Below, one piece after another: positions 1 through 64,000 of a stretch of 64,000 nt of DNA (within the stretch, counting starts at the first letter, position 1; every line of letters starts with the position of its first letter). The notes beneath the pieces are model-generated. The model was not told the origin of the DNA. It was given only the letters and a program-made list of their open reading frames with translations, and did no database searches. Source of the DNA: Alcanivorax sp. REN37 (GTDB lineage Bacteria; Pseudomonadota; Gammaproteobacteria; Pseudomonadales; Alcanivoracaceae); contig NZ_JBGCUO010000001.1 of the NCBI RefSeq assembly GCF_041102775.1, positions 2,046,001 to 2,110,000 of the forward strand, read 5' to 3'. Made by a program: the position numbers and the translations under genes.

Positions 1-633
1 CACCTGATCGACCACCGCCGCCAACGCCTCCGGCTCCGGCGCCAGTCGGCGCATGCCTTCGGTGTCAGCGATCGGGCCAGGCACGATGGAGTTGACGCGG
101 ATGCCTTCCGGCCCCCACTCCATCGCCAGCACCTGGGTAAGCATGTCGACACCGGCCTTGGCGGCGCACACATGGGCTTGGAACAGCGTCGGGTTGAACG
201 CTTGAGAGGCGGAAATATTGATCACCGAGGCGCCCGGCTTGCGCAGGAAGCCATAGGCGTTGCGCAGCACATGGAAGGTGCCCATCAGGTCGATTTCGAT
301 CACGGTGCGAAAACCGTTTTCTGACATGCCGGTGGCCGGCGCGAGGAAATTTCCCGCCGCGCCGGACACCAGCACGTCGATCGGGCCCCAGTGGCGGTGG
401 GCTTCGGCCAACGCCGCGCGCACGCTGTCCACATCGCGCACATCCGCCGGCAGTGCCAGCACCTCTCCGCCATAGCGGGCCAGTTCAGTGGCCGCCACAC
501 CGAGCTTTTCCGCCGAGCGGCTGAGCAGCGCCACGCGCGCGCCACGGGCCGCAAACGCATGGGCAATGCCGAGATTGATGCCGCTACTACCGCCGGCGAT
601 GAAGACGTTGCGTTGGCTGAAGTCCAGTTCCAT
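1..633 (-). CDS. SDR family 2,4-dienoyl-CoA reductase-like protein (C-terminus cut by window edge)
   Basis: Short-chain dehydrogenase/reductase; the first 211 codons are present and the C-terminus lies before base 1. The start ATG is at 633, five bases after the stop of the TctC gene, so it is the last visible gene of the acyl-CoA operon. A Rossmann glycine motif GGSSGIN lies near residue 15, and the tail reads MEWGPEGIRVNSIVPGPI. The usual SDR YxxxK is replaced: the segment before the Lys reads FQAHVCAAKAG, with no Tyr. Loss of that Tyr is characteristic of peroxisomal DECR2-type 2,4-dienoyl-CoA reductases, which share the WGP..RVNS..PGPI block. The likely role is NADPH-dependent reduction of 2,4-dienoyl-CoA during degradation of unsaturated acyl-CoAs. 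The SDR call is firm; the exact substrate is an inference. Confidence 0.8.
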   Translation of the reverse strand, partial: MELDFSQRNVFIAGGSSGINLGIAHAFAARGARVALLSRSAEKLGVAATELARYGGEVLALPADVRDVDSVRAALAEAHRHWGPIDVLVSGAAGNFLAPATGMSENGFRTVIEIDLMGTFHVLRNAYGFLRKPGASVINISASQAFNPTLFQAHVCAAKAGVDMLTQVLAMEWGPEGIRVNSIVPGPIADTEGMRRLAPEPEALAAVVDQV

Positions 634-638
634 CACCG

Positions 639-1637
639 TCACTCCAGCCGAATGCCGGTGTCTTCGATCACCCGCGTCCAGGTGCCGACGTCGGCGTCAT
701 AGATCTTGGCGAACTCGCTGCGGCTGTTGCCCACCGGACGCAGCCCGAGGCCGTGAAGGATGTCTTGCACGTTGTCCTGCGCGACGATGGTCTGCACCGC
801 TTCCGACAGTTCATCAAGAATGGCAGTCGGCACCCCGGCCGGGGCGAACAGCGCGTACCAGCCGTAAGGCTCGTAATCGCGGTAACCAAGTTCAGTCAGC
901 GTCGGCGTTTCCGGCAACAGCGGCGAGCGTTCGGCCCCCGTCACCGCCAGCACTTCAAAGCGGCCAGTGTTGAGGTGCGAGCGCACCGAGCCGGTGTCGA
1001 CCACGCCCAGCGTCAGTCGCTCACCGAGCACATCGGTGATCAGCGGCGCGGCGCCGCGGTACGGCACATGCACCAAATCCAAGCCGGCTTGCTTACGCAG
1101 CATTTCGCCGTGGATGTGCGATGAGGTGCCGGTGCCATAGGAGCCATAACTGTGCTCACCCGGCTCAGCTTTCATGCGCGCCAGAAACTGCTCTAGGCTG
1201 CTAATGCCAAAGCGATTCGGCACCACGAGGAAGTCCTGCGAGCGGGCAATCTCGGAAATCGGCTCGAAGTCCTTGCGCACATCGAACGGCAGGTTGGCGT
1301 ACAGCGCCGGCAGCTGCGCCATCGCCGTAATACCCAGCAACAGCGTCAGTCCGTCCGGCTTGGCGCGCGCTACTGCGTTGCCGCCGGTGATGCCGCTGGC
1401 ACCGGGGCGGTTGTCGATGATCACCGGCCGCTGCCAGCGCTCCGACAGTTCCTTGCCGAGCGTGCGGGCGATGGTGTCGGCGCCGCCGCCGGCTGGGTAC
1501 GGCACCACCAGACGCACGGGTTTATCGGGGTAAGCACCCTGGGCGCCAGTGGCCACGCCAAGTACCGCGACGGCCAGCAACGCGCGCCGCAGCGCGCGGC
1601 GGATCAGGTTCGATGGGGAGGTTGTTGTTGTCATCAT
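639..1637 (-). CDS. tctC: TctC/Bug-type periplasmic binding protein of a tripartite tricarboxylate transporter
   Basis: 332-residue extracytoplasmic solute receptor that captures a carboxylate in the periplasm and delivers it to a TctA/TctB membrane complex. A signal peptide spans about residues 1-34 (basic start, hydrophobic stretch, GAQGA cleavage region). The mature N-terminus YPDKPVRLVVPYPAGGGADT is the classic Bug-family start, followed by the RPGASGITGG and VPYRGAAP blocks. I chose the ATG at 1637 because GAGAGG stands just upstream; the longer reading frame runs back into the ligase gene without a ribosome site. It sits inside the acyl-CoA operon, whereas its probable partners tctA and tctB are 7-9 kb away beyond the AraC gene. 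The ligand is unknown; a C4-C6 dicarboxylate is a guess from the neighbouring pathways. Confidence 0.9.
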   Translation of the reverse strand: MMTTTTSPSNLIRRALRRALLAVAVLGVATGAQGAYPDKPVRLVVPYPAGGGADTIARTLGKELSERWQRPVIIDNRPGASGITGGNAVARAKPDGLTLLLGITAMAQLPALYANLPFDVRKDFEPISEIARSQDFLVVPNRFGISSLEQFLARMKAEPGEHSYGSYGTGTSSHIHGEMLRKQAGLDLVHVPYRGAAPLITDVLGERLTLGVVDTGSVRSHLNTGRFEVLAVTGAERSPLLPETPTLTELGYRDYEPYGWYALFAPAGVPTAILDELSEAVQTIVAQDNVQDILHGLGLRPVGNSRSEFAKIYDADVGTWTRVIEDTGIRLE

Positions 1638-1659
1638 GGTCCTCTCTCTCAGCGGGTAA

Positions 1660-3345
1660 TCAGTCGCCGGACACTCCGGCTTCGGCGACATGGGTGAGTT
1701 GCTGTTCATCCTGCACTTCACGCCACTGGATCTTGCCGGTGGCCGAGCGCGGCAGGCTGCTGCGGAATTCGACAAAGCGCGGCGCCTTGTAAACCGCCAT
1801 CTTGCTGCGCGCCCAAGCGATGATGTCGGCTTCGTCATGGGTGGCGCCGGGTTTCATCACCAGCACCGCTTTCACCGCCTCGCCGCTGCGCCGATCAGGC
1901 ACGCTGACAATGCAGGCTTCCTGCACCTGCGGGTGGTGGTAAAACAGGCTTTCCACTTCCGCCGGCCATACCTTGTACCCGGACACGCTGATCATTCGCT
2001 TGAGCCGGTCGCGCATGAAGAAGTAGCCCTCCTCATCCACCGAGACCAAGTCGCCGGTGCGGAAAAAGCGCTTGCCGTCACGGATGAGGAACGACTCCTC
2101 GTTGGCAGTGGGGTTGTTCCAGTAACCGACCATCACTTGCTCGCCGCAGGTGATCAGCTCGCCCACTTCGCCGGGCGGCAGCTCTTCCAGCGTGTCCGGG
2201 TCGATCACCCGTGATTCGACGCCGAAGGTGGGCATGCCGAGGCATTGCGGCTTGCCGCGCTGCACCGGATTGGCGTGCAAGAAGGCCGCGGTTTCGGTCA
2301 GCCCGTAGGCTTCGTTGAAATCAATCTGGTACTGCTCGCGCAGCATTTTCGAGATCGCTTCCGGCATTGCCGCGCCGCCGCCAGCCAGCAGCGTCAGGCT
2401 CGACAGATCCCGTTCGCGCACCACCGGATTGGAGAAGAAGTCCACCAGCATCGCCGGCGTCGCTGACCACATGCTGACGCGGTAGCGCTCGATCAGTGCC
2501 GCCGCCAGGCTTTCATCCCAGCGCGGCAGCATGATCACGGTGGCACCGAGGAACACCGGCAGGTTCATGCCGTTCTGCATGCCCAGCAGGTGAAACAGCG
2601 GCGCCACACTGAAGAACACCGACTCCGAATGCAGTCCGCGCCACACTGCAGAACCGGCCACTGCGGCCATCACCGAGCGGTGGGTGTGCACGCACCCTTT
2701 GGGATGACCGGTGGTGCCAGAGGTGTACGGCAGGATGCTCATCTGCTCCGGGCCAAACCGCTCCGGCACCGCCGGACGCCCCGCAGCCAGCGCGTCGGCA
2801 AGGAAGGTCACTGACGGGTCGTTGATCGGCTGGCGTGGCAGCGCCACCCAGCCGGGCACTTCAGCGCTCAGTGGCCGGCCGGCGTAGTCGCTGTAGGTGT
2901 GCACCACCAGGTGCGCGAGACGACCGTCGTCTAGCAGCGGCCGTGCGCGCTCGTACATTTCCTGGGCCAGCAGGCCGACACGGGCGCCGCTGTCTTCCAC
3001 AAAGTAGGCCAGCTCTTGGCTGGTGCTCATGGCATTAACCGGCACCACCACCGCCCCCAACCGCACTATCGCGTAGTAGGCGATGAAGAATTGCGGGCAG
3101 TTCTGGCTCAGCAGGATTACCCGCTCACCACGCGTGACACCGCAGTGATATTGCAGGTAACCGGCCAGCAGATCGGCCTCGCGCGCGAGCCGCGCATAGC
3201 TCAGGCTGGCGCCGTAGAACACCACCGCCGGCCGCTCCGGGTAACGGGCGGCAGCGGTGGCGAGGTTGTCCCACAAGGTCACGTCCGGCAGCGTCAGTGT
3301 TGACGGCATGCCCTTGGGCCAGAAAGGGTGATGGGCAGTGCTCAT
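1660..3345 (-). CDS. Acyl-CoA synthetase (AMP-forming, FadD-like)
   Basis: 561-residue class I adenylate-forming enzyme that activates a carboxylic acid to its acyl-CoA with ATP. From the ATG, the P-loop YTSGTTGHPKG is at about 207-217, YGLTET at about 347-352, TGD near 430, and the hinge and C-terminal domain SGYKVWPAEVE follows. The catalytic Lys of PRSATGK is near 538. Length and motif order are normal for medium/long-chain or aryl-CoA ligases. An in-frame GTG six bases upstream would bury the AAGGAG ribosome site, which sits five bases before the ATG at 3345, so the ATG is preferred. The gene lies between the acyl-CoA dehydrogenase and tctC and probably supplies the entry reaction of the pathway encoded by the operon. 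Chain length cannot be read from sequence. Confidence 0.92.
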   Translation of the reverse strand: MSTAHHPFWPKGMPSTLTLPDVTLWDNLATAAARYPERPAVVFYGASLSYARLAREADLLAGYLQYHCGVTRGERVILLSQNCPQFFIAYYAIVRLGAVVVPVNAMSTSQELAYFVEDSGARVGLLAQEMYERARPLLDDGRLAHLVVHTYSDYAGRPLSAEVPGWVALPRQPINDPSVTFLADALAAGRPAVPERFGPEQMSILPYTSGTTGHPKGCVHTHRSVMAAVAGSAVWRGLHSESVFFSVAPLFHLLGMQNGMNLPVFLGATVIMLPRWDESLAAALIERYRVSMWSATPAMLVDFFSNPVVRERDLSSLTLLAGGGAAMPEAISKMLREQYQIDFNEAYGLTETAAFLHANPVQRGKPQCLGMPTFGVESRVIDPDTLEELPPGEVGELITCGEQVMVGYWNNPTANEESFLIRDGKRFFRTGDLVSVDEEGYFFMRDRLKRMISVSGYKVWPAEVESLFYHHPQVQEACIVSVPDRRSGEAVKAVLVMKPGATHDEADIIAWARSKMAVYKAPRFVEFRSSLPRSATGKIQWREVQDEQQLTHVAEAGVSGD

Positions 3346-3383
3346 GGCCACTCCTTGTTGTTATCACAGTCCGCTAGCAGGAC

Positions 3384-4553
3384 TCAGCGCGGTTGCTCCA
3401 GCGAGCGCGCCACCAGCTCTTTCATGATCTCGTTGGCGCCCCCATAGATGCGGCCGACACGGGCGTCGGTGTACAGGCGCGCGATCGGGTACTCCATCAT
3501 GTAGCCGTAACCGCCGTGCAGCTGCAGGCATTCGTCGATCACCTGGCAGTTGGTTTCGGTGACCCACCACTTCGCCATCGAGGCCGTGGGCACATCGAGC
3601 GTACCGGCCAATGCGCGCTGGATGCAGTCGTCGACAAAGCGCCGTGCCACCGCTGCTTTGGTATGGCACTCGGCCAGCTTGAAGCGGGTGTTCTGCAGGT
3701 CCATCAGACGCTGCCCGAACACCTTGCGCTGGTCGGCGTAGTCGTAGGTGTCGGCCACCGCCCGCTCCATCATCGCCGTGGCGCCGATGGCGATCAGCAG
3801 CCGCTCACGCGGCAGCTCTTTCATCAGCTGCACGAAGCCGCGCCCTTCCTCGCCACCGAGCAAGTAGGCCGCTGGGGTGCGCACCTCATCGAAGAACAAC
3901 TCGGCGGTGTCTTGGCCGCGCTGGCCGATCTTCTCTAGTAGCCGCCCGCGCCGGAACCCGGCGCAGTCGGCGGTCTCCACCATCAGCAGTGACAGCCCCT
4001 TGGCACCCGGGATCGCCGGGTTGGTACGGGCCACCACGCACACCAGATCGGCGTGCAATCCGTTGGTGATGAAGGTCTTGGCACCGTTGATCACATAGCT
4101 GTCGCCGTCGCGGCGGGCACTGGTGCGGATCGCTTGCAGATCGGATCCGGCGCCCGGCTCACTCATGGCGATGGCGGCGACCATCTCGCCGCTGGCCATG
4201 CGCGGCAGCCAGCGCAGCTTCTGCGCTTCGGTACCGTGATTGAGGATGTAGTGGGCCACAATGGCGCTGTGCACGTTGAGGCTGAAGCTGCCCACCTGGG
4301 CACGCGCCTGCTCGGCACAGATCACCGCGTCGTAGGCAAAGCTGCCACCGGCGCCGCCGTACTCCACCGGAATGCTGGCGCACAGCAAACCGTGTGCGCC
4401 CAGCTCGTTCCAGACACTGCGGTCGCTGTGCCCTTGGCGGATCCAGTCCATTTCACGCGGCGCAAATTCCTGCTCGAAGATCTTGCGCGCACTGTCGCGG
4501 AAGATGGTCAGATCCTGGTCCATCCACAGCGGGGTCTCTTGGCTCATGGTCAT
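3384..4553 (-). CDS. Acyl-CoA dehydrogenase
   Basis: 389-residue FAD flavoprotein that introduces the alpha,beta double bond into an acyl-CoA. It shows the family signatures AMSEPGAGSDLQAI in the middle domain and CLQLHGGYGYMMEYPIARLYTDARVGRIYGG near the C-terminus in two consecutive blocks. The Glu/Asp base region (YGGANEIM) is intact. The ATG at 4553 lies 7 bases after the stop of the preceding SDR gene; a second ATG at 4547 is also possible and would remove two residues. Length is typical. Together with the SDR, MaoC pair and thiolase it makes a full beta-oxidation cycle. Whether it prefers straight-chain or 2-branched substrates cannot be told. Confidence 0.93.
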   Translation of the reverse strand: MTMSQETPLWMDQDLTIFRDSARKIFEQEFAPREMDWIRQGHSDRSVWNELGAHGLLCASIPVEYGGAGGSFAYDAVICAEQARAQVGSFSLNVHSAIVAHYILNHGTEAQKLRWLPRMASGEMVAAIAMSEPGAGSDLQAIRTSARRDGDSYVINGAKTFITNGLHADLVCVVARTNPAIPGAKGLSLLMVETADCAGFRRGRLLEKIGQRGQDTAELFFDEVRTPAAYLLGGEEGRGFVQLMKELPRERLLIAIGATAMMERAVADTYDYADQRKVFGQRLMDLQNTRFKLAECHTKAAVARRFVDDCIQRALAGTLDVPTASMAKWWVTETNCQVIDECLQLHGGYGYMMEYPIARLYTDARVGRIYGGANEIMKELVARSLEQPR

Positions 4554-4560
4554 CGCCCGC

Positions 4561-5382
4561 TTATGGCCGGCCGCCGCCACAGATCAGTGACTGGCCGCTG
4601 ATGTAGTTGGATTCCGGGATGCACAGCAGATAGACCGAACCGGCCGCTTCCTGCGGCGTGCCGGCACGGCCCAGCGGAATGGTGGACTCGGCCGCTTTCA
4701 GGTTGGCACTGCGTACACCGACGCGGATCGCGCGGCCTTCGATGTCGACCGTGGTTTCTTCTTCGGTGGGCTGGGTCAGGCGGGTGTTGATCAGCGCAAA
4801 CGCCACCGCGTTGACGTTCACTTTGTAGCGGCCCCACTCTTTCGCAAGCGCCTTGGTCATGCCGACGATGCCGGCCTTGGCAGACGAATAGTTGGCTTGG
4901 CCAGCGTTGCCAAGCACGCCGGAGGTGGACGAAATATTCACCACCTTGCGGAACACTTCTTCACCGCGCTCAGCTTCTTCTTTGGCCGCTTTGCGGATGA
5001 ACTCGGAGGCGGCGCGCAGGATTTTGAACGGCGCGGTCAAGTGCACATCGATAATGGCGTGCCACTGCTCGTCGGTCATTTTCTGGATCACGTTGTCCCA
5101 GGTGTAACCGGCGTTGTTGACGATGATGTCGAGCCCGCCAAGCTGCTCCACTGCGGTATTAACAAAGCGCTCGGCAAAACCGTCTTCGGTGACGCTGCCA
5201 ACGCAGGCCACGGCGCGGCCGCCGGCGGCAATGATGTCGGCCACGGTTTCATTGGCCGGTGCTGCATCGAGGTCGTTGACCACCACCGCCGCGCCTTCGC
5301 TGGCCAGTTTCAGGGCGATTTCACGGCCGATGCCGCGGCCGGAGCCGGATACGATGGCGACTTTGCCAGTCAGTTTGCTCAT
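4561..5382 (-). CDS. SDR family oxidoreductase, probable 3-hydroxyacyl-CoA dehydrogenase
   Basis: 273-residue short-chain dehydrogenase with all catalytic elements: cofactor motif GSGRGIG (13-19), NNAG (89-92), Ser at about 151/152 in NISST and Tyr165-x3-Lys169 in YSSAK. An acidic residue pair (NDLD, 37-40) after the second strand favours NAD over NADP. An insertion of about 15 charged residues (KAAKEEAERGEE) before the NISS strand, and the C-terminal GQSLICGGGRP, resemble bacterial FabG-like 3-hydroxyacyl-CoA dehydrogenases in acyl-CoA operons. Its place between the hydratase genes and the acyl-CoA dehydrogenase supports the 3-hydroxyacyl-CoA oxidation step. A FabG role in lipid synthesis is less likely here. 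Confidence 0.85.
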   Translation of the reverse strand: MSKLTGKVAIVSGSGRGIGREIALKLASEGAAVVVNDLDAAPANETVADIIAAGGRAVACVGSVTEDGFAERFVNTAVEQLGGLDIIVNNAGYTWDNVIQKMTDEQWHAIIDVHLTAPFKILRAASEFIRKAAKEEAERGEEVFRKVVNISSTSGVLGNAGQANYSSAKAGIVGMTKALAKEWGRYKVNVNAVAFALINTRLTQPTEEETTVDIEGRAIRVGVRSANLKAAESTIPLGRAGTPQEAAGSVYLLCIPESNYISGQSLICGGGRP

Positions 5383-5411
5383 GTTGTGCTACTCCCCAAG
5401 TGGGTATCGAT

Positions 5412-5831
5412 TCAGTTCGGCAGGCCGAATTCGGCCTCGCCCTTGAGTTTGATGTCGCCGTGCTGATTGGCGCTGGTGAGCGCCACCCGCACCCGCGTTT
5501 CGCCGTCCACCTGTTCCACCGCGGTCACTTCCCCTTGGCAGCTGATGGCATCGCCGATATGGGTGATCGACACAAAACGCACGTCAAAGCGGCGCAGCTG
5601 GTGCTGCGGTGCCCAGCCGGTCAGCAACCGACCGAGGTAGGCCATCGACAGCATGCCGTGGGCGAACACATCGTCCTGGCCCGCCGCGCGGGCAAAATCC
5701 AGGTCCACGTGAATCGGGTTGTGGTCGCCGGAAGCGCCGCAATACAGCGCCAGATCGAGGCGGCTGATGGGGGTGGTGGTCAGCACCGGCAGCGCGTCGC
5801 CGACCCGGGCTTGAGACAAGGAAGCAGTCAT
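5412..5831 (-). CDS. MaoC-like (R)-enoyl-CoA hydratase, catalytic half
   Basis: 139-residue single hot-dog fold protein of the MaoC/hydratase-2 type. The catalytic pair is visible: Asp36 and His41 in GDHNPIHVD, followed by the FAHGM loop at 57-60. It stands 14 bases after the stop of the next gene upstream (5846-6289), which encodes a second hot-dog subunit. Small split MaoC pairs of this kind, such as HadA/HadB and steroid side-chain hydratases, act as heterodimers in which only one partner carries the Asp/His dyad; this gene encodes that partner. The expected reaction is hydration of an enoyl-CoA, feeding the SDR downstream. Confidence 0.88.
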   Translation of the reverse strand: MTASLSQARVGDALPVLTTTPISRLDLALYCGASGDHNPIHVDLDFARAAGQDDVFAHGMLSMAYLGRLLTGWAPQHQLRRFDVRFVSITHIGDAISCQGEVTAVEQVDGETRVRVALTSANQHGDIKLKGEAEFGLPN

Positions 5832-5845
5832 GGGATCGGCTCCGG

Positions 5846-6289
5846 TCAGCTGTTGCGCACGACGGTGACGCAGTTGAGTTCGGCCACCAGCTGGTCGTGC
5901 TGGTTGGTCACCCGGGTTTGGCGCACTACAAACTCCAGCGCGCCACCCTTTTTGGCGTAAATGTCGGAAATGCGCGGCGCAAACGTAATGCGATCACCGA
6001 CACACACTGGCCGGTGGTAGATGAACTGCTGTTCACCGTGCAGCACCTTGCCGATATCAATGTTCAGCAGCTCACGCATGGCGCTCGGCTGCGGGGATTC
6101 CATTTCCAAGCAAAACAGGAAGGTCGGCGGAATCGGGATATCGCTGTAGCCGGCGGCACGCGCCGCCTCGCGGTCAACGTAAATCGGGTCAGCGTTGCCG
6201 GTGGCTTTGGCGAAAAAGCGCAGCCGACCGGCTTCCACATCCACGCTAAACGACGGCAGCTCCGTGCCGATAAAACGGGTATCGATCAT
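5846..6289 (-). CDS. MaoC/FAS1-like dehydratase, non-catalytic partner subunit
   Basis: 147-residue hot-dog protein with the N-terminal MaoC dehydratase fold (LRFFAKATGNADPIYVDREAA region). At the positions of the catalytic Asp and His the sequence has Asn32 and Tyr37, so this subunit should not be catalytic by itself. That matches known heterodimeric hydratases, in which one subunit shapes the acyl pocket and the other (here 5412-5831) supplies the dyad. It is cotranscribed between the thiolase gene (6300-7490, 10 bases away) and the catalytic half. The heterodimer is an inference from gene pairing and residue loss. Confidence 0.85.
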   Translation of the reverse strand: MIDTRFIGTELPSFSVDVEAGRLRFFAKATGNADPIYVDREAARAAGYSDIPIPPTFLFCLEMESPQPSAMRELLNIDIGKVLHGEQQFIYHRPVCVGDRITFAPRISDIYAKKGGALEFVVRQTRVTNQHDQLVAELNCVTVVRNS

Positions 6290-6299
6290 GTCCGGTTCC

Positions 6300-7490
6300 T
6301 CAGGCGCCCACTTTCTCGTACAGCGTCACCACACAGGCGCCGCCGAGGCCGAGATTGTGTTGCAGGCCGTGGCGAGCCCCCTCTACCTGCCGCTTGTCCG
6401 CTTGGCCACGCAGTTGCCACACCAGCTCGGTGCACTGCGCCAAACCGGTGGCGCCCAGCGGGTGGCCCTTGGACAGCAGGCCACCGGACGGGTTGGTCAC
6501 CACCCGACCGCCGTAGGTGTTGTCGCCGTCGAGAATGAATTTCTCGGCGGTGCCGGGCGCGGTCAGGCCAAGGCCTTCGTAGGTGATCAGTTCGTTGGCG
6601 GTGAAGCAGTCATGCAGTTCCACCACCGGAATATCCTGCGGGCCGACGCCTGCTGCTTCGTACACCTGTTTGGCGGCAGCGGCGGTCATGTCGTAACCGA
6701 CCACTTGGCGCATATCACCGGCGTCAAAGGTGCTGTCGGTATCGGTGGTCATGGCCTGGGCGGCAATGCGCACCGCCGGGCTCAGGCCGTGGCGACGGGC
6801 AAAGTCGTCTGAACACAGCACCGCAGCAGCGGCGCCGCAGGTGGGCGGGCAGCACTGGAAACGGGTCAGCGGATCGAAAATGGTGGGCGCCGCCATCACT
6901 TCTTCCAAGGTGATCGGCGCGCGGAATACCGAGTACGGGTTGTTCGCAGCGTGGGCGCGGGCCTTCACCGAAATACGGCCAAAGGTGTCTTTGGAAATGC
7001 CGTATTGCTTGATGTAGTCGCGGCCGGCACCGCCAAACAGCTGGGCAGCGCGCGGCGCTTGCGGATCAAAGCCTTGGATCTCGCTCATGGCGTCTTGGAA
7101 CCGCGCCATCGGCGACGGACGGTCATCGAACGCGCCTTTCAGCGCGCCCGGCACCATTTGCTCCATGCCCAGCACCAGTGCGCAGTCGATGGCACCGGAG
7201 GCCACCGCTTGGCGGGCGAGGAACAGTGCGGTGGAGCCGCTGGCGCAGTTGTTGTTGACGTTGAACACCGGAATACCGGTCAGGCCGACCCCATACACCG
7301 CCGCCTGGCCGCAGGTGGAATCACCGTAGACGTAGCCGACAAACGCTTGTTGCACCAGTTTGTAGTCGACGCCAGCATCCGCCAGCGCAGCCTTGGCCGC
7401 TTGGGCACCCATGACCGAGTAAGGGTCGCTGGCACCGGGTTTGGTGAAGGGGATCATGCCGACGCCGGCGACAAGCACGGACTGACTCAT
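6300..7490 (-). CDS. Thiolase family protein (SCP2/lipid-transfer type acyl-CoA thiolase)
   Basis: 396-residue thiolase of the sterol-carrier/lipid-transfer subfamily. The nucleophilic Cys is at about 82 in NNNCASGS. The HDCFTANE block that replaces NEAFA of ordinary thiolases, and GGLLSKGHPLGATG with the second active-site His, are present. Such enzymes cleave 3-ketoacyl-CoAs, often branched or bulky ones, to acetyl-CoA or propionyl-CoA. The ATG at 7490 has AGGAG six bases upstream; a longer in-frame start at 7529 lacks one. It is the first gene of the minus-strand operon, so the promoter should lie in the 225-base gap before the AraC gene. The final product GLGGACVV is intact. Confidence 0.9.
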   Translation of the reverse strand: MSQSVLVAGVGMIPFTKPGASDPYSVMGAQAAKAALADAGVDYKLVQQAFVGYVYGDSTCGQAAVYGVGLTGIPVFNVNNNCASGSTALFLARQAVASGAIDCALVLGMEQMVPGALKGAFDDRPSPMARFQDAMSEIQGFDPQAPRAAQLFGGAGRDYIKQYGISKDTFGRISVKARAHAANNPYSVFRAPITLEEVMAAPTIFDPLTRFQCCPPTCGAAAAVLCSDDFARRHGLSPAVRIAAQAMTTDTDSTFDAGDMRQVVGYDMTAAAAKQVYEAAGVGPQDIPVVELHDCFTANELITYEGLGLTAPGTAEKFILDGDNTYGGRVVTNPSGGLLSKGHPLGATGLAQCTELVWQLRGQADKRQVEGARHGLQHNLGLGGACVVTLYEKVGA

Positions 7491-7715
7491 GGGACGCTCC
7501 TGAATAGTTATTGTTGGATTCAGCGCCACCGCTTCCGGCGCTGCGATGGTTACAGCGTCGCTTTATGGCGGCGCTGTCTCAATGGCGCATTCCAACAAAC
7601 CGATTGGCGAAACCTTTCAGTTATTTTTGTTATTTACAGAATTCATGATCCCTCTCGCCGCCGCGCCCGGCACTGAATCCGGACGCGTCGAAAGCAGGCA
7701 ATAAGGCAGGATTAA

Positions 7716-8762
7716 TCAGTGGTAGGCGCTGCTCTGAAGGCGGCGACTGCGGTATTCACCCGGCGGCAATCCGGTCCATTTCTTGAACGCACGGTGAAAG
7801 GTGCTGGGTTCGGAAAATCCGACCATGCCGGCAATGTCCACCAGCGATAATTCCAGCCGCGACAGGTATTCGATGGCGGCATCACAGCGTAAGCTGTCTT
7901 TCAGCGCCTGATAGGTATGACCTTCGTCGGCCAAACGCCTACGCAGCGTCTGCGGCGTCATACCGAACACCTGACCAACATCTTCCAGCGTGGGCATCTC
8001 GCCGCTCAGGTGGCGACGCAGCAGACGCCGGACCCTCTCAGTAATGCTGGTGTGGTCGCGGTATTTCACCAACAGGCTGGATGGCGCCTGGTGTAGGAAG
8101 GTGCGCACACTCAGGCTGTTCTGCGCCACTGGCAGGTCCAACCAGCGCGCTTCGAAATCAAACCCCAGCTCGCCGGTAGCAAACGACACCGGCGCCTGGA
8201 ACAGCATTTTCACGTAGGGCTCGCGGTTGCGCTCCATATCGAGGAAATGCAGCTGGGTGAGCGGCAAGCGCCGCGCCACCAGCCACGAGGCAATGCCCAT
8301 CGAGAAAAACAGAAACAGCCGTTCGGCATAGCAGCCCTGCGCCGGCGCCCCGCCGCTGCGGGTGATACGCACCCGCGCCACGTCATTTTTCACCGACAAC
8401 CGCGCGGTAAAGTCGTCGATCATCATGTGGTAGAAACTGAAGCCGTAGCGCATTGCCTCGCCGAGGGTGTCGCACTGGATCAGCCGATGGCACATGTGCG
8501 AGAACGAACCGACCCGCAACGGGTGGCTGCACAAGCCGAAGAATTCATCACGCAGTGTATTGCGCAGCACCCGCGTCAGGCGCGCGTATTGGGCTTGAGA
8601 CACCCGCGACAGCGGTGATTCCAGCAGTGTTGGGGAAATATCGGCCCGATTGAGCAAGCTGCCCACGTCATGGCCGAGGCGCTCAGCGCCGGCCAAAATC
8701 TCCTTCACCTGGAAAATCAAAATAGTGTGGTTGGTCGTAGCAGGATCCCGCTCTAGCGACAT
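7716..8762 (-). CDS. AraC family transcriptional regulator (OruR/arabinose-binding type)
   Basis: 348-residue regulator. The N-terminal 230 residues look like the PF12625 arabinose-binding-like domain found in OruR, ArgR and many lipid-catabolism regulators. The C-terminus holds the two-helix-turn-helix AraC domain, with FGMTPQTLRRRLADEG and VGFSEPSTFHRAFKKWTG as recognition segments. The start ATG has GGAGG about nine bases upstream. It lies directly upstream of the thiolase-led acyl-CoA operon and on the same strand, separated by 225 bases, so it is a good candidate to control that operon and perhaps tctAB behind it. The inducer is unknown. Confidence 0.9.
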   Translation of the reverse strand: MSLERDPATTNHTILIFQVKEILAGAERLGHDVGSLLNRADISPTLLESPLSRVSQAQYARLTRVLRNTLRDEFFGLCSHPLRVGSFSHMCHRLIQCDTLGEAMRYGFSFYHMMIDDFTARLSVKNDVARVRITRSGGAPAQGCYAERLFLFFSMGIASWLVARRLPLTQLHFLDMERNREPYVKMLFQAPVSFATGELGFDFEARWLDLPVAQNSLSVRTFLHQAPSSLLVKYRDHTSITERVRRLLRRHLSGEMPTLEDVGQVFGMTPQTLRRRLADEGHTYQALKDSLRCDAAIEYLSRLELSLVDIAGMVGFSEPSTFHRAFKKWTGLPPGEYRSRRLQSSAYH

Positions 8763-8792
8763 CTGGAAACCCCTCCGTTGTCATTCTTGTGA

Positions 8793-8816
8793 CCGGGGCG
8801 CCCACAGGCGCCCCGG
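8793..8816 (-). terminator. GC-rich hairpin after tctA (possible terminator)
   Basis: A perfect 10-bp inverted repeat (CCGGGGCGCC / GGCGCCCCGG, 4-base loop) sits 19 bases after the tctA stop and before the AraC start. It lacks a T run on either strand, so it may only weaken transcription between tctA and the regulator or stabilise the transcript end. Confidence 0.4.
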
Positions 8817-8834
8817 CAAGGGGCGGACGGCAGA

Positions 8835-10355
8835 TCAGGCCGCCGCAGCGGCCTGCGCCTGACGGCGCCGGCGCGCGTTGCGCCACATGCCAAAGCCGGC
8901 ATACAGCAACAGCGCGGCGGTGATCACCAAGAAGGTGGCGCTCACCGGGCGCTGCATGAACACATCAAAAGCGCCACGCGAGAGCAGCATGGAACGGCGG
9001 AAATGCTCCTCCAGCAGCGGCCCGAGCACAAAGCCGAGCAGCAGCGGCGCGGTGGGAATGCGCACCGCATTCATGGCCAGTCCCACCAGCCCGAAGAACA
9101 GCGCCACATAAACGTCGAACACACTGTTCTGCGCGCTGTAAACGCCGATGCAGATGAACACCAGGATCGCCGGGTAAAGGATGTGGTAAGGAATCGCCAG
9201 CATCTTCACCCACAGTCCATTGAGCGGAATGTTGAGCACCAGCAGCAGGATGTTGCCGATCCAGAAGCTCATCACCAGCCCCCAGAACATTTCCGGGTAT
9301 TCGGTCATGAACAGCGGCCCCGGCACAATGCCGTGGATCAGCATCGCGCCCAGCATCAGCGCCATGATGGCGTCGCCGGGAATGCCGAGGCTGAGGGTGG
9401 GAATGAAACCGGCCTGCACCGCCGCGTTATTGGCCGCCTCTGGAGCAGTAATGCCTTCCACTGCCCCGTGACCAAAGCGCTCCGGCGTGCGCGACACTTT
9501 CTTTTCCAGTAGGTAGGCCATGAACGCCGACAGCGTCGGCCCGACCCCAGGCAGGATGCCGATGGCACTGCCCACAATGGAGCCGCGCGCCGCCGGCTTG
9601 GGGATCAGTTTCCACTCTTCGCGGCTAGGGAACATCGAACGCAGCGTCACCTTACCAATGTTCGGCCGCTCACTGCCCTTGCGCAAAATATTGCTGACAA
9701 TTTCAGAAATCCCGAACAAGCCCATGGCGATGGCCACCAGGTTGATACCATCACTGAGGTCATTGAGGCCGAAGGTGAAACGGTACTGACCGGTGGTGAC
9801 ATCGGTGCCAACAATGCCGAGCGTGACGCCGATCACCACCGACGCTAGCCCTTTCAGCGGCGAGCCGGTGGACAGCGTCGAGGCGGCGATCAGGCCCATC
9901 AGCATCACCGCGAAATACTCGTAGGAGCTGAACCCGAGCGCCGCCTCGGCAATCACCGGGGCAAAGCACATGACGATGATGATGGCGAACGAGCTACCAA
10001 TAAACGAGGCGATGGCGGTCACGAACAATGCCACACCAGCCTTGCCCTTCTGCGCCATCGGGTAGCCGTCAAGGCAGGTCACGGCACTGGAAATCGAGCC
10101 CGGCAGGTTCATCAGAATCGACGCGGTGGAGCCGCCGTATTGGGCGCCGTAGAAAATCCCCGCCAGCATAATCAGCGCGTAGGTGGGGTCGATGTGGAAG
10201 GTCATCGGCAGCGCCAGCGAGATGGCGGCCATGGCGCCAATGCCAGGCAGCACGCCGACAAACGTGCCCACGGTGACGCCGATAAAGCAGAACAGCAGCG
10301 CTTCCGGGGTGATGGCGGTGGACAGCCCGAGGGCAAAATTAGACAGCAGATCCAT
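8835..10355 (-). CDS. tctA: Tripartite tricarboxylate transporter permease, large subunit TctA
   Basis: 506-residue inner-membrane protein with about 11-12 hydrophobic segments. The TctA signature GVLPGIGAMAAISLALP is near residue 35, and the mirrored second copy GILPGVGPTLSAFMAYL lies near 260. Together with TctB and a periplasmic TctC it imports carboxylates using the ion gradient. It follows tctB with a 3-base gap; its ribosome site lies inside the end of tctB, so the two are translated together. No tctC gene is beside it. The only one in the window is at 639-1637, on the far side of the acyl-CoA operon, which suggests one transporter whose parts flank the pathway. Confidence 0.93.
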   Translation of the reverse strand: MDLLSNFALGLSTAITPEALLFCFIGVTVGTFVGVLPGIGAMAAISLALPMTFHIDPTYALIMLAGIFYGAQYGGSTASILMNLPGSISSAVTCLDGYPMAQKGKAGVALFVTAIASFIGSSFAIIIVMCFAPVIAEAALGFSSYEYFAVMLMGLIAASTLSTGSPLKGLASVVIGVTLGIVGTDVTTGQYRFTFGLNDLSDGINLVAIAMGLFGISEIVSNILRKGSERPNIGKVTLRSMFPSREEWKLIPKPAARGSIVGSAIGILPGVGPTLSAFMAYLLEKKVSRTPERFGHGAVEGITAPEAANNAAVQAGFIPTLSLGIPGDAIMALMLGAMLIHGIVPGPLFMTEYPEMFWGLVMSFWIGNILLLVLNIPLNGLWVKMLAIPYHILYPAILVFICIGVYSAQNSVFDVYVALFFGLVGLAMNAVRIPTAPLLLGFVLGPLLEEHFRRSMLLSRGAFDVFMQRPVSATFLVITAALLLYAGFGMWRNARRRRQAQAAAAA

Positions 10356-10358
10356 GGC

Positions 10359-10805
10359 TCAGCCCCCGAATGCGTTCAGTGGCAATGCCAGCGCGTGGAT
10401 GAACAGAGCCACCCCCAACGCGGACATCACGGCGGCAATCACCAAGGTGCTGACCGGCCGCAGCGGCGGTTCCGCCAGACTGCTGAGCAGCACCAGCGCT
10501 ACCGTGGCCGGTACCAGGCCAGCGCGCTCTACCAGCGCTCCGAAGCTGAGCACCCCGAGGCCGATCATCAACACCGGCCGCAGCGGAATGCGTTGCAATG
10601 CGCTCTCGCCGGCGCGGATCGCTTCCCAAATCAGCGCCACGCCGACCAGCGCCAGCAGACCACCGAGGATCACCGGGAAGTAACCGGAGCCCATGCGGCT
10701 AAGGGTGCCGACCGGATAACCGCGACCGATGACCACCACTGCCACGCCCAGTGCCACCACCGACAGGGCAGCAATCAAATCAGGCAATTTCTGGCGGCTC
10801 ACCAT
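10359..10805 (-). CDS. tctB: Tripartite tricarboxylate transporter small membrane subunit TctB
   Basis: 148-residue protein with four predicted membrane segments and the TctB hallmark RMGSGYFPVILGGLLALVG near residue 36. It forms the membrane complex with TctA. I chose the ATG at 10805 because GGGAGGTG lies 5-6 bases upstream; the longer frame to 10874 would add an arginine-rich extension without a ribosome site. Its ATG overlaps the stop of a 32-codon reading frame (10799-10896), so translation could be coupled to it. Confidence 0.9.
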   Translation of the reverse strand: MVSRQKLPDLIAALSVVALGVAVVVIGRGYPVGTLSRMGSGYFPVILGGLLALVGVALIWEAIRAGESALQRIPLRPVLMIGLGVLSFGALVERAGLVPATVALVLLSSLAEPPLRPVSTLVIAAVMSALGVALFIHALALPLNAFGG

Positions 10806-10896
10806 GACGCCACCTCCCGGCGCTGCCGTTGGCCTGCGCCTTGCCACGACCCGGTACGGATCGCGGTCCTCCATTGCGGTTTGTTGAGCAAACCCA
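10799..10896 (-). CDS. Candidate 32-codon leader ORF overlapping tctB start
   Basis: A reading frame of 32 codons starts with ATG at 10896, a GGGAG-type ribosome site just upstream. It ends in a TGA that overlaps the tctB start codon. The peptide is basic (two RTG/RQRR patches) and hits no family I recognise. Its spacing and the stop/start overlap are what a translationally coupling leader would show, but a chance frame is possible. Confidence 0.3.
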
Positions 10897-11495
10897 TGGT
10901 TGGACTCCCGTTGTTTTTATTCTCATTGGTCAGCTTCGCTGCCAGCACCGATGACCGGCATCGAAGCGCGTCGTCGTCTCCAGCTCTCGCCCGGCAAAAA
11001 CCGTAGCCCGGCCCGGAACCGCAGATGCCCGGAAAGACTGACCGCTGGGTCCAGATGCCAGCAATGGCCAATTCCGCCACAAATGCATGACAGAACCTGT
11101 CAGGCCGTGTCGGCACCGCATCCGACCACAAGCTCCGCCACCGAAGGCGGAAACGCCAAAACAAAGACGCTTTTATCCTTGTTTTCTCCCACCGCGTCCA
11201 CCACTGGCGCCGGTGCGGCACCGCACTGGCAGACGCAAAGCCAGTGATGGCGCGGCTTTGGCCAGCCATCAGCGGCCCAGACTGCGGCCAACGCCGGCGC
11301 CATCGCCACCCCGCCGGCTGATGAGCGCGGCGCAGAACTGCCGCCACCAAACCTTCCGCTGACTGATCGTTCATGGCTATTTGTTGTTAGTTCGCGCCAA
11401 TCAAATCCAACGCTTTCGCCATTGGTTCACCCCGGGGCGCTGCCTAGACTCGATCGAAAACAACAATCCCGAACCCTGTTGCCGGAGGTGTCTCC
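10897..11495. promoter_or_regulatory. Divergent intergenic region between tctBA and the itaconate-type operon
   Basis: About 600 bases with no convincing gene. It should hold the promoters for tctB (leftward) and for the six-gene operon (rightward). Visible structure includes a 7-bp inverted repeat CACTGGC/GCCAGTG (11224-11246) and a CCAAT...ATTGG dyad near 11399-11424, each a possible regulator site. I could not place promoters with confidence. Confidence 0.4.
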
Positions 11496-12656
11496 ATGGC
11501 CCCACGTGCGCCCCTCACGGGCATTCGCGTCCTCGATCTCACCCGCTTGTTACCCGGTCCGCTGTGTACTCAGCACCTCGCCGACTTGGGCGCCGACGTC
11601 ATCAAAATCGAGGACACCGGTGCCGGTGATTACGTCCCCGGCGAACTGCGCGCGCAGGTCAATCGCAACAAGCGCGGGCTGCGGCTGGACCTGAAAAACG
11701 ACGCTGGCCGCGAACTGTTGCGCCAGTTGGTGGCCGATGCCGATGTGCTGGTGGAAGGCTTCCGCCCCGGCGCCATGGCCCGTCTCGGCCTGGATTACTC
11801 GTCACTGGCAGCCATCAATCCGCGGCTGGTGTATTGCTCCATCAGCGGCTACGGCGCGGACAGCGCTCTCGCCCACGCCCCCGGCCATGACCTGAATTAC
11901 TGCGCGCTGTCCGGCGTCGCCCACCAAGTGGGCGTCGATGCCGACACGCCGGCGCTGTCCAATCTGCCGCTGGCAGACTTGATTGGCGGCACGCTGACCG
12001 CCTTGGCCGGCATCCAAGCGGCGCTATTTGACGCCCAACGCACCGGCCAGGGCCGCTTCGTCGACACCTCGATCACTGACGGCGTTCTGGCCCATGCGGT
12101 GATGCCGCTGATGGCCCGCGCCCAGCACGGCAGCACCCCGGCACCGGGCAAGGACACGCTGTCTGGCGCACTGCCCTGCTACGGTTTTTATCGCACCAGC
12201 GATGGCCGCTTCATGGCGGTGGCCGCGCTGGAGAAAAAATTCTGGCTGCGTTTTTGCGAATTGATGAACGAATCCGGCTGGGCTGCGCACCACCGCAGCA
12301 GCGACGCCGAAGCTAACAGCAAGCTGCGCAGCGCCATTGCCGCACGCTTTGCCGCCGCGCCGTTGGCGCACTGGGAAAAGCTGTTCGCCGACCAAGACTG
12401 CTGTGTCAGCCCGATGCTGACGCTGGATGAAGCGGTACAAACGCCGCTGTTCCGCCAGCGCGACCAGGTGTTCGAGGCCGAGCACCCGGTCTACGGCCGC
12501 CATACCCATGTGGCCAGCCCGCTGCGCATGAGCGGCCATCGTTTTGAGCACCGCCACGCGCCCACACCGGGCGAGCACACCGATGCCATCCTCGGCGAGC
12601 TTGGCTGCGATGCGGCGCGTATCGCCGCGCTGCGCGCCAGCGGAGCGGTGTCATGA
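11496..12656 (+). CDS. CaiB/BaiF family III CoA-transferase or alpha-methylacyl-CoA racemase-like protein
   Basis: 386-residue family III CoA-transferase. It has the N-terminal LDLTRLLPGPLCTQHLADLGADVIK-type fold start (given in parts: LDLTRLLPG, LADLGADVIKIE), followed by RNKRGLRLDLK. The active-site segment GHDLNYCALSG matches alpha-methylacyl-CoA racemases, where the Asp of GHD(I/L)NY is catalytic, better than formyl- or succinyl-CoA transferases. GGAGG lies just upstream of the ATG. It is the first gene of the operon and its stop overlaps the next start (ATGA). It is distinct from the second CoA-transferase at 16017. A racemase acting on 2-methyl-branched acyl-CoAs would fit a C5 dicarboxylate pathway, but the substrate is an inference. 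Confidence 0.85.
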   Translation: MAPRAPLTGIRVLDLTRLLPGPLCTQHLADLGADVIKIEDTGAGDYVPGELRAQVNRNKRGLRLDLKNDAGRELLRQLVADADVLVEGFRPGAMARLGLDYSSLAAINPRLVYCSISGYGADSALAHAPGHDLNYCALSGVAHQVGVDADTPALSNLPLADLIGGTLTALAGIQAALFDAQRTGQGRFVDTSITDGVLAHAVMPLMARAQHGSTPAPGKDTLSGALPCYGFYRTSDGRFMAVAALEKKFWLRFCELMNESGWAAHHRSSDAEANSKLRSAIAARFAAAPLAHWEKLFADQDCCVSPMLTLDEAVQTPLFRQRDQVFEAEHPVYGRHTHVASPLRMSGHRFEHRHAPTPGEHTDAILGELGCDAARIAALRASGAVS

Positions 12657-13477
12657 GCGACGCTGCTCTCGGTCGCCGCGAACACTGCGAAGATCGGCTC
12701 GACCCGTTATTGGCCGCTCGCATCGCCGCCACCCTCGACCGGCCGGCGCCCGGCGTCGGCGACGCGCTGCCAGGCCTGTGGCACTGGGCGTTCTTTCAAA
12801 CCCCTGCGCCCGGCGCGCAGCTGAGCCCAGACGGTCATCCGCTCACCGGCGACTTCCTGCCGGCGGCGCCGGGTCGCCCGCGCATGTGGGCCGGCAGCCG
12901 GGTGTGGTTCCACCAACCGCTGCACGTCGGCACGCCGGCCCGGCGCGACAGCGAGATCATCGCCGTCAACGAGAAACAGGGCCGCAGCGGCGCATTGCTG
13001 TTTGTGACCCTGCGCCACCGCTATCTGCAGCACGGCGCGCTGGCGATCGAGGAAGAACAGGACATCGTCTACCGCCGCCCGTCGGCACCGGTGGCCGGCA
13101 CGCCGACGCCGCTGGCCGATGCCGACTGGGCCGCGCACCACCAGCCGCAACCGCCGCTGCTGATGCGCTATGCCGGCGTCACCTTCAATGCCCACCGCAT
13201 TCATTACGACCTGCCCTACGCCACCGCTGAAGAAGGCTATGCCGGCCTGGTGGTGCAGGGGCCGCTGATGGCGACGCTGATGCTGCAAGCGTTCACTGAC
13301 GCCCATCCGCAAGCACAGCCGACGTTCCTGCAGTTTCGCGGCCTGCGCCCGCTGATCGCCGGGCGGCCGATGCGCAGCGGCGGGCGACTGTTAGCGCCGG
13401 GTGAAGCCGAGATTTTCACTGACAACGACCACGGGCCGATCCAAGTCGGCCGACTGCACTTTTTGGAGAATCCTTGA
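12653..13477 (+). CDS. ich: Itaconyl-CoA / mesaconyl-C4-CoA hydratase (HTD2/MaoC type)
   Basis: 274-residue double hot-dog hydratase. The C-terminal half contains the catalytic MaoC block FNAHRIHYD near residue 182, then the GYAGLVVQGP loop. The N-terminal half has WAGSRVWFHQPLHVG. This arrangement is that of Ich, the itaconyl-CoA hydratase of Pseudomonas, and of mesaconyl-C4-CoA hydratases. Ich makes citramalyl-CoA from itaconyl-CoA. The identification rests mainly on context: acyl-CoA dehydrogenase, MmgE/PrpD, CoA-transferase and CitE-type lyase follow in the order known from the Pseudomonas itaconate cluster. The start overlaps the upstream stop (ATGA), and the stop overlaps the next ATG. 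Confidence 0.8.
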   Translation: MSDAALGRREHCEDRLDPLLAARIAATLDRPAPGVGDALPGLWHWAFFQTPAPGAQLSPDGHPLTGDFLPAAPGRPRMWAGSRVWFHQPLHVGTPARRDSEIIAVNEKQGRSGALLFVTLRHRYLQHGALAIEEEQDIVYRRPSAPVAGTPTPLADADWAAHHQPQPPLLMRYAGVTFNAHRIHYDLPYATAEEGYAGLVVQGPLMATLMLQAFTDAHPQAQPTFLQFRGLRPLIAGRPMRSGGRLLAPGEAEIFTDNDHGPIQVGRLHFLENP

Positions 13478-14646
13478 TGAATGCGTACTACGACCAAGAG
13501 GCACTGTCGGCCATCCGCGACGGCGTGCGGGACCTGTGCAGCGCTTACGACGACAGCTACTGGCGCCAAGTGGACCAAGAAAAAGCGTTCCCGGTGGCGT
13601 TCGTGAAAGCCATGACCGAGGCCGGCTGGCTCGGCGCCATGATCCCCGAGCAGTTCGGCGGCTCCGGCCTCGGGCTGGCGGAAGCCTCGGTGATTTTGGA
13701 AGAAGTGAATCGCAGCGGCGGTAACTCCGGCACCATCCACGGCCAGATGTACAACATGTTCACGCTGCTGCGGAACGGGTCCGAAGCACAAAAGCAGTAC
13801 TACCTGCCGAAGCTGGCCAGCGGTGAACTGCGGCTGCAATCAATGGGCGTCACCGAGCCCACCGCCGGCACCGACACCACCAAGATCAAGACCACCGCCG
13901 TGCGCCACGGCGACAAGTACGTGATCAACGGCCAGAAAGTATGGATTTCGCGCATCCAGCATTCCGACCTGATGATCCTGCTGGCACGCACCACGCCGCT
14001 GGCCGACGTGGCGCGCAAGACCGACGGCATGTCGATCTTCCTGGTCGACCTGCGCCAAGCAATCGGCAACGGCCTGACGGTGCAGCCGATTGAAAACATG
14101 GTGCACCACATCACCAATGAGCTGTTCTTCGACAACTTGGAAATCCCCGCGGACGCGCTGATCGGCGAGGAAGGCAAAGGCTTCCGCTATATCCTCGATG
14201 GCCTCAACGCCGAGCGCACGCTGATTGCTGCCGAGTGCATCGGTGACGGCCGTTGGTTCATCGACAAGGCCAGCCGCTACGCCAATGAACGGGTGGTGTT
14301 CGGGCGCCCGATCGGCATGAACCAAGGCGTGCAGTTCCCGATCGCCGAAGCGCACATCGAAGTGGAAGCCGCCGACCTGATGCGCTGGCAGGCCTGCCAA
14401 CTGTACGACCAAGGCAGTTCCGCCGCCGGCGCCGCCGCCAACATGGCCAAGTACTTGGCCGCCAAAGCGTCGTGGGAAGCGGCCAACGCCTGCATGCAAA
14501 CCCACGGCGGTTTCGGCTTTGCCTGCGAGTACGACGTGGAGCGTAAATTCCGCGAAACGCGGCTGTATCAGGTGGCACCGATCTCCACCAACCTGATCCT
14601 GTCCTATGTGTCCGAGCACCTGCTCGGCCTGCCGCGCTCGTTCTGA
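13477..14646 (+). CDS. Acyl-CoA dehydrogenase of the itaconate-type cluster
   Basis: 389-residue acyl-CoA dehydrogenase with MGVTEPTAGTDTTKIKT in the middle domain and MQTHGGFGFACEYDVERKF near the end. The ATG at 13477 overlaps the hydratase stop (TGATG), with GGAG about nine bases before it; an in-frame TTG three bases earlier is less likely. An enzyme of this kind is present, without an assigned essential role, in the Pseudomonas itaconate clusters as I recall them. It may oxidise a methylsuccinyl-CoA-like substrate to mesaconyl- or itaconyl-CoA, which would widen the pathway's input. That role is inference. Confidence 0.9.
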   Translation: MNAYYDQEALSAIRDGVRDLCSAYDDSYWRQVDQEKAFPVAFVKAMTEAGWLGAMIPEQFGGSGLGLAEASVILEEVNRSGGNSGTIHGQMYNMFTLLRNGSEAQKQYYLPKLASGELRLQSMGVTEPTAGTDTTKIKTTAVRHGDKYVINGQKVWISRIQHSDLMILLARTTPLADVARKTDGMSIFLVDLRQAIGNGLTVQPIENMVHHITNELFFDNLEIPADALIGEEGKGFRYILDGLNAERTLIAAECIGDGRWFIDKASRYANERVVFGRPIGMNQGVQFPIAEAHIEVEAADLMRWQACQLYDQGSSAAGAAANMAKYLAAKASWEAANACMQTHGGFGFACEYDVERKFRETRLYQVAPISTNLILSYVSEHLLGLPRSF

Positions 14647-14655
14647 GGAACTGCC

Positions 14656-16005
14656 ATGAACGCCACCCGTGACCTGGTCCGTTTCCTTGCCACGCTGCCG
14701 ACGCAGACGCTGCCGGATGAGGTGCTGGACCGCACCGAAGAGCTGTTCCTCGACTGGCTGGCGTCACTGCTGGCCGGCCGCCACGAGCACCCGATCCCAC
14801 TGTTTGAAGCGCTGGCCGACCAGATGGGCCCGGCCAGCGGCCCCAGCCAACGCATCAACGCCGGTCGTACCAGCTCGCCGTATTTTGCCGCGCTGGTGAA
14901 TGCGGCCGCCTCCCACGTGGTGGAGCAGGACGATCTGCACAACAGCTCGGTGCTGCACCCGGCCACGGTGGTATTCCCGGCGGCACTGGCGGTGGCGCAG
15001 GACATTGACGCCAGCGGTGCCGAGTTCTTGCGCGCCTGCGTGGCCGGCTACGAAGCCGGCATTCGCATCGGCGAATTCATGGGCCGCTCCCACTACCGCA
15101 CCTTCCACACCACCGCCACCGTCGGCACGCTGGCCGCCGCCGTGGCGGTGGGCAGCCTGCTGCAACTGGATGAAGACGGCTTCACCAACCTGCTCGGCAG
15201 CGCCGGCACTCAAGCCGCCGGCCTGTGGGAGTTTCTGCGCGATGCGGCGGATTCAAAGCAACTGCACACCGCCCATGCCGCCGCCACCGGCGTCAACATC
15301 GGCTACTTGACCCGTGCTGGCCTCACCGGCGCACGCAATATTCTCGAAGGTCCGCAAGGACTGGCCGCGGGCATGTCCAGCGATGCTGATCCGCGCTGGC
15401 TCCATGACCGCCTCGGTGAGCGCTGGGCGCTGCTGGAAACCTCGTTCAAGTTCCACGCCTCCTGCCGCCACACCCACCCGGCCGCCGATGCGCTGCTGGA
15501 CTTGATGCAACGCGAACGGCTGACCCACGATGACCTGGCGCAAGTGACCACCCACGTACACCAAGGCGCCCTCGATGTGCTGGGCCGGGTGACGGTGCCG
15601 CACAGCATTCACCAAGCGAAGTTTTCCATGGGCGCGGTACTGGGCCTGATCGCGGTGTACGGCAACGCCGGGCTGACTGAGTTCCGTGACCATGCGCTCA
15701 CCGACCCGCGTGTGGCGGCGGTGCGCGAGCGCGTCACCATGGTGCACAGCGACGAAGTGGACAGCGCCTATCCGGCGCGCTGGCTCGGCCGTGTCACCGT
15801 GGTCACCACCGACGGCCGCACTCTCAGCGGCGCCATTGATGAGCCCAAGGGCGACCCCGGCAACGGTCTGTCGCGCGCCGAGTTGGAAGATAAGTTCCGC
15901 CGATTAGTGGCATTCGCCGGCGAACTGGACACCGCCACCACCGACACCCTGATCGACCGTTGCTGGGCGCTGCGCACGCTGCCCAGCCTACGCGGCCAAT
16001 TCTGA
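14656..16005 (+). CDS. MmgE/PrpD family protein
   Basis: 449-residue member of the MmgE/PrpD family, which includes 2-methylcitrate dehydratase and cis-aconitate decarboxylase (itaconate-forming). The family N-terminus (LVRFLATLPTQTLPDEVL) and the middle AGYEAGIRIGEFMG and FHTTATVGTLAAA blocks are clear. The FKFHASCRHTHPAADALLDL segment carries the conserved His residues. GAGGAA precedes the ATG. A PrpD-like protein occupies the same position in Pseudomonas itaconate clusters. It may isomerise or (de)hydrate a C5/C6 dicarboxylate; calling it a decarboxylase would be over-reading. Confidence 0.88.
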   Translation: MNATRDLVRFLATLPTQTLPDEVLDRTEELFLDWLASLLAGRHEHPIPLFEALADQMGPASGPSQRINAGRTSSPYFAALVNAAASHVVEQDDLHNSSVLHPATVVFPAALAVAQDIDASGAEFLRACVAGYEAGIRIGEFMGRSHYRTFHTTATVGTLAAAVAVGSLLQLDEDGFTNLLGSAGTQAAGLWEFLRDAADSKQLHTAHAAATGVNIGYLTRAGLTGARNILEGPQGLAAGMSSDADPRWLHDRLGERWALLETSFKFHASCRHTHPAADALLDLMQRERLTHDDLAQVTTHVHQGALDVLGRVTVPHSIHQAKFSMGAVLGLIAVYGNAGLTEFRDHALTDPRVAAVRERVTMVHSDEVDSAYPARWLGRVTVVTTDGRTLSGAIDEPKGDPGNGLSRAELEDKFRRLVAFAGELDTATTDTLIDRCWALRTLPSLRGQF

Positions 16006-16016
16006 AGGAGAGCCTC

Positions 16017-17204
16017 ATGAGCCTGCCCCGGCCGTTGGACGGCATCACTGTCATCAGCCTTGAGCACGCCATCGCTGCCCCGTTCTGTACCCGCCAACTG
16101 GCGGACCTGGGCGCGCGGGTGATCAAAATCGAACGCCCCGGCGTCGGCGATTTTGCCCGCCGCTATGACGAGCGCGTGCACGGCGAGGCCTCTCACTTTG
16201 TGTGGACCAACCGCTCCAAAGAAAGCTTGGCGCTGGACCTCAAGCAGCCGGCCGCGCAGCAAGTGCTGGCGCAGCTGCTGGCGCAGGCCGACGTGCTGGT
16301 GCAAAACCTCGCCCCCGGCGCCGCGGCGCGCATGGGGCTGTCGTTCGACGCGCTGCATGAACAGCACCCGAAACTGATCGTGTGCGACATCTCCGGCTAC
16401 GGTGCCGGCGGCCCCTACGAACAGCGCAAAGCCTACGACCTGCTGGTGCAAAGCGAAGCCGGTTTCCTGTCGGTCACCGGTACCCCGGACGACATGGTCA
16501 AAGCCGGTAACTCCATCGCCGACATTGCCGCCGGCATGTACGCCTACACCGGCATTCTGTCGGCACTGCTGCAACGCGGCCGCACCGGCCTCGGCAGCCG
16601 CATCGACGTGTCGATGCTGGAAAGCCTGGCCGAATGGATGAGCTACCCGCTCTATTACGCCTATCAAGGCCAAACACCGCCGCCGCGCACCGGCGCCGCC
16701 CACGCCACCATCTATCCCTACGGCCCGTTTGCCACCGGCGACGGCCTGACCGTGATGCTGGGCCTGCAAAACGAACGTGAATGGGCCCTGTTCTGCGATC
16801 AGGTGCTGGAAGACCCGGCCCTGACCAACGACCCGCGCTTTGCCAGCAACTCCCAGCGCGTCGCCCACCGCGATCAGCTGCGCGCGCTGATTCTCGACTG
16901 CTTCAGCCGCCTCAGCGCCGAACAAGTGATCGCCCGCCTCGACGCTGCCACCATTGCCAACGCCCACGTCAACGACATGGCGGCACTGTGGCAGCACCCG
17001 CAACTGGCGGCGCGCCAGCGCTGGGTGGAGGTGGACAGCCCCGGCGGCCCGATCCCGGCGCTGCTGCCGCCCGGCACCAGCAACCAGTGGCAGCCGCGCA
17101 TGGACGCGGTGCCGGCGCTCGGCCAACACAGCCACGCCATCCTCGCCGAGCTCGGTTACGATGACGGCGCCATCGCCGACCTCGGCCGCCAAGGAGTGAT
17201 CTGA
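16017..17204 (+). CDS. ict: Family III CoA-transferase, probable succinyl-CoA:itaconate/mesaconate CoA-transferase
   Basis: 395-residue CaiB/BaiF-type CoA-transferase with the N-terminal block LEHAIAAPFCTRQLADLG, the WTNRSKESLALDLK segment, and the likely catalytic Asp in RKAYDLLVQSEAG. This Asp context differs from the racemase-like GHDLNY of the paralogue at 11496. AAGGAG lies 7 bases before the ATG at 16017; the longer frame to 15960 overlaps the PrpD gene. It is immediately followed, one base after the stop, by the lyase gene, the same order as ict-ccl in Pseudomonas. The expected job is activation of itaconate (or mesaconate) with succinyl-CoA. Confidence 0.85.
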   Translation: MSLPRPLDGITVISLEHAIAAPFCTRQLADLGARVIKIERPGVGDFARRYDERVHGEASHFVWTNRSKESLALDLKQPAAQQVLAQLLAQADVLVQNLAPGAAARMGLSFDALHEQHPKLIVCDISGYGAGGPYEQRKAYDLLVQSEAGFLSVTGTPDDMVKAGNSIADIAAGMYAYTGILSALLQRGRTGLGSRIDVSMLESLAEWMSYPLYYAYQGQTPPPRTGAAHATIYPYGPFATGDGLTVMLGLQNEREWALFCDQVLEDPALTNDPRFASNSQRVAHRDQLRALILDCFSRLSAEQVIARLDAATIANAHVNDMAALWQHPQLAARQRWVEVDSPGGPIPALLPPGTSNQWQPRMDAVPALGQHSHAILAELGYDDGAIADLGRQGVI

Positions 17205-17205
17205 C

Positions 17206-18021
17206 ATGACCCGCAGCCGCTCAGTGTTGTTCGTGCCCGCCAGCCGCCCAGAACGCTTTGCCAAAGCGCTCGCCAGCGGCGCTGACCGGGTGGTGGTGGA
17301 TTTGGAAGATGCGGTGTCGCCGGACGACAAAGCCCGCGCCCGCGCCGCCCTCGCCGCGCATCTGGATGCCCACCCGGCACTGCCACTCGGCGTGCGCATC
17401 AACGGCGCCGACAGCCCTTGGCAGGCCGACGACCTGGCGCTGGTACGGCGCTACCCGCAACTGAGTTGGGTGATGGTGCCGAAAGCCGAATCCGCCGCCG
17501 AATTGGCGGCGCTGAATTGCGACCGCCCACTGCTGCCGCTGATCGAAACCGCCCGCGGCCTGCTGAACCTGGCCGCCATTGCCAGCGCTCCCGGCGTCCG
17601 CCAGCTGGGCTACGGCGGCCTCGATCTCGGCGTTGACCTCGGCCTGACACCCGACACCGACGGCGCCCGTGCCCAACTGGACGGCGTGCGCCTGCAACTG
17701 GTGCTGCACAGCCGCGCCGCCGACCTGCCGCCGCCGCTGGAAACCGTGTGTCCGGAATTCAAAGACCCCACCGTGGTGCAAGACTGGGCCCGCCGCGCCC
17801 GCGACATAGGCTTCGACGGTATGCTTTGCATCCACCCCGCTCAAGTGAACGCCGCCCATCAAGGCTTCGGCTTTGACCCCGCCGACCAAGACTGGGCCCG
17901 CCGCGTACTGGCCGGCGCAGCAGCGCATCAGGGCGCCGCGTTCCAGCTCGATGGCGCCATGGTAGATGCGCCGGTGATACGGCGAGCAGAGCGGATTTTA
18001 GCGGCGTCGGGGGCTGACTAA
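17206..18021 (+). CDS. ccl: CitE/HpcH-type lyase, probable citramalyl-CoA lyase
   Basis: 271-residue CitE-like TIM-barrel lyase. It has the N-terminal SVLFVPASRPERFAKALASG, the VVDLEDAVSPDDKARAR block with a metal-binding acidic residue, PLIETARGLLNLAAIA in the middle, and GFDGMLCIHPAQVNAAHQGF near the end. These are the motifs of citrate lyase beta, malyl-CoA and citramalyl-CoA lyases. It would split citramalyl-CoA to acetyl-CoA and pyruvate, the final step of itaconate degradation. AAGGAG lies 9 bases before the ATG. It ends the operon; the CRISPR array begins about 125 bases later. Confidence 0.87.
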   Translation: MTRSRSVLFVPASRPERFAKALASGADRVVVDLEDAVSPDDKARARAALAAHLDAHPALPLGVRINGADSPWQADDLALVRRYPQLSWVMVPKAESAAELAALNCDRPLLPLIETARGLLNLAAIASAPGVRQLGYGGLDLGVDLGLTPDTDGARAQLDGVRLQLVLHSRAADLPPPLETVCPEFKDPTVVQDWARRARDIGFDGMLCIHPAQVNAAHQGFGFDPADQDWARRVLAGAAAHQGAAFQLDGAMVDAPVIRRAERILAASGAD

Positions 18022-18095
18022 GGAGGCGCCATTCAGCCTAGCCTCACGTGGCAGTGATGTGGCGAAAGACGTTAATCGGATCCGCTGAAGCAGCG

Positions 18096-18122
18096 TTTTG
18101 GAATGCCTATGCGGCAGAGAGC
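18096..18122 (-). repeat. Degenerate, leader-distal CRISPR repeat remnant
   Basis: The stretch contains GAATGCCTATGCGGCAG, one base shorter than the array repeat core GAGCTGCCTGCGCGGCAG, and lies only 24 bases before the first recognisable repeat at 18147. It looks like the eroded oldest end of the array. The match is partial. Confidence 0.4.
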
Positions 18123-18146
18123 CCTGGATGATCTAGTTCCTTGATG

Positions 18147-20519
18147 TTTCTGAGCTGCCTGTGCGGCAGCGAACCGGTCCGGGCGTGGACCTGATGCCGC
18201 TTGTTCTTTCTGAGCTGCCTGCGCGACAGCGAACGCTCTGCTCCGCGCTGCTCTCAGATTCCCCGCGTTTCTGAGCTGCCTGCGCGGCAGCGAACGTTAC
18301 AGCCCGAATGTTTCAATCGTCGGGCCGTTTCTGAGCTGCCTGCGCGGCAGCGAACATCGGGTCCAGCGTCACGCTGGCGCGGGTTGTGTTTCTGAGCTGC
18401 CTGCGCGGCAGCGAACATCCGGCATTTGTGCCACCCATGGCACTAAGTTTTCTGAGCTGCCTGCGCGGCAGCGAACAACATCTCGAACGGAACTGTCCCG
18501 ATCCGGTCTTTCTGAGCTGCCTGCGCGGCAGCGAACGGTTCAAAATGTTGGCCGCGCCGACGGCTTATTTTCTGAGCTGCCTGCGCGGCAGCGAACGCAG
18601 TGCTACGAACAAGCCTGGACCACCTACTTTTCTGAGCTGCCTGCGCGGCAGCGAACAGGCGCGTATTCGCGCTGTGGGCGCAGCTGCCTTTCTGAGCTGC
18701 CTGCGCGGCAGCGAACGGTGGTTTCATCGCGTGCCCCGGCTGCCTCCCTTTCTGAGCTGCCTGCGCGCCAGCGAACGTAGAGCTTGAATGCCTGCTGAGC
18801 GGTGTTTATTTCTGAGCTGCCTGCGCGGCAGCGAACAGGCGCGTAGTCGCGCTGTGGGCGGAGCTGCCTTTCTGAGCTGCCTGCGCGGCAGCGAACGGTG
18901 GTTTCATCGCCTGCCCCGGCTGCCTCCCTTTCTGAGCTGCCTGCGCGGCAGCGACCGGTGGTTTCATCGCCTGCCCCGGCTCCCACCCTTTCTGAGCTGC
19001 CTGCGCGGCAGCGACCGGTGGTTTCATCGCCTGCCCCGGCTCCCACCCTTTCTGAGCTGCCTGCGCGGCAGCGACCGGTGGTTTCATCGCCTGCCCCGGC
19101 TCCCACCCTTTCTGAGCTGCCTGCGCGGCAGCGACCGGTGGTTTCATCGCCTGCCCCGGCTGCCTCCCTTTCTGAGCTGCCTGCGCGGCAGCGAACTCAC
19201 GGCGAAAGCGCCGTCTGAAGGGCTGTAGTTTCTGAGCTGCCTGCGCGGCAGCGAACAAGGCTTACGAAGCGGGCGCCGGCTGGGTGCGTTTCTGAGCTGC
19301 CTGCGCGGCAGCGAACGAAAGGGCCGCGCTCGCAGGTGGTGCGGCGCGTTTCTGAGCTGCCTGCGCGGCAGCGAACGAAAGGGCCGCGCTCGCAGGTGGT
19401 GCGGCGCGTTTCTGAGCTGCCTGCGCGGCAGCGAACGAGGCTTACGAAGCGGGCGCCGGCTGGGTGCGTTTCTGAGCTGCCTGCGCGGCAGCGAACGAGG
19501 ATGCCGTCGTAGTTGGAGGCGTCGAACATTTCTGAGCTGCCTGCGCGGCAGCGAACAGCTGTCGTGTACCGGACTTCCCCCGATCGCGTTTCTGAGCTGC
19601 CTGCGCGGCAGCGAACCCCTTGATCCAGTGTTGATCGCGGGCGCTATCTTTCTGAGCTGCCTGCGCGGCAGCGAACCTGTTCCATATTCCCCCGCTGCGC
19701 ATTTCCCTTTTCTGAGCTGCCTGCGCGGCAGCGAACGAAAGGGCAGCGCTCGCCGGTGCTGACGCGCTTTTCTGAGCTGCCTGCGCGGCAGCGAACTTTT
19801 CGGGACACTTAGGCTTGGTTGGACATGCTTTTCTGAGCTGCCTGCGCGGCAGCGAACCGGGGGATTGAGTGACGGCTGACGGCAGCGCTTTTCTGAGCTG
19901 CCTGCGCGGCAGCGAACTTTTCGGGACACTTTGGCTTGCTTGGACATGCTTTTCTGAGCTGCCTGCGCGGCAGCGAACCGGGGGATTGAGTGACGGCTGA
20001 CGGCAGCGCTTTTCTGAGCTGCCTGCGCGGCAGCGAACGACGGCTCCGGGGCTGCCCCCGGCCACCGCTTTTTCTGAGCTGCCTGCGCGGCAGCGAACGC
20101 CGGGGATTGGGCAGCGTTTGTTGAGTGGATGTTTCTGAGCTGCCTGCGCGGCAGCGAACGAGCTGTCCGACTTGGGTGTCAGTAACCCTAGTTTCTGAGC
20201 TGCCTGCGCGGCAGCGAACCTACATCGACGACTGGAACCTGACACGGCACATTTCTGAGCTGCCTGCGCGGCAGCGAACACGTAGTAGTAGTGCTCGTTG
20301 GCGATCTTGCGTTTCTGAGCTGCCTGCGCGGCAGCGAACGGTGGTTTCATCGCCTGCCCCGGCTGCCTCCCTTTCTGAGCTGCCTGCGCGGCAGCGAACG
20401 TAGAGCTTGAATGCCTGCTGAGCGTTGTTTATTTCTGAGCTGCCTGCGCGGCAGCGAACCGTGGGCTGCTCGCCCACACCCCGGCCAGTATTTTCTGAGC
20501 TGCCTGCGCGGCAGCGAAC
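18147..20519 (-). CRISPR. Type I-F CRISPR array, 40 repeats and 39 spacers
   Basis: Forty 28-base repeats (plus-strand form begins TTTCTGAGCTGCC and ends GCGGCAGCGAAC) alternate with 39 spacers, 34 of 32 bases and five of 33. Read on the minus strand the repeat is GTTCGCTGCC GCGCA GGCAGCTCAGAAA, with the 5-bp Cas6f stem CTGCC/GGCAG and the 8-base handle CTCAGAAA of type I-F. Transcription is leftward, as for the cas genes. The leader is at the 20520 side; repeats at the other end (18147, 18207) carry mismatches, as expected for the oldest end. Variants: the repeat at 18749 has a G-to-C change, and four repeats (18929, 18989, 19049, 19109) end GACC instead of GAAC. Several spacers are duplicated exactly or with 1-2 changes (see findings). 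All the plus and minus open frames across this block are array artefacts. Confidence 0.98.
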
Positions 20520-20647
20520 TAGAGCTAAAACTGACTAACAGACTGATTAATCTTTAATTCCTATAGAATTTAGGCCCTACCCCTTTTTAACATCGCTGCG
20601 ATAACCCATTGATATTAGGGATCTTCACAGGGCGCCCAAAAAAAGGG
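20520..20647 (-). promoter_or_regulatory. CRISPR leader
   Basis: This 128-base, relatively AT-rich stretch lies between the cas6f stop and the first (newest) repeat and reads leftward into the array. It contains an IHF consensus site close to the repeat and TATAG-like elements near 20562-20566 that could be part of a promoter. Its position and polarity identify it as the leader where new spacers enter. Confidence 0.8.
20536..20548 (-). promoter_or_regulatory. IHF binding site in the CRISPR leader
   Basis: Minus strand AATCAGTCTGTTA fits the IHF consensus WATCARNNNNTTR at every defined position. It lies 17 bases from the first repeat. IHF bending of the leader is required for spacer integration by type I-F Cas1-Cas2-3, so the position is meaningful. 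Confidence 0.7.
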
Positions 20648-21214
20648 TCAGAACCACGGCACACTGCCCTCCCCGCCCAACCCATAGCTGTTGAACACTC
20701 CGCTGGTGGGCTGGTCTTGCAGGGCGCCATGATGGATAAACAGGCAAAACGACTGGCCGGTGCTTTGGCTACGTAGGTGGACATACGGCAGCGTCGGGCG
20801 CCGCTCGATGCTGTACGGAATCGCCTCTGCGGCGGCTTCGGCGGTTTCGCCCTTCCTGCGCATGCGACGACGGCGGAGACGTTCAGCATTAGTCTTGAAT
20901 TGCTGGCGACGGACGGTGCGATGTTTGCAGCCGTCAGGCACCGCCGCAATATCTGTGGCTTGCACGTGATCGCGCAGGGCTTTAAGCCAATCCATCGCTG
21001 CCATCTGGCGCAACCGAGCTTCACTGCCATGCAGCCGCAGCACCTGTCCCAGCGAGCGCGGTTGCAAGCTATGCCTAGGAAAACTGACGCCCACGTCGTC
21101 CCAGCGCTGTTGCACCAATAGCTGGTGCAGCCGGCCGTACAAAGCACCCAGCAACTGCGTGCCGCTGGTTTCCGGGTCTGGCATGACCTTGAGATCCAGA
21201 TAATGGGTTGTCAT
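20648..21214 (-). CDS. cas6f: Cas6f (Csy4) CRISPR pre-crRNA endoribonuclease
   Basis: 188-residue type I-F RNA-processing enzyme that cleaves each repeat 3' of its hairpin and stays bound to the crRNA 3' end in the Csy complex. It starts MTTHYLDLKVMPDPE, a typical Csy4 N-terminus. The catalytic His is in GRLHQLL near residue 29. The arginine-rich RNA-groove helix is ERLRRRRMRRKG, and the C-terminal blocks LRSQSTGQSFCLFIHHG and VPWF are conserved. The ATG at 21214 is 4 bases past the cas7f stop, so translation is probably coupled; the upstream in-frame start at 21244 lies inside cas7f. It is last in the cas operon, next to the leader. Confidence 0.96.
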   Translation of the reverse strand: MTTHYLDLKVMPDPETSGTQLLGALYGRLHQLLVQQRWDDVGVSFPRHSLQPRSLGQVLRLHGSEARLRQMAAMDWLKALRDHVQATDIAAVPDGCKHRTVRRQQFKTNAERLRRRRMRRKGETAEAAAEAIPYSIERRPTLPYVHLRSQSTGQSFCLFIHHGALQDQPTSGVFNSYGLGGEGSVPWF

Positions 21215-21218
21215 GCCG

Positions 21219-22241
21219 TCACCCCGCGTCACCGAACACGCCACCGCGGATCAAGGTGGCCATAACGAAGTGCTGTTGATCGGTGTCCGGCGCCTTGTCC
21301 TTGAGCACCCAACCATCCAGCAAATTATAGAAATCCAGTTTGTCCTTGGGTTGACGATAGGCACGCCCTTGGGTGGTCACCGAGCCATAGGGTTCCACTG
21401 CAATCGGGCCGTTTTCATCGGCTTCGGGGTACCAAGTATCGATAGTACGCAGCGCATTGCCGATCTTTTGGGAGTGCATCGCCGCCACACCATCAACGTG
21501 GTAAAGCGTCTTGCTCTTGTCACCACGACCGCGCTCAAGGATCAGTTCTTGTGATGGGAATACTTCTTGGCCACCACCGAGGCGCACAAAAGCAGTCACT
21601 TGCAACAGCAGATGTCGGGTGCCGGCCAGACCTTCGGCAATGACATGGCCCAGCTCCACCACGCTGGCGTCGTCACGGCTGAACTGGCGCAGGCTCAGCG
21701 CCAACGCATCGAAGCGCCACTCTTGGGCCTGCTGCCCGGCTTCCATGCGTGCCACGCGCACCTGCACCTGCTCAGCACCGATGCGGTTGCGCCATAGGAA
21801 GCGGCCATTGGCCAAGTTGGCGGCGTAACGAATGGCCAGCTCAGCAAAGCCGTGTTCAGCCGTATAGCCGTCGACGACTTGCGACAACTTGGCTTGATAC
21901 TCCGCGTTGTTGCAGGCCGATGGTGCGCCCGCGCCGGGCAGCACGCGCACTGTGAAGGTCACTTTCAAGGTGTCGGCAGCAGCCGGCAGCGCGGCGGTAT
22001 CTACCGTTTGCGGGTTTGGGCTTGTGATAGAAGCATCCAGCTTGGCCGTATCCTGGTCCTTGGCTTTGAGGCGGTTGGAAATAGTGCCGCGCACCGATTT
22101 CTCGCGCACGGCCACCGGCGCCCACTGGGCGGCAGTGTCTTGCTGTTGCCAGTCGCCGGCATGAAATAATGCATCGGAGGGATCAAGTTTGCGCTCAAAG
22201 GCCAGAACGCTAGCGGTTTTCAGCGGTGCTTTACTCATCAT
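21219..22241 (-). CDS. cas7f: Cas7f (Csy3) Cascade backbone protein
   Basis: 340-residue type I-F backbone subunit, six copies of which coat the crRNA spacer in the Csy complex. The N-terminus [21 protein letters not shown] and the C-terminal [18 protein letters not shown] segment are typical Csy3 blocks. AAGGA lies 5 bases before the first of two adjacent ATGs (22241 and 22238). A gap of 36 bases separates it from cas5f, the largest within the csy genes. Length agrees with the family (about 340). Confidence 0.95.
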
Positions 22242-22277
22242 GGAATTCCTTTTTCATTTTATTAGGTCAAAGACAAT

Positions 22278-23333
22278 TCAGTCGTAGTCATAAAAGTCAT
22301 CGTCGGGATCGTCCGCCGCCGCCAGCCCGTAGCCGCTGCGGCAGCGGTACAGCGCTTTCGCATGATCGACCTCTGGCTGCCACAACAACGCTTCCACATC
22401 GGTGATCCGGTGCGGGCTCACCCACTCGCCGATGGAGTACACCGACTCGACAAACCGCAGCGGCGTGCGCTCGTCCCGTGCATGGCGCACCTGCCCGGCG
22501 CCATGCAGCGCGGACAGGCCGACATAGCCCACTGGAATCGGCACCAGCCAGCCACTGCCTTTGCCGCGCTGTGGATCACGCCAGCGGACGCTGCCTTTCA
22601 CTGCGGTTGCGTTGGCGTCGTGTGGGTCAGCGCGATAATTGAAGCGCGACAGCTCTAACCAGGCGTCCAGCGCGGTGGCGTCCGGATCGCTGGTCTGCAA
22701 TTGCGTCAGCCATTCGGCGAGCACGTCATCGCGCCCCACCAGTGCAAAACCGGGCAGCCACTGCCGCCGCCATTGGCGAAACTGGCGCGCGCGCTTATCA
22801 GGGTCATCCGCCAACAGCCGTAACCAAGGCCGCACCATGCGCCCAGGACCCACCACCGGCGGCAACACACTGCCGCCCGCCACACGCATGCCAGCAAGGG
22901 TGTCGGCAGCGTGCTGAGCCCAGCCATTGAGCACGTCATCACCGACTTGCGTCAGCAGAACCGGTTCAACGTTGGCAACACGCTTTTGTTGCACCAGAAA
23001 CACCAGCGTCAGCTCCAGGTGGGTGCGTCCTTCCTCGACAATGCCGGCGGTGCCACCGTCGCGGCCCACCGGGTTGCGGGTCAGGCGGAAAGTCTTGACG
23101 TAGCCACTGTTCACCTGCTCCTGCTGAGCATGACAAATGACGCCGACTTTCAGCAGCCGCAGCGGTACTGGCTCTGCCGCCAGTTTGCGCTCCAGCGCCC
23201 ACATCAGGCCGACGAACGCGGTGATGGAGGGAAATCCATGGGTCATCTGACTGGAGATCGCGTTGGCGTTTTGCACGCGCAGGTGTGGCACTACTAACAG
23301 CCCTTGGGCGCTGCTGAGAGGAATTTCGTTCAT
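22278..23333 (-). CDS. cas5f: Cas5f (Csy2)
   Basis: 351-residue subunit that, with Cas8f, binds the 5' handle of the crRNA at the foot of the type I-F Csy complex. Recognisable blocks are GLLVVPHLRVQNANAISSQMTHGFPSITAF (in two halves, LLVVPHLRVQNANA and MTHGFPSITAF) and the C-terminal FVESVYSIGEWVSPHRI. The ATG at 23333 overlaps the cas8f stop (ATGA); a longer frame to 23399 runs into cas8f. The very C-terminus is acidic (DDPDDDFYDYD). No sign of truncation. Confidence 0.95.
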   Translation of the reverse strand: MNEIPLSSAQGLLVVPHLRVQNANAISSQMTHGFPSITAFVGLMWALERKLAAEPVPLRLLKVGVICHAQQEQVNSGYVKTFRLTRNPVGRDGGTAGIVEEGRTHLELTLVFLVQQKRVANVEPVLLTQVGDDVLNGWAQHAADTLAGMRVAGGSVLPPVVGPGRMVRPWLRLLADDPDKRARQFRQWRRQWLPGFALVGRDDVLAEWLTQLQTSDPDATALDAWLELSRFNYRADPHDANATAVKGSVRWRDPQRGKGSGWLVPIPVGYVGLSALHGAGQVRHARDERTPLRFVESVYSIGEWVSPHRITDVEALLWQPEVDHAKALYRCRSGYGLAAADDPDDDFYDYD

Positions 23334-24718
23334 GCGGACACCTCGCCGATGGAACCTTGATCGCCCGCCTGCGGTACTTCCAATTTCTGGCGCAGACAAT
23401 GCAGCTGATGCGCCCAGCCTGCGTCGCTCTCATCGACCCGTAGCTGTTTCTTCCAATGTCGCAGCTCGGCATCACCAAACACGTGCTTGCCTTCCAACCG
23501 TGCATTCAGCCACTGCCCGAAGCGATGGCCGACAGCGTCTGGCCAATCCATCCACAACCACTCCCGAGCGAACTCCGCTTCGTCGGGCAGTTCCGCACGC
23601 AGCGGATCCAGCCACAGCTGTTCCTCCCGCACCAACTCTTGGCAGTCTTGCCCCCGGCTCCATCCGGGCGGCAGCGCCTGCAGGAAACCGGCAGCCATGA
23701 TGTTCAGCTCATCAATCAGCCGCTCGACCAAGGCCTCCACGCGGTCGCGAGTGGTGCTGTTACGCTCCGGATCGCTTTCCAGTAACGTGCGCAACCGTTG
23801 CACGGTACGGCGCACTGCCGGACGACCGGCGTAGATCCGCTCGAACACAGAGCGCGTGTGAATCGGCACGCGAAACTCGGACGCCTTCCATGTGGGCGGC
23901 AATGAGGACAGCAGGTAGTTGATGCCGCCCCGTTCACTATTGAGCTGGGAGATATTTTGCGGCTTGGTCCCCCCCAGCTTTTGTACCGCTATGTTGGGGT
24001 AATGATGGAAAGTGCCGTCGTGGTGGTTGCGGTCCCGATAGGCTTGGCGTGCCTGTTTGTTAGCGTCACCGAAGCGGTGTTCCTGCAATACGGCGTGAAC
24101 GTTATGGGCCAACGACGTCGCGTATAACGGCGCCAGCAGGTGGTATTGGGCGTCGTCGACCGGATCATCACCGATCAGCCAATAAAGCTGTTTAGCGTGG
24201 GTATGACTGCCAGGAGATTCCTCGCGGGCACCGGTCAGACTGACGAACGCATCACGCAGCGTTTTGGCCCGCAGCGGATCATCACTCAACGCCGACAAAG
24301 CGTCGGTGCTTTCGATTTCCAACGCCTGCAACAGGCTCTGGCCATCCACTTCCAGCCGCAGCAGCTTGTACACATCTAGCGCAGCGGCGTTGCCTACTAC
24401 GTCACTCACGAACTGCTCGCCCAGGACATGGCTGCCTACCTCATCCAGCGCCGCCATGACGGAGGGCATGACATAGAGGTTGGTACCGCGCGCATCGGGA
24501 TGGATGGGCTTCAACGAGTGGGTGACCGCTTGGATTTGCCGGACACGGCGGGCGGCGTCATCCAGCCAAGGATCACGCTGGTGCTGAGTCAAGATATCGG
24601 CCCGCTTGGGATCATCATCTTTGAGTTTGTCGAGCTTGGCGTCGCGCCGCTCCTGTATGAAGCGATCGACAGCCGCGCGGAAACTCGGCGCTGTTTCATC
24701 CATTGGGTTGTTATTCAC
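23330..24718 (-). CDS. cas8f: Cas8f (Csy1), large subunit of the type I-F Cascade
   Basis: 462-residue large subunit that recognises the CC PAM and heads the Csy complex. Csy1 hallmarks include FRAAVDRFIQERRDAKLDKL at the start, LGGTKPQNISQLNSERGG in the middle and the W-rich REWLWMDWPDA near the end. I chose GTG at 24718 because AAAGGA lies six bases upstream; the ATG at 24739 precedes that ribosome site and the ATG at 24703 is a shorter alternative. Unlike the compact I-F operons I know, in which cas3 and csy1 are close together, it is separated from cas2-3 by about 480 bases full of repeats and hairpins, so the csy genes probably have their own promoter. Confidence 0.94.
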   Translation of the reverse strand: MNNNPMDETAPSFRAAVDRFIQERRDAKLDKLKDDDPKRADILTQHQRDPWLDDAARRVRQIQAVTHSLKPIHPDARGTNLYVMPSVMAALDEVGSHVLGEQFVSDVVGNAAALDVYKLLRLEVDGQSLLQALEIESTDALSALSDDPLRAKTLRDAFVSLTGAREESPGSHTHAKQLYWLIGDDPVDDAQYHLLAPLYATSLAHNVHAVLQEHRFGDANKQARQAYRDRNHHDGTFHHYPNIAVQKLGGTKPQNISQLNSERGGINYLLSSLPPTWKASEFRVPIHTRSVFERIYAGRPAVRRTVQRLRTLLESDPERNSTTRDRVEALVERLIDELNIMAAGFLQALPPGWSRGQDCQELVREEQLWLDPLRAELPDEAEFAREWLWMDWPDAVGHRFGQWLNARLEGKHVFGDAELRHWKKQLRVDESDAGWAHQLHCLRQKLEVPQAGDQGSIGEVSA

Positions 24719-24755
24719 GAGAATTCCTTTCCGTAGCATAAGATGCTGTTAGAAT

Positions 24756-24784
24756 TGCCCGAGTCGACACACGGCACTCGGGCA
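24756..24784. repeat. 9-bp inverted repeat in the cas8f 5' region
   Basis: TGCCCGAGT (24756-24764) and ACTCGGGCA (24776-24784) are perfect inverted copies around an 11-base loop, ending 38 bases upstream of the cas8f GTG. No T run follows on either strand. It may be a regulator site or an RNA hairpin in the cas8f leader. Confidence 0.5.
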
Positions 24785-24797
24785 GTCCCTTAGCTCA

Positions 24798-24833
24798 AGA
24801 GGCCTCCGCTTAAGTTGGAGAGGCTTCCGCTTA
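24798..24833. repeat. Two near-identical 15-base direct repeats 21 bp apart
   Basis: AGAGGCCTCCGCTTA (24798) and AGAGGCTTCCGCTTA (24819) differ at one base and are spaced two helical turns apart, a layout typical of paired activator or repressor sites. They lie 80-115 bases upstream of cas8f. No known regulator is assigned. Confidence 0.5.
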
Positions 24834-24919
24834 GATGGCTCTTCTGGGCGCGTAGCGGCCAACCACTGAGATACCCTCCTGCCGTCTTTGACGACTGTTG
24901 TGCTCACTGAAGTTACGGA

Positions 24920-24947
24920 CTTGGATCAGGTGGCGGCCTGATCCAAG
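24920..24947. repeat. 11-bp perfect inverted repeat upstream of cas8f
   Basis: CTTGGATCAGG (24920-24930) and CCTGATCCAAG (24937-24947) form an 11-bp stem with a 6-base loop. It has no T tract on either side, so it is more likely an operator or structured RNA than a terminator. Confidence 0.5.
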
Positions 24948-25063
24948 AGCTGCTTCCTCTCAACCGACTCATCTGAAGAGTGCCTCGAGACCATGTCGAT
25001 CAGTTTCTGGATCAAAGCTCTGAATCGGAAAGCAAAGTCGGGCTAGGCACGTCATCTGTCTGC

Positions 25064-25092
25064 TCGACATGGGCATCCATAGTGCCTACATT
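25064..25092 (+). promoter_or_regulatory. Sigma-70-like promoter driving the crRNA-like element
   Basis: TCGACA (25064-25069; 5/6 match to TTGACA) and TACATT (25087-25092; 4/6 match to TATAAT) are separated by exactly 17 bases, on the plus strand. Transcription would begin near 25099 and run into the repeat-like element at 25126. The pseudo-spacer target (25079 onward) covers the -10 box. Promoter prediction by eye only. Confidence 0.5.
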
Positions 25093-25110
25093 AATTTATC
25101 CATGCAAATT
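25079..25110 (+). other. Probable target site of the pseudo-spacer, with CC PAM
   Basis: ATAGTGCCTACATTAATT (25079-25096) matches the first 18 bases of the pseudo-spacer at 25154 in 16 positions. The first eight are perfect, and the mismatches fall at 9 and 12; position 12 is one of the flipped-out, tolerated positions of type I crRNAs. Bases 25077-25078 are CC, the type I-F PAM in the right orientation. Beyond base 18 the match stops, as in guides that allow binding without full cleavage. Confidence 0.6.
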
Positions 25111-25137
25111 GTTGCGTGGGGCTTCGCCATCTGCTGA
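25102..25137 (+). CDS. Eleven-codon mini-ORF downstream of the targeted promoter
   Basis: ATG at 25102 to TGA at 25137 encodes a short hydrophobic peptide (MQIVAWGFAIC). If transcription starts near 25099 the mRNA would be almost leaderless, and there is no ribosome site. The stop lies in the loop of the first repeat-like hairpin. In CreTA modules a guide RNA represses a tiny toxin RNA, so this is the only candidate for that part, but it may equally be meaningless. Confidence 0.2.
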   Translation: MQIVAWGFAIC

Positions 25138-25206
25138 AAAAGCAGCTCAGAAAATAGTGCCAACGTTAATTCCCAAACTTTCTCTGCCGCATAGGCAGTC
25201 AGCCCT
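25126..25206 (+). ncRNA. crRNA-like RNA (repeat - pseudo-spacer - repeat), CreR/CreTA-type candidate
   Basis: The first repeat-like unit (25126-25153) matches the reverse-complement array repeat at 19 of 28 bases and perfectly over its last 12 (GCAGCTCAGAAA), including the 8-base crRNA handle. Its stem is CTGCT/AGCAG instead of CTGCC/GGCAG, a compensatory C-G to T-A change. A 25-base pseudo-spacer follows (25154-25178). The second unit (about 25179-25206) has an exact CTGCC/GGCAG stem with a GCATA loop like the classic GTATA loop of type I-F repeats, then TCAG. Cas6f cleavage after 25145 and 25198 would release a 53-nt crRNA-like RNA. It is antisense to the end of cas2-3 and lies between cas2-3 and cas8f. 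Transcription has not been shown. Confidence 0.65.
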
Positions 25207-28200
25207 TCTTGCAAAACCCCAACACCGGGTGAAACCACCAGCCCTGCTCCGACCGGGGCAGGCTGACGGTGGCGAAGGACTCGGCGCAGCGACGCAGATC
25301 TTCGCCCCGAGCCTCCGCTAGCTCGGCCAGCGCAGCCAGCGGATCAACCTGCCCCCAAGGCGCAATGCCAGGGCCCGCCACCACCTCATCCGGCAGGTGC
25401 CAGCAGCTTTCCTCCTCCGGGGTATACAGCGGCGCTCTGCGCCGGCCGCTGCCGGTGAGACGATGCAGCAGCAGGGCATCCTCGTCGTCGTTCGGCAGCA
25501 TCACCGCGTCACAGCGCGCCGTAGAGTCGTGCCGGAAGCGCTGGGCTTGTGGCAGCACCCCACTGAGCCAAGCCAAAGGCACGTTCCAATGGCTGCTGGC
25601 ATTGAGCATCCAGGGGGCGGCAGCCTGTGCGCGCTCCCCCTGACCGGGAAGAGTGGGACGCATGGCATGGCGCAGGCGCGCGTGCTCCAAATCCGCCAAG
25701 TGACCGGTGGGCATCAACCGGCGCCCCTGGGGCAGACGTAGACGAGGGCTTGCATCCAGCACCCAGCGGCCGTGCTGGTCGAGCTGATCGGCCAACAGTT
25801 CTCGCAGGGAATGGGTGCTTAGGTGGAAGTTGGGATAACGCGCGCTGCGTTCGGGCGAGTTAGCCTGGCAGCGCTTAACGTCCTCGAAGCCCGGTCGACA
25901 ATAGACCGCCTCCTTAACGTCACTTCGTTCGAAAAAGTGGACGTTGTGATCCGCCACCAACACGTTTGTCCGGTCGACCGGACCCGGGCGATGCCGACGC
26001 ACCCGCCCGGCCAACTGGATCAGCGACCGCATGGACGATGGCTCCACCACTGCCCAGTCGTAGTCATGGTCGCGCCCCACTTCAGTGACCGGGCTGCCGA
26101 GTACGACGAACAATTGGTCCGGCTCCGGATGGGCGTCCAATGCCTGACGCACCTGCGCGCGTGAAAACACCGGATCAGGGTCCGCCAGCGACGAGCGCCG
26201 GCGGTCCAGTGCAGTGTCCAAGCGATGTTCTATTGCCGAACGCAAGAACAGCGGGAATTGTGAGTGATAAACGCACAAGTGCACGCGTATGCCCTGCGGA
26301 ACTCCCAAGACGAACAAGGCCTGGGCCACCTTATACAAGGGCCCAATGTTGGCCATGCGGATCAGCCCGAAGCTGACCCGTTTGCCGCTGGCCGGATCAA
26401 CATTGTGGTTCTGCGGATCCCGATGCAGACGCAGCGCCGCGTCTCGCCATAGCGCCGCCCAGTGTGCCGGGCGCTCGGCTTTCGGCACGGCGCCGAAGTC
26501 CACCGGCAACAACTCGGCGATGCGGCGCACTGGCGCCGCCGCCAATCGGCGGATGCGGGCCTCGGCAAAGCTGTCATGGGCCGCTAGAAACACGGCCTCA
26601 TCACTGCACTCGGCGTGCCGGCAGCTGAACTCATCCACCCACAGGCATGGAATCCGCAACAGCTCATTTGGCCGCTGGGCGCGATGATGCTGCCAATGAG
26701 TACGGCCATCGCAGTAGGCCTGAAAGAGTCCCTGCACCAGCGCTGGCGGCAACGTCGCTGATGACAACAGCACGCGCGCGCCAAGCAGACCAGCCCAGTG
26801 CACCAAGCGGGTCAGGGCCGGCAAGTCGTCGAGATCGAAATCGTCTGGTTCGTCCAGTACCAGGTCCCCAGTCAGCAACCGCAGCATGGGCGCGATGTGG
26901 CGCCCGCCGCGCAAGCTTTCAGTGGCCGGCGTGAGGTGGTCGACGGTACACACCAACACCGGCGCGGCAATCAGGCGACGGCTGCGGGCGTCGCGGGTCA
27001 GCCGCTGCAGCAGCGGATGACGGTCGTCGCCTTCGTATAGCACATGGCTGTCCTCATCCAGCAACGCTTGGCGCGACGCCGAGCCACGGGCTTCCTCCTT
27101 GGTTTCGTGGTGCTCGAACAGCGCCCGACTGGCGGCACCGCCCACCAGAATCGCCAGCTCATCGTCATCCAGCGTGAGATCGCGTTGGAAGCTGCGGCCG
27201 GTTTGCTGGGTCAGCGTGCGCAGGCCGATGGCAAAGGCGCAGCGCAAGCCATGGGTCGGTTCCGCCAAGGCATACATGATGCGGGCGTTGGCGAGGGTCT
27301 TGCCGCAGCCGGTGGAGGCCATATTGACGATGAAGGCACCCTGCTCAACCGTGCGTTCACGCACCGACCGGGCCAGGTCAACCGCCTTGTCCTGCCAGCG
27401 AAATGCCTCGCGAGTGGTGCGGCGACTCAAGCCACGGTGACGCTGCAGCGCCGGCAAACTGCGTACCAATGAGGGCAGGCCGTGCACGACGCGGTTGGCG
27501 GTGGCGTGCACGCCGAGCAGATGTTCATCGAGAGTTTGGTTGTAACGGTACTGACCGTCACAGCGGGCGGTATTGGCCTGCAGTCGAGCCTGCGGCTTCA
27601 GGTAGCGTTGGCGCTCGGGAGCCGGCTGCCAGGCAGCACACTCCGCGCTGCGCTCGAAGGTAAGACTGGAGTAATAGTGATCCGACAGCATCAGGCAGAG
27701 CCTTGATACGTGCATCACAAACGGATCTTGCAACCAAGTTTCGCCCCGCTGCGTCCACGGCAACAACGCTTTAGCCTGCCGCGCCGCTTGTTTGCGCCAG
27801 TCGCGGTCAGTAACCGGCAGCCCGTGCGGGAAACGCCAGTAAGCGCCGAGGTCGACGTCGCCGCGGCACTGCGGCGGCTGGTTCCAGTCCGCGTCGATTT
27901 GCGCAAGCAAGCCGCTGAGCTGCTCCGGGTTCAATGAGTCCGGCCGCGCACCGTGTGCCAAGAATGGAGATCGAGAGCTATCGGACTGCTCGGCCTGTGC
28001 TGAACGGCGCACCGGCAAAGCTGGCAAGCGGTGATGGGTGAGTACCAACCAAGCCACCGCCTGTGCCAAGGGCGGCAAGCTGTCAAACAACGAGCCAGCC
28101 CGCGTGGCGGAGCTGTTCAGCGATGGCAGGCCATCGCATTGCAGACGCTCCGCGCTAAGCCATTCGGACAGCCAAGCGCCGTCGTCAGTTCGCGACGCCG

Positions 28201-28735
28201 CCGCAACCAACCTCTGCAACCAAGCCGCGTCATCGTCTCCACCCACAAAGGCCTGGAACAAACGCACTGACACCCACTCATGACGATAGTGAGTTGTCCC
28301 AGGCATCACCCCACCCATCGCCGCGGTCAGCATCTGCTGGAACGCCTCGGTGGCTTTGCCCACGTCATGCAGCAGCGCCGCCAAGGCGGTCAGTGCCTGC
28401 ATCAGTGGTAAGTGGTGCCAGGTATTTTCGTCGTCGCGGCGTAATACATCACGGCCGGTGCGATGGGTCGGCACCGCGCCCTCGGCATTGAAACGCCGGG
28501 CATCACCAACGATCCACAGCAACTCAGAATGGTCATGTCCGCGAAGCCAGTGACACGCCACGGCGGTGTTCTTGCGAGCAGTCTTGCGCAGTAAGCGCCG
28601 CAGCGTCCGCAGCCCCTCCTGGGTAATGGGTGTCTGCCAAGTACGGTCACCGCGTCGCTCGGCGAATTGATCAATGAGACGGCGGGTTTCGGTGAGCGCG
28701 CGTTTGTCGCACTGGCTGATCAGCAGAATATTCAT
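25199..28735 (-). CDS. cas3: Cas2-3 fusion: type I-F helicase-nuclease and adaptation protein
   Basis: 1178 residues. An N-terminal Cas2-like domain (MNILLISQCDKRALTETRRL onward, about 1-95) is fused to the HD nuclease (ALLHDVGKATEAF near 120; HYRHEW near 150) and an SF2 helicase. Helicase motifs are ASTGCGKT (Walker A, near 475), LVLDEPDDFD (motif II, with DEPD in place of DEAD/DExH), LLSSATLPPA (motif III) and QLAGRVRRHRPG (motif VI). The fusion is diagnostic of type I-F. It degrades targets opened by the Csy complex and works with Cas1 to capture spacers. The start overlaps the cas1 stop by 4 bases. The end of the gene is overlapped on the opposite strand by the crRNA-like element. Confidence 0.97.
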   Translation of the reverse strand: MNILLISQCDKRALTETRRLIDQFAERRGDRTWQTPITQEGLRTLRRLLRKTARKNTAVACHWLRGHDHSELLWIVGDARRFNAEGAVPTHRTGRDVLRRDDENTWHHLPLMQALTALAALLHDVGKATEAFQQMLTAAMGGVMPGTTHYRHEWVSVRLFQAFVGGDDDAAWLQRLVAAASRTDDGAWLSEWLSAERLQCDGLPSLNSSATRAGSLFDSLPPLAQAVAWLVLTHHRLPALPVRRSAQAEQSDSSRSPFLAHGARPDSLNPEQLSGLLAQIDADWNQPPQCRGDVDLGAYWRFPHGLPVTDRDWRKQAARQAKALLPWTQRGETWLQDPFVMHVSRLCLMLSDHYYSSLTFERSAECAAWQPAPERQRYLKPQARLQANTARCDGQYRYNQTLDEHLLGVHATANRVVHGLPSLVRSLPALQRHRGLSRRTTREAFRWQDKAVDLARSVRERTVEQGAFIVNMASTGCGKTLANARIMYALAEPTHGLRCAFAIGLRTLTQQTGRSFQRDLTLDDDELAILVGGAASRALFEHHETKEEARGSASRQALLDEDSHVLYEGDDRHPLLQRLTRDARSRRLIAAPVLVCTVDHLTPATESLRGGRHIAPMLRLLTGDLVLDEPDDFDLDDLPALTRLVHWAGLLGARVLLSSATLPPALVQGLFQAYCDGRTHWQHHRAQRPNELLRIPCLWVDEFSCRHAECSDEAVFLAAHDSFAEARIRRLAAAPVRRIAELLPVDFGAVPKAERPAHWAALWRDAALRLHRDPQNHNVDPASGKRVSFGLIRMANIGPLYKVAQALFVLGVPQGIRVHLCVYHSQFPLFLRSAIEHRLDTALDRRRSSLADPDPVFSRAQVRQALDAHPEPDQLFVVLGSPVTEVGRDHDYDWAVVEPSSMRSLIQLAGRVRRHRPGPVDRTNVLVADHNVHFFERSDVKEAVYCRPGFEDVKRCQANSPERSARYPNFHLSTHSLRELLADQLDQHGRWVLDASPRLRLPQGRRLMPTGHLADLEHARLRHAMRPTLPGQGERAQAAAPWMLNASSHWNVPLAWLSGVLPQAQRFRHDSTARCDAVMLPNDDEDALLLHRLTGSGRRRAPLYTPEEESCWHLPDEVVAGPGIAPWGQVDPLAALAELAEARGEDLRRCAESFATVSLPRSEQGWWFHPVLGFCKKG

Positions 28736-29715
28736 TGGGCCGGGCCCATAGAGCCTGACACCTGCAGGGCGATGTCTTTCAAGCTATCGATGATGAAGTC
28801 CAACGACTCACTGCGAGTCAGCGCTTCAATGCAGTGACGGCGGAACTGCGCTTCCTCATCACCACGCATGGCAGACAGGAAAGCCTGCGGCAGGATGCTG
28901 GCATCTTTGACCAAGTCGGCGGCATCAAACACCAGTCCGCCGCGACGGGTTTTACCGTGCAGCACCGCCAAGCCATGGGGCAGCCCCAGCACCCAAGTGG
29001 CGGTGGCGCCCAAGCCATAAGCCAGATAATTGCCATGATCGAGAAAGCGGTTAGCCGGATCCGCTCCCGTACCGCGCTTGGCGCGCGTGAAGTCGCCGTA
29101 TCCCACAGTGTCCACCGCCAATTTGAACAGTGCTTTAGTCAGGCGTGCTTCTTCTGTGAGCAACGCTGTGGTGTCCGCTGACGATTGAATGCGCGTCGCA
29201 CTCGCCGTTAGCAGAGCATCCAACCGCTCGACATTTACAGCAAAGCCGGCCGCTACCAAAGAGCGCTTGGACCACTGCTGTCGCACCCGTTCGAGTCGGC
29301 GCTGCTGGAGCAGGCGTGCCGCTTCGACCCGACAGGCGTCATCAAACCAAAAGCGCACCCAAGCTTGCAGATACTCGGTGGGCCGGTATTCGCTCTGCGG
29401 CGAAAACCACGCCACTTCCACATCCACTTCATTAGCTGAAAACAAAGGCGTGCCACCGCCACCACAAAAGCCCACCAACACACCGGCTTTGGCCAGTTCG
29501 CGCATTGCCGCCTGGGTAATCGACGTACCGGTGCCCAATAACACCGAGGTGGTATTGGCAATGGGGATATTCCAGTAAAGCGACTCCTTACCTTGATCGG
29601 TGACATATTCGACCCGACCGCCTTTCACCAATACCCGGCAATGCTGCAGGTAATAAAGGTTAGCGCGCTTGGAGTGGAGAATGGTTTTTAAATCCGACGA
29701 GGCTAAGACATCCAT
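28732..29715 (-). CDS. cas1: Cas1 (type I-F) spacer integrase
   Basis: 327 residues. The N-terminal beta region has the I-F opening LKTILHSKRANLYYLQHCRVLVKGGRV (starting LKTILHSKRAN). The active-site elements include the Glu in LTEEARLTKALFK, the His in the LAYGLGATATWVLGLPHGLAV segment and the Asp-rich GGLVFDAADLVKD. It forms the integration complex with Cas2-3. AAGGGA lies just before the ATG at 29715. It is the first gene of the cas operon; no promoter could be fixed in the upstream gap. No inactivating change is visible. Confidence 0.96.
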   Translation of the reverse strand: MDVLASSDLKTILHSKRANLYYLQHCRVLVKGGRVEYVTDQGKESLYWNIPIANTTSVLLGTGTSITQAAMRELAKAGVLVGFCGGGGTPLFSANEVDVEVAWFSPQSEYRPTEYLQAWVRFWFDDACRVEAARLLQQRRLERVRQQWSKRSLVAAGFAVNVERLDALLTASATRIQSSADTTALLTEEARLTKALFKLAVDTVGYGDFTRAKRGTGADPANRFLDHGNYLAYGLGATATWVLGLPHGLAVLHGKTRRGGLVFDAADLVKDASILPQAFLSAMRGDEEAQFRRHCIEALTRSESLDFIIDSLKDIALQVSGSMGPAQ

Positions 29716-30118
29716 GTTTTCCCTTCCGTTCCGATCGGCACGGCATTCGTAGCCGAATGCAGCACTGACCCGAGGTTTCCAGCAATCTTCCGTCGCGGCG
29801 CCTAGCCTGCCCGCCCTACTGGTCAGCCCGCCGCAGCGAAGTCCGGCTGCCGAAGCCTCTAGCTGAAGAAATAAAAGCCAACTTCCGAATTCCGATGATG
29901 CTGCGTGGCATTGTTCACCATCTATACAGCAATGACGGTTGCGCCTCTCGCCATCATCAACATGGTGGGCATGTTTTCAACGGCCGAGGGTCGGCGCGGC
30001 CTGTCCAGCAGATGAACACGCCGTGGCTTGGCGCCGTCGATGATCGGCTGCGCATCCCGCGCTACGTCTGCCGAGTTCTAGTCACCGAACCCGAGGCTCC
30101 CAATAATCCGCTGAAAAC
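29716..30118. promoter_or_regulatory. Intergenic region upstream of cas1
   Basis: About 400 bases separate cas1 from the terminator of the LysE-family gene. It should hold the cas1-cas2-3 promoter, but I see no strong -35/-10 pair. A plus-strand reading frame starting at 29895 runs into the antisense of the LysE gene and shows no protein-like features, so I do not call it a gene. Confidence 0.4.
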
Positions 30119-30156
30119 AAAAAGGCCCGAACCCAGCACAGCACCGGATTCAGGCC
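30119..30156 (-). terminator. Rho-independent terminator of the LysE-family gene
   Basis: On the minus strand GGCCTGAA ... TTCGGGCC forms an 8-bp stem with one G-U pair, followed directly by TTTTTG. It lies 66 bases past the stop at 30222. Confidence 0.8.
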
Positions 30157-30221
30157 CTCTAGCAATTCAAACCATCGAGCGGCGGCTAATATTCACCATG
30201 TGCCACAACGACGGCAGAGAA

Positions 30222-30854
30222 TCACAACCGCGTCGCCGCCAACACACTGGCCCCTGCCACACCCAGCAAGGTGCCGCAGATACGGTTAAAGCGCTGCTTG
30301 TTGCGCGCGCTCGCCAGCAGACGCTGCAGGTTGGCGCCGAGATAGCCATACAGCGCGATCGCCACCAGTTCCAGCATCAGGAACAGGGTGCCGATTTGCA
30401 TCAGTTGTAGGCTCACGTCACCGCCCGGGGTCACAAACTGCGGCAGAAACGCGGTGAAGATCAGGATCGCCTTGGGATTGCCAGCCGCCACCAAAAACTC
30501 CTGGCGCGCCAACGCCCACAGCGGCGCCGGCTCGTTGGTGGCACGGCTGATGACGGAATCCACCGTCGGCGCCCGCCACAGTTGCCAGGCCATCCACAGC
30601 AGGTACAGGCCACCGGCAATTTTCACTACCCAGAAGAACGCCGCCGAAGTGGTCAGCAACGCCGCCAGCCCCACCACTGTCAACGCGATCATGATCGCGA
30701 ACGCGATAATACGCCCGAAGCCCGCCACGCAGGCCGCACGCAAGCCATAGCGCGCCGCGTTGTGCACTGACAACAGGTTATTGGGACCGGGAATCATGTT
30801 CAGCGCAAAGCACGCTGGGATGTACAGCAACAGCTGCCACAAAGAGAGGGTCAT
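30222..30854 (-). CDS. LysE/RhtB family amino-acid exporter
   Basis: 210-residue inner-membrane protein with about six hydrophobic segments and the family signature MIPGPNNLLSVHNAARYGLR in the first loop. LysE/RhtB proteins export amino acids or their derivatives by proton antiport. The ATG at 30854 has GGAG seven bases upstream; the in-frame frame continues upstream to 30905 but without a ribosome site. It is a single-gene unit with its own terminator, between the cas genes and the tRNA pair. Substrate unknown. Confidence 0.9.
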   Translation of the reverse strand: MTLSLWQLLLYIPACFALNMIPGPNNLLSVHNAARYGLRAACVAGFGRIIAFAIMIALTVVGLAALLTTSAAFFWVVKIAGGLYLLWMAWQLWRAPTVDSVISRATNEPAPLWALARQEFLVAAGNPKAILIFTAFLPQFVTPGGDVSLQLMQIGTLFLMLELVAIALYGYLGANLQRLLASARNKQRFNRICGTLLGVAGASVLAATRL

Positions 30855-30907
30855 TACAGCACTCCACCGTGCGGGATCACCGCAACCGGACTCAAAATTG
30901 AACAAGT

Positions 30908-30930
30908 CCGGCGGACGATCAGTCCGCCGG
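30908..30930. repeat. 9-bp inverted repeat upstream of the LysE-family gene
   Basis: CCGGCGGAC (30908-30916) and GTCCGCCGG (30922-30930) form a perfect dyad with a GATCA centre, 54-76 bases upstream of the exporter start. It may be an operator; no T tract supports termination. Confidence 0.4.
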
Positions 30931-31052
30931 GACAGCGACTTGGGCCCCGTTCCGGCGGGTAGCTGGAGCGGTGCGACAAGTTGCGGGCGGCACTATGCGC
31001 TGTGGCAAAACAGGATGCAAGATGCGGCGCCCAGTGGCCGCCAAGCAGGCAC

Positions 31053-31079
31053 AAAAAAAGAGGCCGCAGCCTCTTTTTT
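31053..31079. terminator. Bidirectional terminator after the tRNA pair
   Basis: AAAAAAGAGGC - CGCA - GCCTCTTTTTT forms a stem with A and T runs on both sides, so it can end transcription in both directions. It lies 30 bases past the tRNA-Gly 3' end. Confidence 0.85.
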
Positions 31080-31108
31080 GAACATCGGTTTGGTGACCGA
31101 TGTGAATT

Positions 31109-31184
31109 TGGAGCGGGAAACGAGGTTCGAACTCGCGACCTCATCCTTGGCAAGGTTGCGCTCTACCCACTGAGCTATTCCCGC
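31109..31184 (-). tRNA. tRNA-Gly (GCC)
   Basis: The minus strand folds as a 76-base tRNA. The acceptor stem GCGGGAA pairs with TTCCCGC, the D-arm contains AGCTCAG, and the T-arm holds GTTCGAACC. A genomically encoded CCA ends at 31109. The anticodon loop TTGCCAA gives GCC (31149-31151), which reads glycine. It follows tRNA-Glu after four bases, so the two are processed from one transcript. Confidence 0.97.
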
Positions 31185-31188
31185 TTAA

Positions 31189-31264
31189 TGGCGTCCCCAA
31201 GGGGATTCGAACCCCTGTTACCGCCGTGAAAGGGCGGTGTCCTAGGCCTCTAGACGATGGGGAC
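31189..31264 (-). tRNA. tRNA-Glu (TTC)
   Basis: The minus strand gives a 76-base tRNA beginning GTCCCCATCGTCTAGAGG and ending in GGGGACGCCA, with the CCA encoded. The anticodon loop CTTTCAC gives TTC, reading glutamate, and the T-loop is GGTTCGAATCC. It is the first of the Glu-Gly tRNA pair, an arrangement common in gammaproteobacteria. Confidence 0.97.
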
Positions 31265-31460
31265 CCTGGACTGCTCCGGCATCACCGGAACGGGCGCAGA
31301 GTCTAGCAGCAACCGCTGCGACGTCAAGCGAAAACACTATTCCAACAGCACGACTGCCGCTTTTTTCAACACCCAGGCGGTTTGAGCGGCTGTGCAATTG
31401 ACGCTGCCCAGCGGCTGGTCTCTGATCGGTGCCCTCGGCAACCAATCTGGAGACACCACG

Positions 31461-32126
31461 ATGGCCCTCACGCTGTATGGCGCTTTGATCTCCCCGTTCG
31501 TGCGCAAAGTGCGCCTGGCCCTCACCGAAAAAGGGCTGGCCCACGAGGTCGTGCACATCGACCCATTCAATCCGCCGGCGGATTATCCGCAGTTGAACCC
31601 GCTTAAGCGCATTCCAGCGTTGGTGGATGGCGATCTGACGCTGGCCGATTCGGCAGTGATTTGCGACTACCTGGAACAGCGCTACCCGCAGCCGGCGCTG
31701 TATCCCGTCGACCCGGCAGAGCGCGCGCGAGCGCTGTGGTACGAAAAGCTGGCCGATTATGAAGTGGCGCCGTGGAGCACCTTCACGGTATTCCGCCAAC
31801 GGGTGCTGCTGCCGTTGAAGGGCCAGTCGCCCGATGAAGACGCTATCCAGAAGGCCCTCAACGAGCGCCTGCCACCGCTGTTTGATCTATTCGAAGCGCG
31901 TTTGGCGCAGCAGTCGTGGCTGGCCGGCAACGCCCTGAGCGTGGCGGACCTGGCCATCACCTGCCAGCTGGTCAATTTCGGGTATGGCCAAGAACAAGTG
32001 GATGCGGCGCGGTGGCCAGCACTGGCCGCCCACGGTGAACGGGTACGCGCGCGGGCGTCGTTTGTCACGGTGTTCAGTGAAGAACAAGCGCTGGTGGCCA
32101 AGTTGATGGCAGCGCGGGCGCGTTAA
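31461..32126 (+). CDS. Glutathione S-transferase family protein
   Basis: 221 residues. A thioredoxin-like N-terminal domain (LISPFVRKVRLALTEKGL, then the cis-Pro RIPAL and the glutathione-binding LADSAVICDYLEQRYP) is followed by an all-helical C-terminal domain (LAGNALSVADLAITCQL). The catalytic Ser/Tyr candidate is the Ser near residue 10 (SPF). Such enzymes conjugate or reduce electrophiles with glutathione. I chose the ATG at 31461, nine bases after GGAG; the longer frame to 31392 overlaps sequence with no ribosome site. It is a single gene facing metR. Confidence 0.9.
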   Translation: MALTLYGALISPFVRKVRLALTEKGLAHEVVHIDPFNPPADYPQLNPLKRIPALVDGDLTLADSAVICDYLEQRYPQPALYPVDPAERARALWYEKLADYEVAPWSTFTVFRQRVLLPLKGQSPDEDAIQKALNERLPPLFDLFEARLAQQSWLAGNALSVADLAITCQLVNFGYGQEQVDAARWPALAAHGERVRARASFVTVFSEEQALVAKLMAARAR

Positions 32127-32133
32127 AACGGAA

Positions 32134-32158
32134 GCGGCACCGGCCGGATCGGTGCCGC
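32134..32158 (+). terminator. Hairpin after the GST gene
   Basis: GCGGCACCG and CGGTGCCGC form a perfect 9-bp stem with a 7-base loop eight bases past the GST stop. The downstream sequence GTTCGAAA is not T-rich, so termination would be weak. Confidence 0.45.
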
Positions 32159-32290
32159 GTTCGAAACTACCGCATCACTCAGCACTGAGCGGGCTGATTA
32201 CTCCCCAAGCGCGGCGGCTAATCGCTATTCAGCGGCCCGGCAACGGCTGGCGTTTTCTATGCCCATCCGACGACTACGCCGGGCAGCTCC

Positions 32291-33208
32291 TCACTCCGGC
32301 GCGCGAATTCCGGCCAAAGAGCGGAAGCAATGTTCGCGCGCCAGTCCGATGAAATCCTGCAAATAAGGTGAGTCGGCGTCCTCGCTGCGCACACCGGCAT
32401 AGAGCGTGCGCCAGACGCCGGCTTCACCCAACGATACTGCTGTCACTAAGCCCGGCTCCAAGTATTCGGTCAGCGCCCAGTTCGGCAGCGCCACCACACC
32501 GCGGCCGCTGGCCGCTAGCTGGATCATCATCGGCGTCAGTTCGGCGGTGCGAACGGCGCTCGGGGTGACGCCGGCCGGATCCAGGAAGGCGGTGAACACA
32601 TCCAACCGATCGCGTTCCACCGGGTAGGTGATCAGGGTGACACCGGCCAAATCCTCCGGCGCCACATTGCGCCGGCGCGCCAGCGGGTGGTCGTTGGCCA
32701 CCGCCAGCACCAGTTCATAGCGGAATAACGGCGCCCACTGCACGGCTTCGGTGGTGTCTGGATCGGAGGTGATCACCAGATCCAGATCACCGCGCACCAG
32801 TGCCGGCAGCGGCGCGAACGAGAATGCCGCCGACAGGTCCAGCGTTACGCCTGGCCATAGGCCACGGAAGCGGTCCAGCGCCGGCATCAGCCACTGGAAG
32901 CAGGAGTGGCACTCAATCGCCACATGCATGCGCCCGCTTTCGCCGGCGGCCATACGCCGCAGTTCACGCTCCAGCGCCTGCATCTGCGGCAGCACTTGAT
33001 CGGCCAGCTCCAGCACTTTCAACCCCGGATTAGTGAAGCGCAGCGGTCGCGTGCGCCGGTGCAACAACTGCAAACCGAGCCGCCCTTCCAGCTCTTTGAG
33101 CTGGTGTGACAGCGCCGACTGGGTGACATGCAGATGCTCTGCGGCCTCCACCAGACTGCCGTGCTGACGGATAGCGCTGAGCGTTTCCAGATGGCGACGT
33201 TCGAGCAT
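32291..33208 (-). CDS. metR: MetR, LysR-type regulator of methionine biosynthesis
   Basis: 305 residues. The N-terminal LysR helix-turn-helix (HLETLSAIRQHGSLVEAAEHLHVTQSALSHQL, beginning HLETLSAIRQHG) precedes an effector domain with MetR-specific blocks: AIECHSCFQWLMPALDRF, PALVRGDLDLVITSD, and LITYPVERDRLDVFTAFL followed by PAGV. MetR activates metE/metH and related genes with homocysteine as coregulator. A perfect MetR box lies 108 bases upstream, in line with autoregulation. No met biosynthetic gene is next to it; the divergent neighbour is an EamA exporter, which could be a target. Confidence 0.92.
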   Translation of the reverse strand: MLERRHLETLSAIRQHGSLVEAAEHLHVTQSALSHQLKELEGRLGLQLLHRRTRPLRFTNPGLKVLELADQVLPQMQALERELRRMAAGESGRMHVAIECHSCFQWLMPALDRFRGLWPGVTLDLSAAFSFAPLPALVRGDLDLVITSDPDTTEAVQWAPLFRYELVLAVANDHPLARRRNVAPEDLAGVTLITYPVERDRLDVFTAFLDPAGVTPSAVRTAELTPMMIQLAASGRGVVALPNWALTEYLEPGLVTAVSLGEAGVWRTLYAGVRSEDADSPYLQDFIGLAREHCFRSLAGIRAPE

Positions 33209-33315
33209 GAATCTTCCTCATCAATCAATCCAACCGCGAGATAGTGCCTTATCGACAATCACTAGCACAACGCGGCATTTTGCCGTTGCGCCCGCAATCA
33301 TGCCGCCCAAGAACA

Positions 33316-33328
33316 TGAATAACATTCA
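33316..33328. promoter_or_regulatory. MetR box
   Basis: TGAATAACATTCA fits TGAANNNNNTTCA exactly. It is centred between metR (start 33208) and the EamA-type gene (start 33508), so it can serve either divergent promoter. A one-mismatch copy, TGAATCTTCCTCA, overlaps the metR start at 33208-33220. Otherwise the 299-base gap holds nothing I recognise. Confidence 0.7.
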
Positions 33329-33507
33329 TCAACGCCATCCCTTGCTAAGGACTAAGCAGCCCACCCGCGACATGGGCGCTTCGTATTCGAACGCCCCAGC
33401 CTAACAACCAGCGCGCTGGCGTATCGCCAATTCGCCGCACCACTTGGTTTTTGCCATCTCCGGCACTCCGCTACACTGCGCCCCTGCCTTGCCGAACGGA
33501 GCCACCC

Positions 33508-34407
33508 ATGGCTGATCCCGTCTCCCCCACCCGCTGGCACTATCTGCTGCCGCTGACCACGGTTCTGATCTGGTCCGGTAACACGCTGGTGACCAAACTC
33601 GCCCACGGCCGCATCGACCCGGAAGCGATTCTGTTTTATCGCTGGCTGCTGGCGGCGCTGTTGATGACGCCGCTACTGCTGCCGTTGCTGTGGCGCCAAC
33701 GCCATCTATTGCGCCCTCACCTGCTGCGACTGCTGGTGCTGGGAGTGCTCGGCATGGTGGTGTACCAAGGGCTGGCCTATTACGCCGCGGCCACCACCAG
33801 TGCCACCAACATGGCGATCCTGCTGGCGCTGTCGCCGCTGCTGGCCGGTCTGATCGGCAGCGCTCTCACCGCCGACCGACTGACGTGGGGCGTGGTGATC
33901 GGTGGGCTGGTGTCATTTGCCGGGGTGGTGTGGCTGATTTCCGGCGGCGCGCCGCTGACGCTGCTGCACACCCGCCCACAGCCGGGCGACGCACTGATGC
34001 TGATTGCCGTCACCGCCAACGCGCTGTACGGAGCGCTGCTACTGCGTTGGCAGTTTCCGTTCAGCCACTGGCTGCAGCTCTATATCCAGATCCTGGCCGC
34101 CATGCTGGTGCTGACGCCGTGGTTTGCGGTCACCACCACCGCCCCGGTCACTGCTGCCGGGCTGCCGCTGGTGCTGTATGCCGGGGTGCTGGCCTCGGTG
34201 GGCGCGCCGCTGCTGTGGATCAAGAGCATCCAAGCACTCGGCCCCGGCCGCGCCAGTCTGTTCCTCAACCTGACCCCGGTGTTCGTGGCGCTGGCCGCCA
34301 TGCTGTGGCTGGATGAGCAACTGGCCGGTTACCACCTGGTGGGGGGATTGCTGGCCTTGGCCGGGGTGGCGCTGGGACAGCGCATCCGGCGGCCGCTGCG
34401 GCGGTGA
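33508..34407 (+). CDS. EamA/DMT-family transporter
   Basis: 299 residues with ten hydrophobic segments arranged as two EamA repeats. The first is LTTVLIWSGNTLVTKLAHG to WLISGG, and the second starts ALMLIAVTANALYGALLLRW. The first repeat ends with NMAILLALSPLLAGLIG and the second with SLFLNLTPVFVALAAMLWLDE, which is diagnostic. Such proteins export metabolites or amino acids. The ATG at 33508 is preceded by GGAG. It is divergent from metR with a shared MetR box, which suggests, but does not prove, a link to sulfur amino acids. Confidence 0.9.
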   Translation: MADPVSPTRWHYLLPLTTVLIWSGNTLVTKLAHGRIDPEAILFYRWLLAALLMTPLLLPLLWRQRHLLRPHLLRLLVLGVLGMVVYQGLAYYAAATTSATNMAILLALSPLLAGLIGSALTADRLTWGVVIGGLVSFAGVVWLISGGAPLTLLHTRPQPGDALMLIAVTANALYGALLLRWQFPFSHWLQLYIQILAAMLVLTPWFAVTTTAPVTAAGLPLVLYAGVLASVGAPLLWIKSIQALGPGRASLFLNLTPVFVALAAMLWLDEQLAGYHLVGGLLALAGVALGQRIRRPLRR

Positions 34408-34464
34408 TCGAACTGCAACAATCAGGCGCTATAACAGGCTCCGGTCAGTTCCGACGGAGCACCC

Positions 34465-35313
34465 ATGGCAACAACCTTGGTTCCCTGGCCGCAGTTGGCA
34501 TCCACCTTTGATGACGGCCTGATTCTCGGCAACGGCGCCAGCATCGCCGTCTGCCCCGCCTTTCATTACCGCACGCTGCGCCAACATGTGGAGCAGCGTG
34601 CACCGCAACTGGCAGCGCTCTACCAAGCCGCCGGCAGCGCCAACGCCGAGCGCGCCTTGGGTTGGCACCGGCGCCGCCATCCACAGGATCCGCTGCCGCG
34701 CCATCAGCTACGTCTGCATCTGCTGCAGGCGCTGCAACAGCACCACGTCAGTCACGCCACGCTGGCGCCGCTGCTGCCACGGCTGCGCCGTTTCCTCAGC
34801 CGCTTCCGCACCGTCGCCACGCTCAACTATGACGCCATCGCGCGCTGGGCGGCGGCCTGTCCGGCACCCAGTGTACGCCCGATCGGCTGGCAGCCGGACG
34901 GCGACAACACTCTGCTGGTGTTTCCCCATGGCCAGTTGAGCGAACACGGCAGCGTGGTGTGCGCCGGCTCCGCCGCGGAAAAACGCCGCGCCATAGCCGG
35001 CCACCATTACCTGCGTCAGGTCTATGAGGGCGTGCTGCCCAACATGGCGGAATCGCTGGTGATCTATGGTTGGAGTCTGGGGCCCCAGGACCGCCACATC
35101 GTTGCCCAGCTCGGTCGCCAGCGGCGACTGCGACGGGTGGCGGTAGCGGTCTACCGCCACGACCCACTGGTGATGCGCCGCGCCCAGCGGTTGTTCGGCA
35201 ACGGACGGCGCGAACTGGTGTTTTTCGACGCGGAAAGCCCCGGTTGCTGGGCCCAGGCCGAGGTTGAACACAGCGGCCAGTGCTCGCCACACGGCAATGT
35301 CTCCGCCATGTGA
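34465..35313 (+). CDS. SIR2-like DUF4917 family protein
   Basis: 282 residues with no signal peptide or membrane segment. It has the pattern of the DUF4917/SIR2-like fold. GNGAS (22-26) is the nucleotide-binding loop equivalent of GAG.S. TLNYD (119-123) holds the Asn of the sirtuin NxD pair, and PHG (154-156) the His. YGWSLGPQDRHI (201-212) is the closing Rossmann segment. SIR2-like domains with these residues are NADases in several anti-phage systems; whether DUF4917 proteins have this activity is not something I can state. It stands alone between an exporter and an AraC gene, so the function is unknown. Arg-rich composition follows the local GC content. Confidence 0.6.
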   Translation: MATTLVPWPQLASTFDDGLILGNGASIAVCPAFHYRTLRQHVEQRAPQLAALYQAAGSANAERALGWHRRRHPQDPLPRHQLRLHLLQALQQHHVSHATLAPLLPRLRRFLSRFRTVATLNYDAIARWAAACPAPSVRPIGWQPDGDNTLLVFPHGQLSEHGSVVCAGSAAEKRRAIAGHHYLRQVYEGVLPNMAESLVIYGWSLGPQDRHIVAQLGRQRRLRRVAVAVYRHDPLVMRRAQRLFGNGRRELVFFDAESPGCWAQAEVEHSGQCSPHGNVSAM

Positions 35314-35512
35314 GCGGCGCCGTGGATGGCGCCGAGGGTAAACTTCGCGCCGGCCCGCCAGCCGGAATCTGCCCCGGCTTGCACCGCGCTGATCTGCAAG
35401 CACGCAGCGACGACCACCAAAGTCTTATTTAAAAGCGGCGCTTTCCGTGGAAGCCTGACTGCCGCAACCCGCTGTTCGGCGCCGTCACTTCGCTTTGGAG
35501 ATGCGTCCCCTG

Positions 35513-36523
35513 ATGTTGGATCAAGCCCTGCTGCTGGATGACGCCGGCCGTCCTTTTACTCAAAACGGGCCGACCTTCTCGGAGGACTGGGATCAGGTCG
35601 CGGCGTTCTGCCGCCAGGTCTACATGCCGTTCCGGGTGCAGCCAGCGGCGCCACGCACAGCGCCGGCGGCCACCATGCGCTTAGCGCAGATCGGCCGCAT
35701 CACCCTTACTCGCTTTGCCTACGGTGTGCCGGTGCATCTGGACCGCTTCGATCCGGATGCCGGCAACATTTTGGTGCTCAACACCCTGCGCGGCACGCTG
35801 CGCCATCAACAAGATGGCGGCCAGCATGTCAGCACCGCCGCCGGCGACAGTTTCGTAGTGGACTGCTCGCGCACCGACTACTGGCTGGACGCCGACGCCA
35901 GCCACATGCAACTCAACCTGACCATTCCCCATGATGTGGTGGAAAACATCGCCACTCGCTGGCTGGGCGGCCGCCCCGATCCGCAGCTGTGGACTCAGCG
36001 CGTCGCCTTCGGCGGCACCGGTTCCCGTTGGCACACACTGCTGGCGTACGCGGTGCGCTCGATCCAAGCCGATGGCAGCCTGCTACTGGGCACCAACGCC
36101 GCCGCACATCTGGAGGAAATGTTGTGTGTGGAACTGCTGCAAGCTTGGAGCGAACGCGCCGGCCTGCCGCTGCGTGCCGCCACGGCGGCGGCGCCCCATT
36201 ATGTGTGCCGCGCCGAGCAGATCATGGCCGCCGAAGCAGCGCAGCCGCCCACCATCGGCGCCATTGCTGAACGCGTGGGGGTGTCCACCCGCGCGCTATC
36301 GGATGGCTTCCGTCGCACCCGTGGTATGACGCCACAGCAGTTCCTGCGCCAGCGCAGGCTGGAAGGCTTCCATCGTGCTCTGCAGCAAGCGCGCCCCGGT
36401 GACACCATCACCACCGTGGCTGCGGACTGGGGCTTCGTCAATCTGGGCGCGCTGGCCAAGCGCTACTACGAGCACTTCGGCCAGCTACCGTCCCGCACCT
36501 TGGCGCAGCGGCGACACAACTGA
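35513..36523 (+). CDS. AraC family transcriptional regulator
   Basis: 336 residues. The N-terminal half resembles the AraC_binding_2 domain of XylS/FeaR-type regulators (GTLRHQQDGG, AGDSFVVDCSRTDYWLD, MQLNLTIP). The C-terminal AraC domain begins PTIGAIAERVGVSTRALSDGF and ends TVAADWGFVNLGALAKRYYE. The start is uncertain: GGAG at 35497-35500 abuts an ATG at 35501 and lies 12 bases from the ATG at 35513; I took the latter. It precedes the serine hydrolase gene on the same strand by 114 bases, so it probably controls it. Confidence 0.85.
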   Translation: MLDQALLLDDAGRPFTQNGPTFSEDWDQVAAFCRQVYMPFRVQPAAPRTAPAATMRLAQIGRITLTRFAYGVPVHLDRFDPDAGNILVLNTLRGTLRHQQDGGQHVSTAAGDSFVVDCSRTDYWLDADASHMQLNLTIPHDVVENIATRWLGGRPDPQLWTQRVAFGGTGSRWHTLLAYAVRSIQADGSLLLGTNAAAHLEEMLCVELLQAWSERAGLPLRAATAAAPHYVCRAEQIMAAEAAQPPTIGAIAERVGVSTRALSDGFRRTRGMTPQQFLRQRRLEGFHRALQQARPGDTITTVAADWGFVNLGALAKRYYEHFGQLPSRTLAQRRHN

Positions 36524-36637
36524 TACAGCCCGCTTCCGATCCGGAGCAACCACTGCCGTTCTGGAATGGCAGGGAGGTGTGCACTGCGGCACGCTGCCGG
36601 CAGACCATTTCCCACATTCCAATAACAGGAGAACGGC

Positions 36638-37819
36638 ATGCAGCTTCCGACTTCGTCCCTTGACGGCATCCTGCAACGAGCGGTATCAGCCACCCCAGCG
36701 GTCCCTGGCGTGGTGGCCATGGTCACCGACCGCGATCGGACCCTTTATTCCGGCGCCGCTGGCGTGCAAGGCCCCGGCGCCGCGCCGATGGCCGAGGACA
36801 CCGTGTTCGCCATGTTCTCTACCACCAAGGCAGTGGCCGGCACCGCGGTGCTGCAGTGCGTAGAAGAAGGACTGCTGGATTTGGACGCGCCGGCGAAGGA
36901 CTACCTGCCGGCCATTGCTGGCCTGCAAGTACTGGACGGCTTCGATGGGCAGGGTCAGCCGCAACTGCGGGCGCCTAAAACCGACTTGACGGCGCGTCAC
37001 CTGCTCACCCACACCGGCGGCTTTGCTTACGATTTCTTCAACGAGAAATACCTCACCCTGGCGCTCGAGCATGGCCAGCCCAGTGTCATCAGCTGCACCC
37101 GCGCGGCGCTGGAGACACCGCTGCTGTTTGATCCCGGCAGTCAGTGGGAGTACGGCACCAACATCGATTGGGCTGGATTGATCGTGGAGCAGCTGCGCGG
37201 CCAGCGCCTTAGCCAAGTGTTGCGCGAGCGGGTGTTCGAGCCGCTGGCGATGCGCGACATTGGCTTCACCCGCAGCCCCTCCATGCGCGAGCGCACCGCG
37301 GCGGTGTACGCACGCGAAGCCAACGGCGGCTTGCAAGACATGAACCTGTTTCTGCCGGACCAGCCGGAGGTGGACTGCGGCGGGCACGGGCTGTACGCCA
37401 GCATTCCCGAATATATGAAGTTCATCCGCATGTGGCTGAACGACGGCGCCGGGCCCAGTGGCCAGGTGCTGAAACCGGATACCGTGGCCATGGCCACCCG
37501 CAACCAGCTACTGCCCCACCAGCGCGTCAAGCTGCTGCCTGGAGTAATACCGGCGCTATCGAACGATGCAGAAATGTACCCCGGTCTGCGCAAAGGTTGG
37601 TCATTCACCTTTATGACCTTGGAGGAAGATGCTCCCACCGGACGCCCGAGCGGCAGCGTCGGTTGGGCTGGACTGGCAAACCTCTACTACTGGATCGACC
37701 GCCACCACGGCATCGGCGGCTTCTGGGCCAGCCAAGTGTTGCCGTTTGCCGATCCGGCGTCCTATGGCGGTTACTTGGAATTTGAAACCGAGGTCTACCG
37801 GGCAGTGCGTGGCGGCTAA
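36638..37819 (+). CDS. Serine hydrolase of the beta-lactamase/EstB esterase family
   Basis: 393-residue class C beta-lactamase-like fold. The nucleophile is in STTK (about residues 61-64, the SxxK motif), and the second motif YGTN (about 171) provides the Tyr. The third KTG-type motif is replaced by SVGWAG near 347, as in esterases such as EstB. There is no signal peptide, which argues for a cytoplasmic esterase rather than a beta-lactamase. AGGAG lies seven bases before the ATG. It follows the AraC gene and probably forms a regulator-enzyme pair. The substrate is not known. Confidence 0.85.
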
Positions 37820-37990
37820 AGCGACCCGGGCCAGTCAGCCGTGGCTGGCTGGCCCTCGCGGCCGGTCTCAGACTGCGTTGCGGCGTGTCGAGCGCAAGCA
37901 CACCGACACCGGCCAGACATTCGGCAACCGTAGCAACGAAAGGCAAAGACAAAGAAACGGAAGCCACCGACACCGGTAGCCTGCCGTGGA

Positions 37991-38269
37991 TCAGGCGTCG
38001 ACGAACACTTGCTCCAGCCGCTCTACCTGCAGCATGCGGTGGGTCCACAGCTCCAGTTGCGACGGCTCGGCGCCGCGCACGCGCGCCTCCAGCGGCGCTG
38101 GCAACGTACCGAAACGGGCGGTGAGCAAACGCAGCAACAGTCGTTGCTCGCTGTCGGCGCTGTGGCGCCGGGCACTGCGGGACCGCCGCGGTTGCGACGC
38201 CGGCTCCGGGTAATGACGCATGCTGTGACTGTGTTCCCTGCTGTGGCGTGGCCACTTGTTGTTGTTCAT
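37991..38269 (-). CDS. Small DUF4351-domain protein
   Basis: 92 residues. The N-terminal 45 residues are basic and low-complexity (RHSREHSHS, RRSRSARRH). The C-terminal half, LLLRLLTARFGTLPAPLEARV to MLQVERLEQVFVD, fits the DUF4351 domain usually found at the end of Rpn-type transposase/nuclease family proteins. Here no nuclease domain precedes it. Its ATG overlaps the stop of the upstream gene (ATGA), so it is the last gene of the ligA-led operon. It may be a relic or a stand-alone interaction domain. Confidence 0.55.
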   Translation of the reverse strand: MNNNKWPRHSREHSHSMRHYPEPASQPRRSRSARRHSADSEQRLLLRLLTARFGTLPAPLEARVRGAEPSQLELWTHRMLQVERLEQVFVDA

Positions 38270-38691
38270 CCCACCGTCCCCTCACGGGCCCATTCGCAAC
38301 GCACCGTCAGCGGCGCGTCTCCGGGTCTGTGGCACTCATCCAGCGCTTGCCAAGCGAAACTGTGGCGGCCGGCGGTCTCGGTATCTAGGTGGACCACCGC
38401 GGTGGCCCAGTACATCTGCTGCAACAGCGCCTCGAACTGGCGAATCCAGTGGCTCCATTCGTATTCGACGCCGGTGTCGGCGAGGCCGAAATGGATCAGC
38501 TGGCTGCGCGTTTCGCCGTGTTCGTCATCCCCCGACACGGCAAACAGCTCGCGGCTGAGCAGCGCGCCACTGTCTGCCAGGGGCAGTTGGCGCAACGCGC
38601 GCCGATTGTGCATGCAACGGCGCTGCTGCGCCAGCCTGTCCGGGCTGGCGGGCAAACGGATGCAACCGTATACCACCGCTTCGCTGTCCAT
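38266..38691 (-). CDS. Conserved-looking hypothetical protein
   Basis: 141 residues; I recognise no family. It is soluble, with a Cys-containing N-terminus (VVYGCIRLP), a charged middle (VSGDDEHGETRSQLIHF) and a Trp-rich core (YEWSHWIRQFEALLQQMYW). The ATG at 38691 lies 5 bases after the transglycosylase stop, and the stop overlaps the next start. These tight junctions support a real gene in the ligA operon. The longer frame up to 38904 is only the antisense-like extension through the neighbouring gene and should be ignored. Confidence 0.6.
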   Translation of the reverse strand: MDSEAVVYGCIRLPASPDRLAQQRRCMHNRRALRQLPLADSGALLSRELFAVSGDDEHGETRSQLIHFGLADTGVEYEWSHWIRQFEALLQQMYWATAVVHLDTETAGRHSFAWQALDECHRPGDAPLTVRCEWAREGTVG

Positions 38692-38695
38692 GCGG

Positions 38696-41382
<2,687 letters not shown>

Positions 41383-41387
41383 TCAGG

Positions 41388-42287
41388 TCACTGTTCCTGC
41401 AACAAGTGCCAGCGGCGCTCGAATTCGCGCACGCGCTCGCGCAGGTGTTCCATGGTTTGCGGGGTGAGCACATTACGGTGCTCGTCTTTGAGTTCGCCGC
41501 CGAGGGCTTCGGCCAGCATGCGCACGGTATCAAGCATGCGCTCCAGCGCCGCCACTGGCCGCGACGGGCCGGGCAGGCCCATGAAGAAAGTCATGCCGGC
41601 GTACAGCTGTTCTTCCATGGCGTCGATATCGAAGGTGCCGGGCACCACCGCATTGGCCATGGAAAACTGCAGCACGTCGCGCCCCTGCTCATTGCGATGG
41701 CAGTGGAAGATGTCCATTTCGCCATAGCGCAGACCGCTTTCCAGCAGCAGCGCCAGCAAAGTAGCGCCGGCAAAGCGCTCACCCGCGGGGGCAACCAAAT
41801 GCACCACCACCACTTCCATTGGCTCGGCCGCCGGTGCGGGCGTGCGCGCCGCACGGCTCGGCTCAGCACGCGCCGCCGGAGCCGGTTGCGGCAGATCTTG
41901 GCGTGGCGCCGCCGGACGCGGCGGCACCTTATCGGCCAGCGGGTCCGGACGCGCGGCGGGCGCGGCGCGCACTGGCTCCGGTTCTTCCGGCTCTAGCTGC
42001 GCGTACAACTCGTCGTCCGGCTCGTCATCGAACAGCGCCTGCTGGCTGTCGGGGCCGGGCGCGGCCACATGGCGCTGCACCCGTCGGGCGCCGCCGGAGG
42101 GCAGCTCCGGATTGTGTTCATCGTTACTGTGGTCGTCGTCATCATCCTGCACCTTGCGCCGTGACGGCCGAATGCTCATGCGCAGGCGGGTGGCCCGCTC
42201 GCGCAGCATGCGCCGAAAGCCGTCAGCGGCAATCAGCAGGATCAGGATGACTAAAATGCCAACCAGGGTTTCAAGATTCAGGCCCAT
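41388..42287 (-). CDS. zipA: Cell division protein ZipA
   Basis: 299 residues. It has an N-terminal membrane anchor (VGILVILILLIAADGF, residues about 9-24), a basic stretch, an acidic and Pro/Ala-rich linker, and a C-terminal FtsZ-binding domain from about 155 (VVVVHLVAPAGERFAGATL, MDIFHCHRNEQG). It tethers FtsZ to the membrane at the division site. The ATG at 42287 has AGAGG upstream; the longer frame to 42329 is unlikely. It lies between smc and ligA, the standard gammaproteobacterial order. Confidence 0.95.
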   Translation of the reverse strand: MGLNLETLVGILVILILLIAADGFRRMLRERATRLRMSIRPSRRKVQDDDDDHSNDEHNPELPSGGARRVQRHVAAPGPDSQQALFDDEPDDELYAQLEPEEPEPVRAAPAARPDPLADKVPPRPAAPRQDLPQPAPAARAEPSRAARTPAPAAEPMEVVVVHLVAPAGERFAGATLLALLLESGLRYGEMDIFHCHRNEQGRDVLQFSMANAVVPGTFDIDAMEEQLYAGMTFFMGLPGPSRPVAALERMLDTVRMLAEALGGELKDEHRNVLTPQTMEHLRERVREFERRWHLLQEQ

Positions 42288-42339
42288 GAGCTTGCCTCTG
42301 TCCTTGTTTGTAGACCCCCGTCTTCCCACTTATTGCGCA

Positions 42340-45300
42340 TCACAGTGCAGCCATCTCTGCGGCTTCGTCCACGTCCACCGACACCAAGCGCGACACCCCC
42401 GGTTCGTGCATGGTGACCCCCATCAACGCCTGCGCCATTTCCATGGCGATCTTGTTGTGAGTGATATAGATGAACTGGACCACACTGGACATTTCATTCA
42501 CCAAATTACAGAAGCGGCCGACGTTGGCATCATCCAGCGGCGCGTCCACTTCGTCGAGCATACAAAAAGGCGCCGGATTGAGGCGGAAAATAGAGAACAC
42601 CAATGACAAGGCTGTGAGCGCCTTCTCACCGCCGGACAGCAAATGGATGGTGCTGTTTCGTTTGCCCGGCGGCCGCGCCATGATCGCCACCCCGGTATCG
42701 AGCAGGTCTTCGCCGGTCAATTCCAGGTAGGCATGGCCGCCGCCGAATACTTTCGGGAACAGCTCCTGCAGCCCTTTATTGATGCGGTCGAAGTACTCCT
42801 TGAAGCGGGTGCGGGTTTCGCGGTCAATCTTGCGGATGGCGTTTTCCAGCGTCCGCAGCGCGTCTTCCAGATCAGCATTCTGGCTGTCCAGGTATTCCTT
42901 GCGCTCGGCCTGGGTTTTGTATTCATCGATCGCCGCCAAGTTGATCTGGCCCAGGCGGCTGATGCGCCCCGCAATGGCTTCCAGTTCCTGGTTCCAGTCG
43001 CTCTCGTTGGCGTCTTCGGACAGGTTCTGCAGGACCGTGGGCAGATCGAATTGTTGTTCGGCCAACTGTTCTTGCACCGTGGTACGGCGCACTTGCAGCT
43101 CCTGCCACTGCATGCGCTTGCTGTCGAGCATGGTGCGCACTTCCTGCGCCTGATGCTCGAACTGCAAACGCTGGGCATCGAGGCCACGCACGTCGTGATC
43201 CACCCCTTCCAGATCACGGCGCGCCTGCTGCAGGCGCTGCTCCGCGTCGAGCCGCATTTCCAGTTTTTCTTCCAGCTGTCCGCGCAACTCCAGCACCGGG
43301 TCGTCGCCTTCGTCGAGCTGGTTTTCCAGCAGCGTCTTGCGTTCCGCCAGCGCCGCCACCTGGGCTTCCAAACGCACCAGACCTTGGCGCAATGACTCCG
43401 CCTGAGTGCGTGCGGCCTGGGCCGACATCGCCAACTGGTGGGCTTGGTCGCGTTGCTGGCGCGCACTCTGGCGCGCGCTTTCCAGCTGGCCACGGGTGTG
43501 ATCGCGGCGGGCCAGCAGCGCTTCGCGCTGGCTGCTGTCCTGCTCCATGGCATCCAACGCTTCGCTCAGCGTGGCGCGGGCGTCTTTGATGTGCTCTTGC
43601 TCTTCCGCGCGCTGAGCGCGGCTGTCTTCCAGTTCTTGGGACAACCGCTCACGGCGCATGGTGATCTGTTCCAAACGCACCTGGCGAGCACTGATCTGGG
43701 CGCTGAGCTCGCCCATCTCGCGGTTAATGCGGCTTACTTGGCGCAGGCATTCCTCGCGCTCGTGCTCCAGCTCCTGCACCTGCTCGCGGCCTTGCTCCAG
43801 CGCCAAGCGGTGTTCGGCCACTTGCTCTTCCAGCAGCGGCAAAGCCTCGTCCAATTCGTCCAGTTCGCGGCGGCGAGCGAGGATGCCGGCACCTTGGTCA
43901 TCACCGCCGGCCACGCGCAGCCAATCCGGCCCGAGCCAGATGCCGTCGCGGGTCACCACCGATTGACTGACGCCAAGGCTGGCGCGACGCGCCAATGCTT
44001 GGGCAAAAGTCTCCACCGCAAACACTTGGCCGAGCCAAGCGGGCGCCGGGCCGCTGACCAGCGCGGCCAGCGTGGTGTCACCCGCGGGCACCGTCAGCGG
44101 ACCGGGGGTCACCAGGCACAAGCGGCCATGGGACAGATCGCCAAGCCAGCCCTCCACCTGCTCAAAGCCGTCTAGGCAAATGCCTTGCAAGGCATCACCA
44201 AGCACCATTTCCACGGCGTTTTCCCAGCCCGGCTCCACCGTCAGGCCGTCGGACAGGCGCGGCTTGCGTGCCAGTTGGTGACGCTCCAGCCACAGCGCCA
44301 GTTGGCCGTCATCGCCCTGGGCGGCTTTCTGCAGCGCTTCCAGGGTGGCGTGGCGGCTCTGCTTGAGTTGCAGCTGGTCACGGTCTTCTTCCAGCTTGCG
44401 ACCGCGCTCGCCATTGTCGCGGCGGATTTGCAGGATCTGCTCCTGCACCGTTTCGGCGCGCATGTCCGCTTCTTCGGACTGCTCACGCAGCTGTGCGTGC
44501 TGCTCTTCCAGCTGGCGTGTTTCTGCGGCCAGCGGGCCGGCGTCGAGGGTGTCCTGCTCGCGCGCCAAGCGCTCAATGCGGTCAGACAGCCGTTCGATGG
44601 AGGTTTCCAGATGCTGGATGCGCGACTGTTCCACTTCCGCGCGGCGCCGGGATTCCGAGGAACTGAGGTTGAAGTGGTCCCACTCCTGCTGCCACAGCTG
44701 CATGGTCTCTTCTGCCATCGCTAGCTGCTCGGCGGTCTCGGCATCCTGCTCGCGCGCCATTTCCAGCGCCGGCTCCAACTCATCCAGCTGGGCGTCCAGT
44801 TCCGCCACCCGCTCGGCGTCGGTGTCGCGGTGGTTCACCGATTCCTGCCAGCTACGCCGTATTTGTTCGAGTTCGTCGTTGAGCTGGTGCTTGCGTTCAC
44901 GCTGGTGCTGAATGCTTTGTTCCAGCCGCGCCACTTCGGCGCCCAACGCGTAGTACTCCTGCTGCACGCTGTTGTAGCGGTCTTGCAGTTCGGTGTGGCC
45001 ATCGCGCAGCCGTTCCAGCTCGGCATCCACCCGGCGCTGCTCGGCCACGCGCGCTTCCACCTGCACCTCCAACTCGCGCATGATCTGCTCGATCTGCTCG
45101 ACTTGGGCGTTCAGGGTGCGCCAGCGTAGGGCCCGCACTTGGGCGGACAGCAGCCGCTCTTCCTCTTTGTATTGCTTGTATTTTTCTGCCGCCGCCGCCT
45201 GCCGTGACAACCGCTCCAGTTGCCGCTCCAGCTCTTCACGGATGTCGGTCAGCCGCTCCAGGTTCTCGCGCGTACGGCGCATGCGGCCTTCGGTTTCCTT

Positions 45301-45831
45301 GCGCCGTTCCTTGTAGCGGGAAATGCCGGCCGCTTCTTCGATGTACACGCGCAGGTCTTCCGGGCGCGCCTCGATCAGTCGCGAGATCATGCCCTGCTCG
45401 ATGATGGCGTAACTGCGCGGCCCAAGACCGGTGCCGAGGAACACATCGGTGATGTCTTTGCGGCGGCACTTAGTGCCGTTGAGGAAGTAGTTCGATTGGC
45501 CGTCACGGGTAACTAGGCGGCGAATGGAGATTTCGGCAAACCGCGCGTATTCGCCGCCAATCTTGCCGTCGCTATTGTCGAAGACCAGTTCGATGCTGGC
45601 TTGGGATATCGGCTTGCGCGCATTGGAGCCGTTGAAGATGACGTCGGCCATGGATTCGCCGCGCAGATTCTTCGCCGACGATTCGCCCATCACCCAACGT
45701 ACCGCATCGATGATGTTGGATTTGCCACAGCCGTTCGGCCCCACCACCGCCGTGAGGTTCTCCGGGAACAGCGCGGTGGTCGGGTCCACAAAGGATTTGA
45801 AACCCGCCAGCTTGATACTTTTCAGACGCAT
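42340..45831 (-). CDS. smc: Chromosome segregation ATPase SMC
   Basis: 1163 residues. The N-terminal ATP-binding head contains Walker A GPNGCGKSN (32-40). Long heptad coiled coils on either side flank a hinge at about 500-650 (LTVEPGWENAVEMVLGDALQG, VSQSVVTRDGIWLGP). The C-terminal head has the signature LSGGEKA near 1065 and Walker B FCMLDEVDAPLDDANV. It organises and separates the chromosome with ScpA and ScpB. Normal length. It is the first of smc-zipA-ligA and divergent from cysZ; the 287-base gap holds the promoters of both. Confidence 0.98.
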   Translation of the reverse strand: MRLKSIKLAGFKSFVDPTTALFPENLTAVVGPNGCGKSNIIDAVRWVMGESSAKNLRGESMADVIFNGSNARKPISQASIELVFDNSDGKIGGEYARFAEISIRRLVTRDGQSNYFLNGTKCRRKDITDVFLGTGLGPRSYAIIEQGMISRLIEARPEDLRVYIEEAAGISRYKERRKETEGRMRRTRENLERLTDIREELERQLERLSRQAAAAEKYKQYKEEERLLSAQVRALRWRTLNAQVEQIEQIMRELEVQVEARVAEQRRVDAELERLRDGHTELQDRYNSVQQEYYALGAEVARLEQSIQHQRERKHQLNDELEQIRRSWQESVNHRDTDAERVAELDAQLDELEPALEMAREQDAETAEQLAMAEETMQLWQQEWDHFNLSSSESRRRAEVEQSRIQHLETSIERLSDRIERLAREQDTLDAGPLAAETRQLEEQHAQLREQSEEADMRAETVQEQILQIRRDNGERGRKLEEDRDQLQLKQSRHATLEALQKAAQGDDGQLALWLERHQLARKPRLSDGLTVEPGWENAVEMVLGDALQGICLDGFEQVEGWLGDLSHGRLCLVTPGPLTVPAGDTTLAALVSGPAPAWLGQVFAVETFAQALARRASLGVSQSVVTRDGIWLGPDWLRVAGGDDQGAGILARRRELDELDEALPLLEEQVAEHRLALEQGREQVQELEHEREECLRQVSRINREMGELSAQISARQVRLEQITMRRERLSQELEDSRAQRAEEQEHIKDARATLSEALDAMEQDSSQREALLARRDHTRGQLESARQSARQQRDQAHQLAMSAQAARTQAESLRQGLVRLEAQVAALAERKTLLENQLDEGDDPVLELRGQLEEKLEMRLDAEQRLQQARRDLEGVDHDVRGLDAQRLQFEHQAQEVRTMLDSKRMQWQELQVRRTTVQEQLAEQQFDLPTVLQNLSEDANESDWNQELEAIAGRISRLGQINLAAIDEYKTQAERKEYLDSQNADLEDALRTLENAIRKIDRETRTRFKEYFDRINKGLQELFPKVFGGGHAYLELTGEDLLDTGVAIMARPPGKRNSTIHLLSGGEKALTALSLVFSIFRLNPAPFCMLDEVDAPLDDANVGRFCNLVNEMSSVVQFIYITHNKIAMEMAQALMGVTMHEPGVSRLVSVDVDEAAEMAAL

Positions 45832-46118
45832 GACTGGACCTGATCAAGGCACGCCCGTGGGGGGTGCGGAGTTTCATGACGCTGCGGACAGAATCACGGG
45901 CACCCGGTCCGGTGCCTGCGTCGCCGTGGCAAGCCCGGCCTCCCTTGGCGTTGAGCGGCACGGAAAAACCGTGAGTGTATATAAATTTGCGCGCCCGCAC
46001 TAACCTCGACCGCTCAAATAACCGCCGCCTGACACCCTGCCCGTTGGCCGCTGCGTCGGCTATCCTGTGCGGGGCCGGCCACGCCGGACCGCTGTTCATT
46101 TGCTGCCAAGGACCCGCC

Positions 46119-46964
46119 GTGATCGCACCCTTTGCCGAAGCCCTCGACACCCTGCGCCGCAGTGCCGCGCTGGCGCGCAGTCGCACGCTGCGCAGCTGGG
46201 TGGTCGTACCCGTACTGGTCAACATCCTGCTGTTCGGTACTGCCTATTACTTTGCTGCCACCTGGATCAGCGGCCTGATTGCTGGCTATGCCTCCGGCTG
46301 GGCCATCGAAGGCACCTTCGCGTTCCTCAACCCGGGACTATCGCTGCTGTCGGGACTGCTGCAGGTGGTGGTGTGGCTGTCGCTGCTGGTGTTGATGGCG
46401 ACGGTGTTCACCGCGGTGGCGCAATTGCTGGCCAGCCCGTTCATGGGCTTCCTCGCCGCCAAGGTGGACCTGATGCACGCCGGTCCGCTGGGCTTCCCGC
46501 CGCAGCCGGAAGAGAGCATCGCCGGCATGACTTGGCGCACCATCAAGCGCGAGCTGCGCAAATTCTGGTACTGGCTGTGGCGCGCCGTGCTGCTGCTGAT
46601 ACTGGTGGTGATCCTGTCGTTCATCCCCGGCCTCAACCTGCTCGGCACCGCGCTCTGGTTCGGCTGGAGCGCATGGATGATGGCAATTCAATACATCGAC
46701 TACGGCGCCGACACCCGCCTGGTGCCCTTTGCCGAGGTCTTGGCGCGGCTGCGCCAGCGGCGACTGGCGGTGCTGTCGCTGGGCGGCATCATCCTCGGGC
46801 TGTCATTGGTGCCCCTGGTGAACTTGGTGATCATGCCGGTGGCGGTGATCGCCGGCACCCTGTTCTGGCTGGAGCGAATGGCGCCACGGCCGGCCATGGC
46901 CAGCCAGGGTGCGGTGGTGGTGACGCCGGCCGGCCGCCATACCGACAGCAGTGTGCAGCGTTGA
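46119..46964 (+). CDS. cysZ: Sulfate transporter CysZ-like (EI24 family)
   Basis: 281 residues with four main membrane segments and the CysZ pattern. The pieces are an N-terminal amphipathic helix (APFAEALDTLRRSAALA), the LASPFMGFLAAKVD block, the FIPGLNLLGTALWFGWSAWMMAIQYIDY stretch (FIPGLNLLG and MAIQYIDY being the key parts), and a final membrane pair. CysZ imports sulfate for cysteine synthesis. I chose the GTG at 46119 since AAGGA lies about 7 bases before it and the family starts near here. The frame is open upstream to 45975 but crosses the promoter gap. zipA-cysZ proximity is known from enterics. Confidence 0.88.
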   Translation: MIAPFAEALDTLRRSAALARSRTLRSWVVVPVLVNILLFGTAYYFAATWISGLIAGYASGWAIEGTFAFLNPGLSLLSGLLQVVVWLSLLVLMATVFTAVAQLLASPFMGFLAAKVDLMHAGPLGFPPQPEESIAGMTWRTIKRELRKFWYWLWRAVLLLILVVILSFIPGLNLLGTALWFGWSAWMMAIQYIDYGADTRLVPFAEVLARLRQRRLAVLSLGGIILGLSLVPLVNLVIMPVAVIAGTLFWLERMAPRPAMASQGAVVVTPAGRHTDSSVQR

Positions 46965-46965
46965 C

Positions 46966-47661
46966 TCAGCGCTGCTTGCGGCGGCCCCAAGCGGCTTCGA
47001 TCTGGCGCGCGCGCTGGATCGATTCCTGCACCAGCGATGACTGGTGCTCGGCAAATTCGCGGATGATCTCCAGCGCCGAACGCACATCGCGACGGAAGAT
47101 GGTTTCGATGGTGGCCTTAAAGAAGCCCAGGCACTCTTTCATTTCGTCCGGATCAATGTGGATCGCCATGTAGTAGGCGCGGCGGATGGCGGGGTCCAGA
47201 TTGGCAAGAATGTCTTCGACAAAATCATTGCGGGCATAGGGATAAAGCGTTTCGAAGAATGCGAAGCTGCTGTCAAAAAATGCCTGGGTATCGCGGCTGG
47301 CGGCCTGCTCGCTGAGCTGGTGAATCAGCTCAATGAACACATCTAGGTCTTCTTCTTTCATCACCTTGATGGCCTTGCGCACCACCAGCCCGAGCAGCAC
47401 CTGGGCAATCTCGTAAAGGCTGCGCACTTGGCTTTCTGACAAGTCTTTCACCACCGCACCACGGCGCGGCAGGATGTCGATCAGGTGGCGGCGCTGCAAG
47501 ATCAGCAGTGCCTCGCGCACCGAGCCACGGCTCACTTCCAGCTCGCTGGTGATGCGCAGCTCCTGAATGCGGTCGCCGGGCAGCATTTCTCCGCGGATGA
47601 TCTGTTGGCCCAAATGCTGGGCGATCTGTTCCGACAGACTGTCGTTGGCTTTGAATTGCAT
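46966..47661 (-). CDS. GntR family transcriptional regulator (FCD/FadR subfamily)
   Basis: 231 residues. The N-terminal winged helix (SEQIAQHLGQQIIRGEMLPGDRI, ELRITSELEVSRGSVREALLIL) is followed by an all-helical FCD effector domain (FFDSSFAFFETLYPYARNDFVEDIL). Members respond to small organic acids or acyl-CoAs. The ATG at 47661 is the family start; the frame runs on to 47712 without a ribosome site. It is convergent with cysZ (one base apart). No pathway operon is adjacent, so the regulon is not apparent. Confidence 0.88.
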   Translation of the reverse strand: MQFKANDSLSEQIAQHLGQQIIRGEMLPGDRIQELRITSELEVSRGSVREALLILQRRHLIDILPRRGAVVKDLSESQVRSLYEIAQVLLGLVVRKAIKVMKEEDLDVFIELIHQLSEQAASRDTQAFFDSSFAFFETLYPYARNDFVEDILANLDPAIRRAYYMAIHIDPDEMKECLGFFKATIETIFRRDVRSALEIIREFAEHQSSLVQESIQRARQIEAAWGRRKQR

Positions 47662-47793
47662 GGCGGCACCCCACGCTGGAAAGTCGCTGGATCGGTGTCG
47701 GACAACCGTCACCGCATTGTCGGACTATACAACAAAGATCGTAAAACACCCCCTGCCCCGGCCGGCCATGCGTGACGCACCGGTCACTTGCCA

Positions 47794-47826
47794 CTGTCCA
47801 CAGTTACCCACAGATTCTGTGGATAA
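47794..47826. promoter_or_regulatory. Cluster of three DnaA boxes
   Basis: A perfect box TTATCCACA lies on the minus strand (47818-47826), TTACCCACA (one mismatch) on the plus strand at 47804-47812, and CTGTCCACA (two mismatches) at 47794-47802. All fall within 33 bases. Confidence 0.55.
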
Positions 47827-47917
47827 CTTTGTGAACAAGGCGGGGAGAAGCGGCCACAGGCCGCATCAATCGGGCACTTGCTACAAAACGATGAAAATTC
47901 ACGCAACACTATTTTTT

Positions 47918-47929
47918 ATTGATATCAAT
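47918..47929. repeat. 12-bp perfect palindrome
   Basis: ATTGATATCAAT is a perfect palindrome in the AT-rich part of the intergenic region. It may be a dimeric regulator site; it lacks the 4-base centre of an FNR/Anr box (TTGATNNNNATCAA). Confidence 0.35.
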
Positions 47930-48064
47930 CACTTAGCGCTGATCATTCGCTGACCGACGGCAGCTCTGTGCTGTCCGCTGCGGTGCACAAGGCCCAACAG
48001 ACCCTGTGCAAAACTTCAAGTACTTGCACGCCGTGACCTGCCCGATTAGGGGCTTTGCCAGGCT

Positions 48065-48517
48065 TCAGCGACGCATGCTGAAGGTGGTGCTGAGCACCAA
48101 CGTCGGTTCCATGTCCTTGTCGTAAGCGCTTTTTTCTTCCAGCACCGCAATACCCGCGCTGACGGTGAAGCGCACCGACGGCGTCAGCCACTGGCGGCCC
48201 AGCTCAGCGCCGAGGCCAAGCCGCTCGTACGAGCGCTCGCCCAGATCACCGAACATGGCGCCGACAAAAAACCCCGGCATTTGCATGGTGGTGCGCTCCA
48301 GCGGGCGCCGGGCGCCGACCACCCAGCGCAGTTCGTCCGTGTCCAACCCGCCCTTGCGCAGGTGCGCGCCGGGCAGCACGTAAAGGCTGTAGCGCTCGTT
48401 GGCCCACTCCAGGTTCGGCCCCACCACGCCGTTGGTGTAACCCAGCCCTACCAGCAATTCCGCCGACGCCAGCGCCGGGCACAGCAGCGCTGCACACAGC
48501 AGTCCGCGCTTGATCAT
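48065..48517 (-). CDS. Secreted hypothetical protein, probable small outer-membrane beta-barrel
   Basis: 150 residues. A clear signal peptide (MIKRGLLCAALLCPALASA, cleavage after ASA) leads into alternating polar/hydrophobic strands (LLVGLGYTNGVVGPNLEW, YSLYVLPGA, VRFTVSAGIAVLEEK). It ends in TTFSMRR, not the usual terminal Phe. This resembles a small outer-membrane barrel of unknown function. AGAGGTGA precedes the ATG. No partner gene is adjacent. Confidence 0.65.
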   Translation of the reverse strand: MIKRGLLCAALLCPALASAELLVGLGYTNGVVGPNLEWANERYSLYVLPGAHLRKGGLDTDELRWVVGARRPLERTTMQMPGFFVGAMFGDLGERSYERLGLGAELGRQWLTPSVRFTVSAGIAVLEEKSAYDKDMEPTLVLSTTFSMRR

Positions 48518-48628
48518 GGTTCACCTCTAATCATTGTTTTAGTGGCGGCACCGGCGACGCCGGACCGCGGCGGCAGCTCATCACTGCCGTATAGGGCGCT
48601 AGGCACCCCCCCGGATCAATCAACCCAA

Positions 48629-48655
48629 TAAAAAAAGCGCCCAGATGGGCGCTTT
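48629..48655 (-). terminator. Rho-independent terminator after pta
   Basis: AAAGCGCCCA and TGGGCGCTTT form a 10-bp stem with a 2-base centre; on the minus strand it is followed by TTTTATTG. It lies about 86 bases beyond the pta stop. Confidence 0.85.
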
Positions 48656-48740
48656 GGCATTCTGCAAACTGCTTGGGAGGATAACAAGCGCGCGGCTGCT
48701 CACAGTTCCGCAGCAGCGCCGCTCTCCCCGGTCAGCACGG

Positions 48741-50804
48741 TCAGTCGTCCATGGCCTGAATCGCGGTCAACGCGATGGTGTAGACGATGTCCTCCACCAA
48801 CGCGCCGCGCGACAAATCGTTCACCGGCTTGCGCAGCCCTTGCAGCATCGGCCCAACGCTGAGGCTGTGGGTGCTGCGCTGGACCGCCTTGTAGGTGGTA
48901 TTGCCGGTGTTCAGGTCAGGGAAGATGAACACATTGGCGCGGCCTGCCACCGGGCTGTTGGGCGCTTTCTGGCGGCCCACGCTTTCGATGGCTGCCGCGT
49001 CGTACTGCAGCGGCCCATCCACCAGCAAGGTGGGATCGTTCTCGCGCGCCAGCCGGGTCGCCTCGCGCACCTTCTCGACGTCGCTGCCGGTGCCGGAATC
49101 GCCGGTGGAGTAGCTCAACATCGCCACCCGCGGATCAATGCCGAACGCCCGCGCCGAAGCGGCACTTTGCAGCGCAATCTCGGCCAGTTCCGGCGCGGTC
49201 GGGTCCGGGTTTACCGCGCAGTCGCCGTACACCAGCACCTGTTCCGGCAGCAGCATGAAGAACACCGACGACACCAGGTTGTAACCCGGCGCGGTTTTGA
49301 TCAGCTGCAATGCCGGGCGAATGGTGGCGGCGGTGGTGTTGATGGCGCCGGCCACCAGCCCGTCCACATTGCCGGTGGCCAGCATCATGGTGCCGAGCAC
49401 CACCGTGTCCTCCAGTTGCGAAGCCGCTACCGGCGCGGTCAGGCCACGGTTTTTGCGCAGCTCCACCATCGGTTCCACGTAGTGGCCACGGATGCTGTCT
49501 GGGTCGATCACTTCCAGTTCTGCCGGCAACGTGATGCCGTGGGATTTGGCCACCGCCTCCACCGCATCCGGCTTGGCCAGCAGCACACAGCGGGCGATGC
49601 CGCGCTGGTGGCAGATCACCGCCGCCTGCACGGTGCGCGGCTCGGCGCCTTCCGGCAGCACGATGCGTTTGTTGGCACGCTGCGCCATTTGCACCATTTG
49701 GTAGCGGAACGCCGCCGGCGACAGCGTCGGTTCCTGCGGCAGGCCGCACTGCTGTAGCAGCCAATCTTGGTCGAGATGTTCGGCGACAAAATCGGTGACT
49801 TTCTCCGCCCGCTCGCGATCGTCCGCCGGAATCTCGTTGTTCATGCGGTTGAGCGAGGTGGCGGTGTCGTAGGAGCCAGTGGCCACCGTCATCACCGGCA
49901 GGCCGGTATCGAGCGCGCTCTGACACAGCGCCATAATGCGTGGGTCCGGCTCGAAGCCGGTGCACAGCAGCAGCCCAGCCAGCGGCACGCCATTATTGGC
50001 CGCCAAACAGGCGGCGATGATGATGTCATCGCGGTCGCCAGGGGTGACCACCAGCACATGGGGCTGGAACAGCTCCACGGTGTTGGCCAGCGCGCGCGCG
50101 CAAAGCACGATCTTGCCCATGCGCCGGTTTTGATAGTCGCCGGCGTGCAGCACCTTGGCACCGAGCTGTTCGGCCACGTCGCAGGTACGCGGTGCGGTGA
50201 GTTCGTCGTTCCACGGCACCGCGCCGATCACGTGCAAGCTGCTGGCCACCGAACGCGGCAAGCGCTCACGCAGGCGCACCACGAACTCGGCATCGGTGAC
50301 TTTGTTGAGGATGATGCCGCGCACCCGGCTACCGAACGTCTGCGCTTGGATATCAAGCCGCCCGGCCAGCTCATCCACCGAGTCGTTGTCCGGCGCCGAC
50401 ACCAGGATCACGCTGGCGCCGAGGCTCTTGGCGATATCGGTGTTGAGGCCAGCGGCGTAACCGACCTTGCGGGTCGGCACCAGCCCTTCCACCACCACCA
50501 CGTCTTTGCCGTCGGCGGCTTCGTGGAAGCGCCGCACGCACTCTTCTAGCAGCGCATCGCCCTGGCCGTTGCCGAGCAGGCGTTCCGCTTCCTCACGCGG
50601 CAGCGGCAGCGGCGGTCGCATACCAAAGGTGCGCGCCACCAGTTCGGTGGAGCGCTCCGGGCCGTCATCGCCGGGATGATGCTGAGCCACCGGCTTAACG
50701 AAGCCGACCTTGAGGCCACTGCGCTCCAGCGCCCGCATCAACCCCAAGCTGGCCGAAGTAAGACCGACACCGAATCCGGTGGGGGCAACGAAATAGATGT
50801 GCAT
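48741..50804 (-). CDS. pta: Phosphate acetyltransferase (long form)
   Basis: 687 residues. An N-terminal P-loop-like domain (YFVAPTGFGVGLTSASLG) is followed by a DRTGG domain and the C-terminal PTA/PTB catalytic domain (VLPEGAEPRTVQAA, the VAGAINTTAATIRPALQLI block, MLSYSTGDSGTG). It interconverts acetyl-CoA and acetyl phosphate. The ATG at 50804 has AGGAG five bases upstream; an in-frame GTG at 50810 directly abuts that site and is unlikely. It is third in the ackA-hydrolase-pta operon, an interrupted form of the usual ackA-pta pair. The gene ends in a strong terminator. Confidence 0.95.
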   Translation of the reverse strand: MHIYFVAPTGFGVGLTSASLGLMRALERSGLKVGFVKPVAQHHPGDDGPERSTELVARTFGMRPPLPLPREEAERLLGNGQGDALLEECVRRFHEAADGKDVVVVEGLVPTRKVGYAAGLNTDIAKSLGASVILVSAPDNDSVDELAGRLDIQAQTFGSRVRGIILNKVTDAEFVVRLRERLPRSVASSLHVIGAVPWNDELTAPRTCDVAEQLGAKVLHAGDYQNRRMGKIVLCARALANTVELFQPHVLVVTPGDRDDIIIAACLAANNGVPLAGLLLCTGFEPDPRIMALCQSALDTGLPVMTVATGSYDTATSLNRMNNEIPADDRERAEKVTDFVAEHLDQDWLLQQCGLPQEPTLSPAAFRYQMVQMAQRANKRIVLPEGAEPRTVQAAVICHQRGIARCVLLAKPDAVEAVAKSHGITLPAELEVIDPDSIRGHYVEPMVELRKNRGLTAPVAASQLEDTVVLGTMMLATGNVDGLVAGAINTTAATIRPALQLIKTAPGYNLVSSVFFMLLPEQVLVYGDCAVNPDPTAPELAEIALQSAASARAFGIDPRVAMLSYSTGDSGTGSDVEKVREATRLARENDPTLLVDGPLQYDAAAIESVGRQKAPNSPVAGRANVFIFPDLNTGNTTYKAVQRSTHSLSVGPMLQGLRKPVNDLSRGALVEDIVYTIALTAIQAMDD

Positions 50805-50815
50805 GGACACTCCTG

Positions 50816-51625
50816 TCAGCCTGCGTCAGTGGCCGGCGCCAACGCCTCGGCCAAGAAATCGCGCACCAGCGCGATCACGGTATCGGGGTATTCCCGGTGC
50901 GGCACATGGCCGCAATCAGCCAGCAGATGCTGGCGACTGTGGCCCGACACGCCGCCGGCATAACGCGCCGGATGGGCGGGCGAGCCAAATTCATCGTGGC
51001 TGCCGTGCAGCGCCAACAGTGGGCAGCGCACCTGCGCCAGCACCGGCTCGATGGTCCAATCGGCCATCGACTCCGCCAACCAGCTGTCGATCCAGGCCGC
51101 CAGCACCCAAGCGGCCCGATCGCCGTGGTAACGCGCCAGCCGCTCCAGCTGCCCGGGCTGGGCAAATTGTTCGGCCGCTGCGCGGATGCCGGCCAGCGTC
51201 AGATCTTCCACGAACGCCTGTGACGATTCGGTGATCAGCGCCAGACATTGGGCCGGGGCGGCGGCCGCGCAGTGGCTCGCCATAGCACCGCCGACGCTGT
51301 GGCCGAAGGCAATGAAGTCGGCAAAGCCATGGGCCCGTTGCAGCGCCGCCAGCGAATAGCGCGCTTCTTCGGCAATGAAATCAGCACCAATCTGCGCCGC
51401 CGGATAGGGATCCGACGCACCGAAGCCGAGCCGGTCATAGGCAATCACCTCGCGGCCGAGTGCGGCCGCCAGCTGGGCGGGAAAATCACGCCACAGCGCC
51501 ACCGCGCCGAGCGAGTCATGGAACAGCAGCACCGGGGCGGCGCCTGGCACGGCATCGGCCGGGCGCCAGCGGCGGCTGAACAGCTCACCGCGTGCGGTGG
51601 GCACGCGGACATCATCACTGTGCAT
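50816..51625 (-). CDS. Alpha/beta hydrolase between ackA and pta
   Basis: 269 residues with the alpha/beta-hydrolase core: the oxyanion region LLFHDSLGA, the nucleophile elbow GHSVGG (about 107-112), the acid near LALHGSHDEF, and the His in DCGHVPHREYP. All triad residues are present. GGAG lies 6 bases before the ATG at 51625. It is inside the ackA-pta operon with short gaps (21 and 11 bases), so it is cotranscribed. A link to acetyl metabolism, for example acyl-ester or thioester hydrolysis, is possible but not shown. Confidence 0.88.
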   Translation of the reverse strand: MHSDDVRVPTARGELFSRRWRPADAVPGAAPVLLFHDSLGAVALWRDFPAQLAAALGREVIAYDRLGFGASDPYPAAQIGADFIAEEARYSLAALQRAHGFADFIAFGHSVGGAMASHCAAAAPAQCLALITESSQAFVEDLTLAGIRAAAEQFAQPGQLERLARYHGDRAAWVLAAWIDSWLAESMADWTIEPVLAQVRCPLLALHGSHDEFGSPAHPARYAGGVSGHSRQHLLADCGHVPHREYPDTVIALVRDFLAEALAPATDAG

Positions 51626-51646
51626 GCTTGTCTCCAGTGGAATCAT

Positions 51647-52843
51647 TCACGCCGCCATGGCTTGCACGCAGGCGCGGGTCTCCATGGCGATCTGCAATTC
51701 TTCATTGGTCGGCACCACCAGGATGGCGGCGCTGCCGTCGGCTTGGATCGGACCGGAGGTTCCGCCCACGCAGCGGCGATTACGCTCGGCATCCAGGCGC
51801 AGGTTGAACAGCTGCAAGTGAGCCACGGTGCGCTCACGTACCAGCACCGAGTTTTCGCCGATGCCGCCGGTAAACACCAAGCCATCTAGGCGCGGCAGCG
51901 CACACGCCAGTGCTGCCAGCGACTTCGCCAACCGGTAGCAGAACACCTCGATGGCGAGGGTGGCGCCGGCATGGCCGTCGGCGCGGGCTTGCTCCAGCGT
52001 ACGCATGTCGTTGGACAACCCAGACAGCCCCAACAAGCCGCTCTCGCGGTTGAGCAAGCTGTCGATGCGTTCAAGGTCCCAGCCCAGTTCACGGGCGAGG
52101 AAGCCGTGCAGGTTGGGGTCCACATCACCGCTGCGAGTGCCCATGACCAAGCCTTCCAGCGGCGTGAAGCCCATGCTGGTGTCGACGCTGCGGCCGTTCA
52201 GCACGGCACAGGTGGAGCAGCCGTTGCCGAGGTGCGCCGACAGCCAAGCGCTGGCGTCTACCGGCACCCCCTGCATGGCGGCGGCGCGGGCGGTGACATA
52301 GTTGTGACTGGTGCCGTGGAAGCCATAGCGGCGCACGCCTTGCTCGGTGTAGAGCGCTTCCGGCAACGCATAACGGTAGGCATGCGGCGGCAGTGTCTGG
52401 TGGAACGCGGTATCGAACACCGCCACCTGCGGCAGCGCCGGGAACAGCGCGGCGGCGGCATCGATGCCGAGCAGGTTGGCCGGATTGTGCAGCGGCGCCA
52501 AGGCCGCGGCGGCACTGATGGCACGGTGAGCCGCCGCATCCACCACACAGGCTTCGGTGAACGCTTCACCGCCGTGTACTACCCGGTGACCGATCGCCAC
52601 TAGTCGGTCACCGGCGAACTCCTGCACGTGCGGCAGCAGCGCCGCCAGCGCCGCCTTGTGGTCGCCGTCCGGCAGCGCCACGTCGCGACGCTGGTCGCCG
52701 ATCACCCAGTGGATCACTGCTTGCGGGCTGTTGAGGCGCTCCGCCATGCCGTGCAGTGGGAATTCACCGTCGGCGGTATCCACCAACGCAAACTTGATCG
52801 AGGAGCTGCCGCAATTGATCACCAGAACCAGACTGGCCGCCAT
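51647..52843 (-). CDS. ackA: Acetate kinase
   Basis: 398 residues with acetate kinase motifs: [13 protein letters not shown] at the N-terminus, [11 protein letters not shown] near residue 85, [11 protein letters not shown] near 145, [13 protein letters not shown] near 170, and [14 protein letters not shown] near 325. It makes acetyl phosphate from acetate and ATP or the reverse. AAGGAGG lies 4-5 bases before the ATG. It is the first gene of ackA-hydrolase-pta. Length normal; no changes at the catalytic residues. Confidence 0.96.
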
Positions 52844-52946
52844 CCTGCCTCCTTAGGGTCGGTCACCGGACTGTACAAAAGCGCACATCATCGCGGGTTC
52901 TGCGCACCACGACTACCCTTGCCAGCCGCGATACTGACCGCCGACA

Positions 52947-52983
52947 AACAAAACGCCCCGCGCGGCGAACCGGGCGGGGCGTC
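52947..52983 (-). terminator. Rho-independent terminator after purC
   Basis: On the minus strand GACGCCCCGC ... GCGGGGCGTTTT forms a strong GC stem followed by T-rich sequence, about 22 bases past the purC stop. Confidence 0.85.
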
Positions 52984-53004
52984 AACTTTAGGCAGCTGCC
53001 GGGC

Positions 53005-53721
53005 TCAGTAATCGAACGTCATGCCCAGCCGGTGACCCACTTCTTCGTAGGCTTCCACCACGCCGCCGAGACCCTGGCGGAAGCGGTCTTTGTCCAGCTT
53101 CTCGCGGGTGTCCTTGTCCCACAGGCGGCAGCCGTCCGGGCTGAACTCATCGCCCAGCACCACTTCGCCGTTGAACAGGCCGAACTCGAGCTTGTAGTCC
53201 ACCAGCAGCATGTTGCCAGTCAGGAACAGCTCTTTGAGCACGGTGTTCACTTTCAGCGACAGCTCTTTCATGGTCGCCAGCTGTGCTTCGGTGGCCCAGC
53301 CAAAGCTGACCGCCAGGCTTTCGTTGATCATCGGGTCGTGCAGCGGGTCGTTCTTGAGGAACAACTCAAAGGTCGGCGGGTTCAGGTCGAGGCCCTCTTC
53401 CACACCGATGCGGCGGCACAGGGAACCGGCGCTGATGTTGCGCACCACACACTCCACCGGAATCATTTCCAGTCGCTTGACCAGCGATTCCTGCGGCGAC
53501 AGCAGTTTCTCGAAGTGGGTCGGGATGCCGGCCGCCGCCAGCTTTTCCATGATCGCGGCGTTGAACTGGTTGTTCACCGCGCCTTTACGATCCAGCTGCT
53601 CGAGCTTCTCGCCATCGAAAGCGGACGTGTCGTTGCGGAACCACAGCACCAGCCGGTCGGCGTCGTCGGTGGTGTAGACGGACTTGGCTTTGCCCGCGTA
53701 CAGCTCTTTGCGTTTTTCCAT
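53005..53721 (-). CDS. purC: SAICAR synthetase (phosphoribosylaminoimidazole-succinocarboxamide synthase)
   Basis: 238 residues, the ATP-grasp-like PurC. It has the N-terminal [19 protein letters not shown], the [17 protein letters not shown] region, [22 protein letters not shown] in the middle, and the metal site [24 protein letters not shown]. It joins aspartate to CAIR in purine synthesis. It closes the dapA-bamC-MBL-purC cluster that is found in the same order in Pseudomonas. Its own terminator follows. Confidence 0.97.
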
Positions 53722-53774
53722 TGTGGCTACCTACTTGTGTGGGTGTCGGTTTCGTCGGCGCATGCGCCGGGGTC

Positions 53775-54554
53775 TCACTGGACTTCGAGCCAGTCGAAGC
53801 CGCCTTCCTGGCAGGCCACGCGCACGCGACGCGGGTCGTCCAGCCCGGCCTCCGCCACTGCCGCAAGCGCGTGGTCCGGGGTGTTGTTCTGTTCACTCAG
53901 GTGCGACAGCACCAGATGCTGCAGGCGCGGCTGGGTCAGTTGCCGCACCATGTTGCCCGCCTGCAGGTTGTTCAAGTGGCCGCGGTCGCCCCCCACCCGG
54001 CGCTTCAACGACAGCGGATAAGGCCCTGCCGCCAGCATGCCGAGATCGTGGTTGCACTCCAGCAGCAGCGCATCGCAATCGCGATACGCCTCCACCACAT
54101 GGGCGGTGAGGCTGCCGAGATCGGTGAGCACACCGGCACGGCGCCGGCCCTGCTCGAACACGAACTGCACCGGCTCCCACGCATCGTGGGGCACCGGTAC
54201 CGGTAGCACATCGAGATCACCCAATTGCAGGCGCCGACCGGGGCGCAGTTCCGCCAGTTCGACCCCCTCCACGCGATGGCGACTGCCAGCGTGGGAAATT
54301 GCGCGCAAGGTACCGAAGCTCAGGTGCACCGGCAAGCGGAAACGACGGGCCAGCGGCAGCACACCACGGATGTGGTCGCCGTGCTCGTGGGTGACAAGGA
54401 TGGCGGTGAGGTCGGCCGGGCTGAGCCCGAGCCGGGCCATGCGGGCGCAGGTTTCCTTGATGGTGAACCCGCAGTCCACCAGTACCAAGGTCGTGCCGGA
54501 GGCAATCAGCGTGGCATTGCCTTTGCTGCCACTGCCGAGGGATGCAAGTTTCAC
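53775..54554 (-). CDS. MBL-fold metallo-hydrolase
   Basis: 259 residues of the metallo-beta-lactamase fold. The metal motif VTHEHGDHIRG (HxHxDH, about 55-65) is complete, and the N-terminal SLGSGSKGNATLIASG is that of the YycJ/WalJ and phosphodiesterase-like group. Start codon GTG at 54554 overlaps the bamC stop (GTGA). An MBL gene is regularly found between bamC and purC in Pseudomonas-like genomes. Exact substrate unknown; a DNA or nucleotide phosphodiesterase is the usual guess. Confidence 0.88.
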   Translation of the reverse strand: MKLASLGSGSKGNATLIASGTTLVLVDCGFTIKETCARMARLGLSPADLTAILVTHEHGDHIRGVLPLARRFRLPVHLSFGTLRAISHAGSRHRVEGVELAELRPGRRLQLGDLDVLPVPVPHDAWEPVQFVFEQGRRRAGVLTDLGSLTAHVVEAYRDCDALLLECNHDLGMLAAGPYPLSLKRRVGGDRGHLNNLQAGNMVRQLTQPRLQHLVLSHLSEQNNTPDHALAAVAEAGLDDPRRVRVACQEGGFDWLEVQ

Positions 54555-55153
54555 AGTGCGCTGTGCAGTCGCTCCAGGATGATGCGGCCGGCGTCCTGTT
54601 CCACCAGACTGGTGCCAGTCTGGTTCAGCACCGCGACCTGGGTGCCGTTAACGGTCTGGCTGAGTTTGAGCTGCACCTGCTTCACCGCCACACCGAGATC
54701 GGACGGGACGCGCACGAAGAATACGCCTTGTTCACGATCACGGTCGTCCACCTTCAGCGGCGTTTTCGCCAGCGCATCACCGACATACTGCCACGCCCAC
54801 ACGAACGGGCTGTTGAGCATGATAATCGGATAGCCGTTGCCATCGCGGCCGAGCAGCGCGCGCGGCTGGGCCGGCGGCGGCACCGTGCTGTCATCAGTGC
54901 CCGGTTCCGCCATGGCCACCACCCGCGGCGGCTGCGGCGCGTCAAAACGGCCACGGTGGGAGTCTTTCACCTGCAGCCGCTGGTCGGCGTGCTCGATCGG
55001 GTAAAGATCGTCGAAGCCGCTGAACCAGGTACCCGCCGGCACCTCCATGCGTGGCGCGGTTTCCGCTTCCTGGTAGACCAGGGTGCGGTCCGGCAGCCAG
55101 CTGCAGCCGGCCACAGCCAGCAATGCGGTACCGAGGGGAACAAGGCGGATCAT
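54551..55153 (-). CDS. bamC: Outer membrane assembly lipoprotein BamC-like
   Basis: 200 residues. A lipoprotein signal (LVPLGTALLAVAGC, lipidated Cys near 17) is followed by an unstructured N-terminal stretch (LPDRTLVYQEAETAP) like the BamC lasso. Next come the helix-grip domains with the NGYPIIMLNSPFVWAWQYVGDAL block. BamC is an accessory of the BAM complex for outer-membrane protein insertion. It is shorter than E. coli BamC (344) and seems to hold one full domain, as in the pseudomonads I recall. GGAGG precedes the ATG, which overlaps the dapA stop (TAATG). Confidence 0.85.
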   Translation of the reverse strand: MIRLVPLGTALLAVAGCSWLPDRTLVYQEAETAPRMEVPAGTWFSGFDDLYPIEHADQRLQVKDSHRGRFDAPQPPRVVAMAEPGTDDSTVPPPAQPRALLGRDGNGYPIIMLNSPFVWAWQYVGDALAKTPLKVDDRDREQGVFFVRVPSDLGVAVKQVQLKLSQTVNGTQVAVLNQTGTSLVEQDAGRIILERLHSAL

Positions 55154-56037
55154 TATGCCTCCAGCAGGCCGGCGGCAGTCAGCACCGGTCGCAGTTGTGC
55201 TTGACCGTCCGTGGACAGCGGGGTCAGCGGCAGGCGGATGCCGGCGTCGATCAGCCCCATCTCCTGCAGCGCCCACTTCACCGGGATCGGGTTAGATTCG
55301 ACAAACAGCTTCTGGTGCAGATCGCGCATGCCGGCATCCAGCGTGTGAGCGCGATCACCGTCACCGGCCAGTGCGGCCGCGCAGGCTTCCGCCATGCACT
55401 TGGGCACCACGTTGGCGGTCACAGAAATATTGCCGCTGGCGCCCAGCAGGATCGCTTCAATGGCGGTGGGGTCATCACCGGAGTACACCCGGAAGCCGTC
55501 CTTGGTGCGCGACAGGATGTCTTGCACCCGCTCCAGCTTGCCGGTGGCTTCCTTGATGCCAACGATGTTCGGCACCTGGCTCAGGCGCACCACGGTGTCC
55601 GGCAGCATGTCGCAGGCGGTGCGGCCGGGCACGTTATAGAGGATCTGCGGAATCTCCACTTCCTCGGCAATGGCGCGGAAGTGTTGGTACAAGCCTTCTT
55701 GGGTCGGCTTGTTGTAGTAGGGGGTGACCAGCAGGCAGGCATCGGCGCCGGCTTTCTGTGCGTCACGGGTCAGGCGGATCGCTTCTTCGGTGGAGTTGGC
55801 GCCGGTGCCGGCGATCACCGGCAGACGGCCGGCGGCGGCGGAGATCACTTCACGGATCACCAGATCGTGTTCTTCGAAGCCTAGGGTGGCAGATTCGCCG
55901 GTGGTGCCCACCGCCACGATGGCATCAGTACCCTGTTCGACGTGCCAATCCACCAGCTTGCGCAACCGCTCCCAATCCACTGAGCCATCTGCATGCATAG
56001 GGGTGACCAGTGCCACGATACTGCCGCGAATATCCAC
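55153..56037 (-). CDS. dapA: 4-hydroxy-tetrahydrodipicolinate synthase
   Basis: 294-residue TIM-barrel aldolase. It has GTTGESATL (about 43-51), the [14 protein letters not shown] block with the conserved Tyr, YNVPGRT near 133, and the Schiff-base Lys in GIKEATG (near 161). It condenses pyruvate with aspartate semialdehyde for lysine and peptidoglycan. The start codon is GTG at 56037, with GGAG six bases upstream. It heads the dapA-bamC-MBL-purC operon. Confidence 0.97.
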
Positions 56038-56285
56038 GTTTTACTCCGGGAAAACTCATTCTGTGCCGTACCCGCAGCCGATGGCCGGGGCGCCAAAATC
56101 AAGGGAGCTATGGTACTTGCCACCCAAGGTGCCGACAAGGCGCCCACCGGGCCGGCAACGACCCTGACATGGAGTGCCACTGACGCCGGGGGTTCCCCGG
56201 CATGGCAAAAAATTGCCGCCTTTTGCGCCATCGTCGCTTTGCCGCCAAGCTATGTGCCCCCATCCACCGTCAAGGAGCCTTCGCG

Positions 56286-56756
56286 ATGACTTCGTCCCTG
56301 TCTCTGGATCAGCCGGTACCCGCGTTCACCGCCACCGCCACCAGTGGCGTCACCGTCGACAGCGAGGCGCTGCGCGGACGCCGCTACGTGCTCTACTTCT
56401 ATCCCAAGGACCATACCCCGGGCTGCACCACCGAGGGCGGCGACTTCCGCGATCTGCATCAGCAGTTCCACGCCGCCAATTGCGAGGTGTTCGGGGTCTC
56501 GCGCGACAGCCTACGCACCCACGAGAACTTCAAAGCCAAGCAAGGCTTCCCGTTCGAGCTGATCAGCGACCCGGATGAAACCCTGTGCCGCCTGTTCGAC
56601 GTGATGCAGCTGAAGAAGCTTTACGGCCGCGAATACATGGGCATCGACCGCAGCACGTTCCTCATCGATGAGCAGGGTGTGTTGCGCCAACAGTGGCGCA
56701 AGGTGAAAGTACCGGGCCACGCCGCCGCGGTGCTGGAAGCGCTGCAGGCGCTCTAA
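56286..56756 (+). CDS. bcp: Peroxiredoxin of the Bcp/PrxQ type
   Basis: 156 residues. It has the peroxidatic Cys in HTPGCTTEGGDFRDLH (near 45) and the R of SRDS and the FL..D segment. In many Bcp/PrxQ proteins a resolving Cys lies five residues on (C-x4-C); here that place is Gly (CTTEGG), so the enzyme is a 1-Cys form or uses another thiol. There is a second Cys in ANCEVFGV and one in ETLCRLF. It reduces peroxides with thioredoxin. AAGGAG precedes the ATG at 56286. Convergent with the TusA-like gene, sharing the TAA/TAG region. Confidence 0.93.
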   Translation: MTSSLSLDQPVPAFTATATSGVTVDSEALRGRRYVLYFYPKDHTPGCTTEGGDFRDLHQQFHAANCEVFGVSRDSLRTHENFKAKQGFPFELISDPDETLCRLFDVMQLKKLYGREYMGIDRSTFLIDEQGVLRQQWRKVKVPGHAAAVLEALQAL

Positions 56757-57031
56757 GCTTCGCCGGCTGCCAGCACCAGAAAGTGCCAGGCCGCTCCGTC
56801 GTGCCAATCGCGAACCAGTTGGTGCGGGGACTGTCTGAGGTAGGCCGGCACATCGCGCTGCGCCCCAGCATCATCAGCCGACAACCACAGTTCGGTACCG
56901 GCCGGGGCATGGCGCAATGCTTGGCGCAGTTTCAACAAGGGCAGCGGGCAACGCAGGCCACAGGCGTCAACACGCTGGGCGTCCCGCAGTCGCAGTTCAG
57001 GCAATCCGGAGCCTGCATGGTTCAACGTCAC
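56753..57031 (-). CDS. tusA: TusA/SirA-type sulfur carrier protein
   Basis: 92 residues with the family motif DACGLRCPLPLLKLRQAL, in which the Cys of CPxP carries persulfide sulfur. The longer N-terminus (25 residues) and GTG start are uncertain, as it overlaps the bepA start by 15 bases in divergent orientation; TTG codons at 57025 and 57004 are alternatives. Its stop overlaps the bcp stop region. A sulfur carrier is also found beside bepA and nadA in Pseudomonas. The function there is linked to sulfur transfer, for instance to tRNA or molybdenum cofactor. Confidence 0.82.
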   Translation of the reverse strand: MTLNHAGSGLPELRLRDAQRVDACGLRCPLPLLKLRQALRHAPAGTELWLSADDAGAQRDVPAYLRQSPHQLVRDWHDGAAWHFLVLAAGEA

Positions 57032-58489
57032 AGTCCTCGTTCTAAACCGGCCCGCCGCGCGTTGCGCCTAGGGGCCTTGGTGATGGCGTTAGTCACCGCG
57101 CTGCCCACCGCAGTGGCAGCGCCGGCGCCGAGCCTGCCGGATCTGGGCGACCCCACCAGTGTCTATCTGACCCCGGAGCAGGAATTCCGCCTCGGCCGTG
57201 CCTGGCTGCGCGAACTGCGCGGCCAGGTGGGTATTCTGGATGACCCGCTGGTGCAGGACTATGTCGAGCACTTGGTCTACCGGCTGGCGTCGCACAGCGA
57301 TCTGGCCGAACCGGACCTGGCGATCATCGTGGTGAACAGCCGCGATATCAACGCCTTCGCGGTACCCGGCGGCGTGATCGGCCTCAACGCTGGGTTGTTC
57401 CTCAATGCCGAGAGCGAAGACGAGGTGGCCTCGGTGGTGGCGCACGAAATCGCCCACGTCAGCCAGCGCCATTTCACCCGCCGTTACGCTGACAGCAAGC
57501 GCCTCAACGCTGCCATGTTCGCTGCCATGCTGGCCAGTTTGGCGGTGGCGATTGCCGGCAACGCCGAGGCCGGCATGGCCGGCATCGCCTCCACGCAAGC
57601 GGCGGCGATCCAGAACCAGCTGGCCTACTCGCGCCATCACGAACGGGAAGCCGATCGCGTCGGCATGCAGACACTGGTGAACGCCGGCTACGATCCGCGC
57701 GCCATGTCGCGCTTCTTCGAGCGGTTGCTGCGTAATGTGCAATACCAAGGGCGGCCGCCGGAATTCATTCTCACCCACCCACTCACTGAAGACCGGGTGG
57801 CGGATGCACGCAGCCGCGCCAATGCCATGCGCTCCCCGCCGCTGCGCATGACGCCGGATTTCCAACTGGCCCAGTCGCGCATCCGCGCCCGCTTCTTCAG
57901 CAATCCGCAGCAGGGGCTGAGCTATTTCCAGGGGCTCTATAAAGGCGGCACCAGCCTCGAACAGCAGGCCGCCGGCTTCGGCTTAGCGGTGGCGGCAACG
58001 CGCGTACGGCAGTTCGAATTGGCGGAACGCACCCTCAATGCGCTGGTGCAGGCGGACCCCAACCAGCTCTGGTACCGCATTGCGCTGGCGGAAGTGGCCA
58101 ACGAACGCGGCCAGCCGGCGCAAGCCGTAACCATTCTTGAGGACGTGCTACGCACCACGCCCGACCACTATGCCGCCAGCGTGCTGCTGGCGCGCAGCCT
58201 GATCTCGGCGCAGCGGTATCCCGATGCCCGCCAAGTGCTGGAGCGTCAGCTGCGCCGGCGCAGCGACCCGGCGCTGTGGCAACTGCTTGCCGATGCCGCC
58301 GGCAAAGACAACGACCTCGCCCGTGCCCACTTTGCCCGCGCCGAGCTGTATTTTGCGGTGGGCCAGTCCGACCGCGCGCTGGAACAGATGCGCTATGCAC
58401 TGGCGCAGAGTAACGAACGCTTCGACCTCAACGCCCAAATCCGGGCCCGACTGCGGCAAATGGAAGCCCTCGCCAGCGAACGATTCTGA
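57017..58489 (+). CDS. bepA: M48 family metallopeptidase with TPR domain (BepA-like)
   Basis: 490 residues. A signal peptide (basic SKPARRALRLGA, hydrophobic LVMALVTALPTAVA, about 1-36) sends it to the periplasm. The zinc motif HEIAH is at 143-147, and a further Glu in HEREAD near 216. TPR helices fill the C-terminal half (RQFELAERTLNALVQADP and similar). BepA assembles or degrades outer-membrane proteins such as LptD. The start ATG at 57017 gives the typical signal; the open frame upstream to 56693 is antisense to tusA. Confidence 0.93.
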   Translation: MVQRHSPRSKPARRALRLGALVMALVTALPTAVAAPAPSLPDLGDPTSVYLTPEQEFRLGRAWLRELRGQVGILDDPLVQDYVEHLVYRLASHSDLAEPDLAIIVVNSRDINAFAVPGGVIGLNAGLFLNAESEDEVASVVAHEIAHVSQRHFTRRYADSKRLNAAMFAAMLASLAVAIAGNAEAGMAGIASTQAAAIQNQLAYSRHHEREADRVGMQTLVNAGYDPRAMSRFFERLLRNVQYQGRPPEFILTHPLTEDRVADARSRANAMRSPPLRMTPDFQLAQSRIRARFFSNPQQGLSYFQGLYKGGTSLEQQAAGFGLAVAATRVRQFELAERTLNALVQADPNQLWYRIALAEVANERGQPAQAVTILEDVLRTTPDHYAASVLLARSLISAQRYPDARQVLERQLRRRSDPALWQLLADAAGKDNDLARAHFARAELYFAVGQSDRALEQMRYALAQSNERFDLNAQIRARLRQMEALASERF

Positions 58490-58609
58490 TGCGGCGCTGG
58501 AGACTCGGCCCGCGGACAGCTACCATGCGCGCCACCTGTCACCGGGCGAGCCCTGTCTCGCCCCACTTCCGTGCCGCCGCGCACGGCTCTGTCCTGCAGT
58601 GGAGCTTCC

Positions 58610-60091
58610 ATGTCCTTTGCCGATCTCGGCCTGAACGACGCCATCCTGCGCGCAGTGCGCGAGCAGGGTTACGACACCCCGACACCGATCCAGCAACAAG
58701 CGATTCCCGCGGTATTGCGCGGCGGTGACCTGCTCGCCGGCGCCCAGACCGGTACCGGCAAGACCGCCGGTTTCACCCTGCCGCTGCTGCAGCGCCTGAC
58801 CGATACGCCGCCGCGCAAGCGCGGCCGCATCCGCGCGCTGGTGCTGGCGCCGACCCGCGAGCTGGCGGCCCAGGTGGAAGAATCGGTGCGTTCCTACAGC
58901 ACCCACCTGCCGCTCACCTCGATGGTGATGTTCGGCGGCGTCGGCATGCAGCCGCAGGTGAACCGCCTGCGCAAGCCGTTGGATATCTTGGTGGCCTGCC
59001 CCGGCCGACTGCTGGACCACGCCCAGCAAGGCAACCTGGACCTGTCCGGCATCGAGATACTGGTACTGGATGAAGCCGACCGCATGCTCGACATGGGCTT
59101 CATTCACGACATCCGCAAGGTGCTGGCACTGCTGCCGAAGGAGCGCCAGAACTTGCTGTTTTCGGCCACCTTCTCCGACGACATCAAAGCGCTGGCCGAG
59201 CGGTTGCTGAACCGCCCGGCAATCATCGAAGTAGCACGCCGCAATGCCACCGCCGATACCGTCGACCAGCTGGTATACCGGGTCGACCGTGAACGCAAAC
59301 GCGAACTGCTGGCGGAACTGATCAAACGCCACAACTGGTATCAGGTGCTGGTGTTCACGCGCACCAAGCACGGCGCCAACCGACTCGCCGAGCAGCTATC
59401 CAAAGACGACATTCCGGCGATGGCGATCCACGGCAACAAAAGCCAGTCGGCACGCACTCGCGCGCTGGCGGAATTCAAGTCCGGCGACCTGCAGGTGCTG
59501 GTGGCCACTGATATCGCCGCGCGCGGCATCGACATCAGCGAACTGCCCTATGTGGTGAACTACGAACTGCCCAACGTGGCGGAAGACTATGTACACCGCA
59601 TCGGCCGCACCGGCCGCGCCGGCTCCGACGGCAAAGCGGTGTCCCTGGTGTGCGTGGATGAGCACAAGCTGCTGGCGGGGATCGAAAAACTGATTCGCCG
59701 GCCGCTGGAAAAAGCCATCCTGCCCGGCTTCGAACCAGACCCCAACGCCGTGCCAGAGCCGATCCCCAATGGTCGCCAGAACCGTGGCGGTGGCGGCGGT
59801 GGTCGCGGGCAGCAAGCGGGCAATCGGAGCAGCAGCGGCGGTCGTGGTCAGGGCGCCGGCGCTAATGCCGGAGGCCGCAGTCAGAGTGCATCCGGCAACC
59901 GCAGTGGCGGCCAGCCTAGTGGCAACAGCAACGGCGGCCAACGCCCGCGCCAAGACAACGGCAACAGCGCCGCGCGCCCGCCACGGGCGGCGTCAGCCCC
60001 GGCCGGCAACGGCAACACCGGTGCTGGCACGGACGACGCCAAGCGCCGTCGCCGCCGCCGTCGGCGACCCACTTCCGGCGCCGTGATCTAA
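58610..60091 (+). CDS. rhlE: DEAD-box RNA helicase RhlE
   Basis: 493 residues. The core motifs are Q motif [19 protein letters not shown] (motif I), APTRELA (Ia), DEAD (II), SAT (III), and [10 protein letters not shown] (VI), all in the first 350 residues. The tail from about 380 is Gly/Arg/Asn/Ser-rich and ends in a basic run ([10 protein letters not shown]). RhlE remodels RNA in ribosome assembly and RNA decay. GGAG lies 5 bases before the ATG at 58610. The tail is a low-complexity RNA-binding extension typical of RhlE. Confidence 0.95.
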
Positions 60092-60190
60092 GCCGCGGCC
60101 GACCTGCTTGACCGAGAGCGCTGTGAGTCGATCCAGCGCTCTTTTCATTGGTGCCGACCACAACCTGCGAACAACGACTTGACGGCAGTT

Positions 60191-60206
60191 ATGTAGCTCA
60201 CTACAT
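60191..60206. promoter_or_regulatory. Predicted MarR operator 1 (marR promoter)
   Basis: ATGTAG-CTCA-CTACAT, a perfect 6-4-6 inverted repeat 32 bases upstream of the marR start. A related copy with the same spacing lies before the MFS gene at 60777. Confidence 0.65.
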
Positions 60207-60237
60207 TTCAGCCTTCGTCCAGTCAGATGCCGCCGCC

Positions 60238-60756
60238 ATGTTCGAACTCAAAGACCTTCCTAGCTACGACACCTTGGTCACGCTTGGCGCCGAATACGGC
60301 AACCCGGATGTGGACGGCTTGCAGAGCTGGCTGATCTGGGCCGCCGCCACCAGCGATATGCTGGGCGCCTTCGAAGCCAACCTGGCCGACCACTGCGGCC
60401 TCAGCCAGACCCAGTTCTTCGTGCTGATCCTGCTACGACGCAATCCGCAGGGGCTGAGCGTGGGCGCCTTGGCGGAAGGGGTAGCCGTCACCTCGCAAAC
60501 CATGACTCGCACTCTCGACCGCATGGAAAAGAACGGCTGGTGCCGCCGCAATCCGCACCCGGAAGACCGCCGTGCGTGGTTGATCACCTTGACGCCCGCA
60601 GGGCAGGACACACTGGGCCAAGCACTGCCGGTGCACTACCGCTGGGTCGCCGCGCTGATGAGCCACTTCGATGCCGAAGAACGGCGCATGCTGGATCGGC
60701 TGATGCTGAAACTGAACCAAGCCGGCGTCCTGCCGCCGCGCCGCAGCGCCCCCTGA
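60238..60756 (+). CDS. MarR family transcriptional regulator
   Basis: 172 residues. The winged helix-turn-helix has the DNA-recognition block GLSVGALAEGVAVTSQTMTRTLDRMEKNGW and the wing RRNPHPEDRRAWLITLTPAG, with the DRR signature. Dimer helices flank it (N-terminus FELKDLPSYDTLV). It probably represses itself and the MFS gene downstream, as shown by matching dyads before both. The ATG at 60238 is taken; the frame to 60148 would run through operator 1. Confidence 0.92.
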   Translation: MFELKDLPSYDTLVTLGAEYGNPDVDGLQSWLIWAAATSDMLGAFEANLADHCGLSQTQFFVLILLRRNPQGLSVGALAEGVAVTSQTMTRTLDRMEKNGWCRRNPHPEDRRAWLITLTPAGQDTLGQALPVHYRWVAALMSHFDAEERRMLDRLMLKLNQAGVLPPRRSAP

Positions 60757-60768
60757 GGCGCTTTTTTT
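60745..60768 (+). terminator. Rho-independent terminator overlapping the marR stop
   Basis: AGCGCC-CCCTGA-GGCGCT followed by TTTTTT; the marR stop codon TGA is in the loop. It separates marR from the MFS gene, so the two have separate promoters. Confidence 0.85.
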
Positions 60769-60776
60769 GCCCAAAT

Positions 60777-60792
60777 GTGTAGTTAACTTCAT
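60777..60792. promoter_or_regulatory. Predicted MarR operator 2 (MFS gene promoter)
   Basis: GTGTAG-TTAA-CTTCAT matches operator 1 (60191) in 10 of the 12 arm bases with the same 4-base centre. It lies 20 bases upstream of the MFS start, after the marR terminator. Confidence 0.6.
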
Positions 60793-60812
60793 ATCAGCAA
60801 GGAACATTGATC

Positions 60813-61988
60813 ATGAATACTCTGCCATCTTCGGCACCATCACTGACGCTGCGCGTACTGCTGGTGTGCTGCGCCTTGGCTGTGGTGTCACTGCTGTACC
60901 TGCCATTGCCGCTACTGACGCAACTTTCAGCGCAACACGGCATCGGTGCCACCGGCCTGCTGAGCAGCTTTGGCGTCGCCTACGCCTGCGGCTTTTTGGT
61001 GTTCGGCCCGCTGTCCGATCGGCTTGGCCGTCGCACTGTGCTACTCGGCGGTCTGCTGGCGCTGGCGATCATCACCGCACTGCTCGCCAGCGTGACCACG
61101 CCGGCGCTGCTGGTGGCGGGACGGATACTGCAAGGCTTCGCCGCGGCGTCATTCCCGCCGGTGGCGATCGCCTTCATAGCCGAACACGGCTCAACCCGGC
61201 AACGCGCCTGGGGCGTGGCTTGGATGAGTACCGCCTTCCTGTCCGCCGGCCTGCTGGGACAGATCTATGGCGTCGCCATCGCCAGCCGTATCGGCTTCGG
61301 CAATGCCTTGTTGCCGCTGTGTGCGGTGTATCTGGTCGCTGCCGCCGCGTTGTGGCGGCAACCGCCTGTGCCCCGCTCCGCCACTGCACTGCACGGCTTT
61401 CTGGGCGGCTACCGCACGCTTGGCACGCTGCTGGCCGACCGCGTGTTACGGCGCGCTTATGTCCCGGCGCTGTTCCTACTGATGAGCTTCGTCGCCTACT
61501 ACATCAGCGTCGATCGGGAGTTGGGAGCGAGCTTGGCCGCCGCCGGCATCTCGCCATTGGCGCTGCGGGCGCTGGCGGCGCCGGCATTCCTGGCACCGCT
61601 GGCGGTAGCCCTGCTGATCACGCGCTGGGGCACGCGGCCAATACTCTGTGGCGGGCTGACACTGACCGCTCTCGGTTTGGCAGTCAGTGCTGGCGGCAGT
61701 AGCGACGCCTTGGATCTGCTGCTGGGCGGCAGTGTGCTGTTGGTGGCCGGCATCGGCGTCAGCGTGCCGGCATTGATCGCACAAGTGGCCAGTGCCAGCG
61801 ATGACGGCCGTCGCGGTATGGCAGTGGCGCTGTACACCTTCGTGCTGTTCATCGGCGCGAGCCTTGGCCCCGCCGTGGCCACCTGGGGCGCGGCCCTGCC
61901 GCTGAGCGCGTTGCTGAGTCTGATGGCGCTGGTGTTGGGTAGCTGCGCGGTTTACGCCGGCACGGCACCCGCCACCGCGCGCAACTGA
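60813..61988 (+). CDS. MFS transporter, probable drug/metabolite efflux
   Basis: 391 residues with 12 predicted membrane segments. The MFS loop motif FGPLSDRLGRRTVLLGG is at 70-86, and AGRILQGFAAASFPPVAIAF gives the motif C-like segment. It is typical of drug-efflux permeases. The ATG at 60813 is preferred over the TTG at 60807; AAGGA is upstream. It sits behind a MarR regulator with a matching operator, which fits a repressed efflux pump. Substrate unknown. Convergent with benE-like gene, 4 bases apart. Confidence 0.88.
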   Translation: MNTLPSSAPSLTLRVLLVCCALAVVSLLYLPLPLLTQLSAQHGIGATGLLSSFGVAYACGFLVFGPLSDRLGRRTVLLGGLLALAIITALLASVTTPALLVAGRILQGFAAASFPPVAIAFIAEHGSTRQRAWGVAWMSTAFLSAGLLGQIYGVAIASRIGFGNALLPLCAVYLVAAAALWRQPPVPRSATALHGFLGGYRTLGTLLADRVLRRAYVPALFLLMSFVAYYISVDRELGASLAAAGISPLALRALAAPAFLAPLAVALLITRWGTRPILCGGLTLTALGLAVSAGGSSDALDLLLGGSVLLVAGIGVSVPALIAQVASASDDGRRGMAVALYTFVLFIGASLGPAVATWGAALPLSALLSLMALVLGSCAVYAGTAPATARN

Positions 61989-61992
61989 ATGA

Positions 61993-63174
61993 TCACGCAC
62001 TGCGCCGCTGGCACAGCAACACCAGCACGCCCAGCAGCAGTCCCCAGAACGCGGAGCCGATGCCCCACAGACTGATGCCGGATGCGGTCATGAGGAAGGT
62101 CAGCAATGCGGCATCACGATGGCTGCTGTCCTGCAGCGCCATCACTAGGCCGTTGGCCAAGGTACCTGCCAACGCCAACCCGGCCATGGCCGCCACCAAC
62201 GCCGGCGGGAAAGCACCGAGCAGGCCGGACACGGTGGCACCAAAAATGCCCATCAGCAGATAGAACACCCCAGCCGACAGTGCGGCAGTGTAGCGACGGC
62301 GCGGATCGGCATCGGCATCGGCACTCATACACACCGCCGCGCTGATCGCAGCGAGGTTCAGCGCGTAAGCGCCGAACGGTGCCAGCAGCAAGTTGGTGGT
62401 ACCCGTGGTGGTCAGCAGCGGCGACACCGGTGGCTGGTAGCCGTTGGCTTTCAGCACCGCCACTCCGGGCAGGTTCTGCGACGCCATGGTGACCACGAAC
62501 AACGGCAGGCCAACGCCGACCAAGGTCGCCCAAGACCACGCCGGCGCCACCCACTCTGGCTTGCCCAGCGCCACGCTGACACCGCCAAAATGCAGCTGCT
62601 GTTGCAACGCCGCCACCACCAGCCCCACCAGCAAAGTGAGCGGAATCGCGCTACGGGGCAGCCGACTTTTGCACAGCACGAAGGTGATCAGCATGGCGCT
62701 GACCAGCAGCAGTTCTTGTTCAAGGCTGGTGAATAGATCCAAACCAAAACGCAGTAACACACCGGCCAGCAGCGCCGACGCCAGCGACAACGGAATACGG
62801 TGCATCACCCGCTGGAACAGACCGGTGACACCGCACAATGTCATCAGCAGTGCCGAAAACAGGAACGCACCCACCGCCTCGTTAAGGCTGACACCGGGCA
62901 GGCTGGTGGCCAGCAGCGCCGCCCCCGGTGTCGACCAGGCCGTGACGATCGGCATGCGGAAACGCCAACTGAGCAGCAAGGTACTGACGCCCATACCGAT
63001 GCCCAACGCCCACATCCAGGAACTGACCTGCGACGGCGTCGCGCCGGCGGCGGCCGCCGCCTGAAACACAATGACGGCAGCAGAGGCGTAACCAGTGAAC
63101 ACCGAGACCAAACCGGCCACTACCGATGAAACAGAAAAGTCGCGCCAAGGAAACGCGGACCGCGAGGCAGACAT
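61993..63174 (-). CDS. benE: Benzoate/H+ symporter BenE family protein
   Basis: 393 residues with about 12 membrane segments and the BenE family pattern: SSVVAGLVSVFTGYASAAVIVF at the start, SSWMWALGIGMGVSTLLLSWRFRMPIVTAWSTPGAALLATS near 55 (key parts WALGIGMG, MPIVTAWSTPGAALLA), and SQNLPGVAVLKANGY in the middle. It is predicted to take up benzoate or another aromatic acid. GGAG precedes the ATG at 63174; the longer frame to 63264 is unlikely. No benzoate pathway genes are near. Confidence 0.85.
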   Translation of the reverse strand: MSASRSAFPWRDFSVSSVVAGLVSVFTGYASAAVIVFQAAAAAGATPSQVSSWMWALGIGMGVSTLLLSWRFRMPIVTAWSTPGAALLATSLPGVSLNEAVGAFLFSALLMTLCGVTGLFQRVMHRIPLSLASALLAGVLLRFGLDLFTSLEQELLLVSAMLITFVLCKSRLPRSAIPLTLLVGLVVAALQQQLHFGGVSVALGKPEWVAPAWSWATLVGVGLPLFVVTMASQNLPGVAVLKANGYQPPVSPLLTTTGTTNLLLAPFGAYALNLAAISAAVCMSADADADPRRRYTAALSAGVFYLLMGIFGATVSGLLGAFPPALVAAMAGLALAGTLANGLVMALQDSSHRDAALLTFLMTASGISLWGIGSAFWGLLLGVLVLLCQRRSA

Positions 63175-63268
63175 GACAGCTCTCCAAACAAGCGCCACCA
63201 CCCACAGAAGGCAGCGCGGGAAAGCGGTCTTTTTACCGCATCGGCCGCGTCGGCGCAGGAGCAAAAAT

Positions 63269-63297
63269 AAAAAAAGCCCGCAATTGCGGGCTTTTTT
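63269..63297. terminator. Bidirectional terminator between nadA and benE-like gene
   Basis: AAAAAAGCCCGCAA-TTGCGGGCTTTTTT is a near-perfect palindrome with A and T runs, usable in both directions. It lies 13 bases past the nadA stop. Confidence 0.9.
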
Positions 63298-63309
63298 CTG
63301 GCAATCAGA

Positions 63310-64000
63310 TCAGCGCTTGAGCGCGCGACCGAACTCCAACATGCGGTTTAACGGCACCATCGCTTGCTCAGCAATGCGTGGGTCGACCTGGATTTCTTGG
63401 CCGGCACCTTGATCGTCTTCCAACACTTGGCACAGGTTGTCGAGGGCGTTCATGGCCATCCACGGGCAGGCGGCACAGCTGCGGCATTCGGCACTGTTGC
63501 CAGCAGTGGGGGCTTCTACCAGCGTCTTGTGCGGCACCAGTTGCTGCATCTTGTAGAAGATGCCGCGATCGGTGGCCACGATCAGACGCTGGTGCGGCAG
63601 CTCGGCAGCGGCCTTGATCAGCTGCGAAGTGGAACCCACTACGTCGGCCAATTCCACCACTGATGCCGGCGATTCCGGATGCACCAGCACCGCCGCATCC
63701 GGCCAGGCCTGCTTCAGGTCCAGCACGCCCCTGGCCTTGAATTCTTCGTGGACAATACAGGCGCTGTCCCAACACAGCACATCGGCGCCGGTTTTTCGGG
63801 CCACGTAATCACCCAAATGGCGATCCGGCGCCCAGAGGATTTTTTCGCCCTGGCGATCCAGGTGCTCGATCAGTTCCACCGCGATGGAACTGGTCACCAC
63901 CCAATCAGCGCGAGCCTTCACTGCCGCCGAGGTGTTGGCGTACACCACCACAGTGCGGTCCGGATGCTGGTCGCAGAACGCGCTGAATTCATCCACCGGA
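63310..64000 (-). CDS. nadA: Quinolinate synthase NadA (N-terminus beyond window)
   Basis: 230 codons of the C-terminal part are in the window. NadA features are seen: [56 protein letters not shown], and the Fe-S ligand region [14 protein letters not shown]. The [4Fe-4S] cluster dehydrates the condensation product of iminoaspartate and dihydroxyacetone phosphate to quinolinate for NAD synthesis. The gene begins beyond base 64000. Neighbourhood (bepA, tusA) agrees with Pseudomonas, but here it is separated from bepA by rhlE, marR, MFS and benE. Confidence 0.96.

Follow-up and report, generated by a model that had tools for sequence, protein, structure and literature searches.

Which gene does a crRNA-like RNA control when it is encoded inside a type I-F cas locus, on the strand opposite to the cas genes? 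The question is raised by a 64,000-nt stretch of the Alcanivorax sp. REN37 genome (the window), in which a gap of 459 bases separates cas2-3, ending at 25199, from cas8f, beginning at 24739. An earlier note on this DNA took the gap to encode a crRNA-like regulator, in the class of CreTA and CreR, and left open which gene it represses. The class has held up, with a guide-target match beyond chance and relatives that follow the same rules. Since the layout equals that published for the I-F CreTA of Acinetobacter, and since downstream of the target there is a divergent mini-ORF with a Shine-Dalgarno (SD) sequence and two consecutive AGA codons, the locus is likely a type I-F CreTA module proper, as opposed to CreR alone. 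The arrangement is already known from Acinetobacter and, judged by analogy, the window holds a further I-F CreTA example, in which a tiny guide RNA probably keeps an adjoining toxic mini-gene off.

The cas genes of the type I-F locus lie on the minus strand, with the array beyond cas6f, and a profile search placed cas1f, cas3f (cas2-3) and csy1-4 all above their NCBIfam cut-offs (Table 1). Within the array (18147-20519), repeat-spacer units are duplicated internally, with one 121-nt pair (19764/19885) 98 percent alike, and one spacer start is present in several copies at about 18926-19150.

Table 1. Features of the type I-F locus in the window; coordinates count from the first base of the window.
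Feature	Coordinates	Strand	Basis
cas1f	28732..29715	-	NCBIfam
cas2-3 (Cas3f)	25199..28735	-	NCBIfam
creA psiR2, second repeat-like unit, with Cas6f-type hairpin at 25184-25198	25179..25206	+	
creA psiS, pseudo-spacer, 25 nt	25154..25178	+	
Mature CreA RNA, predicted, 53 nt: 8-nt handle, guide, 3' hairpin	25146..25198	+	inferred by analogy with I-F crRNA as described in the accessible text of PMC10097628
creA psiR1, degenerate ectopic repeat, 5-bp stem plus CTCAGAAA 5' handle	25126..25153	+	
CreA target, protospacer strand, 16/18, CC PAM 25077-25078	25079..25096	+	
Sigma-70-like promoter facing creA, TCGACA-17-TACATT, overlapping the target	25064..25092	+	
creT Shine-Dalgarno AGGAGG	24875..24880	-	
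creT mini-ORF, 11 codons + stop: GTG GTT GGC CGC TAC GCG CCC AGA AGA GCC ATC TAA	24831..24866	-	
creT start-codon hairpin; pairs 1:15, 2:14, 3:13, 4:12 possible	24852..24866	-	
Tandem AGA AGA, creT codons 8-9	24840..24845	-	
GC-rich stem-loop past creT, 8-bp arms, 11-nt loop, without U-run	24757..24783	-	
cas8f (csy1)	23330..24739	-	NCBIfam
cas5f (csy2)	22278..23399	-	NCBIfam
cas7f (csy3)	21219..22241	-	NCBIfam
cas6f (csy4), expected processor of CreA	20648..21244	-	NCBIfam
CRISPR array, 28-nt repeats, spacing ~60 nt	18147..20519	-	

Re-reading of the gap recovered the crRNA-like unit on the plus strand, opposite to cas, in each of the parts that had been described. The first repeat-like unit, psiR1 (25126-25153), is identical to the array repeat at 19 of 28 positions overall and retains its last 12 bases, including the intact handle CTCAGAAA; its stem has changed from the CTGCC-GCGCA-GGCAG of the array to CTGCT-GAAAA-AGCAG. 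A second hairpin, CTGCC-GCATA-GGCAG, follows the 25-base pseudo-spacer at 25184-25198, and the end of psiR2 overlaps the 3' end of cas2-3 (25199), which is on the opposite strand. A search of the whole genome with the stem-plus-handle pattern returned 38 minus-strand matches, which lie in the array, and a single plus-strand match, psiR1. Folding of the creA RNA gave no clear excess of stability over shuffled sequences. Repeat degeneration is treated in the accessible text of PMC9458426.

Bases 1-18 of the pseudo-spacer match 25079-25096 at 16 positions, with mismatches at 9 and 12 and with CC at 25077-25078, as the earlier note had stated, while the second-best 18-base match in the window reaches 12. 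Among 5000 shuffled pseudo-spacers compared with both strands of 24740-25125, with or without the PAM rule, none reached 15 or more matches and the best reached 14; a chance repeat match is therefore ruled out. Across the 3.02-Mb genome, the target is the sole site within three mismatches of the pseudo-spacer, besides the pseudo-spacer itself. It lies 340 bases upstream of cas8f and is also upstream of creT.

The promoter named in the earlier note, TCGACA-N17-TACATT, is present and overlaps the target, and it was the sole sigma-70-like site in a scan of 24500-25400 (shuffle mean 0.2). As it faces the antitoxin gene creA, we rejected a repressed plus-strand promoter as the main reading. Because the site is oriented toward the crRNA-like unit, it is more likely creA's own promoter, and since it overlaps the target, creA may repress itself. 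For a minus-strand promoter of creT, the best site was no better than those in shuffled sequences (297/500).

The creT-like mini-ORF, absent from the earlier account, lies beyond the target on the cas strand. Its GTG start is placed 8 bases behind AGGAGG and can enter a hairpin, of which only the inner four pairs are available and the outer pairs are not formed; the minimum-energy fold has a shifted register that still holds the start codon within a stem. Neither the 53-nt mini-ORF stretch nor the whole creT leader folded with excess stability (134/200 and 20/100 shuffles, respectively, were at least as stable). A further hairpin, CTTGGATCAGG / CCTGATCCAAG, is present in the creT leader at 24919-24947. 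No protein toxin of the CrePA kind was seen between target and cas8f: there is no minus-strand ORF of at least 60 aa in 24740-25198, and the SD-led ORFs from target to cas8f have at most 37 codons.

The tandem AGA codons of creT stand out against the codon usage of the window. Among the 14,151 codons of 38 genes predicted in the window beyond the cas/array region, AGA occurs twice (0.14 per 1000), less often than any other sense codon; AGG, ATA and TTA come next, and these genes contain no AGA/AGG tandem. Rfam identifies 42 tRNA genes in the genome, and ARAGORN, run over stretches covering all 42, found one gene for tRNA-Arg(UCU). The flanking cas genes of relatives also use the tandem codon rarely, though in some of them another codon is rarer still (for example, ATA 4 and AGA 1 in L020; AGA 6 and TTA 2 in L044). 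The very rare codon pair in the window's copy may explain how the toxin acts.

These features are consistent with the following CreTA mechanism. CreA would be transcribed from the plus strand, and after cleavage by Cas6f it would join the Csy complex; Csy-CreA would then bind the target through a match presumably too short for attack by Cas3. Once bound, the complex would keep creT, on the cas strand, from being transcribed. Loss or inhibition of the Csy complex would allow creT to be made, and its strong initiation site would load ribosomes that stall at the two AGA codons; the stalled ribosomes would tie up the single tRNA-Arg(UCU) and growth would stop. A cell without its CRISPR machinery would thus be stopped or killed, which would make it addicted to the CRISPR effector. 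Sequestration of tRNA-Arg(UCU) is the least certain step, to which we give roughly an even chance.

Additional evidence that the guide and its target form a module came from a survey of 82 cas8f-upstream regions, including that of the window; match rows G122, G079, G744 and two of G600 were left out of this set. Scanning the last 900 bases of each region, on the strand opposite to cas only, called a psiR1-like repeat with handle in 23 regions; for L025, creA was recognised by eye only. In 20 of the 23, a site next to CC on the same strand matches the pseudo-spacer at 11 to 17 of 18 bases. At most one of 2000 shuffles was as good for 17 of these matches, and 2, 14 and 84 of 2000 were as good for the other three. 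In two loci, L022 and L035, the match is on the other strand, where no shuffles were run; the complex would there bind reversed. No CC-flanked match was found in the remaining locus, L030.

In the Csy complex, every sixth guide base is flipped out. Mismatches in the 22 matches pile up at positions 6 (16 of the matches), 12 (17) and 18 (15) and are absent from positions 1-5 and 8, as the sixth-base periodicity of the Csy backbone would lead one to expect. The window follows the rule in part: its mismatches are at 9 and 12, while positions 6 and 18 are paired, unlike most relatives at 6. Comparison of the cas2-3/cas8f intergenic regions of relatives, which the earlier note had suggested, showed units that differ in sequence and obey the same rules of repeat, handle and PAM-flanked match. 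Conservation of creA is by rule rather than by sequence.

Evidence for the mini-ORF came from a finder applied to the same 82 regions, which required an SD sequence, a start codon, three or more of the four stem pairs and tandem rare codons starting anywhere in codons 5-13. It returned 12 matches on the cas strand vs 1 on the opposite strand, which served as the control for both finder and tandem. One match, L104 (TTG start, 3/4 pairs, AGG AGG), was set aside as doubtful, leaving 11 creT loci; L017, with a single AGA at codon 9, is outside the 11. While its position was not imposed, the tandem lies at codons 8-9 in 10 of the 11 loci and at codons 6-7 in L044. Its identity varies: AGA AGA in the window (L009), L022, L023, L025, L044 and L047; ATA ATA in L020 and L026; TTA TTA in L028 and L049; and AGA ATA in L015. 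A creA call is present in 9 of the 11 creT loci, and 14 of the 23 creA loci are without a finder-called creT. With finder-called creT and its tandem in just 9 of 23, creA loci do not in general require the tandem.

Stem and tandem also occur together when the stem is not selected for. Of 80 SD-led candidates, nine have the full stem and the tandem, one has the stem only, five have the tandem only and 65 have neither (Fisher 8e-8, a P value that is only indicative since the loci are related); all 16 candidates on the opposite strand have neither. In an alignment of 13 sequences (the 11 creT loci, L017 and that of Acinetobacter LoGeW2-3), the start-codon stem pairs in 85.9 percent of cells, compared with 20.5 to 51.3 percent when slid, and 19 cells are changed on both sides, a count reached by 1 of 500 shuffles. 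On two of five measures the alignment did not exceed shuffles (305/500 for the number of pairs with both sides changed and 64/500 for pair types). Because selection bore in part on the inner four pairs, the unselected pair -1:16 is the better witness; it is paired in 10 of the 13 sequences, in 7 via changes on both sides. A best-stem search, run without a shuffle control, placed a stem of 10-13 positions after creT in 11 of 12 loci.

Of 17 plasmid records, eight were retrieved and six of these were also read. By eye, tandem rare codons are present in LoGeW2-3 (L122), whose mini-ORF reads ATG TTT AGC ACA CAT TTA GTT AGA AGG GTC TAG, with AGA AGG as codons 8-9, and in Vitreoscilla (L124; AGA AGA, codons 9-10); the finder missed both. 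None was seen in L123, L125, L128 or L129, and the mini-ORF of L125 (Acinetobacter ANC 7970) stops early. A pattern search of 369 genomes of the class returned no match for creT with a pattern that required AAGGAGG, which the window's own creT fails, and this negative is given no weight.

The closest known systems are those of Acinetobacter sp. WCHA45, LoGeW2-3 and ANC3789. In the accessible text of PMC10097628, their I-F CreTA lies in the roughly 400 bp that separate cas3 from csy1 and comprises a pair of degenerate repeats, a partly matching target next to CC and, in divergent orientation, a 33-bp creT mini-ORF with an SD; 19 further modules are mentioned there. The window shares the site in the cas3-csy1 gap, the two degenerate repeats, the CC PAM and the partial target, as well as a divergent creT with a mini-ORF of similar length, an SD and a start codon able to enter a stem. 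It differs in its 16/18 match with position 6 paired, its GTG start, the lack of outer stem pairs and the very rare AGA codons. According to the same text, WCHA45 CreT kills cells as RNA and has its start codon within a stem to which pairs 1:15 to 4:12 belong, and LoGeW2-3 creT is toxic. The authors proposed contacts with rRNA and state that the exact target of CreT is still to be identified. Pairing with 23S has been proposed for WCHA45; in the window, a search for pairing of the creT loop within bases 400-600 of its own 23S rRNA neither supported nor contradicted it.

In the part of PMC10097628 available, WCHA45 creT was altered synonymously codon by codon and toxicity was lost only at codons 2, 3 and 5, which argues that neither codon 8 nor codon 9 is required by itself in that system. 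If WCHA45 has the tandem, one synonymous change would leave one rare codon. That text makes no mention of rare codons in I-F CreT, and in the literature searched, so far as accessible, none was found that describes a rare-codon tandem there. The tandem rare codons in 11 creT-like mini-ORFs and in LoGeW2-3 bear on the target of CreT, which that paper, so far as accessible, leaves unidentified.

A precedent for rare-codon toxicity is found in archaea, where CreT with tandem AGA or AUA sequesters rare tRNAs, according to the accessible text of PMC8501985. The type I-B CreTA of Haloarcula hispanica, as described there, shares with the window tandem AGA, a strong SD, a downstream stem-loop and a crRNA-like antitoxin. 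Its AGA codons come right after the start of a 4-codon ORF and its creA has one repeat, whereas in the window the AGA pair comes later, as codons 8-9, after a possible hairpin at the start codon, and the two-repeat creA faces away. Halobacterium hubeiense CreTA, also type I-B, shares the two-repeat creA and tandem rare codons, which are AUA there and AGA in a homolog, much as I-F relatives vary between AGA, ATA and TTA; unlike the window, the creT described in that part of PMC8501985 is leaderless and without an SD. From what is accessible of PMC12055562, the type I-E CreTA of Citrobacter rodentium has a 96-bp ORF without rare codons, unlike the window. CrePA and CreR are reviewed in PMC12737573. 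In the part of that review available, CreR shares the crRNA-like guide near cas genes and a partial target and is generally uncoupled from a toxin gene, while the window has a creT-like mini-ORF with predicted toxicity.

That last contrast bears on a rival reading, in which the unit is CreR only: the guide would direct Csy to the promoter of the csy1-csy4 operon and the mini-ORF would be a leader peptide or a product of chance. The mini-ORF ends 91 bases ahead of cas8f on the same strand, and neither a minus-strand terminator-like site nor a good separate csy1 promoter was found near creT and cas8f. In addition, five other creA loci (L032, L054, L056, L061 and L065) have a CC-flanked target ahead of cas8f and no creT called by the finder, so CreR-like forms may exist in type I-F as well; this suggests that a single layout occurs both with a toxin (CreT) and without one (CreR-like). 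However, relatives and the LoGeW2-3 gap show the SD, the start-codon stem and the rare-codon tandem again, each at a constant position, which neither chance nor a plain leader role predicts, and we regard CreR alone as improbable in the window. L061 has a 9-codon TTG ORF with a weak SD. Decay would explain the degenerate repeats differently, as functionless remains of a mini-array, and relatives without the gap do exist (L010-L013, L016). Against such a relic, stem and handle are retained though other repeat bases changed, the PAM-flanked match was not reached in 5000 shuffles and relatives obey the same mismatch rule; we consider a relic very improbable.

Repression of cas8f in the manner of CreR may also accompany CreTA, given that neither a clear terminator nor a promoter of csy1's own was found. 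With creT and cas8f co-directional and so close together, CreA may also regulate csy1-csy4: one CreA-repressed promoter would drive creT and read through into the operon, and loss of Csy would both poison the cell and raise Csy synthesis. The finder-called creT of relatives is likewise on the cas strand upstream of cas8f. While these data are consistent with such a dual module, the stem after creT in 11 of 12 loci could terminate transcription weakly, and we hold read-through control to be possible, at somewhat less than an even chance.

Within the preferred CreTA reading, a broader proposal can be made for I-F CreT as a two-part translation trap that recurs across the I-F loci of the window's class. 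A start-codon hairpin would load ribosomes and a tandem at codons 8-9, exchanged between AGA, ATA and TTA among relatives, would deplete one scarce tRNA; in the window, creT would in addition be a CreA-repressed leader of csy1-csy4, so that one guide would keep the toxin in check and also make the effector self-regulating. This proposal is tentative, and we would sooner expect it to fail in some part than to hold in full. The SD, the start-codon stem, the codon 8-9 tandem and matches that spare 6/12/18 also offer a computational route to modules that are poorly conserved.

Several relatives carry other genes in the same place. L033 and L034 have a similar small ORF of 67 aa at the place of creT, from target to cas8f, with no Pfam match for that of L033; it is a possible protein toxin, CreP-like by position only. 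In L017 (Luteimonas huabeiensis; 4956-5630, minus strand), genes for a nucleotidyltransferase-domain protein and a HepT-like protein lie beside creA in the cas gap. The cas2-3/cas8f gap of L018 (a MAG named Delftia acidovorans; 5157-5831, minus strand) holds a HigB-like toxin gene and an HTH gene, and between these two a lone Cas6f-type hairpin is seen by eye at about 5515-5529.
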